Assembly: GCA_950295325.1 (NCBI GenBank)
Contig: OX485807.1
Location: 8,213,001-8,277,000, forward strand
DNA length: 64,000 nucleotides
Reading direction: 5' to 3'
Origin: Polytrichum commune
Taxonomy: Eukaryota > Streptophyta > Polytrichopsida > Polytrichales > Polytrichaceae
Of the stretch, positions 1 to 64,000 are shown in pieces; within the stretch, counting starts at the first letter, position 1; each line of letters opens with the position of its first letter. The notes below the pieces were generated by a model. It was not told the DNA's origin and did not search any database. It saw only the letters and a list, made by a program, of their open reading frames with translations. The position numbers were made by a program, and so were the translations under genes.

Positions 1-1097
1 AATTTTCATCTTCCTCACTGCTCATAAGTTACCGCTCATCGCTCACCGCTCATTGCTCACCGCTCATAAGATAGCACTCCCCTTCCCAAACGTGTCATAC
101 TAAAGAGGGAGAACAGTAGTACAAACTAAGCTTCAATAAACGGGGAGGAACTGGCTGCTAGTTACGGATGAACCAATTGAGTTTGAAAAATCAACCGATC
201 GAAGTTCAAGACTTCATGAAAAACTCCCCATCATTTTAGAGGAATTTATTATAGAATATGCTCCAATTTAACAGAGGAAAACCCGCAAGGTGTCAACATA
301 TGACCAGTTGGACTTAGAAACACAAGGATATTGACCGATTATGATGCCCAAAATGCTCCATGGACCTATGTTTGGGGAAAACCGACGGCTAGTTCATTAT
401 CAGTTGATGGATTTCCCCTCATGGCCGGTCCAAATTTCCAACCATCGGATGGCAATCCGACTGTAATTTCAATACTCCGGCAATTAGCCGATGGACCAAA
501 AAATGTCCCGGAAATGTAGCCAATTCTTCTTGTGAGTTACTAGATTTGAGCCGGAAGCATCCAGAGCGCTATTTGTCTGGGGCATCTGATGATGCACTTG
601 AGGAAGTACCCTAAACCTTAAACTTTTTGAATTATGCAACCTTTCCATGACCAAATCCAATTGCTTCTATGAAGAATTGGGGGACCCTTGGCCTTCAAGC
701 GGTGAATTCTTGCCAAGGATATTAACTCTTCAAATTTAAAGTTTTGAACATGCCTTTCTTTCCACTTATTCAAGATTTTGTACTAAGAAATGATTTCTAA
801 TAACTTTTCATACATTTTTTAAACAATTAGTGCCAATATGAATTCCATTTAATCGGATATTGGCCAATGAAAATATGAAAATATAGGCAATTGGCCGATT
901 GATTTTACAAATGACCAGCTCTTGCCGATGTAAATTGGAAAAAATCCGACCCTTCGTAGCAACTATCGGCAATTAGCCACTAAGGCTTCAAAAACTTCCC
1001 GAACTCTGCCCTGGACACTGCTAAGTTTAACTTACACTTGTCCTCTCAAATCCCCTCATAAACACACAGTTAAGGGGCACTTTACACTGCACCATTT
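1..1097. other. AT-rich intergenic sequence with a short minisatellite
   Basis: No gene is supported. Positions about 25-70 hold a degenerate minisatellite built from alternating CGCTCAT and CGCTCAC units. The rest is AT-rich with short open frames that lack any recognisable family signature. The words TTGGCC and CCGAT recur several times between 300 and 970, which suggests old repeat debris, but no element ends were found. Confidence 0.4.
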
Positions 1098-1540
1098 AAT
1101 GGTATTTAGTGTCCCATGCGTAATAGTGTCACATACCCATGTTTTTGAGGTGTATGGTAGGTTACATGAACGATCAACAACGTCACGTTTAGTGTCACCT
1201 GATGACACTTGGTGTTCAAGTGCGTTTACTACGATCTTGGGATGAGGATGTTCAGTAATGTTATGAGGGGTGTGTGCCTATGTTGCACAATGGTCTATAT
1301 GTTGACTAAAGTGTACTCAAATGACACTTGGCATCAGTGTGCTCAAGAATACATAGCTTCCTCTTGCATACTATGATATATCATTAGTATCCCAATGTGC
1401 TTCGTTGGCATCATAATGTAATTAACTTTGCGCTATGAAAGGTCACTTATGTTGACAACTATGATCATATTTGCAGTTAGTGGACGTGACACTTTAAGAC
1501 CTCGAGGCATCCAGTTTAGGCCCTTTGCAAATAGTGCAAG
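1098..1540 (+). mobile_element. Repeat family A, copy 1 (non-autonomous DNA element)
   Basis: This is one of six diverged copies of a roughly 450-500 bp dispersed repeat; the others are near 6506, 19100, 29316, 48265 and 55156. It opens with GGTATTTAGTGTC, which matches the inverted end of other copies (for example CCACTAAATACC at the end of copy 2). Shared internal landmarks are a TTTTTGAGGTGTATG block, a TTGCACAA..GTCTATA block, a TCAAGAAT..CTTCCTCTTGCATACT block, and a 3' block reading GACGTGACACTTT then GCATC then GGCCCTTTGCAAATAGTG. There is no coding capacity. Confidence 0.65.
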
Positions 1541-2635
1541 GTAGAAAGACGGGAAGAGGTGAATGGCCATTGTGGGTGCACTATACTAAGAATAGGATGA
1601 TTTTTTGTGTGGACCCAAAATGGATTTGTAAAAGTGTTCGCCTGAAAAGGATACAATGATAGGCCGGATGTTGTGATTGGCCAAATAAGTCATGGTTACC
1701 ACCACTTTGGGATCACTTCTTGGTGCCATTAAGTTAATTATGTAGTGTGCCTTCACATGCAAAGTAGGATTTTTTGATGCCTCAAATTAAGGAGACTCTA
1801 TCATACAAGTAGGAGGTTTGACCTACTTACATCTTTTGGGAAAATGTAACTAATTATTTAACATGGAATGAAATCCGGGAACAACTTGCATTCCTCATCA
1901 TTCCTCCACTCTTTATGGCCGAATCAACTTATTTTCAACGTTTTCCGTTCTTCTACCTTACGCCTCTTTATCCACCCCCACTATTGGCCATGGTGAACTA
2001 AATTCTAAATGTTTGTCGTACCCCCACAACTGATGACTTGAAATTCGAACAACAGGGCTCATATATTACATTATGTTGACTACAGTACCACAAAGTCCAC
2101 CACCTACTGAGGGGAAGACAAAACACCTTATCATGCATCATACACAACCATGATCAGTTTAACGGTCAAGGGCTCATATTCACGCCGGTTAACCCCCCCC
2201 CCCAAAAAAAAAGGGAAAAAAAAAGGATGGCATTTTCTTTGCTTTTATTATATATTTTTTTGATCCTCACACTAACCACACACCGATCACGACTGAAGTA
2301 GCATAGGTGTTCAATTGGGAAAGGAAAGTAACCGAATAACGCCCTGCATATCGTTACTTCTAACGCCGGGTCCCTAATGTGGTGGTCCACGAGTGGAGAT
2401 GCTCATGACCAATGTTCGAGATTGAAGTCATCAATGCCCTTCAAACGCGATTTGGCCCTACAAAATATACCTCTCAAAATAACCCTTCAAAATGCAACCC
2501 CAAATTGAAAATGAAGATGTCACTTAAAGTCCTTGATAGAATATGCCCATCAAGCATTGTTCATATCAAAATTGACCAGTCAATGTTAACTGCCAATTAA
2601 CATTGGCTTCCGAAATGACAAAAAAGAGTGCATGA
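1541..2635. other. Intergenic sequence with a poly-C/poly-A tract and a family G fragment
   Basis: No gene is seen. An 11-base C run directly followed by an A-rich run lies at 2193-2220. Positions about 2264-2345 resemble one arm of the foldback family G (compare 37225-37445), sharing CTAACCACACA, then ATAGGTGTTCAATTG, then AACCGAATAAC. Confidence 0.35.
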
Positions 2636-2707
2636 CGCCGCTACCAAGGATCGAACCCAGGTCACCCACGTGATGGGTGGGAATTCTTACCATTATACCA
2701 CAATGAC
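2636..2707 (-). pseudogene. Degenerate tRNA-Asp (tRNA pseudogene)
   Basis: On the minus strand this 72-nt stretch folds as a tRNA and resembles plant cytosolic tRNA-Asp(GUC) in its D arm (GTGGTATAATGGTAAG), its variable region and its T arm (GGGTTCGATC). The acceptor stem has one mismatch and several G-T pairs, and the T stem relies on G-T pairs. The anticodon loop reads CCATCAC instead of the expected CTGTCAC, so base 33 is C rather than the nearly invariant T and the anticodon is ATC. Most differences from the functional tRNA, as I recall it, are C-to-T or G-to-A, as expected for a decaying methylated copy. It could also be a tRNA-derived SINE head, but no SINE body is obvious downstream. 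Confidence 0.55.
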
Positions 2708-3670
2708 ATGTGGTAGGCCCTGACAACTAATCATAACCACTGCTTCACACAATGTTTCAAGCTGAAGTCTTTAGTGCCCTCAAAATCCAAATTGAATAGA
2801 TTGATAGATATACATATATACTTCCTTTTGATAGATTTAGCGATATTTGAATTAAGCAAACTAAGCGACTACGACATTTGTGATTTGAGTTTATTTTGTC
2901 TTTAAGAGCGTTTATGTGGATCTAGTTTTGCGACTATAGATTGAGAACAAGTTTACAAACAACCGATCCTTTCGATCGTGTTAGCAATGTTAGCATATAC
3001 TCTATACAAGAAAGTGGCAAATAGAGCTATGATTTGAGCGTTTTGCGTACTTGTTGAACAATTCATTTCCGAAGGTATTCCTTAAATTCTCCAAATCAAC
3101 TGTTGTAGCTTGAATAATTGCCATTGGTGTTACTTGTTGACTTGAAAACGTCTCTAATTGTCTTCAAAAGTAAGGTAAGTTCGTTCATCACCATTGGTCT
3201 TACCTTCAAAAAGGTAAGTGCATTATGCAACTTCTAAATCATAGGGATGTACCAATTTGGTCGTGGATTGATGGTGGGTTGAGGGTTGGTTATGGTTATG
3301 ATATCATTAGCTAGTACATTTCCCACAATGTCTAGATGTCTATTGAGCTCTTGAACTTGGTTCTTCGAGTGTGGTGTTTCAAAGCAGAATTGGGTGAAGA
3401 TCGAAAGGAGAACTAGACTCAACCTTGACACACTAGATGCTTTGTTGAGGGTTAGTCTAAATGGGTTTGGAGCTGAATTCATGAATTGGAATGGCATTTT
3501 TGAATCTTGGAAAACCGCCACAAGAACCAACAAGTGTAGGGCATTGTCACTACAAGAAGTGGAGTTAGATGGTTGAATCTTAATTCTTCACATTATACTG
3601 GAAACATGTACCATATAATTCATGCATAAACTTAATATAAATACTCTATTTCATTTCTATATTCTTGGAT
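2708..3670. other. Intergenic sequence upstream of the GST gene
   Basis: AT-rich sequence without a recognisable gene. Open frames on both strands at 3234-3576 overlap each other and show no known domain. Confidence 0.35.
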
Positions 3671-3919
3671 TGACGTCTTGGTTTTGAACCAGGCTGAAAT
3701 TTGAGAGCCTTTCAAAATGAATGAAACGCATATGAGGGCTTCAATCTCGAACACTGCTCACGAGTCACGACGATGGCGCTCAGAAGCCGAAGGTCCCACC
3801 TTTGTGGCGTTCCGAGCGCCTTTCCAAACTCCAGCCCCGATGTCAGAGGCAGGAAGGCCCCTCCGAACCTTCCTTCGCAATCCCATCGTCCGCCACGTCT
3901 GTTCCATTTAGCATATAAG
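3671..3919 (+). promoter_or_regulatory. Putative GST promoter: TGACG motif and TATA box
   Basis: A TATAAG core at 3914-3919 lies about 195 bp before the GST start codon, placing transcription start near 3945 and giving a leader of roughly 165 nt. A TGACGT word at 3671-3676 matches the TGA-bZIP (as-1 half-site) motif known from many plant GST promoters, although only one half-site is clear. The stretch from about 3760 is visibly richer in G+C than the DNA before it. The motif calls are by eye. Confidence 0.4.
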
Positions 3920-4111
3920 CCGCTCCCCTCCGCGTCAACTTGTCAGCACACTCCAATTTCCCATTTCCGATCTCACTTGCTCAATCCGTCTGCACTTCAC
4001 AAAGCCTTCTACTACGAGTATACCCCTTGCTTATTTACAAGTCGTGAATCATCGCTGCATTGTGTGGGTTTTGCGTCTGCTTCTCCGATCACACACCTAC
4101 TTACATACACC

Positions 4112-5473
4112 ATGACTATCACCATCCACGGAGCCTTCTACTCTACCTGCACCCAGCGGGTGCTCACCACCTTGGTGGAGAAGAATGTCGACGATTGGAA
4201 GTTGGAGTCCATTGACATGATGAAGGGCCAGCACAAGAGCCCCGAGTACCTCCAGAACTTGCAGGTCAGTTATCCTCAGAGCGATGCTTGGTTGGTGTTT
4301 TTCGATGTTTCGGAACGGCCACTTGTGGTGGAATTTGCTTTAGTTCCATAGGGTTTTTGGGTGATGGATGATTCTGGGAGAGGATGGGCTCGCATTTTGG
4401 AGCTGATGAGTAGCGATCTTGTAATTCGATCTTTGGAATGGCCTGTTGTAGTGTTTTGCATTTAGCTCGCTGGGTCGGAGCTAGCAATGGTAGTTGTGTG
4501 AAGGTGGCTGCAGTTTGAATTCAGATAAGAACACGTTTGATGATGTGGTCAGAAAACTTTGAGGAAATGGCGCTCTGTAACTGTCTGGCACATGGTGACC
4601 GTGTAATTTTCTTTTTGTTTGCAGCCTTTCGGACAGATCCCCGTGCTCGAGGACGGTAACGTGAAAATCTTCGGTATGCATCCTTCACCTGTCCAGCTAG
4701 AATATTACTTTACTTTTCGTCAAGATATTCTCAGTGCTTGGCGCCACACTAAATAGGCACATACATAAAGAAGATCAGAAGCAAGTGATTGCAAACATAC
4801 ATGCAACACACTTGTAGTAAATAACAGCCATTGGTATGGAATTGATATAATGCAATGTCCATTCTCTCCCTGCACATCATCGACGAATTTTGTGAACTAT
4901 GCATCGAACCCATGTGATATGTCTGACCGAGGTGGAGGACATGTTTGCTTTGGTCATCCTGAGAAATTGGTTTTGAGGACAATGCGCATTTGCTTACCAA
5001 CGCTACTATTCTGTAACCACGCAGAGTCCCGCGCCATCGCCAGATACATCAGCGATAAGCACGAGAGCCAGGGCACCAAGCTTTTTGGAAGCTCCCTAAA
5101 GGAGAGGGCCCTCGTCAACCAATGGATTGAGGTGGAATCACAGAACTACAACCCTGCCGTATCCAGTATCGTCTTCCAGATTGTATTCACTCCTATGTTC
5201 GGGTTGAAGCGTAATGATGCCGTCGTGGACGAGCAAGTAGCTAAGTTGGAGAAGGTTTTGGATGTTTACGAAGCTCAGTTGTCCAAGAGCAAGTACTTGG
5301 CAGGCGATTTCTTCAGCATGGCTGATCTGTCCCACCTCCCTTACACGAACTTGTTGGTGAACGCCACCGACAAGGCTGAAGTCATCACCTCCAGACCTCA
5401 TGTACATGCTTGGTGGAAGGACATCTCCTCCCGCCCATCCTTCACCAAGGTTCTTGGTTTCCAGAAGCAGTAA
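4112..5473 (+). CDS. GSTF: Phi-class glutathione S-transferase (3 exons)
   Basis: Cytosolic enzyme that conjugates glutathione to electrophiles or reduces peroxides during detoxification. Exons are 4112-4264, 4625-4673 and 5025-5473. Both introns are GT..AG, and the joined frame encodes 216 aa, the usual phi-class length. The thioredoxin-fold N domain (about 1-80) carries the SerThrCysThr motif at 11-14, where Ser11 sits in the catalytic Ser position, the PFGQIP segment with the cis-proline at 57, and the ESRAI glutathione-binding motif at 68-72. The helical C domain (about 90-213) holds the phi-typical SKYLAGDFFSMADLSHLPY block and ends in RPSF..VLGFQKQ. The first ATG of this frame after the promoter that leaves a complete GST fold is used; an upstream in-frame ATG at 3773 lies before the TATA box. 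The two-intron pattern is common for plant phi GSTs. Substrate cannot be deduced. Confidence 0.93.
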
Positions 5474-5539
5474 ATGTAGATATCTCGGCTATGGATCGTT
5501 GAAAGTGCATTGTAACTTCAGTCTATTTCTATAGAAATG

Positions 5540-6505
5540 AAGAATTGTGATTTTAAATCTACCAGTTTTTGTTGATGTTTAAAGAGAGTGCAAACTTTGA
5601 CCACTTTTGCCTGGATGCAACAATATCCTCTCTGGACTCGCTTCGATTATCGAACACCGCCTTGTGGATCTGGCCTGGATCAGCAGCGATCTATGACTGC
5701 TAACTCCTTTTTTGGTCTGTGAGTGTGTTGATGGCTGTCATCGAGTACTCAATATTCCTACTATGTAAAGATGAACACTCTATTCAGAGCAACGTCACCT
5801 AAATAGGGTCTGGTTATAGGGTGTCTTTCAATGTAGTGCGTAAAGACAGTGACCATCAAATCTCTGTATTGCCACCAGTGCGTGCATTACTTTATATTTA
5901 AGTTTTTAAATGCTCACCGTTGGGGCTGGGAATTGACACGACTCTCCACACGCATGTCTGCTTTTGCAATAGGCACATGCACAGCAACTTTTGGTTATGT
6001 CATGGCACAAGGGCAGTGTCATTTATCATTGGCATGTGCATTGTGCACATGGTGAAGTTACAAGATGGTGGGCTATTATGCTACTCGAGACTCGAGTTAA
6101 TGACAAGTTACACACAAGTCTGCATGCAGGAAAAGATTGCTTTGACAGTTATTAATATTGTCCAATGTGTAATTTATTATGCATCGTGATTATTTTTGAA
6201 CCACATGAGCCTTGCAGTGAGGTTGAAAGGAGAATGCCTAGATTCTGATACCAAAACATAGAGGCTAACATGGGTAGGCAATTGAGTGCAATACTGTGAA
6301 GAGTTCCTATCACATTTTCTAATGCTCACTAAAGAAATTTGAAGTTTTGTGATCAATGACTTGTAATTAGCACCCATAACACATGCAGTGAGAACTTGCT
6401 TACAATCCACATTCACTGAGGTGTTGAAAGTAACGCTGACATTCATATTCATAAGAGCTTGTTCCCCCTAGAGAAACATTAAACTATCTAAATATGAACC
6501 ATTTA
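5540..6505. other. GST 3' flank and intergenic sequence
   Basis: The GST 3' UTR probably ends within a few hundred bases of the stop; no canonical AATAAA was found. Beyond about 5900 the sequence is AT-rich with overlapping, unrecognisable short frames on both strands. Confidence 0.35.
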
Positions 6506-6999
6506 TCCTGTTTAGTGTCACATGATTAATAGCGTCACTTATTACCCTATTTTTGAGGTGTATGCAAGGTTACACTTAGATCAACAACTTCATCATTAGT
6601 GTCACCTCCTGACGCATGGTATTAAAGTGAACTTACTATTCTTTTGGCATGATTATGTCTATGTTACACAAATGATCTACAAGTTTACTGAAGTGTACAC
6701 AAGTGACACTTGACATTAGTAGTACTTGTTCTCAAGAATATCTTCCTCCATGCTGAAATATAAACACATGACACTTATCATCAGTGTGCTCAATAATATC
6801 TTCCCCTTGCATACGAAAACACAAAATGATCATCCCAACATGCTATGCTAAATGTCATAATGTTATAATTTTTCACTTGACAAAGTTACTTATGTTGACG
6901 AATAGTACCACATTCACAATTGGCAGACGTGACATTTTGAGACCTCTAGGCACCTAGTTCAGGCCCTTCGCAAATAGTGTACATACCACTAAATACCAT
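6506..6999 (+). mobile_element. Repeat family A, copy 2
   Basis: Nearly complete copy of family A. It begins with GTTTAGTGTCAC and ends with the inverted form ACATACCACTAAATACCAT, which defines the TIR. Its interior runs collinear with copy 1 (1098-1540), including the TTTTTGAGGTGTATG and GGCCCTTCGCAAATAGTGTAC blocks. Non-coding. Confidence 0.65.
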
Positions 7000-8006
7000 A
7001 GACAGTGTCCAACAGTAAGTGTATTAACATAGCATACGTTCTCAGCTGCATAGGCAACAGAGGGATTGTGGAAGACGAGGAGTCCCAACTCCATCAAGAA
7101 CTCTTAACAGGGACATCTGTATGGACAATGCATAAAAAAATGTGGGGAGCGGACTTCAATTCTGTTATCATGGAAATTCAATTCTGCCAAGGCCTCAGCT
7201 ACGGCTGTTGCTAACTCACCGCTTTAGCTCTTTCCGCTAATTTGAACTCTTGTACCTGTGTTAAAAGCATAAGCCTCCAAAGAGAAAGCTTCAGACTTCT
7301 AAGCAGTGTTATACACCTCCTGCATTTTATGTAACACAAGGTGTAGAATAATACACATTATAATTTCACTTTAACAAAAATAGAACACTTATACAGGTCG
7401 GGGTGACCCACCTAAACGACCAATCCCCCAAAAAACACACTAATGATGCGAAAAATGAGCAGGAATGGGCAGGGAAGTTGCGAATGACGAGCCTCGGTTG
7501 GTATAAACATACTGGGAAGTAAAGAGCATGTGGAAATGGAGTACCAGTAACGTTGGAAGCCCAAAAGCTGATATATCCTTGTAGGTGTCGCCGTTCAGAC
7601 AAACACTTACAGAGAACAGATAAAGATAACCAGTAAACCACAAATAAGTACCAAGAGAGATAGTTAATCCAAAGCTATTAGACTTGCACACAAACTTCCA
7701 AGCATTCATAAGGAAGCAATCAGAAGTACAAAGAAATAGAAATCTAATCACACATGCGGCACTAGCCAAAACGGTGGCTAGTCATTTTGGCCAAAATTGG
7801 TCATCCACAACAGCCCGCATGGAATTTTAGAAAGCCCAAAAGAAAACGTAGGTCAATTTCCACCATCATCACCCACCTCGATGTACGTACTGGCCGCTGG
7901 ACACTTGATGCCCAACAAGTAACCTGGTTCAAATAAGTGCCTTTGAAGAATTCAGTTGCATGTACATGAGTATCGAACTGTACAGTGGAAATCTATCTAC
8001 AAGCCT
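7000..8006. other. Intergenic sequence and 3' flank of the GT61 gene
   Basis: No gene is recognised. The part nearest 8006 is presumably the 3' UTR of the minus-strand GT61 gene. Minus-strand frames at 7366-7769 show no known domain. Confidence 0.35.
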
Positions 8007-9356
8007 TCATCCTACTAGATCAGTTCGGAATGCCGACCTCTGGACTTGAATGGAGTGGACGAGTTTCGCAAGCTCGATGAGGTCAACGTGGATGGCCTGC
8101 TTTCGTGAGTAATTTTTACACCACCGCACATGGTTGTAGCATGCATCCCAGCCTAAAAGAGAGTAAACCCCCATCAAGATATTATCTGGCGGTCGAATAC
8201 CCAGGAGGGGCTGCAATTCGATTGCAGTTGCATGCGTGAAGTTCCGAAATGCATCAGTATGAAAAAGATAAGGAAAGACTTCGATCACCACTGCCCCCGG
8301 CCTTGCAAAGAGGAAGTTCACATTCTGTGACCCATGCGGCACAATAAAGAAATCGTCTTCCGCCACGCTCTTCACTTGGTCGCAGAAACTGCCTAACCCA
8401 CTTGCTCTATGCTCAACAGGAACCATCAAAACCTCACTTATTACATCCCCTACATCAAGTTTGTTTGCAAGCCTCCGAGGGCCACTGGCCCTGTCAAGCA
8501 CTACGGCTTTCCTAACGGGCCAGGAAGCATTCGCAGGTTCTATCCCACAATATTTCAAAACTTTGGATCGCAGCTCAGCATTGGTCTCCACATCAGGTAC
8601 ATACTTTACACTCGTGGGCCCCGAAAACAACACAGCATCGTAGAAGCAGATAGAGTCATCTGCTCGGGTGGGTAGCTCTTGATACCTAACCTTCTGCTCT
8701 AATGCTTGCAACAATCCTCGCCCCCAGATCGAAACATCCTTCTCTGCTGCAAACCAGTGGATAGTGGCGGATCCATTCAACTGCTTGAAGAACATGGCAG
8801 GTAGTATTTTCTCAGCTTCGTGATGTGGATTTGGTTTCCCTCTCGGAAGAAACCGTTGATCCAGCACTAACCCAAACCCTGACATCCAGTGCCAACCCGT
8901 AGAGCAACTTGAATCATAGACTACTGGAACAGTCAACTCCTCTCCCCAAAACCGCATAAACTTCGGTACGTCATTGGTCCTCCGTAAACCCTCCATGCCA
9001 AGGTTTTCACAAATCCTTACCTTGTCGCTAGCGAAACATATGTTCTGCACTCTGGGAAAACATTCGGAGTTGCACTCTCCAGTGCAGTAAGACGATGAAT
9101 CTAAGAAAGGGAGTGGGGGCTCCTTCGAGGAGCATCCCCGACCAACATTAGGGTTTGGCAAAAATGAGCTCGGTAGTGATTGAGGGGAGAGAAGGTACAT
9201 AAGACATGCAGCAAACAGGAAGGAAAACAACGTCCATCGTATTAAAAGAGTGGGGATAGTGACCCCCCGATGGCGGCACCCAATCATCCATGCACTCAGA
9301 TTGCCTCTTCGCCTCCTCCTCTTACTCCTGCTCCCCTCCTGCATATGCATATGCAT
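8007..9356 (-). CDS. GT61-family (DUF563) glycosyltransferase, type II Golgi membrane protein
   Basis: Intronless frame of 449 aa. Residues 11-18 are an Arg/Lys cluster followed by one hydrophobic segment at about 33-57, the layout of a type II Golgi protein with a lumenal catalytic domain. The rest carries GT61 landmarks: CFYDAVLF at 237-244, VVLDR..GPRRLANK at 285-299, and the terminal block FFIVPHGSQNVNFLF..PGAVVIEVFPY at 336-363, where most GT61 proteins read HGAxLTN and PPGAxxIE. Four N-glycosylation sequons (Asn194, 276, 372, 415) and many cysteines suit a lumenal domain. GT61 enzymes add xylose, arabinose or GlcNAc to glycans; the sequence does not tell which. HGS instead of HGA and the loss of LTN put it in a divergent branch. 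Three closely spaced in-frame ATGs lie at the N terminus; the first is used. Confidence 0.87.
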   Translation of the reverse strand: MHMHMQEGSRSKRRRRRGNLSAWMIGCRHRGVTIPTLLIRWTLFSFLFAACLMYLLSPQSLPSSFLPNPNVGRGCSSKEPPLPFLDSSSYCTGECNSECFPRVQNICFASDKVRICENLGMEGLRRTNDVPKFMRFWGEELTVPVVYDSSCSTGWHWMSGFGLVLDQRFLPRGKPNPHHEAEKILPAMFFKQLNGSATIHWFAAEKDVSIWGRGLLQALEQKVRYQELPTRADDSICFYDAVLFSGPTSVKYVPDVETNAELRSKVLKYCGIEPANASWPVRKAVVLDRASGPRRLANKLDVGDVISEVLMVPVEHRASGLGSFCDQVKSVAEDDFFIVPHGSQNVNFLFARPGAVVIEVFPYLFHTDAFRNFTHATAIELQPLLGIRPPDNILMGVYSLLGWDACYNHVRWCKNYSRKQAIHVDLIELAKLVHSIQVQRSAFRTDLVG

Positions 9357-10880
9357 CTGCAGCAGAAGAATCTGTGTTCACATGCACCCATGCAGCAAAG
9401 TGAAAGCACAAATCGCCTAGCCTACAAACACCAACAGAATTGAATCGTGATGCGAATTCGAGTCGACTCAGACGAGGGAAGGAACTCATGATGCAATGGC
9501 CATAGCCACCAGAGCGAGAGAGGGGAGGGAGGTACTTGGAGTTTCTTCCCGGGCAGCCTTCCCTGCCCTGGTTGCCCGAAGGTACATTCTCTCCGACTTC
9601 CCATAACTTCGACGTCAGGGATGTCGAGGGAGAGGTAACTTGGAATGTGAAACCTTCGTGAAGGCAATCTTCGCTTTGAAACCTGTTGTTTTACGAACGA
9701 CATCTGTATGTGGTGAACGCATTGAACTCAGTAATTTCCAGGTACATTTGGATCTCCCAAGCTTAAACTTTGACAAATCTACAGTCAGAAATCTCTCCTT
9801 TAAAGTCACTTTGTGGATGTGGGCAGTACGTTTTACAAGCTTCAATTGTTGCTGGATTGTGCATAGAAATATTGTAGAGAATGATGTTCATGTGACATTC
9901 TCTAGATAATATTCTAGGATAATATTCTAGGTAATAGGGATTTCATTTTCTCAAAGTCCACTTACCCTGTTCACTTCTTATCATTAGCATCACTCAAAAA
10001 TTTAACCTAAATTAAGTCAGAATTAGAGAATAAGGAACACGCACTACAAGGCTCAAGATCTTGTCCAGGAGTCAGGATTTCGTTTATGTAGTTGACAAAG
10101 TATGTATTCCTTAAATGAAGGACACATGTAATGAGACCAAATCTTATGTGATGGGAGTTGCAAGAGCATCGACGATTCATGTGAATGGTAGGATGAAGGA
10201 GCAAACACAATCGCTACTATTGAAATGATTTCCAAGCTATTAATATGGGTCACAAGACAAACAAGGAAATACAACACATAGACAAGCGAAGGAACTTTGA
10301 ACTGACTGAATAGATCATATTCTACAACAACTTTGGAAACAGTTCGACATCAAAGGTTTAACATGACCATATGAAATGCACAACTCCTCGTTCTTAATTG
10401 TCAACCTCGTTTGCATGGAGAGGTATGGTTTTCAATCATGGAGACTGGAATTGATAACCTGCTTCTTCCTTCAACACTTGCTTAAGGGCAAGAGCATGTG
10501 CTTCAAAGATCTACCCGGAAGGCTATAGATAGTCACATTACGACCAGAAATAAATCGTGCAAGAGAAAAAATGGGAGAGCAAAAAGGAATCCATATCACA
10601 AGACGTAGCCAATTGAACAAAGGCGGAGGAGAAGCAGATCGACTAAAACACCAATAGGCATGAATTCCAGACACAGAATCGTAGAAAAATGATAGATCGA
10701 TCGTTGATAATTGAGTTTCTTCACATATACAAGGTCATTTTTCCAAACCAGCGCTCCCATAAGGAACGACTGGAGAGTCACTAAAGCTTTTCTCTACAAG
10801 GGGCCACTTCTGATGGAAAGCCCTCATCGCTACATTGTGACTTTCCTATGCGAGGAGTCAAAATATTGGTGAAGTCAATT
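9357..10880. other. Intergenic sequence between the GT61 and RAMP4 genes
   Basis: Both neighbouring genes are on the minus strand, so this stretch holds the GT61 leader and promoter (9357 to about 9650, moderately GC-rich) and the RAMP4 3' region (about 10450-10911). No further coding exon was recognised. Overlapping frames on both strands at 9422-9909 are not conserved sequences I know. Confidence 0.4.
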
Positions 10881-10911
10881 GCATTCACAACATATTAGTC
10901 CGACCAGCGCT

Positions 10912-11118
10912 TTACATCATGCCGCCACTAGTGGCCGTTCTGAAGATCTGCAAAACAGCAGATCCAATGACGACGAACACGAACAAGCCGAGAACCATCG
11001 GGCCGACGGGGTAAGGATTCTTTTTCTTCAATGTCGTCTCTGGCACCTGGCCCCTCTTGTGCACGTTCTTCTGGAACTTGGAGCTCTTCCTCTCCGCAAG
11101 CCTCTTGGAAGTCGTCAT
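10912..11118 (-). CDS. RAMP4: RAMP4/SERP1-like ER translocon-associated stress protein
   Basis: A 68-aa tail-anchored ER membrane protein that associates with the Sec61 translocon and, in the known family, stabilises nascent membrane proteins during ER stress. The sequence starts with the family signature MTTSKRLAERK, followed by KFQKN..KRGQVPETT (14-29), then the YPVGP motif (36-40), a single membrane segment (about 41-58) and the terminal IFRTATSGG block. An in-frame ATG 60 bp upstream exists at 11176-11178. I chose the internal start at 11118 because it gives the canonical family length and N terminus; the extra 20 residues look like leader sequence. The coding region has no intron. The leader extends towards about 11300 on the minus strand. 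Expression is probably constitutive and stress-responsive by analogy only. Confidence 0.93.
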   Translation of the reverse strand: MTTSKRLAERKSSKFQKNVHKRGQVPETTLKKKNPYPVGPMVLGLFVFVVIGSAVLQIFRTATSGGMM

Positions 11119-11479
11119 GGTTGCAACTTGCGCTTCCCCAACAAACCCTAGGTGCTCCTTGCACAGTCGTCGCTCCACCGAAGTCGCCCAAACTCAAAAC
11201 ACAGGCTCCAATCTGTGCAACAATGAAGGCCGCGAAATTTATTAGGAACTTGGAGCAGTGAAGCAGACGGATCTGGGAAGGTCGCAGGATTTGGCTATGG
11301 AGTAGAGAGACAAGGAAGGGAAGCAGCAACATATAAGCCAACAGGGGCGGCGAGGCGAGCATGGGTCTCCTCCCACCGCGTGGACGGATGTCTTCGTTCG
11401 TTCTATCGTTTCTCGGTCGTTCGTAATTTAGTGGAAGGTTCGTCCACCTTGTGTGGACTTTTATTGACTCCATTGGGCC

Positions 11480-12181
11480 ATGTGACGCAACTTGCTCCCT
11501 CTCTTTCTTTCTTCAACGTGCATACCGAGTACCTTATACTTTTGGCACAAATCAATAAAAACGTTTAGTGGGTGTGCCATGTGTCACGTTATGGTTTGTT
11601 TCAACATTGGAAAAGTAGATGTGGCATGATGATAAAACTCAATTTCTTACAAGGTACTACAGATGCACCTTGATTGTGTTATTATCGCGTAGGGAGAACA
11701 TTTCACGTTCTCCACTTTCATGATGGAAAGGTGAGAAATCATAATCACCAGTAGGCCATTATCTATCAAAGTGGGGTTTTGATCAAATCAATTTGTAATC
11801 TTGTCTACCTTGAAGCCCACGTAATAGCAAGACCAAGCAACAAAGAGGTGGCACTCATGTGGCTCCTGTGTGGCTTGCTCCCTTACACATTTGTGTATTT
11901 TTAATTTTATTTTGGAACATATGAGGCACTTGATCACTTGGCTAGTTCTCTCAAGTAGAGAGACGATTTCATGGCTGGGAATCAAACCGTCAACCTCTCC
12001 ATTCGGTTTAGGTACCTCTCCATTATCATCAAATAGTTTAGGGTCATCTCCGACCATCTTCCCTACACATTTCAGATTTAAAGTTTCAATCCCTCACAAA
12101 TAAGTGGATTTCAATTGAATTTCTAGTACAACGGTATGAGCTCGCGACTATGATCAAGATGAAACTTCCCTCATTTATACC

Positions 12182-12183
<2 letters not shown>
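11480..12183. other. Intergenic sequence upstream of RAMP4
   Basis: AT-rich. A minus-strand frame of 89 codons at 11788-12057 contains a CLIC..KC cysteine cluster, but nothing lets me assign it to a family, and it has no supporting exon structure. Confidence 0.3.

Positions 12184-12218
<35 letters not shown>
12184..12218. repeat. (CT)n microsatellite
   Basis: A pure CT dinucleotide tract of about 35 bases. Confidence 0.95.
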
Positions 12219-12222
<4 letters not shown>

Positions 12223-12832
12223 ATTGTCAAACATTGGGCGATGATTGTGGTTCAATTGACCCTACACATGTGATTGATAATCCTTATTGGCGTTCAATTC
12301 ATATAAAAATAAAAAGATGCATACATCTCATCCACATGTCAATGATGCATTACCAACTGACAATATGAGTGGGGTGTTATTGACATGTCATCAATAGACA
12401 TGTCGCCATATCGATAATTGTCGTCATTTTATATGTTGTGTGTGTGTGTAGTCTCAACAATTAATTACAGTCTATGACAAAGTAGTGAGAAATAAGTTAG
12501 TATTGGACTCAGACTCCTAGGGTGGTAACTCTTTTATTACACACAAGGATTATTGATATTAGAACACATTTATGGTTTCTTTCAACATTTTGTAAAACAT
12601 GTTATATGGGATTTAAGAATTTTCAATCCGACTTTACTTTTGAATAAATAATTAGATAAAATTTTGAAATATTAGAATTCAAGGCCACACAACTTCTAGG
12701 GTGTGTGGGCCTCATGTGGTCATTCTTACTAATTGTAAACCTATCTTTGTATGGGGAAAAAGGAGAAAAGTCTATTAGTGTGTTGGCTTGAGTTCAAGTT
12801 ACCCAAATATTTGAATTACGTATGCACAAGTA

Positions 12833-13189
12833 TTGGGAATGGACTATATAAACTTTGAGGGTCAAGACTTCCAAGCAAAGTTAAGGGACAAAACCATTAT
12901 GATACCCTCTTCTCTGGATCCCTCCAATCATGGGGACCGAAGGTTTAGGTATAGTGTAGGCAAGGGAGAGGGTTATGTTATGGGGAAGTCGTCCTTCTTC
13001 CCCAATCTGGAAACGTCGCCTCGTATGTCAAACGGTTATGATATTCACAGTCTTTGTTGGCTATATCATGTTAGGGGTAGAGACTATGTGATCACTTTTG
13101 ACCCTAGTCATCAGTGCTTTAAGGATGAACGTGGTGGGTGGATGAGAAAATTACAATTGGATGATTTTCAAAAAAAATTATGCCCATAA
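12833..13189 (+). CDS. Hypothetical 118-aa open frame, doubtful gene
   Basis: I do not recognise the protein. It is the longest open frame in this interval and is fairly rich in charged and aromatic residues (HSLCWLYHVRGRDYVITFDP near residues 72-91, and a basic C terminus). It has no signal peptide, membrane segment or known motif. Upstream sequence at 12690-12760 resembles 38560-38630, so the frame may belong to a dispersed repeat rather than a gene. The DNA is AT-rich like the surrounding intergenic sequence, unlike the four supported genes. Confidence 0.22.
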   Translation: MGMDYINFEGQDFQAKLRDKTIMIPSSLDPSNHGDRRFRYSVGKGEGYVMGKSSFFPNLETSPRMSNGYDIHSLCWLYHVRGRDYVITFDPSHQCFKDERGGWMRKLQLDDFQKKLCP

Positions 13190-13788
13190 AGTTGTCCTTG
13201 AATGTTTGACTTGTAAATGAATGTCTTGTGGGAGTCATCGAGAGTGACGATGCAAACCTTCATCTCCATGTGAGTTAAGACACGGATTCCATGTGTATGA
13301 CACTCAATTAACTTTGGCTAACTAGAGTTTCATGTAAGAAACTAGATAGAGCTACCTATAATCGAAGTTAACTCCCACTTTTAAGATGAGGCGTGGGGAG
13401 AACTATGGACAAGGAGAGGTCAAAGTTTATATCATAAATTAATCCATTGGGCATAGTCTTATGTGCATAGCACCTAAAATCTTTCAACAAGAAAATGGTA
13501 GAACCGTGAGGCTCTGTCCTTTCTTGTGAAAGACTACAACTATAGTTGTCACTTTGCTTATTCCAGTCCATGGCTATTTACTATACCTCTAACCAAACCT
13601 TTCTTGGATTTTGTGCACCTTCTTCTCAAATATGGGTCAAGGATTGAAGCTACTCATTTTATCACCCGAAAGTTTTAAAATAAATAATCAAGAACTACTG
13701 AAATAACTATAGTTAACTAGATTTCTTTCAATGTATTTTAGGGAGCACTTATATATAAACTATAGTTAACATCCACATTAAATAAAGT
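13190..13788. other. Intergenic sequence
   Basis: No gene or clear element. The word TATAGTTAAC occurs repeatedly from about 13700 to 13770 just before the tandem duplication. Confidence 0.35.
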
Positions 13789-14023
13789 GGACCAAAAATA
13801 ACAAGAACAAGTAACGTCGTGTGAACACAAAGTGGTTAGGAAATTTGCTCTTGAAACGAAGAAGTTGATGCATAGTCTCTATCCTACAGACAGAGCCAAT
13901 AAACTGGACAAAAAATAGCAGGAACAAGTAATGTTCAAGTGTAAACGCAAAGTGGCTAGGAATTTGCTCTTGAAACATAGAAGTTGATGCATAGTCTCTG
14001 TCCTATAGACAGAGCCAATAAAA
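13789..14023 (+). repeat. Tandem duplication, two units of about 117 bp
   Basis: Unit 1 is 13789-13905 and unit 2 is 13906-14023. Both start GGAC(C/A)AAAAATA and end GACAGAGCCAATAAA, and share the TTTGCTCTTGAAAC and GAAGTTGATGCATAGTCTCT blocks. They differ by scattered substitutions, so the duplication is not recent. Confidence 0.85.
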
Positions 14024-14050
14024 GGGGAGAAAAGAAGGGAAAAAAGGAAA

Positions 14051-14240
14051 TCCTGAGCAACTACATAATGGCTCTTTCCAAAGAAAGAAGTTGCAATTGA
14101 AAAAAAAAAACTATGATAATTTATGATTGCAATGATTTGTCAAAAGTTCACAATAGACAACTTAAGTGCTCCCCTAAACAGGGCAAACCATAATTAAAGG
14201 AGAATTATGCTCGTGTGATACATGGATCCCATGGAATGAA
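14051..14240 (+). repeat. Dispersed repeat family I, copy 1
   Basis: Shares an ordered set of blocks with 38215-38395 and 57172-57365: GAGCAACT..CATGA-like start, TTTCCAAAGAAAGAAGTTG, CTATGATAA, a GTGCTCC block, and GAGAATTATGCTCGTGTGATAC near the end followed by TCC(C/A)ATG. No terminal inverted repeats were seen, so the class is unknown. Confidence 0.6.
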
Positions 14241-15330
14241 ACCAATAATTTATGTAATGGAAAAATAGTAAAGAAGAGAGAAGAAAGGAAACCCAAGGTT
14301 GGTATTTACAGTAACTTGTGTTAACTTGAGTTTGACTTAGTCCTGATCCAAAATTTTGGTATTGGGTGCTAACTTGAGTTTCAGTTAGATTCATATTTGC
14401 AAAGAAATCGAAAACATATTTGTATTTAAACTAAATTTTTGCTTGCATGAGTTAAGGTCAAAACTTTGTGAACTCAAAGTTTGCAAATATGTCCACAGAT
14501 GATTTGAACATTGTAGTATCCTCTTGATCTTTTGAAATATGATCTAAATCTAAACCCCACCCAACCCCCAAAAACATGAAATGTGCAATTTGGTCATGAC
14601 CTCCCAAAGGTGGTTTCAAATAGCGATAGTTGAACCTTCCTCATTGGTGGGGAGACTCTTACTTGCTACTATAGCTCTCTAGCAGTTTGGGCATCATTTT
14701 GCCTAATAATTAATTAAAGTGCGAAAGTAAGTTAGGTAGCCCATAGAATAATATTCTAAAATTGGGCAGATTTAAAAAGTAATTAAAAAGTTAGACATTC
14801 ATCCAAGTCGTTTCTATAATTTATGGATGGTTTCCTAATTTCATCTATGGTGGCTACATTTAACCTAAACATGCACATATATAAATAAATACATACATAC
14901 ATACATACATACATACATACAGTACAACAAAGTTCAAATTAATTTCCCTTTTATGCACTTACGTATACTCATACGTGTCATGAAGGTACACCCCCGGGTC
15001 CATATCAATTACACTAAATATCTTTATTAGTGTAGGTGGAAAATTAGTGTGAAAATAATTAATGTACTAATTTTCTAGTCAAGGTGGAATTAACATGGAT
15101 CCAAGACCCCTTACTCTTCCCCTAATTATGCTGGAAGACTTCCGACCAACACATTGAATATTAGATTTAGGGAAAAAAATTAGTGCAAAATAAAATAATT
15201 ACCCAAAATATTTTTTCTAGAAAAATAAATAGTGTGGTCCACGCTAATTTTGTACTAACAATTCAGTGGGGGTTAGAAATTACTGTGGCCCACAGTAATA
15301 GGGCTGGTTAGTGTAGTTCATTCACCCGCG
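14241..15330. other. AT-rich intergenic sequence with an (ATAC)n microsatellite
   Basis: An ATAC microsatellite occupies about 14890-14920. Around 15010-15310 the words TTAGTGT and ACACTAA alternate on both strands and TTACTGTGG faces CCACAGTAA near 15285, which suggests a decayed foldback element. No gene is seen. Confidence 0.4.
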
Positions 15331-15339
15331 TCAGAAACC

Positions 15340-15720
15340 AGGAATACGTCCACGAAATGAGTTTATCGTTCGTCAAAAAGACGGACGAAAGAGAGACCGC
15401 GCTGCTGTTCCTCCTGTACGTGTGTGTGCCAGGCTACGACGCACTCCATCCACGTCACCTCAGCCAGCCAGTGAGTGACACGGTGTCATCTTCCTCAAGG
15501 CAGCCAATCAGGTGCCCCGCCCGCGCCACGAAGTCGTCCGTGGGTGGGTCCCGGGAAGCCCGTGCCGACCGGAGGGACCCGTGATTCAGGCCCATGATGA
15601 GCCGTAGGCGCGTGGAACGGAGCGGGAAGCTCGGAAGTTGGGAAATGGGAAGCAGGAAGCTGGACGCGCTTCAGGACGCCGACACACTCTCCGGGACGAT
15701 TGTCTCGTCACCTTTGGGAT
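15340..15720. promoter_or_regulatory. GC-rich island with CCAAT and ACGTCA motifs, no gene attached
   Basis: This 380-bp stretch is far richer in G+C and CpG than the AT-rich DNA on both sides. It holds an ACGTCA word at 15452-15457 (bZIP-type), a CCAATCA box at 15503-15509, and several purine-rich blocks. A 75-codon plus-strand frame (15357-15584) has no known domain. It looks like a promoter or first exon, live or orphaned, but neither strand leads into a recognisable coding exon. Confidence 0.4.
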
Positions 15721-15749
15721 TCCATTAATTGCACCGGTATCATTTTCTT

Positions 15750-16245
15750 GACATCCTCGGATCTGTTGATGATAGGTAGCCAAATCCGTTACCCGTTCAT
15801 AACCGGCCAGGATGGTGTCCATAATCATTTGGCGTTTATAACCTACTTTGGGATGTTGTATGTTGTGGGATAACATCAATGTGCACAATGGTAAGATTAT
15901 GGAGGTTTATGTTGGACATGCACTGACGAGGAGTGGAAATTCGAAATGACAGTTGACATTCTTGAACAGAGTTTCAGTAAGTGTGTTTGTACTCTGTAAG
16001 TAGGTCATGTGCTCTCTCTCTCTCTCTCCAACTTCAGAATTGCACATTGAGTAGATTGGAGGTGTTTCTACAATGTTATTACTGATCTGTCTACGATCGG
16101 TGGCAAAGTCTGGGCACAAATATAAGTGCTCATACTCGCCCAGAGAATATCCATATTCTTTTGCAATTTGCAACCTATTTTGGGATGTTGATTGTTGTGA
16201 GATTACAATTTGCAAAAATGGTATTGAGGTATATGTAAGAATAGA
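15750..16245 (+). repeat. Diverged direct duplication flanking a (CT)n tract
   Basis: About 15765-15910 and about 16085-16245 share order and wording: TCTGT..A(C/T)GAT(A/C)GGT, then AACCTA(C/T)TTTGGGATGTTG, then TTGTG.GAT(A/T)AC, then AATGGTA, then GAGGT. The two are separated by about 330 bp with a CT tract at 16014-16028 between them. Confidence 0.5.
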
Positions 16246-17063
16246 TTGAAGGTGTTCAGGTTATGGGTTTACAGTAGGGTCGATGACTAAAGAAACTCCA
16301 AACTGAAGCAATCATACTGGTTGTGAATGAAGTTTCGGACCCAAGGAGTTTACACAAGGCCCGAAGTCCAACGCGTGAGAAAATGAAGTGGCGCTGTTGT
16401 GGCACCACTTTCCCGCTGAATCTCGTCATTCCTAAGTCTAGAAAATAGGCACTCCATCCAATTTGAGAGACCAAACTTCAAGCTTGGGTCCAATCTTGAG
16501 TCTAATCATTAAAAGTGGCAAGGTCCATTAAGGGGGTGTTCTGGACCCCAAGTTTCTCGGAGCCAGACCCGGATGGGATGTAAAAACCCACCCTTATTGA
16601 ATACATCCCAAATTGGTTTCAAGCATCCCACCTCGTCGAGCGAAAGAGCTGCATTCCGGGTCTTTCCCAAGACAGGATTGTGAGTAACCAAATGTGCACA
16701 GACCTTATCATCGGTGCATTGCAGGTGCCTTCTATTTTGCATCGCCGAACGGCCGAATTGAAGGGGCGAGGTTTACCGAGAAGAGGTGGTTTTACCAACG
16801 GAATCCCCCTGTTCGGAGCCATTGGCAGCAGATCAATTAGCAGTGCATTGTCCAGAAGATCAAGTTTCCCTTCTCAATCTCTCATGTAAGTTCAGTTCAC
16901 TTGATCTTAACCTCATGCTCAGCGGTGCTTGGATGCGTTCAATTAGCTGAATTCGTTAGCTATTGATAATGCTAGACAATGCTAGATAACATTTAGATGT
17001 ATCAGCTTCCGGAGGAAGCAAGCACACATGTATAGGGTAAAGTAAAAATCTGGTGAAATGGTG
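16246..17063. other. Intergenic sequence
   Basis: Moderately balanced composition around 16500-16870 with open frames on both strands (16509-16889), none of which shows a family motif. No gene is claimed. Confidence 0.3.
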
Positions 17064-17491
17064 CACTGATTATCCCAATTAGCGAGGGAGGGTTAATAGT
17101 GAGTGTGGGAAATTAGCAAAGGTGATACTAATTTTTTTTTACGCTATGAAGTTAGTGTCACCAAAAGATCTAGGAAGCATTGTTCGTCACAACATTAATT
17201 CATCAAAAATACTATTCATGACAACAATATCCATTGAAAGTACCGGGACTTGTCCATTGAAAGTATTGGCACTTGACATTATTCAATGACAAGCATGTGA
17301 TTCTGTATGAATCATCCTACAAACACCTTAGAGCACGCACTAATTTCCTTGAAATCTATAGTAAATGAGTATGTATTCATGAATTTAGTGTCACTCAAGA
17401 AAAAATTCAGCCCTTAGTAACTTTGAGATTTGGCTAAATAAGTGCATGCTATGGGAATTAGTACCACCCTCACTAATTGGGATAATCAATG
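17064..17491. mobile_element. MITE family N (TIR starting CACTGATTATCC)
   Basis: A 428-bp element bounded by CACTGATTATCCCAATTAGC at the left and the inverted CTAATTGGGATAATCAATG at the right. The TIRs continue inwards with GAGGG(A/T)GG. CACT-type ends recall the CACTA superfamily, but no 3-bp TSD could be confirmed. A second, partial end is at about 47868-47894 (AATTGGGATAATCAGTG). No coding capacity. Confidence 0.65.
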
Positions 17492-19099
17492 TAGTTTGGC
17501 AAACTTAGGATTCCTATAAAACCTTGGTGATTTACAAAATACTATCGTTTTACTAAACATACATACATACATACATACATACATACATAAATGTAGCCTA
17601 CAACATATGAATACATATCATAAAAACAAGGAAATCAACACTAAAGACATCAGGGATAATATTGTGGGTGCATGTTTGTATATGAACCCACATAATAAAT
17701 TAGAGAAATATCATAACCTCCAATGTTATAAAATGGGATTGAAATACAAAAGGCATCCACTTCAATATCCCCATTATTTTTAGTGTTGATTTCCTTGTTT
17801 ATAGTGTGATCCATAGTATTTACCATAAACATTGTTGTTTGAGTGGCCGATCACATGTACATTGATGTGTGCAATTAGGTTGCCTTCGCAAATGGGTTGC
17901 TTCTTTATCCAAGCAAGTTACGTTGGACAAAAATTAGATTACGAAAACATATGACTTTGTTTATTCATCCATATAGAAACCACAATAACTACATAATTTA
18001 TGTAAATTTATTTATTGTGGTAATAAGCATTCTAAATAGTATGGAATGTCGATATATTAGTGTGGGGCAACCTGATTGCACATATCGGTGCAGTTAACTT
18101 CTGAGGCCATGAACTGAAAAGGGATTTCTTAGATGTGGAATGCACTAGACCTGGTGCATTGCACTGCATAATGTATTGGTATTGGTCCATTCCTTGTGGT
18201 AGAATACATCAACACACCTCAATGAAGTTAAAGTGTGCATTATAAAGAGACAACAACTCACACCTTTGCTCATTGTAAACTATAACAAAAAAAACTCCAA
18301 ACACGTGGGATCAACCCCTAAGGTCCCATGCAAGAATTTAAAAACTTGGCAACATGGATGCCTAGCATGATTTCGCCCATTGCACTCCATTACTTTTGGG
18401 AATTACAATGTTTTGTCTAATTAGGCGTGGCTTACCATTCGGAGTTATGTGTTGTTGTAGCTTTTACCGACATTGTGGTTTCTTACCAACTAAGTTATAT
18501 CATATTTTTTTGGTGTGCATGCTAAACTACTTATTGTATTTGGATAAAAAAAATTATTATCTCATTAACAAGTTATAACCAACACGGAACTCTGAATGGT
18601 AACCCACACTAATTAGACAAAACGATGTAGCTCTTATGACACCATCTTGATGTACTTCCAGTCCCATTAAGCTTTTTGGACATTAGAATCAATTTCATTT
18701 CCTCGCAAACCCTACCCAATCCGCTTTGTGGGGACTGCAAGATGGCCTACCGCAAGAGAGTTAGGGCATAGAGAGATGGGTACCCAAATGGACAGGAAGA
18801 GTAGTCGCACTTAGCAAATCTCTTCTATGTTATACAGTATGTCAGAGGTGTTGAGAACAATACAAAAGGAAGATTGTGGCAAAAGGTCAGTAGTTTGGAG
18901 CTTGTGGTTTGCGGGCAGAGATGAAAGACGAATCTGCACACAAGAGCATCACAGGATCGAAGCTCAGAAAATGCTTCCCGGAGGATGTGAATCTGAGGTT
19001 TTATGTGTTTTGCATTAGTTTATACATGTGAATAATGCGATAATGCTTCAGAGATAGTTCAGGAATTCCTCCTGAGCAAAAAGAATCTGTTGTTGTGCA
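17492..19099. other. AT-rich intergenic sequence with a CATA microsatellite
   Basis: A CATA microsatellite lies at 17558-17589. The rest carries only short frames without known motifs. Confidence 0.35.
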
Positions 19100-19495
19100 C
19101 AATTTAGTGTCATGTACACTACTGGCGAATGGTCCAATCTAGATGCCTAGAGGCCCTAGTAGTGTCACGTTCGTTAATTGTCAACATGAGATTATTTGTA
19201 AGTGACTTTTTAAAGTGCGTAACTATTTACGGTATGATATTTAGCGTAGCACATTGGAGTGCTTGAGATGATAGTTCTACGTTCGAGTATACAAGAGGGA
19301 GATATTATTGAACATACTAAGTGGCGAGTGTCATGTGTTTATATTCAAGTATGCAAGAGGAGGATAGTATTGAGCATACTAATGCCAAGTGTCATGTTAT
19401 TTACAATTATAATCAACTTGTTGACCATTGTGTAGCCTAGACACATTCCTCATAGTAGTATTGAACATACTAATGCGAAGGTTTGAGTGAGCATA
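19100..19495 (-). mobile_element. Repeat family A, copy 3 (inverted)
   Basis: Starts ATTTAGTGTCATGTACACT and continues as the reverse complement of copies 1 and 2: the blocks GATGCCTAGAGGCC, TAGTGTCACGT, TATTTAGCGTAGCACATTGG and CAAGAGG..GATA..ATTGA(A/G)CATACTAA are all present. The far end is worn and placed only approximately. Confidence 0.6.
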
Positions 19496-20832
19496 CCAGA
19501 ACCCCAAAGTGTTGACATGGCCCTCCACACCCTTGAAGATGCTTTAGGCTTGGATCAAAACGTCAGTAGGTCAAGTGAAGTCTATTTGATGTGCCTATCT
19601 CAGAATAGGTTTGAGGATATATGGGCAGTCCAATCTCGACAATTGCCATAGTTTGACATTCGAAGCTTCTTTCTGTAGTTTGTTGCACTGGGTATCCATG
19701 GGTTTAAAATTGTCAAGAGACAAAGATTATTAACAGGTGACGTGGCCGGTGCCTCATGAAATGCTTCAGGACGAGATTTCTCAGAAGCTAAGTAGGGCAA
19801 GTTCATCACTGTCATGTAGTGGTTCAGCTTGTCATGATTTAAGGTATGTATTCGCTCTTCTTAATTGGAAACATGTATTTGAGTAGTATATTACAAGGTT
19901 CGTAATTTAGATTGGACACCAAAAGACACGTGTTACAATGAGATCGGACTATGGGCTCAAAATATGCACACGATATAGACACCATGTAGATAAGTTCAAC
20001 AATGACCACAATCGGGAGAGCCTTTGTGATCGTGTTAAGAGAAAGAGGATCTGCAATTTGTATTTCATAACTTTGCATTCCTACTACGACTTTTGAAACT
20101 TGAAATGACAAAGCCTTTGTGATATGCAATTGCTAACTGGATGGAATAAATCATGAGGTAATCCAGTGGACATAGATGTTTGTGGAGTTGGAATCCGCCC
20201 ACATTGAGTCCACATCCCTACGTTACTTGGAAGTTAGACCTATGCACAATCTCGAAGCATCCAAGAATATAAAAAGGGTCTGTGTGAATTTGACCAAAGA
20301 TGAACATGAGAAGAAGAAAAAACATTGCACTAAGATAATCAGGTGTTAAATGGTCACTTCAAGTTCTGCACCTGAGTCATCATAGGTTGTGACACACGCA
20401 ATAAGTGTAAGATGATTGTCATTTCCAAATCGTTTTCGTGGCCATTTCCTTCATGGTTTTTGGAGCTTATATGAATGTCAACAGTCAACATAATAGAGCA
20501 CTGCAAATTATGAAGAAAGTTGCTACGGCTTCGATTTCGGATTTGATAAGCATCTCATGCTAATTGCATGTTTCATATGAAAGGAAAAGTGGGCTAGTCA
20601 GAAGAAAAAAAAGTAACCATTTAAAGACCCCTTCACCTTAGAATTACACTCATTGATATAATGAGTCCACTTCATCATCAAAATGCCGGGTCCCGGACAA
20701 ACAAGTGAAAATATATGCTCTCTTGTCGAGGAGCATTGAACCAGCAAAATTGAATCCCTTGTCGAGGAGCGTAATAACAAAAGACTGTGTGTCTCCGACA
20801 GGGTCACCAGCAAAGGAGATGATGTCGGAGAC
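19496..20832. other. Intergenic sequence
   Basis: No gene or element ends were recognised. Short minus-strand frames at 19600-20129 have no known motif. Confidence 0.3.
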
Positions 20833-20913
20833 GTGCTCGGCAGGATTCGAACCTGCGCGGGCAAAGCCCACATGATTTCTAGTCATGCCCGATAACCACT
20901 CCGGCACGAGCAC
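20833..20913 (-). tRNA. trnS-AGA: tRNA-Ser(AGA), copy 1
   Basis: On the minus strand the 81-nt gene starts GTGCTCGTGCCGGAGTGG and ends TTCGAATCCTGCCGAGCAC. The seven-pair acceptor stem (GTGCTCG with CGAGCAC) is perfect, the anticodon loop CTAGAAA gives anticodon AGA, there is a long class II variable arm (TGGGCTTTGCCCGCG), and box B GGTTCGAATCC is intact. A CAA motif lies just upstream, as is usual for plant tRNA genes. The first T4 run downstream on the transcribed strand is some 50 nt away. The body matches plant cytosolic tRNA-Ser(AGA) as I recall it, except for the acceptor stem. Confidence 0.92.
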
Positions 20914-22198
20914 TTGATGTTTCAAGCCACAAAAATAATGCCATATATTTACTAGTTTTCCAGCAGATCCATAAGTTATTTTGCATTAAATGCTTGTTCC
21001 CGGCTAGGCATGGCGGATGGTGGAGTTGGGAAGAAAGTCCAACATGGAATGGACAGTTGATGTTTCAGTGAAACTTGGATAACTTATGTAATTGGGTGTT
21101 ATTCGGTTTGTATTGAGTCTAGAATGGTTGATTGATGGAGCTCGTAGTCCAATCTATTCTAAACACAAAACGTCTTGTTGGGTTTCATTCTTAGATAAAA
21201 CCTAACTGTACACCACTCAAATATAGGTGTCCGATTGAGATGATAAAACAAATAAGGCCAACGTGTCTTATGGTGGAGAGGACCACTTCAAATGTTTGGA
21301 ACAATTGTATTGTGAAATGTTGGAGTTTCGTGTATTGTTTTGTATAATCTTGCAAAACTAGATTAAAATTTGAAAATTTCTCCTTGATATGTGAACATTG
21401 TGTGAGGCCATAGCAATTGAGTTTCAAGTCACTTAAAATTGTGTGTGAGGTAGATGAGGCTAATGTGGACACCTCCAACTCTATGGAATCACCTAGCCAA
21501 TGGATTTGAGCATTAGAAGCTTGAGTAGGTTAATAGCAATTGCAAATCATGACCAAAGAATTTGAAATCGTTAAAATCGGAGTTGAGAAAGGTGTTGATA
21601 TAGACTCCGGAATCAAAGATTCTCTACTTCCCTATATGATGTTATAGGGGGGAACTATTTTATTGTTCGATGTTGTGAAACTAGACAACCTCATGAGCAA
21701 TTTCTACATGGGTTGTTTGCCAATGAAAACCAAGTTTGATGCCAATATTGGTTATGTCATCTCTCTAAAGTGGTCACATGTAAGATGAGATGTTGCCAAA
21801 CTGGCTTTTCATTATAGAATACCCACAATTCAAGTTGGTTGGCACCTTACAACCACATGTTGCCTCCTAATTTGCCCAAGTAGTTGCCTCCTAATTTCCC
21901 CACCTCACGCACAAGAATCCAGTTTGTCATAGCTCAATGACTAGCACTCCTAATTATGGAGGATGGTGGGTGTACTTCGACTTTTGCATCAAGGGAGTGG
22001 CTAAATTACCATGTATTACTCACCCACCAAATTAGAGTGATTGTATTGCCGATTAGGAGCCAAAAATATGTGTCATGTTAAGGAAGCTAACCGAATTAGC
22101 CTCATCTACCTTAGTTTGTATGAATCATCTTAATGAGTATTACGTTTGACTCTTCGGGATTGTGGGTGCAGTCTAATATCATATTTCATGAGATACGA
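20914..22198. other. Intergenic sequence with a family G fragment
   Basis: Positions about 21150-21255 resemble one arm of foldback family G (AACCTAACTGTACA, then CAAATATAGGTGTCCGATTGAGAT). No gene is seen. Confidence 0.35.
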
Positions 22199-22609
22199 GG
22201 GTCAGTTTACATGTAGGCCACTTGCCCACTAGATTCTAGATAATAGTTGGTTGGAGGTGTTCACATGTCGTTAAGCACAAGCCACCATCCAACGACATTT
22301 TGGTGGTCTGCTAGAATGTGGAGGGTTGTGGACATGGGGCCGCTAGACTTCCATGCACTCACTAAAAAATCTAAATCTACAAGTGCATGTCACCAAAGGA
22401 TTAAGAGACCGATTCTAGGAGGAGGAAGGTTTTAACATGGAGGAAGAGATTAGTAAGTGGGTCCATATTTGAGAAGATGGGAGCAGCTAGTTGACACATA
22501 CGAACCCTACCCCCCTCCCCCGCCCATCATACTCCCTCTACATTTGGGCGGATTTGTCCAGAGTCACACTAGAATATGGTGGGCAAGCAACCTACATGGA
22601 AACTCACCC
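22199..22609 (+). mobile_element. Tourist-like MITE family C, copy 1
   Basis: A 411-bp element with ends GGGTCAGTTTACATGTAGG and CCTACATGGAAACTCACCC. The right flank is TAA; the left flank has decayed to CGA. The interior is collinear with 35834-36566 and, inverted, with 52107-52488: TAAGCACAAGCCACCATCCAAC, AGAATGTGGAGGGTTGTGGACA, and TAGACTTCCATGCA blocks. GGG..CCC ends beside TAA point to the PIF/Harbinger superfamily. Non-coding. Confidence 0.75.
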
Positions 22610-24103
22610 TAAGCATTCCCTCCTCAGTAGATGATTAAATAGGTCCAAGTCCATACCATGATATAGAATCCCTTTGTGTGAACCCAATACCATCTGTAAA
22701 ATGAATATCCCATTAGTCTAGATATAGTTGGAAGGGGATGAGCTAGTGGTCTAACATGGATGATGTTTTGCTTATTTTTAATTTGTAAATAAAAATTACC
22801 ACATTACTTGGTCTAAAAAATTGACCATTCCCTCCGCTTCAATAATGGTGCAAAACCATTGGGTTCATATTACTCAAAAACGTATGCATGTGTCTTTCGG
22901 GTAGTCCTCTTGTTCTCCATCATTTATTAATCACATTTATAAATTAAAATTGTGTTGCATTAGCAAATCTATGATGAAATGTTCAAATAAAAAATCGGCC
23001 TTTCCGTGATTTAGCTATGGCTATAAAAAATGTATATGTGTTGTTTTTTTTAAACAAGTACCTCATAGAATTACCACTATTATGTATAATTTTAAAGAAT
23101 CATTTATTATGCATAGATTATGTCTATTGTGTCGACTGTTGAATATAGAGTAGTTGGTAAAATATAGTGGATGTATTCCAATCTCTATAAACATCTGTCT
23201 TAAAATGATATACGTTCTTCGATCCACACATGAACCGACACCATTCAAAAGTATATTAGGTGTCCAATTAGGATAGTGACCTAACTAGGCCCACTTAGAG
23301 AAGAGAAGAAACGTTGACCATGTGATCAGCGTGATTGGAATGCCCGTTCGACCCACCCTTGGAATTATACCCTCAGGGCATAATACCAGTGTTGCAAGAC
23401 TACTAACCCCTCTCGGGGTGGGCACTATAGTGACACACTATATTAGTTCCTAGCTAGCCACTAGTGCCTTGAGGATACCGGACATGGAATCCCCCCAAAG
23501 GGCTTTGAGGTACCCATACAACAAGGTCCAAGAACCCCCCACCATAGTAGGGTGGACTTACTTACATAGTATTAAGGCCCACTTACCTTAATACACAAAG
23601 TGAATTCACACGTGATGGACAACCGTAATGTACTAGATTAAGAATTTGGTGTATATCATTGTCACATGTTCTATCTTTTGAGCATGATTGCCAACCATAG
23701 ATGAAACATTATCTCAACCTAATGTGATAATATGTAGCCTCAATATGAATTTGAAGTTTATTCTTCTTTAGAACCATATTAACATTGAAGTGGTATGCAA
23801 CAACATGTATGGAATCAATATGCAACCAACACAAGTGCCTATACATCCATGTCTTATCGCTCTTATAATCTTAAATAGAGTACAACAAAATTTTGATATA
23901 GTTGCACGAAACACCTACACATTGTCCCTTATTACCGTGTGGTCAAAAACACGTTCATTCAAAAACATTGGCAAATAGTTTCATCAATAAGACAATTAGC
24001 ATTCCTTTAATTAATGTTGATTACAAGCACAACTATCAACCCTATGCTTTTTTAATTTATTAGGATCAACTACGAATTGATACAAATTTACGCACTTGTA
24101 GTA
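22610..24103. other. Intergenic sequence
   Basis: AT-rich, with a family G fragment at about 23205-23290 (GATCCACACATGAACCGACA, then ATTAGGTGTCCAATTAGGAT). A stretch at 23330-23540 is unusually rich in CCC/GGG words but shows no gene. Confidence 0.3.
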
Positions 24104-24233
24104 CATAACATTGTTCAAATCCATAAATGTGTCCTATGCGACTGACAATATTCCACGTAGGATTCCCGGATATTCCCCATATTTAGATAGAATATCCCCA
24201 CTGAACACTGTTATGGATCAGAATAATGTTATG
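24104..24233. mobile_element. Palindromic element family D, copy 1 (worn)
   Basis: The left arm (CATAACATTGTTCAAATCCATAA..GACTGACAATATTCCACGTAG..ATTCCCGGATATT) matches the perfect palindrome at 43150-43316. The right arm is shortened but still ends GTTATGGATCAGAATAATGTTATG. Both ends are therefore present, with an internal deletion. Confidence 0.75.
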
Positions 24234-24518
24234 TAAGAAACGATCTATAGAAAATGCTAATTAACTCAAAACGTTTGAAAATGTGTTCTTGAAGGTGTTG
24301 CGCACTTAGCTCCACTTATGAGCTTCCAAATATAAAACCATATATTTGAAATATGCAGGAAGTCATTTTAAAGGTTCGAAAATTCATTGGAGATAAGAAT
24401 CAAAGGTTTGTGAAATCCTTTGAGCATACATTATGAGTATTCAGTGATGCGCGGTTATCCATGTGTAACAGTTGATGGTATCGTGGTTGAAAAGATGTAC
24501 ACTAACTGAAGAGAAGTA

Positions 24519-24892
24519 CACTAAATATGTTATTTAGTGTCACACAGTCACATGGTATTTAATGTCACTGTGGTACTTGTTGGATGACACTTCTCATGAT
24601 TAAGTTGACAAATATTGTCATGGATGATGGATGAGTTCATCCATTGGCCAAAACCCTACCTTCTCTGGCGATGAAATGTAGTCATGGGTGATTGAAATTT
24701 GGATGAAAATTCACTTGGTAAGTGACAGTAATTGTAACACTATAAATCTATAATCCCCCACATGTTTACAAGGAATGAATGACAAACAACATTGGGTTAA
24801 CATTTAGTGTTTGTGACACTATTCTGTGGTTTACAATTAGTATTGAGCAAGACAATTATTAGAGTTGGTGACACTAAATATCATATTTAGTG
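24519..24892 (+). mobile_element. MITE family E, copy 1 (complete)
   Basis: A 374-bp element with 25-bp TIRs that differ at one position: CACTAAATATG(T/A)TATTTAGTGTCAC at each end. Each TIR is itself nearly palindromic (CACTAAATA..TATTTAGTG). TA flanks both ends (24517-24518 and 24893-24894), which would fit a Tc1/mariner-type TSD; the CACTA start would alternatively suggest the CACTA superfamily. The internal landmarks CATGG(G/A)TGATT.AAATTTGG, GTAAGTGACA, ACAAGGAATGA and TATTGAGCAAGACAA are shared with copies at about 41680, 45004 and 50408. Non-coding. Confidence 0.8.
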
Positions 24893-25374
24893 TAGCTTAT
24901 CAAATCATCAATAGAGCATGCATGCATTACCCTTATTATCCCTGAGATTTTATGAGTCAAATTTTTTGACACAAAAGTCATGTAATAGCCTTGAGAGATT
25001 CTATTGTAGAAGTCTATAACTTACATACACCTTTTTTTCTCTTAAAAAGTTTGAATGAATGGACAATTTAAAGCAATTTTCCCAGGGTAAGTCAACAAAT
25101 ATGGCTAGGGGCATGTCAACCAAAATTAGCACACTAATTTAACTTTGATTTCAAAATGACAAAGGCCCTTTCAAATGGTAAGTCACAAGATGTATAACCT
25201 CAATCCTAATGAGGAATTTCCTTTCTTTCACATTTTGACAGTTTCACTTCAAGAATGAACTCGCTACCAATTGCTTATTTACTAAGTGGAAGTGAGCATA
25301 TAAATTGAAATTCGAACACTAAAGGTGAGATGCACTCAATACAAGGCGACATTCGAGAATGCAATGACAAACTA

Positions 25375-25448
25375 ACATTTAAGTATATTTGGACAAATCA
25401 CTTGTCCAAACATAATAAGGGATGTGCACTTGTGGGGACAAAAACATG

Positions 25449-25485
<37 letters not shown>

Positions 25486-25570
25486 TAATAACCACAACTT
25501 CGAATGTTTGTATTCCATGTTCGCCAACCACCATGTTTGTATAGTTTTGTGATCTAGTGTACATCATATT
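25375..25570 (+). repeat. Dispersed repeat family H, copy 1, with (CAA)n
   Basis: Contains a CAA microsatellite at 25449-25485. Its flanks, TTGTCCAAACATAATAAGGG on one side and ACTTCGAATGTTTGTATTCCATGTTCGCCA..ACCATGTTTGT..ATCATATTG on the other, recur in inverted orientation at about 35500-35700, where the CAA/TTG tract is degenerate. Confidence 0.75.
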
Positions 25571-25759
25571 GGCGGTTGGAATTGCCCATAATTCATGTAT
25601 AAATCCAAATAGACTTAAATCCTAGTCGAACAACTTTATCTGAAGTCGGATAGGACGGGCAACATTTTTTGGTTGGGTTCAAAAAAATTGTTTGGGGACT
25701 GCCCAAGAGTTACACACCCTAGGCCTTGACCTTTATCCTATCAGGAGACCCCTCCTCCC

Positions 25760-26257
25760 AAAAGCTCATAGCGAGCCAGGAGCCGTGACCATGAGATTGT
25801 GAGAGCCCAAAAAAAAGTGTCCAGAGACTATCGCGAGACACCTCCGAAATCACGTAGTGTGGTCACAGACCCTCAAGTGTAGTGGTGAAGTCATACGTAA
25901 CTGGGTCCTCAACCAAATGCTATTCCAATGAACGTCTATTCATGCACGTCCTCAAACATGATAAAATAGAATAAATCAACATTTATGACCGTTTGGAGTG
26001 CCATGGTCTTCTGGTTTTGTGTTAGACATACCTCCAAGAAATGGTTTTTGAAAATAGTTAAAGTGACCATGAAACATGATCCATTTGATGCCATGTTAGG
26101 AACCCATGTAGACTTTACATCCATCTTGCATTCACATACTCCGTTGGTCCCTCAAGCGAAGTGTGAAGCGATCTTGGACCAGCTCCGCCCTTTCCACCAA
26201 TGAGAGTGCTTGAAGTGTAATGGTCACGGGCTCTCAGTCTCGTGTGTGAAGTGGCCC
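25760..26257 (+). mobile_element. Tourist-like MITE family B, copy 1 (left end worn)
   Basis: The right end CTCGTGTGTGAAGTGGCCC is followed by TAA (26258-26260). The left end retains GCTCATAGCGAGCCAGGAGCCGTGACCA but has lost the terminal GGGCCACTTCACA. The interior matches 58702-59235: CCTCAAGTGTAGTG..GAAGTCATA, CCATGGTCT.C.GGTTTT, AAAGTGACCATGAAACATGATCCATTT and CGTTGGTCCCTCAAGCG. Non-coding. Confidence 0.75.
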
Positions 26258-28200
26258 TAAGGTATTGCTTACATGGATTTTCCCACCTAGGCAATGATTT
26301 TAACCCCAAGCCTACCTGTCTGCTGACGTGGCTGGTCTTAAAACCCCAAGACTCTTACCCAGATGTTGATGAACCCATCCTGCTGCACAAACCTCATTAC
26401 CGACTATTTCAATACTTCTAGCCTTTGTGTTGGCACGCTGTGATTGGCCAGGGTTTAGGCGGCTCTAGTTTTAGCACAACCAGTAGGCTAAAACCCCAGC
26501 TCTAAACTTAACTGCAAATGCGAAAGTGCCTGTACTTAAAAACGTTCATTTCTAACACCCTAGCTAGCCAATTGAACGGGTGTACTGTGTGAACAAGAAG
26601 CTTGAGAACAGGTTCAGGCCTTTTTAAACAAAAGCTTTCACTTTCACTGAGTGAAGTGAAATATCTTTAGCTGACATATCTTGCAACATTAACTTGAGGT
26701 TCAGATAAATTGCAATGCTTCAATTAAGATTCTGCTAAAAAGTAATATCAATGTCAGTGCCAAACTATTTTAACTACCATCAACTTAACTTGCACACACT
26801 TAAGCTAGGATTTGCTCGAAGCAGCTAGCCTCTAGCCCTTTCAGTTGCTACTTTGTTGATTGCATGAATGGTTAGCTTTAAACCTGCTCATGTTTTACCT
26901 GTTGTTTTGGCAGGTACTGGGAATGCAATTATGTCAACAACCAAAAGATTGGCTCGAGATGTGTCTCAGAATGAAGCCTTTAATGTGGGAATATGCACGA
27001 AGGGGAATAGAAATCCGAATGGGTGTAGCAACAAAGGCCAAATGGCAGCAATCTTGAATGTGAAATTCAGACTGAGGAATCAGTAGAAATCCTGAGTTCC
27101 TGACGTCTTGAGAGATAAATTCTGCCTCCAAGTTTGCTCCGGTAGGAGCGAGATGTGTTAGGAAAAAAAAATCAACTCTTGAATCCGCAAGCCTGATGCA
27201 ATGAGTAATTGGTTGTTGACATGCGTGGTAATTTTTAATCTTTAGCGTGCCAGCCACGAATTAATCGAACAATGGCTGCAACGTCCTGAGGATAACCATA
27301 TTAATTATAGGGCTTGGACTGCATTGAGTCATGAATTGCAAAGAATCTCCAGCCCATCTCTAGTCCAAATTGGCCAACTATTTGATTGGGAAACACCAAA
27401 TGAAGTGTACAATCTACAAATCGAGGCGAGTTGTTTCTCGTGTTCGTGAAAGGGGAGACTGGCCAAGTGCAAGTCAATCTGAAAGGCAGATATTTCATCT
27501 GGATGTCCTTTAGATTTGGCAGACTAGGTAATCAACTTGCTCAAATGGAAGTGAAAGCAACTTCACAGCACGATATTAAAACCCACAATGACCTTGACCA
27601 TCCATCTCGAAATGCAACTGACCAGCATTTAATGTTGGGTCAGTGTTTGATACATACTCCCAAGGGCAAAATTTCGTTTCAGTGATAACTCCATCATTTT
27701 AGCTAGTGATTCATTCGACAACACTAATTCAACTTATAGTTCAGTTTAATGGTCTTGCAACAATTAAATACAAAAACAAAAGATCAAAATTAAGCATCGA
27801 ATTTTGTATTGTAGTTTGGTTGTAGTTGAGTCAATGTGAAATGAGTCAGTGTTGATGATAAAGGGATGTAGAGGTTTGTGTCCTATGCCCTATGTCCTAT
27901 GTCATGGGAGGGGGAAAAAAATTAAAATAAAAAATAAAAAATCTTGACCCATGTAAAAGTGACAACATTGTACCGTGCAGGATTGGAAAAACAAATGTGA
28001 GAATTTTTTTAAAAAAACAAAAGAAAGAATGTGCAGTCATGGATTGCCTTACAATTGAAAAGAGGTGACAAACATGTGGATGTGGCTTGCAATCTATGAG
28101 CACCCATCAGTACTCCTTGGGATGATGGTTATGGTCATGGTCATGGTCATGTGACACTGACTGTGATCTTTGTTCTGAATCATGCATTTCTCTTCCAGAA
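26258..28200. other. Intergenic sequence without a supported gene
   Basis: This long stretch is less AT-rich than its surroundings and appears largely unique within the window. A splice-acceptor-like TTTTGGCAG precedes an open frame at 26914-27086, but the encoded peptide has no recognised family. Overlapping frames at 27301-27685 are also unassigned. A C-poor stretch with A/T homopolymers occupies 27900-28030. Confidence 0.3.
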
Positions 28201-28234
28201 TTATAATTGCCGATCAAGATCTTGCAGCACTGCT

Positions 28235-28790
28235 GTCAGTGCATTTCGTGCACCAACTATGGTGGCATTTCATCCATGCACAAGTGTCTGAATTCTTATT
28301 GAGATGAATGTTGTGCCAAAACACAACTGTGAGGATCGATGAAAGTCACACGCACCTCACCACAACTTCAGTTAGTACTCAAATGTTAGTATTGCACTAT
28401 TTTCACAGGTCCTAATGAAGCTGTAGAAAGAAAGTTTCATCATCTCAAGCCACTTGGATCATGTCAAAAGATTCAAGAAATTGCTGAGTCTATGTTGTTC
28501 CTTGACAACTTGACCCGGGCAATACCCATTATCTGACATCTCTGTGTCAATGCATCCGATGCACCAACTGTTGCAATTGATCCATCGCAGAGTGTAGACC
28601 TGGACACCTCAAGATATAAATCTTGTGCCAAAACAGAACTGCTGTTAGGATGAATCTCACCAATGACATGTCACCCCACCTCAACCCAACTGTTAGTATC
28701 CAAGTATCTCCACACCTACTTAATCTGCACAATAAAACGTTTCATCATCTCAAGGAAAACGGACGTCAAAAGTTGGCTGGTTTCTTGGAT
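28235..28790 (+). repeat. Ancient tandem duplication, units about 300 bp apart
   Basis: About 28240-28480 and about 28545-28780 share the ordered blocks GCACCAACT, CATCCATGCA/CATCGCA, TTGTGCCAAAACA.AACTG, GATGAA..TCAC, AGTTAGTA/CTGTTAGTATC, GTTTCATCATCTCAAG and TCAAAAG. Many indels separate them, so the unit is probably non-coding now. Confidence 0.5.
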
Positions 28791-29035
28791 TCCTTGATTT
28801 CTGCTCATTCCTCAAACCATAGCCAGCTCCATCAACACCACAATCACATGCAGTGCCTCTCCAGCAATAAGAGAGAATCAATCCTAGACAATGCAGGGAA
28901 AGCGCCCATTAAAAGCCTGTAGGGGAAGAAATTCTAATTGGAGCCAACATAAACAAACATGTTCTCATGTCGAACAAAGAACAACTGGCCGGGGGAAAAG
29001 GACTCACGAAAGAACATTCCCAACTCCCTGCGCAC

Positions 29036-29116
29036 GTGCTCGGCAGGATTCGAACCTGCGCGGGCAAAGCCCACATGATTTCTAGTCATGCCCGATAACC
29101 ACTCCGGCACGAGCAC
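29036..29116 (-). tRNA. trnS-AGA: tRNA-Ser(AGA), copy 2
   Basis: Identical over all 81 nt to the gene at 20833-20913, including the non-standard but fully paired acceptor stem GTGCTCG/CGAGCAC, anticodon AGA, long variable arm and intact box B. Flanking sequences differ from copy 1. On the transcribed strand a TTTT terminator appears about 40 nt downstream. CAA occurs shortly upstream of the 5' end. Confidence 0.92.
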
Positions 29117-29315
29117 CTGTCATGATTGAATCATCCATTAACAAAACCTCGTTGGTAAATAATAAGACTCTACGTTCCCCTTCGTTCCCACCCATAGGGG
29201 ACAAATATGTCAATGAATTGTAGTGGATGAAAATGTGGAAATTGTCCTCAATGGCAGCAAGGGTCCTCCAAGTGCACTATGTGACTTATTAGGGGCTTCT
29301 CATCTACTCCGTTAA

Positions 29316-29767
29316 ATGGCATTTAGTGTCACGTACACTAATGCCAATCGGTGTAAACTAAATGCCTAGAGGCCTAGTAGTGCCACATGTGCTAATCCTA
29401 AACATGACATTAGTTGTAGACATAAGTCATTTTTTGAAGTGCATAATTGTTTGCGTATGATATTTAGCGTAGCATAATGGAGTGTTTAAGATGAGAGTTT
29501 TACATTTTCAAGAGGAAGATATTAGTGAGCGTGTTACTGTCAAGTGTCGTGGCTTTACATTTGTAATCAACTTTGTTGATCATTATGTAGCTTAGACATA
29601 GATCTCATGCTAGAGTTGAGCATATGTATGCCAAAATATCAGTAAGCACACTAAATGCCAAGATTCGTGAGGTTGTACTAATGGTCAAGTTGTTGGTCAT
29701 TAGCGTAACCTAGTATAAGCCTCGTAATATGGTAGGTGAAATTATTACCCAGGTGCCACTAAATGCC
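29316..29767 (-). mobile_element. Repeat family A, copy 4 (inverted)
   Basis: A 452-bp copy with both ends readable: GGCATTTAGTGTCAC at the left and GTGCCACTAAATGCC at the right, an inverted pair with one mismatch over about 15 bp. The interior is collinear with copies 3 and 6: ATGCCTAGAGGCCTAGTAGTG, TTTTTGAAGTGCATAA, TGATATTTAGCGTAGCA, and GTTGATCATTATGTAGC..TAGACATAGA.CTCAT. Confidence 0.7.
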
Positions 29768-32227
29768 CGTGAACGATGTAGTGAACTAGAATTAATTATA
29801 ATTTGAAGTCGTACCAACCTTAATCAAAGCTAGCACAAGCTAAGCATAAGCAAGCGGCCTTGTGTTTTGGCTCTCCTCATGAGTTAATTTCAAGTAAACT
29901 AGTTAACTTTATTAATTAGGTTAAGTATTGTTGTGATCATGAAACTACTATGCTAAACATCTGATTTAGTATGGCCCAAACTATTTATCATCGACTCACA
30001 TTAATCATCTTGCAAAATCACTGGGTGGTAACTAGAGAGAGCGTCACTTGACACTTGAACCTGCTACATGGCAAAACACGAAGACCACCCTATAAAAAAC
30101 ACGAAACCAAATATCAAAAACCATGATATTTGATAACTGAAGTACCATGTCACCCTATCAATCTTATCATCGGTTAAAAGTAATTAGCGTAGTAGCTATG
30201 CCCTTTTATACCCCACACACACCAATAAATATATGTAGAGACAAAAAAATCACACTTGCACGTCAATGTCATGTGAATGTCTCCGTGCATGATTTATCCA
30301 ACACTATGTAGTAGGTCATGCATGAAGGTTCCGAATAGGTTCTATATTTTGGGGTTGGGTAGTAAGGTCTCCATTCCTTTGAATAATAGTTGAGTAGGTT
30401 AAGCCATCACCGTCCCAAAATGTAAAAGGTTGGGTGAAATGTCGGTCATGTGTACACTAGAGGGTACACAAAACGATGCCATGTTTACCGTCACAATCTT
30501 GGCCACCAAGAGATTTGTATTCACACTTGGGAGCTTGATTCTAACCTCTAGTGACACATTGCCCCAACCCCTAATAAGTGAGGTAACTTATCGTAACATC
30601 CTCCAAGAGGATCATGTTTGTATATTGCAAGTTAGTAGCGGATCTATTCGGAATGACAAAACACGGTTCAAAAATGAGACCATCACATTATTATGTTCAT
30701 GTGTCACATGGTTTCTTTTTTCTTTTTCTTTTTCTTTCAAATCACGACACAATGTGTAAGATGATTAGTTAAATCATCTTACACATAATGTATCATACGT
30801 TAAAGGACGCGGGGTCTCGGTATACGACCATATACACAATGTATATGGGTTTCATCAAGTTCATAAAATCACATTTTATATCTATGTGTTTGTAACCTTT
30901 GTATATACAATGTTTTATGTCAAGGAGAAAATGAAAATATTCTCATACTAGATGCTCATGTTCAAAATGCAACGTATGTATTTGCATCCAAGGGCATCCA
31001 GGTTGCGTATTTGAACTTGAGCCTTTCATAAGTGTTTCATTTCTTAAACTATTACACTCGAAGAATATGTTGATATTAGATATGGTCATCCTTGACATGA
31101 TTAGTGAAAAATGAAAGCATGTAGTTCAAATACGCTATTTTTTTCATGAAGAGGTGTAGCCTAGGCCTCTTAGATGTTTAGGGGTTCACCCCTAAATGTT
31201 GCAACAAAATCTCTCCAAAATCTCCTTAAATAGTTGTCTCATTCAACAATTCTTAAAGGAAATGTGTAGGTTTCTTATGGTAGATTAGACCTTACGGATG
31301 GCTCTTTGTAGTCATGATTGTTTATGGAAAATTTTAGTCATCCAAGTATAGGGTCCACTTTGAAGTTGCGACCTATAAATCATAAAACATGTACTTTTAA
31401 CAAAGACCAAGTTATATATTGAACTCCATGGTGCAAATAAATTAGGGTGTTTACAAATGAATCATGTTAGAGGAATTTTGAAACTAACATACCACAGGGT
31501 ACAGTATGGTGGAGACTTAAAATAATATTCATTAGGACCCCACACTATGGATGAGCACCATTGGATGACATCTCATGAATGTATCTTGGTAGTTGGATCC
31601 AATTTGTTGATTTAGATGCAAGAAAGGGCCTTGATAGGTAAATACATTTTGTGCGGCTTTATGAGCTCCCATTTAGGGTTTGCGGGAGCTATTCAAACTT
31701 TTCATGCATAGGCAAACTCTTACCTTCTTGCGAACTTGGCAAAATGGCGATGGTTGATTGTTGAAGGTTGTATTGTAGGTGCACACACATAGTTGCGCTC
31801 CTTAGGTGCGCCCATACCAAGCTCCAACTTTCCTAGTTTCAAATTTGTGCTTGTTTGTTAGATGGGTAGGGTTTGGGGTTCTAATATGTTGTTGGGATTT
31901 CTCACATTTTTGGGGGAGCATTGTCGACACAAAGGAAAGGAGTGACATGAGTAGTAGGCGTTAATGTGAGCGACTCGAGGTACTCCGTTCTAGTGAGGTT
32001 GTTGATCATAAACTAAGTTTGCAATGTCTCTAAAGTTCAAATTGTTCTCACTTGCTTATTCCAATGCTAGTCCAAAACTTATTGGACCTTGTGAGTGTGA
32101 TGAGGGCTACATATCTGCTAAACTCATACCATTACTTGAAAGTATTCATCTTGTAGATTAGCCCTTTCGATTCTTTGATTACTACAAGTAGATGCATGAT
32201 CAACTGCAAGCTTGAGGGGCTCAATAG
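29768..32227. other. AT-rich intergenic sequence with small hairpins
   Basis: Two short perfect or near-perfect hairpins lie close together: TGTGTAAGATGAT facing ATCATCTTACACA (about 30754-30786) and ACCATATACA facing TGTATATGGGT (about 30827-30851). No supported gene. The frame at 30430-30759 has no known domain. Confidence 0.4.
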
Positions 32228-32602
32228 TTGTATATGTTATACCTAGTTGTTCCCAACCTTGAAACAAGAAAGGATATTAGTGTGGTTGATCCGAATTTTG
32301 ATTATGACTCCCAACAAACTTTAAAGTCCATACGGAGGAGGATAAAGTCCAAAGATCTACCCCCCCCCCCCCTCCCCTTGATGACTATGACTAAGACATT
32401 GCCTCCACCTGCTAGTTCTATAGTTAGTGGTGAGAACACTTACCATGAGGTTATGGCTAGATACTTGATGGCCGAAGAGAAACGTAGGAAAGATATAAAA
32501 CTAATAACCTTTGAGGATCACCAATGGCACTTGAGGACTTCAGACCATAATATGTGGGTATATTGTGTGGAGTGTTGTAAAGAATTTGGATCCACCACAT
32601 GA
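32228..32602 (+). CDS. Hypothetical 124-aa open frame, doubtful (possible transposon remnant)
   Basis: I do not recognise the protein. It has a basic N-terminal half (SIRRRIKSKD at 34-43), a proline run at 45-49 encoded by a poly-C tract that is prone to length change, and a C-terminal half of plausible globular composition ending WVYCVECCKEFGSTT, whose CxxCC cluster might be the start of a metal-binding motif. The sequence continues open-looking but frame-broken after the stop, up to about 33060. A decayed transposon protein is the most likely explanation; nothing identifies the family. Confidence 0.22.
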   Translation: MYMLYLVVPNLETRKDISVVDPNFDYDSQQTLKSIRRRIKSKDLPPPPLPLMTMTKTLPPPASSIVSGENTYHEVMARYLMAEEKRRKDIKLITFEDHQWHLRTSDHNMWVYCVECCKEFGSTT

Positions 32603-33873
32603 GATCTTTCCAAGAACACAATCCACAACCTCCTTGCCAATTTTCAAAAAATTACCTCATGTCTAACATAGATATTTGAAATTGGTGCCAAAGAAAAGGA
32701 GTCCCCAATCACCAACCTTAAAAGGAAATTTTATTGTCTTGACTACATCTAACCTTCAAGCACTAGTGACTAAAGACATTTAGATACTAAAGTGCAATGA
32801 ATGAAATTTGGTCCGATGAGAAGAAGAAAAAAAACTATTTGTTCTAGTTGGGGATCTTGAATCGAAGGAAGTCATGTACTTTAGGTGTAAGGTTAGTTGT
32901 ACTTACTATGGGGATAATTCCTATCTTTGTCCTCCAAAAAAATAACCTAGAAGCTAATCTAGCCATTACATGAGTTGAGTGTCATTGAGTTGAAGGATCT
33001 CAAAGATGCTCCTATGTGATTCTTACTATGATGTGGAGGTGAATTGCAAAATTGTTATGGATGAGGAAATTTGAGAGTACAAACCCTAGTAGCTCATTGA
33101 ATTATTTTGGGTAGGATTTTAGGCAGAGGTTGTACGTGGCAAAGTTTTTGGAAGATTGTATAGTTTGCAATGTTAGGGTTAGAGTTAGGGTTTGGACTTT
33201 GTGTCTTGAGCGCATAAATATGAATGTTGTATATTGAGTGGTTATAACCACTTGAACTTGAACAATGACACAAATTGCTTCATATTTGAATGTGTATAGC
33301 CTAAACAAATTTTGTGATTGGTGTTTGTTGGTTGTATTATAATGCTACATGTATGTATGCAATTATGTTTTTAAAGAATTTTTTTGGAAGCAATTGCATG
33401 TATGTTTTAACACAAGCATTTTATCACCATTTCCATGTGTGTGTATTTTTTTTTATAAGTAGAGTGCTTGCCATGAAGCAAAATTGTGTGCATGTTGTAT
33501 TGATGTGTGAATGAATACCAAGTTAACCTACCCATAGGTTCCTCAAAAATAATGAATCTTAGAACATTACATAATAATAGGGTCCACAATATTTACGTTC
33601 TCCAATATAATCACCCCCCCCCCCCCAAGTTCAAATATCTTAAAGTGAAAGAATCTTCACTATGATGTCCTATAACTTTTTCATCTCAACTCTGATTTTA
33701 GCACTTGAAGCAACGAGCTTCATGATTCAAAACTGTTAAGTAGATGGAGACAATTCACAATCCCTCCAACACCCAAAAAATTATTTGAAGTTGGAATTCT
33801 TTGTCAAATGCCCGCATACCTAAACTATGATATCTATGATCATCTTATGGATTGAGGAACAATAGAAACCACG
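32603..33873. other. Intergenic sequence, possibly a continuation of a decayed coding region
   Basis: Frame-broken sequence to about 33060, then AT-rich DNA. A degenerate run of TTAGGG-like words occurs at about 33173-33198. A 14-15 base poly-C tract lies at about 33616. Confidence 0.3.
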
Positions 33874-34297
33874 GGGAGGTCACTCCATTGTCAAGTTGAA
33901 CACCACGTGCAAACAAAGTTTGATACCCCTATATTACATGCCATAGATAATTTTAAATTTTATGACATTTTTCTACATATACATAATCATTGATAGTATC
34001 TTTTGTATATTTAAAAAAAAATAGTCATCTTCGTGATTGTAGTAATTGTTTTAGTTCAATTTTGCGTCATTCTAGTTAGAAACGGTATGTTAAAAATTAT
34101 TAAAAAAAAAACAACAACAACAACATCAAACTTAGTTACCGTTTTTGACTATGTAATAGGTACCGTGTATACCTACTCATGAGAAAAATTTGATAAAAGT
34201 TTGACCCATTTTGGTGATGCTTTATGTAAAAGGTAGGATTTTTTACATGTAGAGTGTTCGCACGTGGTTGTTCAACTTTACAATGGAGTGACCTCCC
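33874..34297. mobile_element. Element S with long (about 45 bp) terminal inverted repeats
   Basis: A 424-bp element. The left end GGGAGGTCACTCCATTGTCA continues AGTTGAACACCACGTGCAAAC. The right end, read inverted, is GGGAGGTCACTCCATTGTAA continuing AGTTGAACAACCACGTGCGAAC. TIRs of this length are typical of Mutator-like elements, but a 9-bp TSD is not visible. The interior is AT-rich and non-coding. Confidence 0.75.
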
Positions 34298-35499
34298 TGT
34301 GATAAAAAGAATGGCTTGAGCAAAATTTTACTTGTCATTATCCATGAGATAAACCTTTCTACCACTTGTTTTTGGTGCACCCTACCATCTATGGTCTACC
34401 CAATCATAGTGGGTGTATCAAGATTAACCGGATATTTTCAGCCAACCACGTAGGGAACCTACAAACTTGATCCCTTGAAAAAGATAGATGTTGGTCAGCT
34501 TGTACATGCCCGTTCAAAGTGTACATCTTCGAAAGGATGCATTCATCATTCATGTGACTTCAGCTACGCTTAATACACGTCTCAAGATCAAAGACCAATT
34601 TGAGAATGAAGCAACCCTCATATTCCACACATGTAACAACATTGGAGTTGTCTCTTTTTTCCTTTTCTTTCTTTCTTTCTTTCTTTCAAGAAATGAAGAT
34701 TGGTAACACAAAAATATAAACACATGTTTGCGAACTCCATTTGGAATGTTATTTGAGCTACATATAACTTATCACATGAACATTGTCTTGCACCTTTAAA
34801 ATGACATCCCTTTTGGGTCCCTTTTGCATTCTCCAATCCTCTCGGGTCTTGATCGCCAATAACTCCACGACCAACCTTTTAGCAGGCAAGGACAGGTACA
34901 TGTTGTACCAAATAGTATGATGTTTGCCCAAGATGTGCTCATTATCAAAGGTGGGTAGCTCCATCCCTTTCCTCATTGGTCGCACAATTATTAATACTCT
35001 TGTTTGCCCGCTTGTTTATTCATGTCACCCTAAAGCTAGCACTTCACCCTTAAAGCTAGCACACTTTTAAACCTAATAAACCTAATAGCAAGCAAAGCAA
35101 ATCATAGTACTACTACACCCTTGGCGGTGTTCATGCATGATCATCACTCCTCAAGTAAAAGGCCCTCATCCGCACTCATAGGAGCCATTAACTCCTTTTA
35201 GACTCTTTTAGAAGTGAGGCCGCATGCTCCATCCATCTTCAAAGTTTACATATCTCATGTACACTTCTTTGCTCATTGAGTATTTTATAGAGGGCCCTTC
35301 TTTCAAGAATGTTTTAGTTGCATACGTTTGAAGAGAGAGAGAGAGACTTATGTGACATAATCGGTGGACAATAAAAAATCAAGATATGTGTGAGATTTTG
35401 GGAAGGATGGAGCATGCAACCTTGCTACTTTTTGAAAGGCCTGAAGAGCGGACGGTAAAGGATTAAAGTAAATTTGGAATTCTACATGTATTTAGGATA
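34298..35499. other. Intergenic sequence with a (TTTC)n tract
   Basis: A TTTC microsatellite lies at about 34667-34687. Overlapping short frames on both strands at 34488-34985 carry no known motif. No gene is claimed. Confidence 0.35.
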
Positions 35500-35700
35500 G
35501 TTCCAACCATCAATATGATGTACACAAGATTGTAAAAACTGCACAAATATGGTGGCTGGCGAACATGGAATACAAACATTTGAAGTTGTGGTTGTTGGGT
35601 TGTTGATTTTGTTGTTGTCGTTTGATGTTTTCCCCCGCAAGTAAACACCCCTTATTATTTTTGGACAAGTGGGTTTGTTTAAATATATGTAAATGCTAAC
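35500..35700 (-). repeat. Dispersed repeat family H, copy 2 (inverted relative to copy 1)
   Basis: Reverse complement of 25375-25570: CAATATGATGTACAC, ACAAATATGGTGGCTGGCGAACATGG, AATACAAACATTTGAAGTTGTGGTTGTTG, then a broken TTG tract, then CCTTATTATTTTTGGACAAGTG. The two copies are about 10 kb apart in inverted orientation. Confidence 0.7.
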
Positions 35701-35833
35701 GAAGGACCACTGCTACACTATAAAGAAGGGTTGTGACCACAAAAATACAAAGGCTCTTGGAACCCATTCAAAGGGCGTATGAAGGAAATTTGAATTTGTT
35801 GTTTTTGTGGTCACATGTCTTCTAGTGTACTAT

Positions 35834-36566
35834 TGGTGAGTTTCTACGTAGGCCGCTTGCCCACTAGATTCTGGATAATAGTAGGCTAGAGGTGTTTGCA
35901 TGTGGTTAAGCACAAGCCACCATCCAACCACATTCTAGCAATCCACTAGAATGTGGAGGGTTGTGGACACAAGTTGCTAGACTTCCATGTGTCCACTAAA
36001 GAAGCTTAAACTTACAAGTGTTGGTCATTGAAGGATTGAAGATCGGTTTTAGGAGGAGGAGGAGGTTACACTCTAACCTCCCTAATATCAAGCCCGCGGC
36101 AACCAAAGTGCACGTGATATTAAGGAGGTATGTAGTGTTAACTTGGATGCATGACAATAGAGAATCAATGTACCATGTGACATTATGGAATAACACAAAG
36201 TGCAACATTGCAATAACGATTACGATGACCATGTGATGCATGCAAGTGTGTGGTTTAAACTCTTTGGTGGCTTATTTTAATGTCATAACTTGTGATATAC
36301 AGTAGGGAAATGTGACAACAAGGGGGGGGGGATTTAAATTGAACACATCCGTTCTGCATAGTTTTGGAATAAAATAAAGGGAGTGACATTACAGAGGGTG
36401 ACATTACAAAGGTCATGTTATAGTAGGTGGGCCCAGATTGAAGAAAATGGGAGTAACTAGTTGGCACATACAAATCCTACCCCATCATATTCCCTCTACA
36501 TTTGGACGGATTTGTCCTTATTCACACTAGAATCTGGTGGACGAATGGCCTACATGGAAACTCACA
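35834..36566 (+). mobile_element. Tourist-like MITE family C, copy 2, interrupted by a 350-bp insertion
   Basis: Ends are GGTGAGTTTCTACGTAGGCC and GGCCTACATGGAAACTCACA. The first 235 bp and last 150 bp align with copy 1 (22199-22609), while about 36070-36420 has no counterpart there. The insert holds a short hairpin (CCTCCCTAATATCA facing TGATATTAAGGAGG, about 36078-36129) and a poly-G tract near 36322. Confidence 0.7.
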
Positions 36567-37224
36567 TGTAGTGTAAAGACATATGCCATGACTGGGCTCT
36601 CAACTAAATGCTAAATACTATCCCATTCATCTGGGTTCTCATACACAACCTTTTATGTTAAATTAAGGGTTGTGAGATTTATAAGTGCCATGGTGTCTCA
36701 GATTTTGTAAGGTATCATATAAGTTTTTTAGAACGCGGGCCACGTGTCGGTTGCTCATTGGTGCAGTTGGAAGTGAGCTAAGTTATAAGGGCCTTGATTC
36801 AACAGTGGACCACTTTTTGTTACCATTTTGGATGGCTTTATAATAAGGCCCTCGATGTTGTGGGCTTGGCCCCTATCGACATATTCAGCTTGTTTAGTAT
36901 CAATCATTTGCGGGGCTAGGCTTTATGCCTGCCCGCCAATAATGTTCCTCAAATTATGCCTTGAAAGCTCTCGCTCTCTCTCTCTCCCTCTCACCCACAT
37001 AATTTGGGCCACACATTTATTGTTGGGGAAAAATCATTCATTTTCTCCATCACGCCGAGTCGGATTGAGCCTTGCGCCACATTATTAGGTATCACACTTA
37101 AATATTCACTTTGTTAGTTTGTATGATGATAACGATAAATGATGATGATCATCACAATGCTTGTCAATCATTATTAAGTTGTGCAGTATTTAAAAATTTG
37201 ACGATGTATTCCAGTTTGTTTTAA
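36567..37224. other. Intergenic sequence
   Basis: No gene is recognised. A plus-strand frame at 36828-37088 has hydrophobic stretches but no family motif. Confidence 0.3.
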
Positions 37225-37447
37225 ACATGTGCCTTTATGTTGTTTGTTCTCTAGGTCCTCTCACGTAACCACACACAAATCAAATATAATATAGGCGTAT
37301 GATTGAGAAAAGCAACCAAATCAAATATATGGCATTGTGTGGGTGTTATTTGGTTATTTACCTTAATCAGACACCTATATTATATTTGGTTGATGTGTGG
37401 TTAGGTGAGAGGGATCAAAGGAACAAAACACCATAAACAACACATCA
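37225..37447. mobile_element. Foldback element family G, copy 1
   Basis: Nearly the whole 220-bp element is an inverted repeat with arms of about 95-100 bp and roughly 80 percent identity by eye. Best preserved is CCTCTCACGTAACCACACAC..CAAATATAATATAGGCGT against the inverted CCTCTCACCTAACCACACAT..CAAATATAATATAGGTGT. One-armed relatives lie at about 2264-2345, 21150-21255, 23205-23290 and 47415-47525. A transcript would fold into a long imperfect hairpin. Confidence 0.75.
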
Positions 37448-37455
37448 GACCATGT

Positions 37456-38214
37456 CTTCGTTAACTACTCCACACTCGACCATGAACATAATTGAGAGGA
37501 TCTATGTATTCGGCTAGTAAGGAACCAATAAACACGTCCCTTCCATGATCATAACTAAATCAAAGGAGGTTTGAAATTCTCATCCGACTTTTGTTGGATG
37601 CTTCATCACATTAGATTTGCTAATGCAACACAAGGGTTGGTGTGTTCAATCTAGTTGGTCGAAGTTGGAGGTAGTGATAACCGAACCAAAGAACTCCCAC
37701 GTACCTTAGGTGTCAAACAAACATATAATCTCTTCTCATTGCCCGGTTCTTTTAGGGAAGTGACACCTGTACAAATTTCATCCATCCATGGCCAAGGTCG
37801 GTCGGTCCATCCATCCATCTGACCCACCGTTGCAGGTGAAAGACTGGGGTGGAGTAAATACAAGAGGGACGGGCAGCTAGCTTATTAGTACAGGTTCATC
37901 AACCCAAGCACCGTACCCGGCCCTTCGTAATAAATAGACTCACATGGACCAAGCCAACCTTATTGCACACCTCATCTTATCTTCGGGCACGGCTATAGGT
38001 TATCTTACATTAGAGTCCACAACACCAAAGAAACTCTGTCATTGAGCGGTAACGCTTACGTATCGATCGCAAAAGAAAAGGAGGAGGAGGAGGAGAAGAA
38101 GAAGAAGAAGCGGGAAAGAAAACAAAAAAGGAACCCTTCGGACCCAAGGAGTTGGCTACACAAAGGGTTCATGTCTAAATAAGTATGGAGAATCGAATTG
38201 GTGCGAGCAATACT
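37456..38214. other. Intergenic sequence with purine-rich repeats
   Basis: A GGA/GAA-rich microsatellite lies at about 38078-38112. A minus-strand frame at 37651-37863 has no known motif. No gene is seen. Confidence 0.3.
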
Positions 38215-38395
38215 GAGCAACTTCATGAGGGTCATTTTCCAAAGAAAGAAGTTGTTATCAGAAACAACACTATGATAAATTATAGTTGTTTGTCGAAAAC
38301 TCTACAGTACTAGTTTGGGTGCTCCTCGTAAACTGGGGATTCTGGAATGAAAGGAGACTTATGCTCGTGTGATACTTGGTCCCACATGACGTAGC
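38215..38395 (+). repeat. Dispersed repeat family I, copy 2
   Basis: Collinear with 14051-14240: GAGCAACTTCATGA, TTTTCCAAAGAAAGAAGTTG, ACTATGATAAATTATAGTTG, GGGTGCTCC, and GAGACTTATGCTCGTGTGATAC..GGTCCCA. Confidence 0.6.
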
Positions 38396-41300
38396 CAAGG
38401 AGCTAAGTAGTGTTACAAAATGTAGTATCACTTTTAATGTCGAGCCTTTTGGGTCCTAACTCAAGAAAACATGTACTCCTCATCGAGGAGTGAGTTTTCA
38501 AGCTCGAGTCTAAGAGCATGGTCCATCAACTCTCCCCACCAAGTTTTCTCGGACACTAAAGTATGTGGGTCTTATGTGGTCATTCTTATTAGTAGGCCCC
38601 TTGTATATGGGTGGTGTATGGCAAGGGCTTGTAGTCGTAAATGAACACCAAAAATTGACACTTGTCATGATGAGATTGGGTTACATGCTTAGTATGTGCA
38701 TAGAAGTCATAATATCTTTAAGTCCATCACTTATCACACTTGAAGTGAACAAAGAATCCTCACTGTCTTTGAACTCTTATAATTAAATGTCTCTCAACTA
38801 TGATTGATGAAAATTGAATTGATAACCTTCACGATTCACAATTGCTAAATGAGTGAGATGATTCCGAAACCAATCCAACACGAACATTCAAGTCCTCGTT
38901 CGAAGTGGCCACAATAAGACCACGTACCATAATGCAAACCTAACCTTGATGAGTCAATGAAAAGAAAGAAAGACTTCCAGCTCAAGGGTTGATCACACCA
39001 TCCACTACTGACATCATTCGTCGGCATCTCCAATTGTAATAATGTGAAAAGTGGTGGACCAACGACTATTTCTCAACACAATCCCCAACAATTTCACGAC
39101 TAGAACCACACCAGACACGTTGGTGTGATGGGGGATATCACACTTCCATTCATCTAGGTGACTAGGAATGGGGGAAAAAATCGTCCCAAATTGGATGAAC
39201 ATGGTCGACGAACTTTGCGGTGTCGTAATGAATTCAATCTAACGGAGCATCAATGTAAATGGTTGACCGTGGAGGAGTATTAGGTGCATAATTTGGGTTC
39301 CGATAATGAAAGGTGGGCGGAATTATTGAAGGAGACAAAAACGTGATTAGTTAGTTGACTTGAGGGGCCAAAAGTGGTGGTTCTCGCCCTCTCTATTGCC
39401 ACCGTCCACCACCGTAGTTTGGGTTAAGGTAAGGGTGTGTCTTTGTAACCTTATTGATAAGAAACTTGAAAAGGTCCCCCCCCATTGTTATTATGGCAGC
39501 CTCTTCTTCTTCTTCTCCTCCTCCTCCTCCTCCTCCTCCTCCTCATATTCTCATGTTGGGAAAGAGCCTAACCTGTAGCGTCTTGCCCTAATAATGCAAC
39601 TTGGTTGGCCCTCCATCTCTCAAGCATATTACCCAAATTTGGGGCATGACCCGCTCGTCTCATTGTTGGCAAAAGTGAAAGACCTCTTTCTCTCCTTGAT
39701 TCCCACTTATAATGTCGCTTACCGTGGACATCATATGTAAAGCAAACGTGCAAAGAAGCTTTAAGCAACCGGTGCAACCGTTTTATGTTTTGCGTTTTTT
39801 CATGGTATTAGAAAACGTTACGTTTTTGGAATAAGTGCGTTCGTCGTGGTTCGAATTGAAGATTTCTTGGCAATTTAAAAGTAAGTTGTAGGTGAAACGT
39901 TTAAGAACATGTGTGTGCGTTGAAAAGTTGAATTGGATCGATGTTGGACTGATGTCGTAGGAGCGAGTCTAGTTCATCACTGGAATGACGAACTGCTTGT
40001 TTATTTGGATTAAGAACACAAGACTTCAATAATGACTTCAACCGTTTGTTTGATTCTTCTTTGAAGAATTTCATTAGTGATCCCATGAAGGTCACGGTGC
40101 TGAGAACATGCATGTGTCATGTTAGAGTGATGGAGATAGCATGGTTTTGCATACACTTTGCCAAGGTGAAGTTTTTGAGAAATTGATGGCCATGACTCCA
40201 AGACATGGGCAGGCGACCTAGTGTATTTTACAAACAACGTGTGGCATAATATAGGGAGGAGTAAATTCATTTTGAAATGAAATTATAAAGGAATTCCAAA
40301 TAATGAAGGGTCCATTAAGATTAGACAATCCCATTATAAGTAAAGTAAATAGGTACAAAATGTGGGTCGTTAATGTTTTAGTGGAACTAATATAGGGGTT
40401 CAAGTTTAGGATCCTAGGGTGTATGTTTACCATGACCCAAGAATGGGAGCTAGGGGGATTTTGGATTCACAAGAGGTTGTCAGATTTTGAGGTTGCCATT
40501 TTTTTATACTCATTTGGGATTTTCTTTGTGTACGTGCACAAACTCCTACGAGCAGGTGTTGTGGTTTCCAACACACAATCATTTTTTTTAAAAAATTTTT
40601 TTGGGGGGGAGGGGGGTGAATACACTTGCACTTTTGTAATGCATATGGTATATGCTATTTTAGTTGCCAATGTATGATATGCAAGTGATGTGGTTGTGTT
40701 TTATTTGAAGTCCCTCTGAAGTTCATGACTTCAAGATTCGCGTTTGCAATAATATGTATGTATGCAATGGTATGCAATGAACATGGATTACTTTTAATTA
40801 CTTAGAAGGAATATAGACTACAATAAATTGCATTGGCATGGGAAATATAATTACTGATAGGGTGCAAGCAAATAGGTCGTTTTAGAGGATTAGGTAATAA
40901 TAGGGAACCTTTAATTCATGCCTTGGAAGTAAATATCAACTTAAAGAATACCCCTCCGCCGCACGTGGTGCATAAAATTCGTACAGAGTGACCTAGCCGT
41001 GCTCCAAGAGTTTGCATGTTTTCTTTTTGGGTATTTTGAAGGTAACTATTGACGAACTGGGATAATGAATATGGGATACATGTGAATTGCATGGTATCAA
41101 TACACAACTGATAAATGATATGGTCAAAGAATTAACCTCACTAGCATCACATTTGTAATACCAGTAAAACTTTGATACGTGGTAGATATCATAAAATGAA
41201 AAAAAGCTTTGTTTACTCAACTAGTTATTTGGTTCAATATCATCCAAACACGATATTAATACTAGGATCATTTTGTCCAAGTTTGAAACTTCTTAGATGG

Positions 41301-41679
41301 TATATAGACCCAAATGATATAAAAAAAACCGAATATGTTCTCAATCTCCATATTGTGGTGGTAACAAAATGTTATGAGATTCTCATTATATATACCCCAA
41401 AGTGGTACATTTAAGATATAAAATTTCATAAATATGAATTCGAAATCCACCACTAGATTGGCCCTTATAGTGTCCAAGGATATGAAAGTCAACGTGTAGA
41501 CCTAAACAATGTTATCATATATGTTGCTTAAAAAGTCAACCGACAAGTTACTTCGATTTAGTGTCATTTCTCATGGAGAATTTCATCTTTGTTCATCATT
41601 TTTATCATTCGTAATGTTTCAAGTCTTGGTTCTCGGCACATCATACATATTGGTAGGCGTGCTTCACTACATATTGCAT
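38396..41679. other. Long intergenic stretch without a supported gene
   Basis: Positions 38560-38630 resemble 12690-12760. A (CTT)n/(CCT)n compound microsatellite lies at 39501-39543. An A/T run followed by a G-rich run lies at about 40580-40617. Many short overlapping frames exist on both strands, none with a recognised motif. From about 40900 the DNA becomes very AT-rich. Confidence 0.3.
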
Positions 41680-42948
41680 TGAGTGTCATATGGTATTTCA
41701 TGTCATTGCAGTGATTTTTCTAGTGATCCTTTCTTATGGTTAGGTTTACACATGTTGTCATTCTCACTTCTTATTTGTAGTTCATCCACATTTGGTATAT
41801 TCTACATCCTATCATTTTGGTATGAAATTGTTGTCACAAACGATTGAAATTTGGATGGAAAATCACTTAGTAAGTGAGAATAAATAATTGCAGCATCATA
41901 ACTCTATAGTGCCCAAATCCTTTTACAAAGAATGACAAATAATGTTAGGTTTACAGTCCACCCTCTATAAGTGTTACCTCTATAAGTGTTAAAATTCCAT
42001 AAGTGTTAACATTTTTTCTACTCCCTACTTGGGGAGACTACAATAACGTTAAGTGTTAAGTGTTAACTGATTGGCTACTCCCCTCTTTGTAATTTTGCCC
42101 TCTATATATGTTAACTTATTATTATACTATATAATACCATACAATACAATATACTGTAACATAGCACATGTAATATACTGTAACATACTGTAACATACCC
42201 CCCATTTAGAAATTATTAGGTTTTAGGATATTGACTGCAAGTCCCTCCCTCGTCAACTCAGTTTACCCTAGCAGGTTGAGCTAGTCTACCAGCGTTCGAA
42301 TTTCTGAGAATGTTGTTTTCGAATTTCAGACTTGTAGGGCGAATCACATACCATTAGAAAGCTATTGAGGAGACGATTCCAATGGTAGTAGTTTTGTCGA
42401 ATTCCGACTTCTAACGAGTGAGTTATGGTTGGCCGAAATCTGCCTTCCAAGTCTCCCGCGGCAGCGGCGACGAGTTTTGTCTGATTAATTTTGAGGGTGT
42501 TGTATTATTTTTGTGGATAGGGTTTGTGTCCTTGTGGTTTAGAGTCTGTTTGCATATGTCTTTCAATTTAATCTAGGACAGTAGAGATGGGGAAGGCTTC
42601 AGAGTTCATGCTTCAGAGTTCAGACCTCTATAGATGCCTTCTTCCATCCTAGAGGAGTGGAAATGGAGGAGTGAGACTCCTCAATTGTATTTTGGAACTT
42701 CATTTGGTATTATAACAATATTTTACTTGTGTTACATTTATACGTGTTATGTTTTGATTTGTTAAACTCTATATTTCTATAAGTGTTAACACTCTATAAG
42801 TGTTAACAATATTACCACTCCCAATTGTTAACACTTATAGAGGGTGGACTGTACATAAATAGTGTTGGTCACACTACAACACAAGTGGTTTCCAAGTAGC
42901 TTTGAGCAAGACAAATAGAACTGGTGACACTAAATACAATATGTAGTG
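41680..42948 (+). mobile_element. MITE family E, copy 2, split by an Emigrant-like insertion
   Basis: The right end GGTGACACTAAATACAATATGTAGTG matches copy 1, and the left part contains GTCATATGGTATTTCATGTCATTGCAGTG and GTAAGTGAGAATAA..TTGCAGCATCATAA..TCTATA blocks. Without the 41954-42851 insertion and one TA, about 370 bp remain, agreeing with the 374 bp of copy 1. The left terminus is approximate. Confidence 0.65.
41954..42851. mobile_element. Pogo/Emigrant-like DNA element, 898 bp, TA-flanked
   Basis: Ends are CAGTCCACCCTCTATAAGTG and the exact inverted form CACTTATAGAGGGTGGACTG, flanked on both sides by TA (41952-41953, 42852-42853). The TIR strongly resembles the plant Emigrant/Lemi1 end as I recall it (CAGTA.AACCTCTATAAATTA). 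Subterminal CTCTATAAGTGTTAA words repeat several times at both ends, as in that family. The interior contains no transposase frame, so it is non-autonomous. Confidence 0.8.
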
Positions 42949-43149
42949 TATGTCCTCAATCTCTCAATCCAAAATCTATATATATTCTCTCATTCACAAT
43001 AAGTATATTATATTACAAACTTGAAAATGCTTACAAGGATGTTCCATCAAGTTGTTTAAAGATGTACCCGGAATCTTATGCATGTGATCTACAAAATCCG
43101 TACAAACACTACCTTCGTTTACTTTTTCTTTCTTAAAACTATTTTCTTT

Positions 43150-43316
43150 CATAACATTATTCAAATCCATAACAATGTTCTGTGGGACTGACAATATTCC
43201 ACGTAGTATTCCCGGATATTACTCACATTCGGACTGAATGTGAGTAATATCCGGGAATACTACGTGGAATATTGTCAGTCCCACAGAACATTGTTATGGA
43301 TTTGAATAATGTTATG
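43150..43316. mobile_element. Perfect 81-bp inverted repeat (family D, copy 2)
   Basis: The left arm 43150-43230 and right arm 43236-43316 are exact reverse complements over all 81 bases, separated by the 5-nt spacer GGACT. Base comparison stops at once outside 43150 and 43316 (T opposite T). Relatives lie at 24104-24233 (both ends, internal deletion), 47653-47760 (worn) and 50316-50408 (left arm only). No TSD could be recognised. The perfect symmetry shows either very recent formation of this copy or repair of one arm from the other. Confidence 0.92.
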
Positions 43317-45003
43317 TCCTCTAACCTTGCAAGCTTCGTTCTATAGTATACAACCCAATGTGTGTTGTTATGTGAGGGACAAAAGGGTTGAAAATTTAGT
43401 GGTCAACTCGTGAAACTTTGTGTGACATTTTATCATGGGCATCGTGGCATGTGACAAAGGTCGTCTATAATTCCACACAAACCAAATAAGTATTTTAGTG
43501 GCAATGAATATTCCAAAAGCGAAAATATGGAAAGACTCCAACTAATCAATGCCTTGAAATGGTCACCTCTTTGTGTGGGTACATTGAGCAAATTACCTAT
43601 TGTGAGCACATTTTGATCACGTACTTTCAACGACAAGAGACTTAATTAATTTGGCTTAAACTATAGAAGAACTTGGTCAACTCCTTGGTACAACTACTTC
43701 ACTTTGGACTACTAGTCATTTTGTGTGCCCGAATGAAACCAACCATTCACGGTTCGGAGCCTCTTGACTTGTATACTTCGTACGTGTATTACATGACATC
43801 CATAATTATGAATTCAGTTCAACCACACTTATCTCACCTAATGGACTTCATGTATGTGTGTGTGTTCTATCTGAAAGTCATGTTGTCAATGGAAATGTCC
43901 ATCATAAGGTAGATGGGCTTTATTTGGTTTCTTTTTGTTGTTTGTTACCTTATACTACTTGGATTCACCCAGTTCAAATTTCGTCACGTCTGTGAATGCC
44001 TATGAAAAAGCTAAGAAAAATTCCATAAAATCTTGAAGCTAGTCTTGAATTGTTGTAAAGAAAAGAGAACACTATGTTGACTATTGAACTCAACATGGTT
44101 AACGACTCTTGAGTACACGGTTCAAGCTCCATTAATTACATGTCTTCTTGGTGTATGATCTTAAAAAGACATTGACTTTTTAGAGGTATAACCGACTAAA
44201 TTAGACCCAAAAGCAGTGAGTCTAGTAAAAGATTTTTGAACTCATGTCACCTTTGAGTGCACTATGGTGCATGTAAATTGCCTTGAGTAAATTTTGTTTA
44301 GACATGTATATTCCAAACTTGAATATTTGGTTGTGCATTAGAAACCGTTTAAGACTAAGATAAGCAAGCCTAAATTGGTTACTCGTTTTGAACAACCAAA
44401 CACCACAAAGACAAGTGTCTAAAAGAGATTGTTAGATGTTTAAAATGTGTTAACCTTCCTAAGTTCAATAGTCAATGTAATTGGGGAGGGGGGAGCCTAT
44501 ACATTAATCATGCGATGAGAATGAAGAAACTCACAAGAGTTCAATAAATTATGAGGAAAATGATTCCGAACATGATTTGGATCTACATGATTTGTAAATG
44601 TCTTTCCTTGTTTTTCCCTTTTTCTTTGGGCACAAATGGATTTCTATTGCAAGAGAATACAAATACAACTACGTCACCCAAAACCCCAAAAGGAGATGTG
44701 CTCAAAGGAGGCCGAACCGGTGACCACACATGAACTCAAAAACTTTCATAGGTACAAATTGCTTAATTCATACCCCATAAGAAGTGATTGCATAACAAGA
44801 GTGTCCGAGGAGATTTTTGGACATAATCGGTTGATAACCTTGTGTTTCCAAGTCTAACCGGTTACATGTTGACATCTTTCGGTATGTCTTTACTAAATAT
44901 TAGGGATTATTCCATAAATTTCTTTAAAACGGTTGTGATTTTGTCAAGTTTTGAACTCCAACCGGTCGTTTTTCAAACTCAACCGGTTCATCCGTAACTT
45001 TAT
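43317..45003. other. Intergenic sequence
   Basis: No supported gene. Frames at 43433-43912 and 44551-44857 have no recognised motif. An ACCGGT-type word (ACCGGT, ACCGGTT) recurs between 44717 and 45000. Confidence 0.3.
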
Positions 45004-45230
45004 GTCACCAATTCATCAGTCTTGCTCAATACTAATAATTGTAAACTTGCATGTGTTGTGTCACTAACACAAAATTTAAACTGAACATATTTTGTCATTC
45101 CTTGTAAATGGAAAGTGGGCATTAAAGATTTATAATTTTGCAATTATTGAGTCACTTACTAAGTGATTTTTCATCCAAATTTCTTTCATCCATGACAATG
45201 TTTCATTCATTCCAAAAATGTTAAGATGTA

Positions 45231-45547
45231 CTCCCTCTGTTTCACAATAAAACCATGGTTTCTGCATAAACTCCGTGCCAGAATAAAACCATGGTTTCGT
45301 TATTACCACTACTCATGCCTATCATTCATGGCTAACAATGGCAGTGCAGCTGGGCCTACTAATAAATATGGTATATTTATCTAAGAAGCTACAGTAGCCT
45401 CGGTAAATACTGTATACTCCGTGCCAACTTGCTAATTTTCGGCAGCTCCCAATTTTGGTTAAAAAACGCATTGTGGTTCAAAGATGGTCACTGTTCTTAA
45501 TCCCGCACTGAAATAGAAACCACGGTTTTATTTTGAAATAGAGGGAG
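45231..45547. mobile_element. Stowaway MITE (Tc1/mariner-type)
   Basis: A 317-bp element with the classic Stowaway ends: CTCCCTCTGTTTCACAATAA at the left and TTATTTTGAAATAGAGGGAG at the right, flanked by TA on both sides (45229-45230 and 45548-45549). Inner copies of AAAACCATGGTTTC and AAACCACGGTTTTA extend the inverted repeats. Non-coding. It sits inside family E copy 3. Confidence 0.93.
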
Positions 45548-45619
45548 TACAATATACCAAAACTTTGTTTCAGTAAGTGGCATTTGGATGAACTTAAACG
45601 TAAGCCGGGATGACAATAC

Positions 45620-46123
45620 CCCGGGTACGCAACTCCCATATTATACGCAGGGGGCATCGTATTAAAAATGGCTTAGAGGACGGCTTTTGTAAAAATTATA
45701 TCAAATTATATCAAATTAAAATGATCAAAAAGTTGGGTGAAGACCAAATTAAATAAAATGAGATGAAAAAAAGTTGGGTTGCATATTTATTAAGCCTCCC
45801 ATTAAAATTATAAGCCACGAATAGTTGCCTCCCATTAAAATTATAATTCATTCACAATGTTAAAATTTTATTAAAAAGTCCAAAAAGTTGGGTAGTTTGA
45901 CCTATGGTACATGTATTAAAAAATCATATAATTAGGTTTTTAATGCAATTATATGCTTCAAAATATATTCATTTCCTCTATATAATTACATTTTTGGATT
46001 CCTTGTTAGAAGGGCTACAAGGGTTTCCTACATTGAAACAAATCGTATCACTCAATATTGGACTAAAACGCATTATAAGTGATTATAATCAGGACCATAT
46101 AATACGGGAGTTGCGTACCCGGG
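45620..46123. mobile_element. Element L, 504 bp, with intact 8-bp target duplication
   Basis: TIRs CCCGGGTACGCAACTCCC and GGGAGTTGCGTACCCGGG are exact over 18 bp and continue with one mismatch to about 27 bp. The 8-bp word GACAATAC flanks both sides (45612-45619 and 46124-46131). An 8-bp TSD is the hAT pattern; the GC-rich termini are not typical of hAT, so classification stays open. The interior is AT-rich with a repeated CTCCCATTAAAATTATAA block and no transposase. Confidence 0.88.
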
Positions 46124-46225
46124 GACAATACTTGTAAACTTGTCCACAAGTAGTGGCACTAGAGAGAGTTACCACAAAGTGACATAAAATACCATATTTA
46201 GTGGCACTAAATACGGTGTTTAGTG

Positions 46226-47414
46226 TAGCAGCCAATTCTCCCCGTTCATTGGCTGCAAGAGCTAAGAGTGCGCGTTTAAGACCCAGTTACTTTAATTAGT
46301 GTGTCGAAAGCATATACCCGAGAACCGGTGGTCCACGCATAAAACAATGTTATCGATGCAATGATTAGTTGTGATTAGTTGAAATGATTCTCGAGCCAAT
46401 TAAGAATAGTGGGATCCGAAGCCCCACCCACTCGGGCTCACAAAGAACAAATATTCTTAAACGGACGGTAAGCGACTTATTCTAAATTTTGAACTAGCCC
46501 ATCAATGTTAGAAGTAAGTTCATGAAGCTATTTGTAATGTATACTTAATTATGTACATGAAGAGAAGAGGTCCTTGGCCGCGGGGTCTTGAGGGTTTAAT
46601 AGTACTTACATGCATTTGGGAATGATGGTTAGGTAAAGAAATCCGATAGTTGTTTAATGAGCTCAAGTACTCTAATAATCACCCTTTGCAATCAAGTGGA
46701 CTTTGAGTTATTTATTTTGACTTAGTATAGTGTGCTTCTACAAAGAGTATTTTAAAATCCGGAAACGTCGACCGATGAAGACATGTTTTTTGTCTTAATG
46801 AGGAGTTTTGGAAGGGTGGTCGATGAAAATGTAATAGAACCTTTTTCTCTCTCTCTTAGTTCCTATGTGATGGTAGATGTCATATTTCCATTCTCTTCAC
46901 ACGTTTTTCTTGCTCGGTTGCAAAAATCCAAATCACTCATCAAACTCTTAAAGATCGAAAGAAATGTTTGGTTTGTAGTTGAAAGTGCTTATATTGTGAT
47001 CAAATTGTGCTATGAGAGTGACAATTGTATGAATGTGATTTATAAAGAGAGAGATATGACACCAACCATTGAAGGTTGGTGTGAATGAGAGAGTACCCCT
47101 CACCCTTGGGCACGGATTAACGCTCATAACATCATGAATTTGGAGTGGTTTTATAAAGCTAGGCTATGGGTCAAGTGATCAAGTGTATGATCATGTTATA
47201 GTTAATGTTTTTTTTACAATTCTTTTAGTGATGTCAACAACTTTGGTGTTTAAAAATACTTTGCAACTTACCCCAACACAATCGCATGTTCATTAAAAGC
47301 GTCAAGTAAAATGTCGTGTCCTAGTTTGGATTGTAATTGACACTACTCGTTCACCCATATTTAGTACTAATATCAATATATGTATCGTACCACACTTAAT
47401 AATACCGTTATTGG
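46226..47414. other. Intergenic sequence
   Basis: A plus-strand frame at 46783-47088 encodes 101 residues with hydrophobic stretches but no recognised family. No gene is claimed. Confidence 0.3.
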
Positions 47415-47525
47415 CTTTGTCTTTTAAACATGTGTCTGCATAGCATTTAGTTATTGATCCTCCTCACCTAACCACACATCAATCAAATATAGATGCCCGA
47501 TGAAGTGAAGTAATCAAATAACACC
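47415..47525 (+). mobile_element. Foldback family G, one-armed copy
   Basis: Matches the left arm of 37225-37447: TTTTAAACATGTG, then CCTCACCTAACCACACATCAATCAAATATAGATG, then AATCAAATAACACCCACATG. The complementary arm is missing. Confidence 0.6.
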
Positions 47526-47652
47526 CACATGTCCCAAGTATCTAACTACATTAATTATCATGATCAATGCATGTTACTATCAGGAGTTACGCAATGTAAT
47601 AATGTCTCACTCAAGCGTTCAATTTTTACTAACAAATGTCCAATAGTTTGTT

Positions 47653-47760
47653 CCATAATGATGCTCCGTGGGACTGAAAATATTCCACAAAATATCCCCT
47701 AATATTTCCCACAATCATATTGAATGTGGAATATTGTTAATTCCATAGAATATTGTTATG
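47653..47760. mobile_element. Palindromic element family D, copy 3 (worn)
   Basis: Retains CCGTGGGACTGAAAATATTCC and, inverted, GGAATATTGTTAATTCCATAGAATATTGTTATG around a TTGAATGTG centre, so both arms survive with many substitutions and gaps. Confidence 0.65.
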
Positions 47761-48264
47761 TCAGACATCATTATAAAACATAAAATGACTTTGCTTGGTG
47801 ATATATTACATTCTCATTAAATAGTTAAAGCATTGCGTAATAACTCCAAATAGTAACACACACTAAAATTGGGATAATCAGTGTAACTGCTCTTGTGCTT
47901 CACCATGAAGCCTCAATTTATAGAGTTTGAGAGGTTGCTTTGCAAAGCCTTATCCATGAAGCTACCACGGCCTTCAATAGCAAATCTTCGACAAGAAGCC
48001 TCCTTAGAATGCACCCATGTTGTAGGATATATGTCATGGCCTTCTTCAATCTCTTGACGTTTATGTTTTATCTTTTAATTTTCTCTCGGTTTCTACCCTA
48101 TGTAAATCTTTGCGATGTAATTTTGTACAAATGTTTGCGTTACCAAAGTTACCATGGTAACTTATACAAATATTTACAATGTAACTTTATACAAACTTGT
48201 TAAGACGCCACACGGGGGGTAAAAATAATATGGGTGGATTATCCCTAGATCCATGTTGTATAAA
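47761..48264. other. Intergenic sequence with a partial family N end
   Basis: AATTGGGATAATCAGTGTA at about 47876-47894 is the right end of family N (compare 17064-17491). A plus-strand frame at 47940-48203 has no recognised motif. Confidence 0.35.
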
Positions 48265-48772
48265 TAATAGGAAGTCACACTGATAGGCCTATTTTGAGGC
48301 ATACAATAGGTTACACTAATGACCAACAATTTCATTATTAGTGTCACCTGGTCATACTTGAAGTTCAAGTGCGCTTGCTAATATATCTTAACGTGAGTGT
48401 GTTCAACAATGGCACGAGGTGTATGCCTATGTTGCACAACAGTCTATAAGTTGACTAAAAGTGCACACAAGTGACACTTGGCATTCGTATGCTCAAGAAT
48501 ATCTTCCTCTTGCATACTGAAATGTAAACACATGACACCTGCCCTTAGTATGTTCATTAATATGTTCTCCTTGCTTACTACAACACAAGACTACCATCTC
48601 AAGTATCCCAATGTGCTACACTAAATGTCGTGAAGTAAATATTTATCACTTCAAAGAGTTACTTGTTTTGATGAATAGTATCATATTGGCAATTAGCGGA
48701 CATGACACTTTCAGACTTATGGGCATCTAGATTGGGCCCCTTTGCAAATAGTGTACGTGACACCGAACACCA
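48265..48772 (+). mobile_element. Repeat family A, copy 5
   Basis: Collinear with copies 1 and 2: ATTTTGAGGCATACAATAGGTTACACT, AACAATTTCATTATTAGTGTCACCT, GCCTATGTTGCACAACAGTCTATAAGTTGACTAAA, TCAAGAATATCTTCCTCTTGCATACTGAAAT, and a worn right end GTGTACGTGACACCGAACACCAT. Confidence 0.65.
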
Positions 48773-50315
48773 TCAACGGTGTACTCCTTTCAAGTAATGT
48801 GCTCATCGTGTGGGCATATGAAAGAGGTGACAAAATCAAACGAAAATAAGATAGATTCGGGGGGTTTAATAACGACAAAGGTGAACTAGTAGAGTCGTGA
48901 TTGGAATAAGGTCGAGGCATCCATAGTCGACCGAGTCCATGTAACCGCTCACTAGGGTCATGTAATGCCGACATGAATGAGATCCATATATTTTTAGGCG
49001 AATGGAATCAAGGTTGATGTGGTGGCGGCTTGTGATTGATCACCCTCGTAAGAGTTTCGACAACTGTTGTAACCAAGCACCAACACTTAGATGAGTGGTT
49101 ATGGGTTTAACCTAAAAACCAACGACGTGTTACCCTAACTTTACCACTTCAAAATTCATGGAAATTTCTCATATACATGGAAGGGAAAAACAAACTAAAA
49201 AATGCTTTCTCCTTAGAATTTGTTTTCCTTCTTTGCAAGAAAAGTAATCCCCCGCTATCACTCCTCCTAAACATATGCGAAATCTCTTGTGTTTATAGAT
49301 GCGTCGACCTTAGATTTCGGGTAAATATAGGTTGGGCTTCCCTCCCTCCCCCCCCCCCCCGCCCCGCCCCGGGTACACACATTCATATATTAAAGCGATC
49401 CGAGGCCAGTTGCCCTAATAGTACAATCATAAGCCTTAAGGAAAATCCGAAACTCCCCGCATTACCGTTACTCAAAATGGCATATATTCCCTCGGTCACC
49501 AACAACGAGATAGAGCATATCTTGGAGAAGAGGCAACTCGTCTCCATGGCCACGGCGAGGATGATGATTCCCTTCTTTATTATTCCGGTGCAACCCCCCC
49601 CCCCCCCCCAATCGGGATGAAACCTTAACCTAATATTTTAAGCTCCTTGAGTGAAGGGGCAACTCGTGCGCATAGGATGCACATTTTTAAAGTAAAAGGG
49701 AAGGGAAGGGAAGGGAAGGGTTAGTCCCTAATCTTCTACCCTCCACTCACTCACCGTTGGACCGCCTCCAAGTAATTTAGGGCCGGGTCCGGCGGCCACT
49801 AGGGGCCGGGGCCCAACTCCTGTTTTTGTTTTCATATGTTTAGATTTTGGAGGACTTAACTTATTGGGGACCTGGGGCCAGTGTGTATGTTTGACAAATT
49901 TCATTTGATGTTCAACTTCAAATCCAAAGTGTCACGTGACGTTTTCAAAAACGAGAACGAATGTCAATTGACATTTGCATCTTTTTTCTTCTTCTCTAAA
50001 TGTCACCTCAATGTCATATGTCTAGTAGTACATACCATTTCAATTGTTAAAGTGTCAATTTACGTGTCGTTTTTTTCTTCACAAGTCACACTACATGTCA
50101 AAATTTTGCAAAAACTTTGTCAAAAATACACATTGCCCGGGGCATGAGGAATCGGGTGGGTGGGGCATGGGCTCCTCACAATAAAACTTGGGGGGGGGGG
50201 GGGGTGAATAACAACGTAATGAAAGGCAAAATTGTTGTTGAAGACCTTTAACCTATGTGCCAAGTTACTACACAAAATGTTGTATTTGGTATCATATGAC
50301 ATTTTACGTCACCGT
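48773..50315. other. Intergenic sequence rich in poly-C/poly-G tracts
   Basis: Poly-C runs lie at about 49347-49360 and 49596-49609, a GGGAA pentanucleotide microsatellite at 49698-49720, and a poly-G run at about 50190-50204. A 147-codon frame (49177-49620) spans both poly-C tracts and reads them as polyproline; it has no recognised domain and is probably fortuitous. Confidence 0.35.
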
Positions 50316-50408
50316 CATAACCATGACATTGTTCATATCCATAACAATGTTTTGTGGGATTGACAGTACTCCACGTAGTATTCCCGGATATTCCCCACAT
50401 TCAGACTA
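50316..50408 (+). mobile_element. Family D left arm (copy 4), fused to family E
   Basis: CATAACCATGACATTGTTCATATCC, AACAATGTTTTGTGGGATTGACAGTACTCCACGTAGTATTCCCGGATATT and CCACATTCAGACT correspond to the complete left arm and centre of the 43150 palindrome. The right arm is absent. Confidence 0.75.
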
Positions 50409-50607
50409 TCATGGATGATTCAAATTTGGGTAATGAATCACGTAGTAAGTGACACTATAAATCTATGATGCCCAAGTGTTTTTTTTCTTACAAGGAATGA
50501 TAAATGTTGTTAGGTTGAGATTAAGTGTTGGTGACACTGCACGGGTGGTTTGCGATTAGTATGGAGCAAGACAAATAGAATCGGTGACACTAAATATAAC
50601 ATCAAGT
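50408..50607 (+). mobile_element. MITE family E, copy 4 (right half only)
   Basis: Begins at the internal block CATGGATGATTCAAATTTGG and runs collinear with copy 1 through GTAAGTGACA, ACAAGGAATGA, ATTAGTATGGAGCAAGACAA and the right end GGTGACACTAAATATAACATCAAGTG. The left half is missing exactly where the family D arm ends. Confidence 0.7.
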
Positions 50608-52106
50608 GTCCAATCTCCCAATTATATCATTAAGTGGTAGTTGATTGTTTTCCTTCAACTCCCGTTGTTGAGGCTTTTGCCACAATTACTATCTTCCTTT
50701 CATTACGATCCATATAAAATTAGCAATGAAGCTAGTTTGATTTATATACAAGATAAGCAATGTAAGTAATTGGCAAGTATTCTTTCACATGATATTAAGT
50801 ACAACTTTTAGACTTATTAAGATGGTTTATCATTTGAAGTTATGCATTTGCTACGACTTTTCACAAAGAGTATTGATATGTACTACATAAGGAAGGTTAT
50901 GTTCCTTGACGTGCACACTACCTATTTATGTTATATGGGTAAAGAATTGCTAAGATTGGTAATACGTTATGCATAACTCCAAATGGTAAACCACCATAAT
51001 AAGTGTGAGATGGTGTAGCTCCCGAAGCCCAAGAGAATCTTAAGTAGATGTGAAAAGCACCAAAGTACTCATGGAATGCAATACATTGCATGAGAGTTTT
51101 GATCCCAATGCATTCCATACAAGAGAGTGCTTGAAACACATGTGATGAAAACCCCAAAGTGCATTATAAGCTTACCATTACAATCATATAAAGAAAGAGA
51201 GTACACAAAACCTTTTCGAAATCTAGTGGTCCCAAACTATTCATCATCAACCTTCACAAACTATCTTGCAAGCAGTGGGTGGCAGCCACACTAAGTTGTG
51301 CAATGAGGTTGCCCATGCTAATTTGTCGGCATTCCACACTATTTTGAAAATTTTATTACCACAACGTCAAAACACAATATTTCGTTATATTGTGGTTGCT
51401 ATGAACAAACCTATTCAGTTTTTCCTTCTATTATTTGATTTTGATCCAAGATAATTTGCATGAGTAAAGAGGTAACCCAGTCACAAAGGCAACCTAATTG
51501 CACACAAATCAATGGAGAGAGAGCGAGAGAGAGAGAGAGAGACCATATTCAATGCCAAGCCAATTAATCATAAGGTAGCAATGCCTTAAAGTAACGTTTT
51601 CCTTTTGGCGACACGTATTTTTTCATCCTTAAGCCCTCAACAAGTGAGTGTTACAATGGTGCCATCAAGTAAGTCATTGTTAAGGTGATTAATCATATGT
51701 GGCATCGAGTACAAAAGATAGCACCACTTAACATTATTTAGCTATATGGTTATGTTCCATACTATATTTGGCATGTGACATGGGCCTCCGATATCCTACC
51801 TTCATGGGAAGAAACTTAGATAATAGGAAAAAAAATTGACAATAGTATGGAAGTGTTGGTATTATCATTGGAATGTGTTGAATAGGTAGTATTTTAGCGA
51901 ACAATGATTCATGTGAATAGTGATGAGAGTATAACTCCACCCGCATTTTCAATTGTTGGCCTAAATGTATGAATAACATACGAATGTTATTGCTTTGTTT
52001 GGGGGACCCACAAAATATACTTGTCATATTCTAGGGTCAGTGGAATTGACCCACATGGCTGAATGATGCTATGCACTTTTGCCATTCATATATAATAGTA
52101 GTGTAA
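50608..52106. other. Intergenic sequence with a (GA)n tract
   Basis: A GA microsatellite lies at about 51514-51542. No gene is seen; frames at 50918-51157 and 51734-52027 have no recognised motif. Confidence 0.35.
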
Positions 52107-52488
52107 GGGCGAGTTTCCATGTAGGCCGCTCATTCCACCATATTCTAGTGTGAATAAGGCATACATGTCCAAATGTAGAGGGGATCTGGTGGGGAAGGGT
52201 TCATATGTGCCAACTAGCTACTCCCAAAATCTGAAATCCAGACCCACCTACTAACCTCCTTCTCCTTCTAAAACCGGGTCTTCAATCCTTCAATGACCGG
52301 AACTCGTAGGTTAAAGATACTTTAGTGGATGCATGGAAGTCTAGCGGCCCATGTCCACAACCCTCCACATTCTAGTGGATTGCCAAAATGTGGTTGGGTG
52401 GCAGCTTGTAGTTTAACCACATGCAAACACCTCCAATCCATTACTTTCTAGATTCTAGTGTGCAAGCGACCTACATGGAAACTCACCC
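52107..52488 (-). mobile_element. Tourist-like MITE family C, copy 3 (intact TSD)
   Basis: A 382-bp element in the opposite orientation to copies 1 and 2. Ends are GGGCGAGTTTCCATGTAGG and CCTACATGGAAACTCACCC, flanked on both sides by TAA (52104-52106 and 52489-52491). The inverted CCTCCACATTCTAGTGGA and TAACCACATGCAAACACCTCC blocks match copy 2. The TAA duplication is the PIF/Harbinger hallmark. Confidence 0.87.
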
Positions 52489-52736
52489 TAAGAAGAATGC
52501 AAGAATGCTTCAAGAAGAGCCCCAACTTTGGCCAATCATAATGGCGACTCGGGGATCTATCCTCTCAACAAGGCTATTGTAAAGAAGTGATCCACAAAAA
52601 CGGAGACAACACCTTCATTTAATAGAAGACTCTCTCACCCACACTAATTAAGGTTGGTTTTGAAAGGGCTCTCACGTAGCTAACAATCCCACATCAATGG
52701 ACCCCCCCCCCCCCCAAAAAAAAGAGTGGAGAGTAA

Positions 52737-53269
52737 GGGCCGCTTTACACTTAGAGGCCGGGCCAATTCGTTGTGTAAGAGGCTTGAAATCCTCATTTGT
52801 GATTGGTCAAAAGGCTCAAATCGGCCCCAACCCCTTTACATCTAGAGGCCGGGCCGATTTGGTGGTATGATTTTTTAAATTAAAAAATGTATGTTATGAC
52901 ACGGCCCGAGCTCGTTGAATTGGGTGCACCCAAAATGGAAGGCCAATTCTTGGCCTAGAGGCCAATGTCATATTCCACTAAAAAAATCTTCTTAAATAAA
53001 GTATAATTTTTTAAAGTGAACTAGATCCATTGGATTATGTGGAATCTAAAGGCTCTATCTTAGATTATGCTACATCCGTTGGATTAGGCTAATTTTTTTG
53101 AATCAGCTTGGCTTCTTGGCCCGAGGGCCTTTACATATGGGAAAATTGGCCCCCGGTATAATCTTATTATAATGTGTAGTAGAGGCCGGCCTCCAACCCA
53201 AAAAAGGCTGAAATTTTGTGCAATCGGCCTCAAGGGAAATTGGCCCGGCCTCTAGGTGTAAAGCGGCCC
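52737..53269. mobile_element. Tourist-like MITE family M, 533 bp, intact TSD
   Basis: TIRs begin GGGCCGCTTTACAC(T/C)TAGAG and continue GCCGGGCCAATT at both ends, about 32 bp with one mismatch. TAA flanks each side (52734-52736 and 53270-53272). The interior repeats the TTTACAT.TAGAGGCCGGGCCGATTTGG word near 52836, so one end has an internal duplicate. No transposase frame. Confidence 0.9.
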
Positions 53270-53272
53270 TAA

Positions 53273-54197
53273 CCCTCATTTCTTCAAACAACTTTGCAAA
53301 TCTATATATCATTATTTTCATTTATTCCAAGCTAGTAAGTATTCAACCTGCATGATAATAAGCAAAGTTTTTTAGGCCGAACTACCTCACCTCATGTTTT
53401 AGTGGTACTGTGGCAGGCAAACTTCCTTCCTGGCTTGACTAAAATTAGTGTGGAAGTACTAGTGGTATATTAAAATGTGCTAGCTAGCTGGGGAGGGTTA
53501 GTTGGGACCAGGTGTGAACACAAAGGGCCACAATAGGAGGTGTGGGGGATCTAGAAAGGCTGGAAAGGGGAGGGCATATATTTATATCCATAATTAAGAA
53601 TAATTTGGGGAAAATCCGGGGGAGTTATTGATTGAGGGGGCCCTAATTAGAGTAATTAAGTAAAAAGGAACACACCGACAATTGTACCATTCCGAGGGTA
53701 AAAACCCAATTAGGCAATTTAAGGAACATGCCCTCATTTACATCTCCCTTCCTTTTTATAGCAACTATGATTGGGGCCCTCATTGTTGCCCCTCGCCCTT
53801 TCCCTCCCCTTTTAAATTGGGTGGTGGGGGACAACTATTGTAGCCTATAACTAGGAGGCTTGGAAGTTGGAAGCCCCTTGGTGGGGTCCACCACATCACT
53901 TCTTGGCGGGTCCCACGCCAAAGCATTAGGCTAGGTGTGGGTTTCATGTGCACTAATTATTTTAACTGCCCCCCTCAATTGGGGTGTGTCCCGGAACCAA
54001 GGGCTCGTGCTTTTGCCGAATTCGTCCATGTGTATTTTGGCCCCTCAGGATTTGTGGGTTCTTTTCTTTCTAATAATTCCTTGCGGATCGCTTCGGCCAA
54101 ATTATTAGCACAATTAAAGGTGCAGAGATACGGGAGCAAACGGAGCCCCTATGCCTCGTTTCGTTTGTTCCACTAGGTTCATCGTCATGGTGGCTTA
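53273..54197. other. Intergenic sequence, locally GC-rich
   Basis: Between 53520 and 54180 the DNA is richer in G+C than its surroundings and contains an open frame at 53937-54176, but no family motif is recognised. Confidence 0.3.
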
Positions 54198-54681
54198 GGG
54201 ATTGAGAGCCCGTGACCATGGCACTTCAAGCACTCTCATTGGTGGAAAAGGCGGAGCCGGTCCAAGTTCGCTTCACACTACGCTTGAGGGACCAACGGAG
54301 TATGTGAATGCGAGATGGATGTAAAGTCTACATGGATTCCTACATGACATCAAATGGATCATGTTTCATGGTCACTTGGACTCTTTTCAAAAACCACCTC
54401 TTGGAGGTAGGCCTGACATAAAACCGGGAGACCATGGCACTCCAAACGCTTACAACTGTTGATTTATTCTATTTTTTCATGTGTGAGGACCCGCATGAAG
54501 AGATAGTCATTGAAAGAGCATTTAGTTGAGGGCCTGGTCACATATGACTTCGCACTACACTTGAGGGTCCGTGACCACACTTGATGATTTTGGAGGTGTG
54601 TGTGGGATGGCCTTTGGACACTTTCATTTGGGCTCTCACAATTTCATTGTCACGGCTCTTGGCTCATGTGTGAAGTGGCCC
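54198..54681 (-). mobile_element. Tourist-like MITE family B, copy 2
   Basis: Opposite orientation to copies 1 and 4. The left end is shortened (GGG then ATTGAGAGCCCGTGACCA), and the right end reads GGCTCATGTGTGAAGTGGCCC. TTA flanks both sides (54195-54197 and 54682-54684). The interior carries TTCACACTACGCTTGAGGGACC, GTAAAGTCTACATGGATTCC and GATCATGTTTCATGGTCAC, all shared with copies 1 and 4 in inverse. Confidence 0.82.
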
Positions 54682-54684
54682 TTA

Positions 54685-55113
54685 GGGCCACGTCATGCAC
54701 GAGAGTGAAGGCCCGTGACCATTGCTCTCTAATATCTCTAATTGGTTGAAAAGGCATTAATCATGGTGTATTAGGGCCACTTCATGCACGAGAGTGAAGG
54801 CATGTGACCATTGCTCTTTAATATCTCTCATTGGTTGAGACAACCGAAATTGTCCAAGTTCACTTCAAACTAGAAGGTGAAGGCCTAAGGGCCCAAACAA
54901 ACTATCATGGATGAAAAGTCTACATGGATTCTTACATGGCAGACTATGGATAGCGTTTCATGGTATGCTGAAATTTGCATGAAGCCCTGTGTCAAAGAGG
55001 TAGGTTTGACACAAATTCCAGCCTACTTTGTTAGTGGCACGACTATTGGATGAGAATCAAAGGCCCTCACAATTACGTGGTCACAGCCCTTGGCTCATGT
55101 GTGAAGTGACCCC
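54685..55113 (-). mobile_element. Family B copy 3, abutting copy 2, with a duplicated left end
   Basis: Starts GGGCCACGTCATGCACGAGA directly after the TTA that closes copy 2, then 89 bp later a second start GGGCCACTTCATGCACGAGA appears, also preceded by TTA (54771-54773). Both starts continue GTGAAGGC.(C/T)GTGACCATTGCTCT.TAATATCTCT. The right end is GGCTCATGTGTGAAGTGACCC. Confidence 0.72.
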
Positions 55114-55155
55114 GAGTATGGGTTTAGGAGTTACAATGATCTAGTTACATCATTT

Positions 55156-55540
55156 ATGTTATTTAGTGGTGCCCACATACACTATTGGTGAATTGTCTAC
55201 ACTAGTAGACGTCTAGAGGCCTAGCTGTCACATCCACTAACTGCCAACATAATGCCATTTGTCAACATAAGTAACTTTTTGAAGTGCATAACTACTTTCG
55301 GTATCATATTTAGCGTAGTACTTTGGAGTGTTGGAGATGATGAGTTTTTACATTTTAATAAGCAAGAGAAAGACAATATCATTGAGTATACTAATAAACG
55401 CAAAATGTTACGAGGTTACATTCTAATATGCAAGAGGGCGATATTATTGAGCGTACTAATGATGATTGTCACGTGTTTACACTTATGATCAACTTGTTGA
55501 TCATTGTGTAACCTAGGCATAGACCTCATAATTATAACAT
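55156..55540 (-). mobile_element. Repeat family A, copy 6 (inverted)
   Basis: Begins GTTATTTAGTGGTGCC and follows copies 3 and 4: CGTCTAGAGGCCTAG, CTTTTTGAAGTGCATAACTA, TATCATATTTAGCGTAGTAC, and GATCAACTTGTTGATCATTGTGTAACCTAGGCATAGACCTCAT. The far end is approximate. Confidence 0.65.
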
Positions 55541-57171
55541 GGTGCTATGCATTTTCTAATGATATCAATTTCCTTAAAATAATACAAATAGGCAATGCAC
55601 ACATCTTAAAGGAAACAAGAGATGCCAAAAATTAATGTGTATGCCAATTATAGAAAGCATGAATGTTCATTTAAAGTATGTCATTTTCTAAAATTATTTA
55701 ACTATCTAATGGAAGAGTGATCTTGTGTGGATCCCGAGATCCCCATAGTTTACAAAGCATGTGTATGACACCCACATTAATTTTGAATAGACATGGTGGC
55801 CACCCGCAATACCCTAACTACATTGTTCATTTCGCTTGAGTAGATTGTGATGTGGAGTTTATAACTTTCAGAAGTGGATGTTGCAATTTTTAACATACAA
55901 CACAATCTTTTGGTTCAAACAAACCCTTTCGGAAAGCAAATACTACGTTCTTTGTACAAAGTTAAAACAATGTGTAACTCTAAAATGATTTTTAACCCAC
56001 ACTTCAAAGAAAAAGAGCGTCGGCGGGTGGTAAAGCCGATGTGAAGCTCATCCGTTAGCCATCTTCTTGACTTTTAACACGCACTAATTGATGTTAAAGG
56101 TTTAGATTTGTACAACAACTTACGAAGGTGAGCTTGGAAAAGGAACACAAAAGTGTAGCCTAATTTGCCGTGTTAATGGGCCCATATATAGCCTCAAGCC
56201 TAGTTTGCTTTTCTTCTTCTTCTTCTTCTTGTTTCTATAGAGTGGCCACAAGAACCATCTTATCACCCAATTCACATTAAAAACAAGAACACCACCGCAA
56301 GACAGTAGCCAAATGTCCAAATTCAACTCAATCAATGCTTGAAATTTAGTTCCCGAGATGCAAATTGGGTTGAAAAACAAAGCATTCGACCACTAATATG
56401 ATGAAGCTTTGTACCCAAAAACAAGCGCCAAAATGATTGTGTATGTTATGACAAAATTGGACCATGTGCTCAACACATTCCAAACAGTAGGAGAAATTCG
56501 AGTGTGTCTATACTGTGATAGTTTAAAGAGACAAAGGAACCTCAAAATTTGAATCTTACATAACATACTCGAATCATAAAACTTGCAGTGACAATCTTTA
56601 TGATTTATTTATTTATTTATTTTTACAATTTCGATAAGACCATTTTTGAGGCAATCCAACGGTGAAAATGATACGTGGAGTGGGACGTGCTCACAATAGG
56701 ATCTCGATCCCTTCAAGCACATACAATACTAGCAACAATCGATCAAGTTTTTTGCAAGTGACAGAAGGTATCAATCTTGTGAACAACAATTTAAGATTAT
56801 AAAGCTCGTCGTTAGACTTATGTGTTCACGGAAGTTGTGATCTTATAAATTAGTGATCACACAAAATCACACAATTAAGAGTTGAGGTTGAATGACACAC
56901 TTGATTATAAAGAGAGGCAGGAGGGAGTTGTTGTATACAAGTGTATCTCTCATTCTACCATGTCAAAAACCCTACTATCCCCTGCAAGGGTTTGGTCGAA
57001 TCATTTCAATTTGAGGTGCAAAGTTTTATTTGAGGTTTTTGCAACTAATTTTTGTGTCACATCATCCAAAAGTTCTTTGTCCTATGTACTATTTCAAGAT
57101 TTTTTGTTCCATGGATGTCAAGAGGTACGTTCATATGCAATTATAACGCCTCGCAACCCTAAACATTACAA
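55541..57171. other. Intergenic sequence
   Basis: A TTTA microsatellite lies at about 56601-56621 and a CTT-rich tract at about 56211-56233. About 56926-57165 may be a strongly diverged copy of MITE family P (GGAGGGAGTTGTTGTATACAAGTGTATCTCTCATTC near its start, GTCAAGAGGTACGTTCATATGCAATTATAA near its end). No gene is supported. Confidence 0.35.
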
Positions 57172-57365
57172 AGTAGCTACATGATGGTCTCTTCCAAAGA
57201 AAGGAATTGCGATTAAATTTTTTTTTGATAATTGTTTGTGAAAAAGTTCACAAAACACACTCTAAGTGCTCCTCATAGACATGGAATCTAGTAATTGAAG
57301 AAGAATTATGCTCATGTGATACCTTGTTCCATGGAGCACAACCAAAGAGATGTGTAACGGTATGA
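57172..57365 (+). repeat. Dispersed repeat family I, copy 3
   Basis: Shares CTACATGATGG, CTTCCAAAGAAAGGAATTG, AAAAGTTCACAA, AAGTGCTCC, and GAAGAATTATGCTCATGTGATACC..TTCCATGGA with copies at 14051 and 38215. Confidence 0.6.
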
Positions 57366-57530
57366 TGTGAGATGATGATTCAAGTTTTTCTGGTTGTTGT
57401 AAAAATTGTGTGTAAGCTTAAGTGATTTGTTTGTGTGCTTAAGCTCATTAGCTTAATTGTAAGCAACAATTCATAACCGGGTACTTAGGTGGTTAAATTT
57501 ACCCACAATGTGGAGTCCATAGCTAAGAGA

Positions 57531-57752
57531 GGGAACTATCACAAATGAGTATACATCTCATTCATCCAACACTAAGGCCCCAAAAATATGCAGCCCACAG
57601 GTTATTATTTGTATTCGACTTGACACCGTAATTAATCTTAAAAACCCAAATTAATCTAATAAAGTCATTTAAAATGAATTGGCAACAAACCTATAGGGGT
57701 CAAGTTTTGATGTTGGATGGATGAGAGGTATGTCGTATGTGATAATTCTTGT
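57531..57752. mobile_element. MITE family P, copy 1
   Basis: The left end GGGAACTATCACAAATGAGT continues ATACATCTCATTCATCCAACA. The right end is the inverted TGTTGGATGGATGAGAGGTA..GTATGTGATAATTC. TIRs of about 45 bp enclose a short AT-rich centre. Non-coding. Confidence 0.7.
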
Positions 57753-57810
57753 CTCCGTCCATGGCTTGTGTCCCCCCGAGGGGATGAAAGTGATGCTTAT
57801 TTATTTATTT

Positions 57811-57946
57811 ATATATATATATATATATAAACCTAACTCAACTGCATCTTTTGTGGCCTATTTACGGCCTTTGGTGTTCCCAAGGCCCCGCGTTCCCTCA
57901 ATTTACTTTTCTCATTGCATTTATAGTTTTAAAAATTCAATTCAAT

Positions 57947-57981
<35 letters not shown>
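57811..57981. repeat. Two (AT)n microsatellites
   Basis: Pure AT tracts lie at 57811-57828 and 57951-57981, preceded in the first case by a TTTA tract. Confidence 0.95.
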
Positions 57982-57986
<5 letters not shown>

Positions 57987-58379
57987 CTTCCTTATAAACT
58001 CCCCTTGCTTCCCCCCAAGTTTGTACTTACCTCAACATGCTGGACCGTGATGTTTTTTCAACTTCAAGTCTGTGCCGCTGCGGACGGGCTAGTGATTTGT
58101 GGTGCCTAAACTCTAAACTCTTCGATTCATTGTGAAGGCGAAAATGTGGCAAACTATTTCACACCTCGTGAATGATGAATTTTAGATAATTTGACTTGGA
58201 AATAGTATTGGAGATTTTGAAGGAGTCTAGTGGGGCTTCCATTGGAGTGAATTGGCCCTTTACTTGTAGGATATATTTTTATAATCTATGTAGGTATTTT
58301 TTTTAGTGAAATCCCTTCATTGATTCTACGATGGATGAGTTTACGTAGGCATCACGAACCCCAAGTCCCGCAGATGGGA

Positions 58380-58615
58380 GGGAGTTTTCGCATACAAGTG
58401 TACCTCTCATCCAATCAACATTAAAAACTCCTCGACCTTCTATAAGCTTGTGACCTATTCATCTAGGATAACCTTGGACTAGGATAATTTGAGGTCAGAA
58501 AAATCGATGATAAACAATGTCAAATCAAATAGAAATAATAACTCTCCGGGTTGCATATTATTCAAGGGTTCTTATGTTGGATGAATGAGAGGTACGCTCG
58601 CATGTGATAATTCCC
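58380..58615. mobile_element. MITE family P, copy 2
   Basis: The left end GGGAGTTTTCGCATACAAGT continues GTACCTCTCATCCAATCAACAT. The right end is the inverted ATGTTGGATGAATGAGAGGTAC..CGCATGTGATAATTCCC. Length and structure agree with copy 1 about 630 bp upstream. Confidence 0.72.
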
Positions 58616-58701
58616 TCTCTCTCCACTATGGTATCACCTCTGAAAAAAGGTTAACTTAACTTAGTGGCACTGTGACCTTATGATCATAACCTAATAACCT
58701 A

Positions 58702-59235
58702 GGGCCACTTCACAAATGAGCCAAGAGCTGTGACCACAAAATCGTGAAAGCTTAAAAGAAGTGTCCAAAGGATGTCCAAAGGATGTCCCAAGACACTTCC
58801 AAAATCATGTAGTATGACCACAAGTCGTCAAGTGTAGTGTGGAAGTCATATGTGACCAATCCTTAATCAAAGGCTATTTCAATGAAATTTCTATTCATGC
58901 CGGATCCTCACACATGATAGTAATATATATTCGTTCGTGAGATTTCAGAGCGCCATGGTCTCCCGGTTTTATGTTAGGCCTACTACCTCCAAGAGGTGGT
59001 TTTTGATAATAGTCAAAGTGACCATGAAACATGATCCATTTTGAAGCCATGTAGGAATCCATGTGGACTTTGCACCCACCTTGCATTCACTTACGCCGTT
59101 GGTCCCTCAAGCGTAGAGTGAAGTGAACTTGTTTTCCTTCAAGTGAACTTGTATGTATGCATCCGTGTTTTCCACCAATGAGAGTGGTCGAAGTGCAATG
59201 GTCACGGGCCCTCAGTCTCGTGTGTGAAGTGGCCC
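58702..59235 (+). mobile_element. Tourist-like MITE family B, copy 4 (best preserved)
   Basis: A 534-bp element with ends GGGCCACTTCACAAATGAGC and the inverted CTCGTGTGTGAAGTGGCCC; the TIR continues through a CCGTGACCA-type word to about 38 bp. Flanks are CTA (58699-58701) and TTA (59236-59238), a one-base difference from a perfect 3-bp TSD. It lies only about 2.5 kb upstream of the ZF-HD start codon, the closest transposon to that gene. Confidence 0.85.
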
Positions 59236-59282
59236 TTACGTTGTAGACGGCGAAGGAACCATTCCGATGTTTTCCTGTTCTC

Positions 59283-59336
59283 ACATACATACATACACAC
59301 ACACATGCATGCATGCATGCATACATACATACATAC
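59283..59336. repeat. Compound CATA/CA/TGCA microsatellite
   Basis: CATA units, then a CA tract, then CATG units, then CATA units again, in about 54 bases. Confidence 0.9.
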
Positions 59337-59508
59337 TCTCTTTATGCCCGAGTCTCCAGTAGTAAATACAATATGCTCATCTCTCCTCGTTCTCCCGCTC
59401 GTTCTCTTGTTTTTTCTTGCTGCTCGCCACCTTTTGCTCCCTATTTCCCAGGTGCGTGATGAGTGACGTGCTCCCCCCCGGCCCGCACGCTTTCGCCTCG
59501 CAATTCAT

Positions 59509-59590
59509 TTCTCTTCTCTTCTCTTCTCTTCTCTCGCCGCAGCAGCAGCGGTGCCAAATTGGCAACCAGCAGCAGCAGCAGCAGCAGCAG
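59509..59590. repeat. (TTCTC)n and (CAG)n microsatellites
   Basis: TTCTC units at about 59509-59533 and a CAG tract at 59567-59590. Further CAG clusters occur at about 59824-59878. Confidence 0.9.
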
Positions 59591-59917
59591 GACTCGTGAG
59601 AGTTCACTTGCTACATAGTCGGTCGGAACCTACGTGTGGTGGAATATTAGGGGCATCTTAATACACATTCACTTACTAGCAGTCGGATGTTAGGGAGGGA
59701 GGCAGGGAGGGAGGGAGAGGTAAGGTAAGGTAAGTTAAGTTAAGTTAAGGTGTGTGTGTGTCTGTGTGTGCGTTGGGGTGTCAGAGGGTTGAATTTGTGT
59801 AGGGGTGTTGACAAAGGAGGGTAGCAGCAGCAATCAGGGCGCAAAGCTCAAGGACACCGCAGCAGCAGCAGCAGCAGAGGTGGCAGAACTGAAAGGAGAG
59901 TGTTGACAGGAAAGAGA

Positions 59918-60013
59918 AAGAGAGAGGGTGAGGGAGAGAGAGGGTGAGGGAGAGAGAGGGAGAGAGAGAGGGAGAGAGAGAGGTGGCTCCTGCTGCCTGC
60001 CTGCCTGCCTGCC
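59918..60013. repeat. GA-rich and GCCT microsatellites
   Basis: GAGAGAGGG-type purine repeats at about 59918-59982 followed by GCCT units to about 60013. Confidence 0.85.
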
Positions 60014-60353
60014 ATCCATCCGGCCCCAGCTCCTTGGTGCCTGCACTCATCAGCTTCGTTCTTCATTGCTGTCGGTCTCCCGGCCGGAGGGGGGAGGGAG
60101 GTGGTTTAGAATTAGGAGGGGGCCTGGGGGCCTGCAGCAGGCTGCCATCATTAGTCCTGAGTCGACCCCAGCTGTCGGAGCTTAACTTACCTTTCATGGG
60201 TGTCGGATAGTACTCAACCCCACCGCGCGCACTAAGCCCCCAGAGACACATTGAGGTGGATGAGATTCACGAATCTTGTGGTGGGGGGATGAGACTCACC
60301 AGCTTCTCTGCAAGGATCGGAGCTGCGCAGTCTGGGTGGGGCAGGTTGCAGCA

Positions 60354-60408
60354 AGCAGGCAGGCAGGCAGGCACAGAGGGAGGGAGGGAGGGAGGGAGGG
60401 AGGGAGGG
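60354..60408. repeat. (GGCA)n and (GGGA)n microsatellites
   Basis: About five GGCA units followed by eight GGGA units, with G-runs spaced every four bases on the plus strand. Confidence 0.92.
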
Positions 60409-61802
60409 ATTCGGAGCGCCTTTGATTCGGAGGGAAGTTTTGGGTAGTGGTGCTTTTCCAGGGAAAGTGGGGAGCTTGCTTCCGGCCGCTGCTTGCCAAA
60501 GCTAGTCTACCTTTTGTGCCTTGAGCCTTGTTCGTGGTATCATCTCATCTTCGACAAGCAGGTTTGTAGTCTATGCCTCTCATCTTCTCTCTTCTTCACC
60601 TCAGAGTTGAGTTGAGGGGCCTTTGTCAGGTGCCACCTTTCTGTTCCTGTTGCCTGCCTGGCCCCTTCGATCGTGCACCACCTTCGATCCCCAATTTGAC
60701 GTTCTTCCAATTCATCTCAACTCTAGCTGCTTCACTCATTGCGCATTGGGTGTGGAGACATGCGTGGATTGTGTGTGTGATAGGCTGGTGCTCTGGTAGT
60801 GCGTTGGAGGTGAAATCTCACACAACCAAACACACACGAAGAGAGAGGGAGGAAACTGGGTATTTACCCTTGCAATAGCCCTGAACCCGTAATGGTGTAT
60901 TTTTGCTTCTCAGAGGATGCTTGCATTGCAGATTCAGCGCCGGTGGTGTATGCATATGCGCATCTTTGCACCTCTGAGGTAGTAATGGGTTATAGGAATC
61001 AGCTCACGGCAAGTTTCAAGGGCTCAATTGGATTTCGGCAGCCTTGGGTTTCTTGACAAAGCTTTGCGATGATTCTGGACCGATTCCATGTTCGTGATCT
61101 ACTTGTAGCAGTCTACCAATGCTTGTGTGAAATTGATCGCTTTTAAGTACATGCTACCAGCAGAAATTTGTGGGACCGTTGCGTCCTGGTGATCTGAGGC
61201 AAAGAGTTTTGTTTGAAGACTCCCCTCCTCTCCTCCCACTCTAACTCTATCTACAAATGCTTGCCGTCTCAGCAGGTGCAGCCATTGATCCTATCCTGCG
61301 TCCCCTAGGTCTGGCTGCCCATCGATGATTCCGCCGGGGCTCATACTGTTCTCACTCTCTTTCTGTCAGACACGTAATTGAACGCCGGCCGATCGTGGCC
61401 CTCGTCCACATTGCGCCGGGGAAGCTCCAGCAGCCCACCAATTCTCCCTCCGATATTACACCACTGAGTTTCCTCCCAAGTTCCAGCTTCTGGCACTCTT
61501 GTCTCTTGCCGGTGGCAGATTTGGGGAGCAGTTATGAGGTTGAGTGTTGTGGTACTCGTATGCTGCTGTTGAGGGTTAGGCTTGGGACATCATCATCATC
61601 ATCATCATCGCCGCCGCCGGAGGCAGGCGGGCGCGAGCAGTAGGGTGGCCGAAGAGGGTATGGTCAGATTGCACTCTCGCCGTCCGAACAGCGAAGAATT
61701 GCAACTAGTGGAGCGCGAAGGAGGAGCGGAGGAGAGGACTGAAGGGAGGTCATGTGGTGGGGCGGGGATAATTAGGCGGGGCAGGAGGAGGACAGACGAG
61801 AG

Positions 61803-62879
61803 ATGGATTTGGCAGGATCGCAGGAGAGCAGCGAGGAGAAGCCCAGGTCACCACCGCAACAGCAGCAGCATCCGCATCCACATCCGTATCCACATTCGCA
61901 ACCGCATCCCACCATTATGCCCGCACCCACACCCACACCGGTGCCAACTCCCACCGCCATGCCGCCCCCACCAGCAGGTGCGGTTCTCACCTTCTCCTCT
62001 GCTGCTGCTGATGCGACTCCCAACTTCCCGGTACCCGCACCCGCAGCAACTGTGAGCTCGCAACAAGAGCCGAAGCTGAAACTTGCGACGAGCGGGAATG
62101 GGGGCGCGTCGCCTTTGCAGCAGCAGCAGGCCGCGGAGGCCAGGGAGATCCTACGCTTGAATGCTCCTCAGCAGCAGACTGCAGCATCGTCAGCGAAGAT
62201 TGCCAGACCTGGATTGGTGCGGTACCGCGACTGCCAGAGGAACCATGCGGCCACCATCGGCGGCCACGCGCTGGACGGGTGCGGGGAGTTCATGCCGGGA
62301 GGGCCGGACGGGAGTCCCAACGCGCTTCGCTGCGCGGCTTGCGACTGTCACCGCAATTTCCACCGTCTCGAAGCGGAGGGGGAGCCTCCGCTGTGCGAGT
62401 GCCGTCGCGCGAAGCGGCCCGCATTGGCATTGGCGGGCCCGAGCTCGCTGGCGGGCGGTGTCGGGATACCACAGCAGCAACAGCAGCTCGTCGCGGCATC
62501 GCCAGCCACGCCCGCGACGGCGATGACGATGACCACACTGGCACTAGCCACGCCCGCGACGGCCATGCAGCAGCAGCAGTATCAGCAGGCGCGGGGCCCG
62601 GCGATGGCATTGAGTGGCGGACCGGCTAGCAGCGATGAGCAGGAGGGCGGGATGAGCGCGCACGGCGGCTCGCCGTCGGCCATGAAGAAGCGGTTCCGCA
62701 CCAAATTCACGGGTGAGCAGAAAGATAAGATGTGCGCGTTCGCTGACAAGCTGGGATGGCGGATGCAGAAGCACGATGAGGCCGCCGTGCAGGAGTTTTG
62801 TGCCAGTGTGGGGGTAAAGCGACATGTGCTCAAGGTCTGGATGCACAACAACAAACACACCTTGGGGAAGAAGCCATAG
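61803..62879 (+). CDS. ZHD: Zinc-finger homeodomain (ZF-HD) transcription factor
   Basis: Single-exon gene of 358 aa encoding a plant-specific nuclear transcription factor. The N-terminal third (about 17-80) is low complexity: polyglutamine, alternating His-Pro (23-36) and Pro-Thr repeats. The ZF-HD dimerisation finger spans about 138-191 with the signature YRDCQRNHAA..GGHALDGCGEFMPGG and metal ligands Cys144, His148, His155, Cys160, Cys177, Cys180, His183 and His187. A Q/A-rich linker follows. The homeodomain occupies about 295-356 (KKRFRTKFT start; recognition helix with Trp346 and the ZHD-typical WMHNNKH). The C terminus ends shortly after, as is usual. Lack of introns in the coding region is typical of ZHD genes. 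MIF mini-proteins keep only the finger; this one has both domains and is a full ZHD. In angiosperms these factors regulate floral, vascular and stress programmes; the exact role here is unknown. Confidence 0.95.
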   Translation: MDLAGSQESSEEKPRSPPQQQQHPHPHPYPHSQPHPTIMPAPTPTPVPTPTAMPPPPAGAVLTFSSAAADATPNFPVPAPAATVSSQQEPKLKLATSGNGGASPLQQQQAAEAREILRLNAPQQQTAASSAKIARPGLVRYRDCQRNHAATIGGHALDGCGEFMPGGPDGSPNALRCAACDCHRNFHRLEAEGEPPLCECRRAKRPALALAGPSSLAGGVGIPQQQQQLVAASPATPATAMTMTTLALATPATAMQQQQYQQARGPAMALSGGPASSDEQEGGMSAHGGSPSAMKKRFRTKFTGEQKDKMCAFADKLGWRMQKHDEAAVQEFCASVGVKRHVLKVWMHNNKHTLGKKP

Positions 62880-64000
62880 ACACACACTCACACACAATCT
62901 CACCAACCTCTCCCCAAACCATCATCGTCACCATTATTCTTCCGAAGAGCAGGGAGGTTTTATTCCCCCCTCCCCTCTCTCTCCCTATCTCTCTCTCTCT
63001 CTCTCTGTGCCGGACCTGCGCACCTTCATGCATCTTGTCACTCAGTGTGACCCATCGATAGTGCCCACCTCCGAGAGACCGCGATTCACCGTCACCGCAC
63101 AGCCACAGAGAGACGATCGATTGATCTCAAAATAAGCGCGGCCGCGTCCGCATGCATGCAGCAGGGGGGCCTTGTACGCTAACACCAATTCGACAATAAG
63201 ATCTTGTATTTCCCCTTCCGCAGCATCTCCACAGCATCATTACCCTAGCCGTAGCACCCGAGGAGACAAGGCACACAGACAGACAGACGGACGGACCGAC
63301 AGCAGGCAGCAGGGTTACGGGTTAGGTGAGCTTCCACCGGATTCTTCCAAGCTTCAATTGCAACACCAACAACCATGGAACCTGCTACATCCTGCCAGAT
63401 GCTGGCAAGATGACGAAGAGTCCTAATTTCTCCGTCTCTGTGTAAAGTACGAAGATGATCACCTAATACCCCGCGGTTCCTTCTTCCCTTGGACCGCGAT
63501 AAACCCTGCAGCAACCGTGTAGCATGAGAGACTTGTAGAAGCCGATGAGGTTTGTTAGGTACATTGCTGTATCGATGATGTCCCCAAGTCTGCGACTGAA
63601 TTTTTGGGAAGTCATTCGCAGACGAGTGGCCGGGGTTGCCCTGGAAGCATAACTTGTAGTTTAGAGCCGACATTACCATTTGGCGCTGTGTACGATGATA
63701 GATGTTTGTGTACCTCGATTGCCCTTGCTCAATCTTGCTGATGATGATGCTTCAGCAGCAGCAGCATCAGGAGCTAGTAGTCATGTAACCTTGCGATCAT
63801 GATCACACGTTGTATCTAGATTACCCACCAATTTTTTTTTGCTGCTCATGTGCATGCGGGGGCGACCCCAGTTGGAATCACTCGCTCATAATTATCAATC
63901 TCCCGTCATTTGCCACTCTACCGGAAATTGCTTCCTCCAATTTCTTCTTCCCTGCCAATCCTCCCAACTTTCGGCACCTCCACCCTTCACTGTCTTCTTT
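62880..64000 (+). other. 3' region of the ZF-HD gene and downstream sequence
   Basis: Begins with CA- and CT-rich tracts (62973-63006 is CT-rich). An AATAAG word at about 63195-63200 could serve as a polyadenylation signal. Frames at 63172-63679 on both strands lack any family motif and are likely UTR. CAG words cluster at about 63753-63770. No second gene is visible before the window ends. Confidence 0.4.

Follow-up and report, generated by a model that had tools for sequence, protein, structure and literature searches.

The window, by which we mean the whole stretch of 64,000 nt analysed here, corresponds to positions 8213001-8277000 of contig C5 in the Polytrichum commune genome (407.8 Mb in 64 contigs; the seven contigs viewed span 42-78 Mb). 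Domain scans of 10 of its 28 open reading frames (ORFs) revealed a ZF-HD dimerisation domain encoded at 61776-62876 and a glycosyltransferase 61 at 8010-9377, and no ORF of at least 110 aa is present between 32602 and 46756, the interval that includes the hairpin described below. Two tRNA matches were obtained from Rfam for the window; two tRNA genes occupy 86-bp stretches (20831-20916 and 29034-29119) that are 98.8% identical and lie 8.2 kb apart.

The hairpin consists of two 81-nt arms, exact reverse complements of each other, which enclose a 5-nt loop (Table 1), just as the first-pass annotation of this DNA had claimed; the three worn relatives that it had listed are likewise present. A scan of the window for inverted repeats spaced within 2 kb returned 38 pairs, among which the hairpin is the longest and, of the 25 longest, the only one at 100%; the second-longest has arms of 65 nt at 83%. 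Folded as RNA, the hairpin gives a single uninterrupted 81-bp stem of -142.9 kcal/mol, compared with a mean of -34.6 kcal/mol (sd 4.1) for shuffled controls (n = 200). Its flanking dinucleotides are unequal, so that its own 2-bp target duplication is not intact.

Table 1. Parts of the hairpin, its flanking dinucleotides and its relatives (positions in the window).
Feature	Positions	Strand	Remarks
Left arm, 81 bp	43150..43230	+	Starts with the element end CATAAC
Loop GGACT	43231..43235	+	Sole asymmetric part of this copy
Right arm, 81 bp	43236..43316	+	GTTATG at its end
Left flanking dinucleotide TT	43148..43149		Target-duplication position
Right flanking dinucleotide TC	43317..43318		Equals TT at 1 of 2 bases
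Worn relative, second arm shortened	24104..24233	+	Both arms; TA on each side (24102-24103, 24234-24235)
Worn, incomplete relative	47641..47760	+	Both arms, about 78% and about 86% identical over the matched parts
One-armed relative, 89% identical	50322..50408	+	A different repeat starts at 50409

The window also contains several worn copies of a second repeat family with GTGACACTAAATA motifs (24671-24893, 41803-41955, 42861-42949, 44999-45230 and 50409-50609), the last of which directly adjoins the one-armed relative. A composite element made of the hairpin and a neighbouring repeat was considered and rejected, since among 39 other copies examined only L031 has that repeat next to it. Further imperfect hairpins occur at 37257-37412 (83%), with a relative at 47454-47529, and at 17621-17803 (77%), and an inverted repeat at 45227-45551 with CTCCCTCTGTTTCA-type ends is, we presume from its appearance, a Stowaway MITE.

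The hairpin is one copy of a whole mobile element of 167 bp, CATAAC...GTTATG, palindromic from end to end. As the first-pass annotation had proposed, the genome was searched to determine the number of copies, their arm identity and their target duplications. With the 167 bases as query, at least 39 further places were found (40 scored of 2037 candidates), with matches of 150-169 bases at 83-90% identity; as every copy is a palindrome, the matches fall on both strands. From searches with four query copies we then assembled a set of 100 copies, the hairpin included, chosen by similarity; the copies found in this way have both arms, in a sample selected for that, and not the single arm that would have spoken against the annotation. 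An estimate of abundance came from 20 stretches of 10 kb taken at fixed coordinates, in which two copies were found and none in the reversed control; scaled to the genome, this corresponds to roughly 4,000 copies, with wide Poisson limits of about 500 and 15,000. The window, with its four copies, is denser than this sample predicts.

By its size and its 81-bp arms, the element falls within the definition of a MITE as worded in a passage of PMC11560428 (50-800 bp, terminal inverted repeats of at least 10 bp). It is also a high-copy element, judging by the 100 copies read and by the fixed-coordinate sample, and the family has a target duplication of 2 bp, within the 2-10 bp of MITEs, which the hairpin copy itself is without. 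The family is MITE-like and presumably non-autonomous. Literature searches with the end sequences CATAACATTA/TAATGTTATG returned no plant-transposon title among the matches listed, and no title or abstract opening described a CATAAC...GTTATG family, which does not prove it unpublished.

The target duplication was read from the copies whose ends were scored as intact, i.e., CATA...TATG, which are 68 of the 100. The two flanking bases on the left equal those on the right in 51 of these 68, against 9.2% in mismatched left/right pairings, and in the first copy set they had been equal in 21 of 27. Thirteen dinucleotides are represented among the 51 matching duplications, AA (12), TT (6) and TA (6) being the most frequent; the element therefore duplicates 2 bp of arbitrary sequence on insertion, without specificity for TA.

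This feature separates the family from the known MITE groups with which it was compared. Tourist-like (PIF/Harbinger), hAT-, Mutator- and CACTA-type MITEs are, like the palindrome family, inverted-repeat mini-elements with no coding capacity, but their target duplications measure 3, about 8, about 9 and about 3 bp, respectively, instead of the 2 bp found here. An origin from hAT or Mutator, with duplications of 8 to 9 bp, was rejected, as no copy out of 68 agreed at 6, 7 or 8 bp and none out of 27 at 9 bp. CACTA was rejected since the termini are CATAAC...GTTATG, rather than the CACTA/CACTG of that superfamily, and since the 3-bp signal is absent (3 of 68 copies agree, control 2.7%, with no signal from 3 bp upward). 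Classical foldback elements resemble the family in that the arms make up almost the whole element, but the internal subrepeats and the duplications of about 9 bp that accompany their long arms are not seen here. Stowaway-like MITEs (Tc1/mariner) resemble the family in being short, present in high copy number, hairpin-forming and flanked by a 2-bp duplication; they differ by duplicating TA and by ending in CTCCCTC, as opposed to an arbitrary dinucleotide and CATAAC. Only 6 of the 51 duplications, with their 13 dinucleotides, are TA and, since plant Tc1/mariner elements always duplicate TA according to a statement in PMC10741241, the family is not Stowaway. The 3-bp result also rejects Tourist/PIF-Harbinger (TAA/TTA), for which a 3-bp TAA duplication is given in a passage of PMC11560428. 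An arbitrary 2-bp duplication sets the family apart from every standard plant superfamily considered here, and it points to a transposase still to be named.

Longer elements carrying the ends of the palindrome were sought in the window plus 200 kb, and one candidate was found together with pairs at chance level. The candidate, L122:4818-5570 (C5:47,004,818-47,005,570), is 753 bp long, has perfect inverted ends of 14 bp (CATAACATTACTCA) and is bordered by GG left and right; it contains a nested repeat that also occurs in the window near 36067-36401. It is possibly a longer relative of the family and is only a lead, because the same scan also yielded the chance pairs.

The perfection of the hairpin stands out against its relatives. 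Within-copy arm mismatch averages 16.2% (sd 4.8%) over the 100 copies, and the lowest values are 0 of 81 for the hairpin, 1 for copy L084 and 3 for copy L007, followed by 6; at the mean rate, the chance of 0 mismatches in 81 is about 6e-7. Twenty-six sites count as variable, the minor base being carried there by 15 arms or more. At 10 of them (p<0.01), or 14 (p<0.05), the arms of a copy match more often than chance predicts; at site 57, for example, they agree in 87 of 98 copies, against 52.5 expected, while sites 24, 26, 33, 41, 63, 64 and 81 gave no agreement beyond chance. For rare variants, meaning those carried by 8 arms or fewer, mirroring within a copy was counted 23 times versus 4.3 expected (maximum of 13 in 500 permutations); in the first set of 40 copies, 14 were mirrored versus 4.0 expected, and at least one of 1000 permutations reached 14. 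These results bear out the deduction of the first-pass annotation that perfect arms imply either a recent birth or a recent arm-to-arm homogenisation.

Asymmetries inherited from copy to copy are, instead, faint. When arms were oriented by the loop, no signal of inherited asymmetry was detected in 40 copies, and a test that needs no orientation, applied to 100 copies, came out slightly above the per-site swap control, with a mean abs(D) of 2.405 versus 2.309 (sd 0.023) and 65 pairs with abs(D) of at least 9, versus 47.9 expected (maximum of 66 in 200). This small excess of common arm-specific differences reflects either a few imperfect sources or a sample biased by the mode of search. Since arm agreement is strong and arm-specific differences are barely common to copies, the source copies must have been near-perfect palindromes of several mirrored sequence types, whose descendants diverge between arms after insertion, the divergence being mainly C-to-T changes. 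The existence of mirrored source types also means that changes in a source must reach both arms. In yeast, template switching homogenises the arms of inverted repeats of up to 16 bp, according to PMC8604942; such quasipalindrome correction, by which imperfect inverted repeats become perfect, is described there for short arms, while here it would act on 81-bp arms, in the line of copies from which a transposon spread.

With sites divided into source-type and decay sites, a split made after the arm-agreement results were seen, the hairpin has 4 decay-type changes over both arms (2 per arm), the lowest of the 100 copies, whose mean is 6.9 per arm. Thirteen of the 99 other copies have it as their nearest neighbour, a number equalled by copy L032, and its own closest copy is 91.7% identical; judged by these comparisons, it sits near the family consensus, without a recent sibling in the 100-copy sample. 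The foldback-type mobile element proposed by the first-pass annotation is thus supported by copy count, arm identity and target duplications, but its description as active is not, the closest other copy being only about 90-92% identical.

On this evidence we propose, with a probability of about 0.72, that the hairpin arose when a MITE-like, non-autonomous DNA transposon, composed only of two 81-bp inverted arms and a 5-nt loop, inserted here recently. The data suggest that new copies of the family begin as perfect palindromes and wear down after landing. As judged from the flanks, the family moves by cut-out and insertion with duplication of an arbitrary 2-bp target, by means of a transposase presumably supplied in trans. 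Arm-arm covariation indicates near-perfect sources, in which a change in one arm would be passed on to the other, probably through template switching on the hairpin. Once a copy has inserted, its arms decay independently, mostly from C to T. The arms of the present hairpin would still be perfect because it parted from such a source only a short time ago; its low decay would be due to the recent insertion. Two observations stand against this reading: the flanks TT/TC are not a 2-bp duplication, and no sibling above about 92% was found, though a live source should leave some. In addition, flank agreement does not fall across terciles of increasing arm mismatch (16/22, 14/22 and 21/24), so that arm wear is no clean clock, and neither clock is fully trustworthy.

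The main rival is a recent in-place homogenisation of the arms of an old copy, brought about either by template switching as the DNA was replicated or by the repair of a hairpin that had been extruded. The unequal flanking dinucleotides are what an old copy would show, the yeast precedent mentioned above documents such homogenisation in arms of up to 16 bp, and the hairpin carries a mirrored A at site 72 that is found in just 1 other arm of 198. In copy L084, which has a single mismatch, C-to-T-type changes are mirrored at three sites that otherwise behave independently in the two arms (33, 63 and 64), and by its sequence this copy looks more like a product of in-place repair. For the hairpin itself we consider this explanation unlikely, as whole 81-bp arms would need conversion and an old arm should have left about 7 mirrored decay-type changes, whereas there are 2 per arm.

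A different proposal, for which we see little probability, is that transposition itself renews the palindrome, one arm being copied onto the other, e.g., by snap-back synthesis on a hairpin intermediate. If true, every new copy would start out perfect, even from an imperfect parent, and both the always-mirrored source types and the scarce inheritance of arm-specific differences would be explained.

The first-pass annotation had also put forward a young miRNA or hairpin-siRNA gene. A transcript would form the perfect 81-bp stem, and MITE-derived miRNAs are reported in plants, 171 of them in barley according to a passage of PMC11560428; however, Rfam gave no match at the gathering threshold at the hairpin, which is a transposon over its whole length and forms a repeat with thousands of relatives rather than a hairpin derived from a gene, and small RNAs siphoned from it would be a by-product, so a dedicated locus is very improbable. 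Its transcript would nonetheless be a perfect double strand and thus a likely source of siRNAs, as predicted for MITEs generally. Lastly, chimeric reads can yield perfect palindromes, but an assembly or library artefact (foldback chimera) is scarcely credible for a palindrome that ends exactly at the element ends common to other copies and whose flanks are not inverted.

If the hairpin is, as we favour, a recent insertion, a striking structure becomes a dated member of a large family. About 100 palindromes of one origin constitute a natural series in which birth state and decay are separable site by site, and which opens a direct test of whether arm identity is kept by in-place repair or renewed at transposition, and for how long.

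Two copies are accompanied by tandem rearrangements. At L023:391-711 (C2:35492890-35493210), three direct tandem copies of the left arm precede a single right arm. Beside the copy at C2:68353306, L011:495-1025 is a tandem array of 16 units of 33 bp from the outer right arm, a minisatellite born from the palindromic element.
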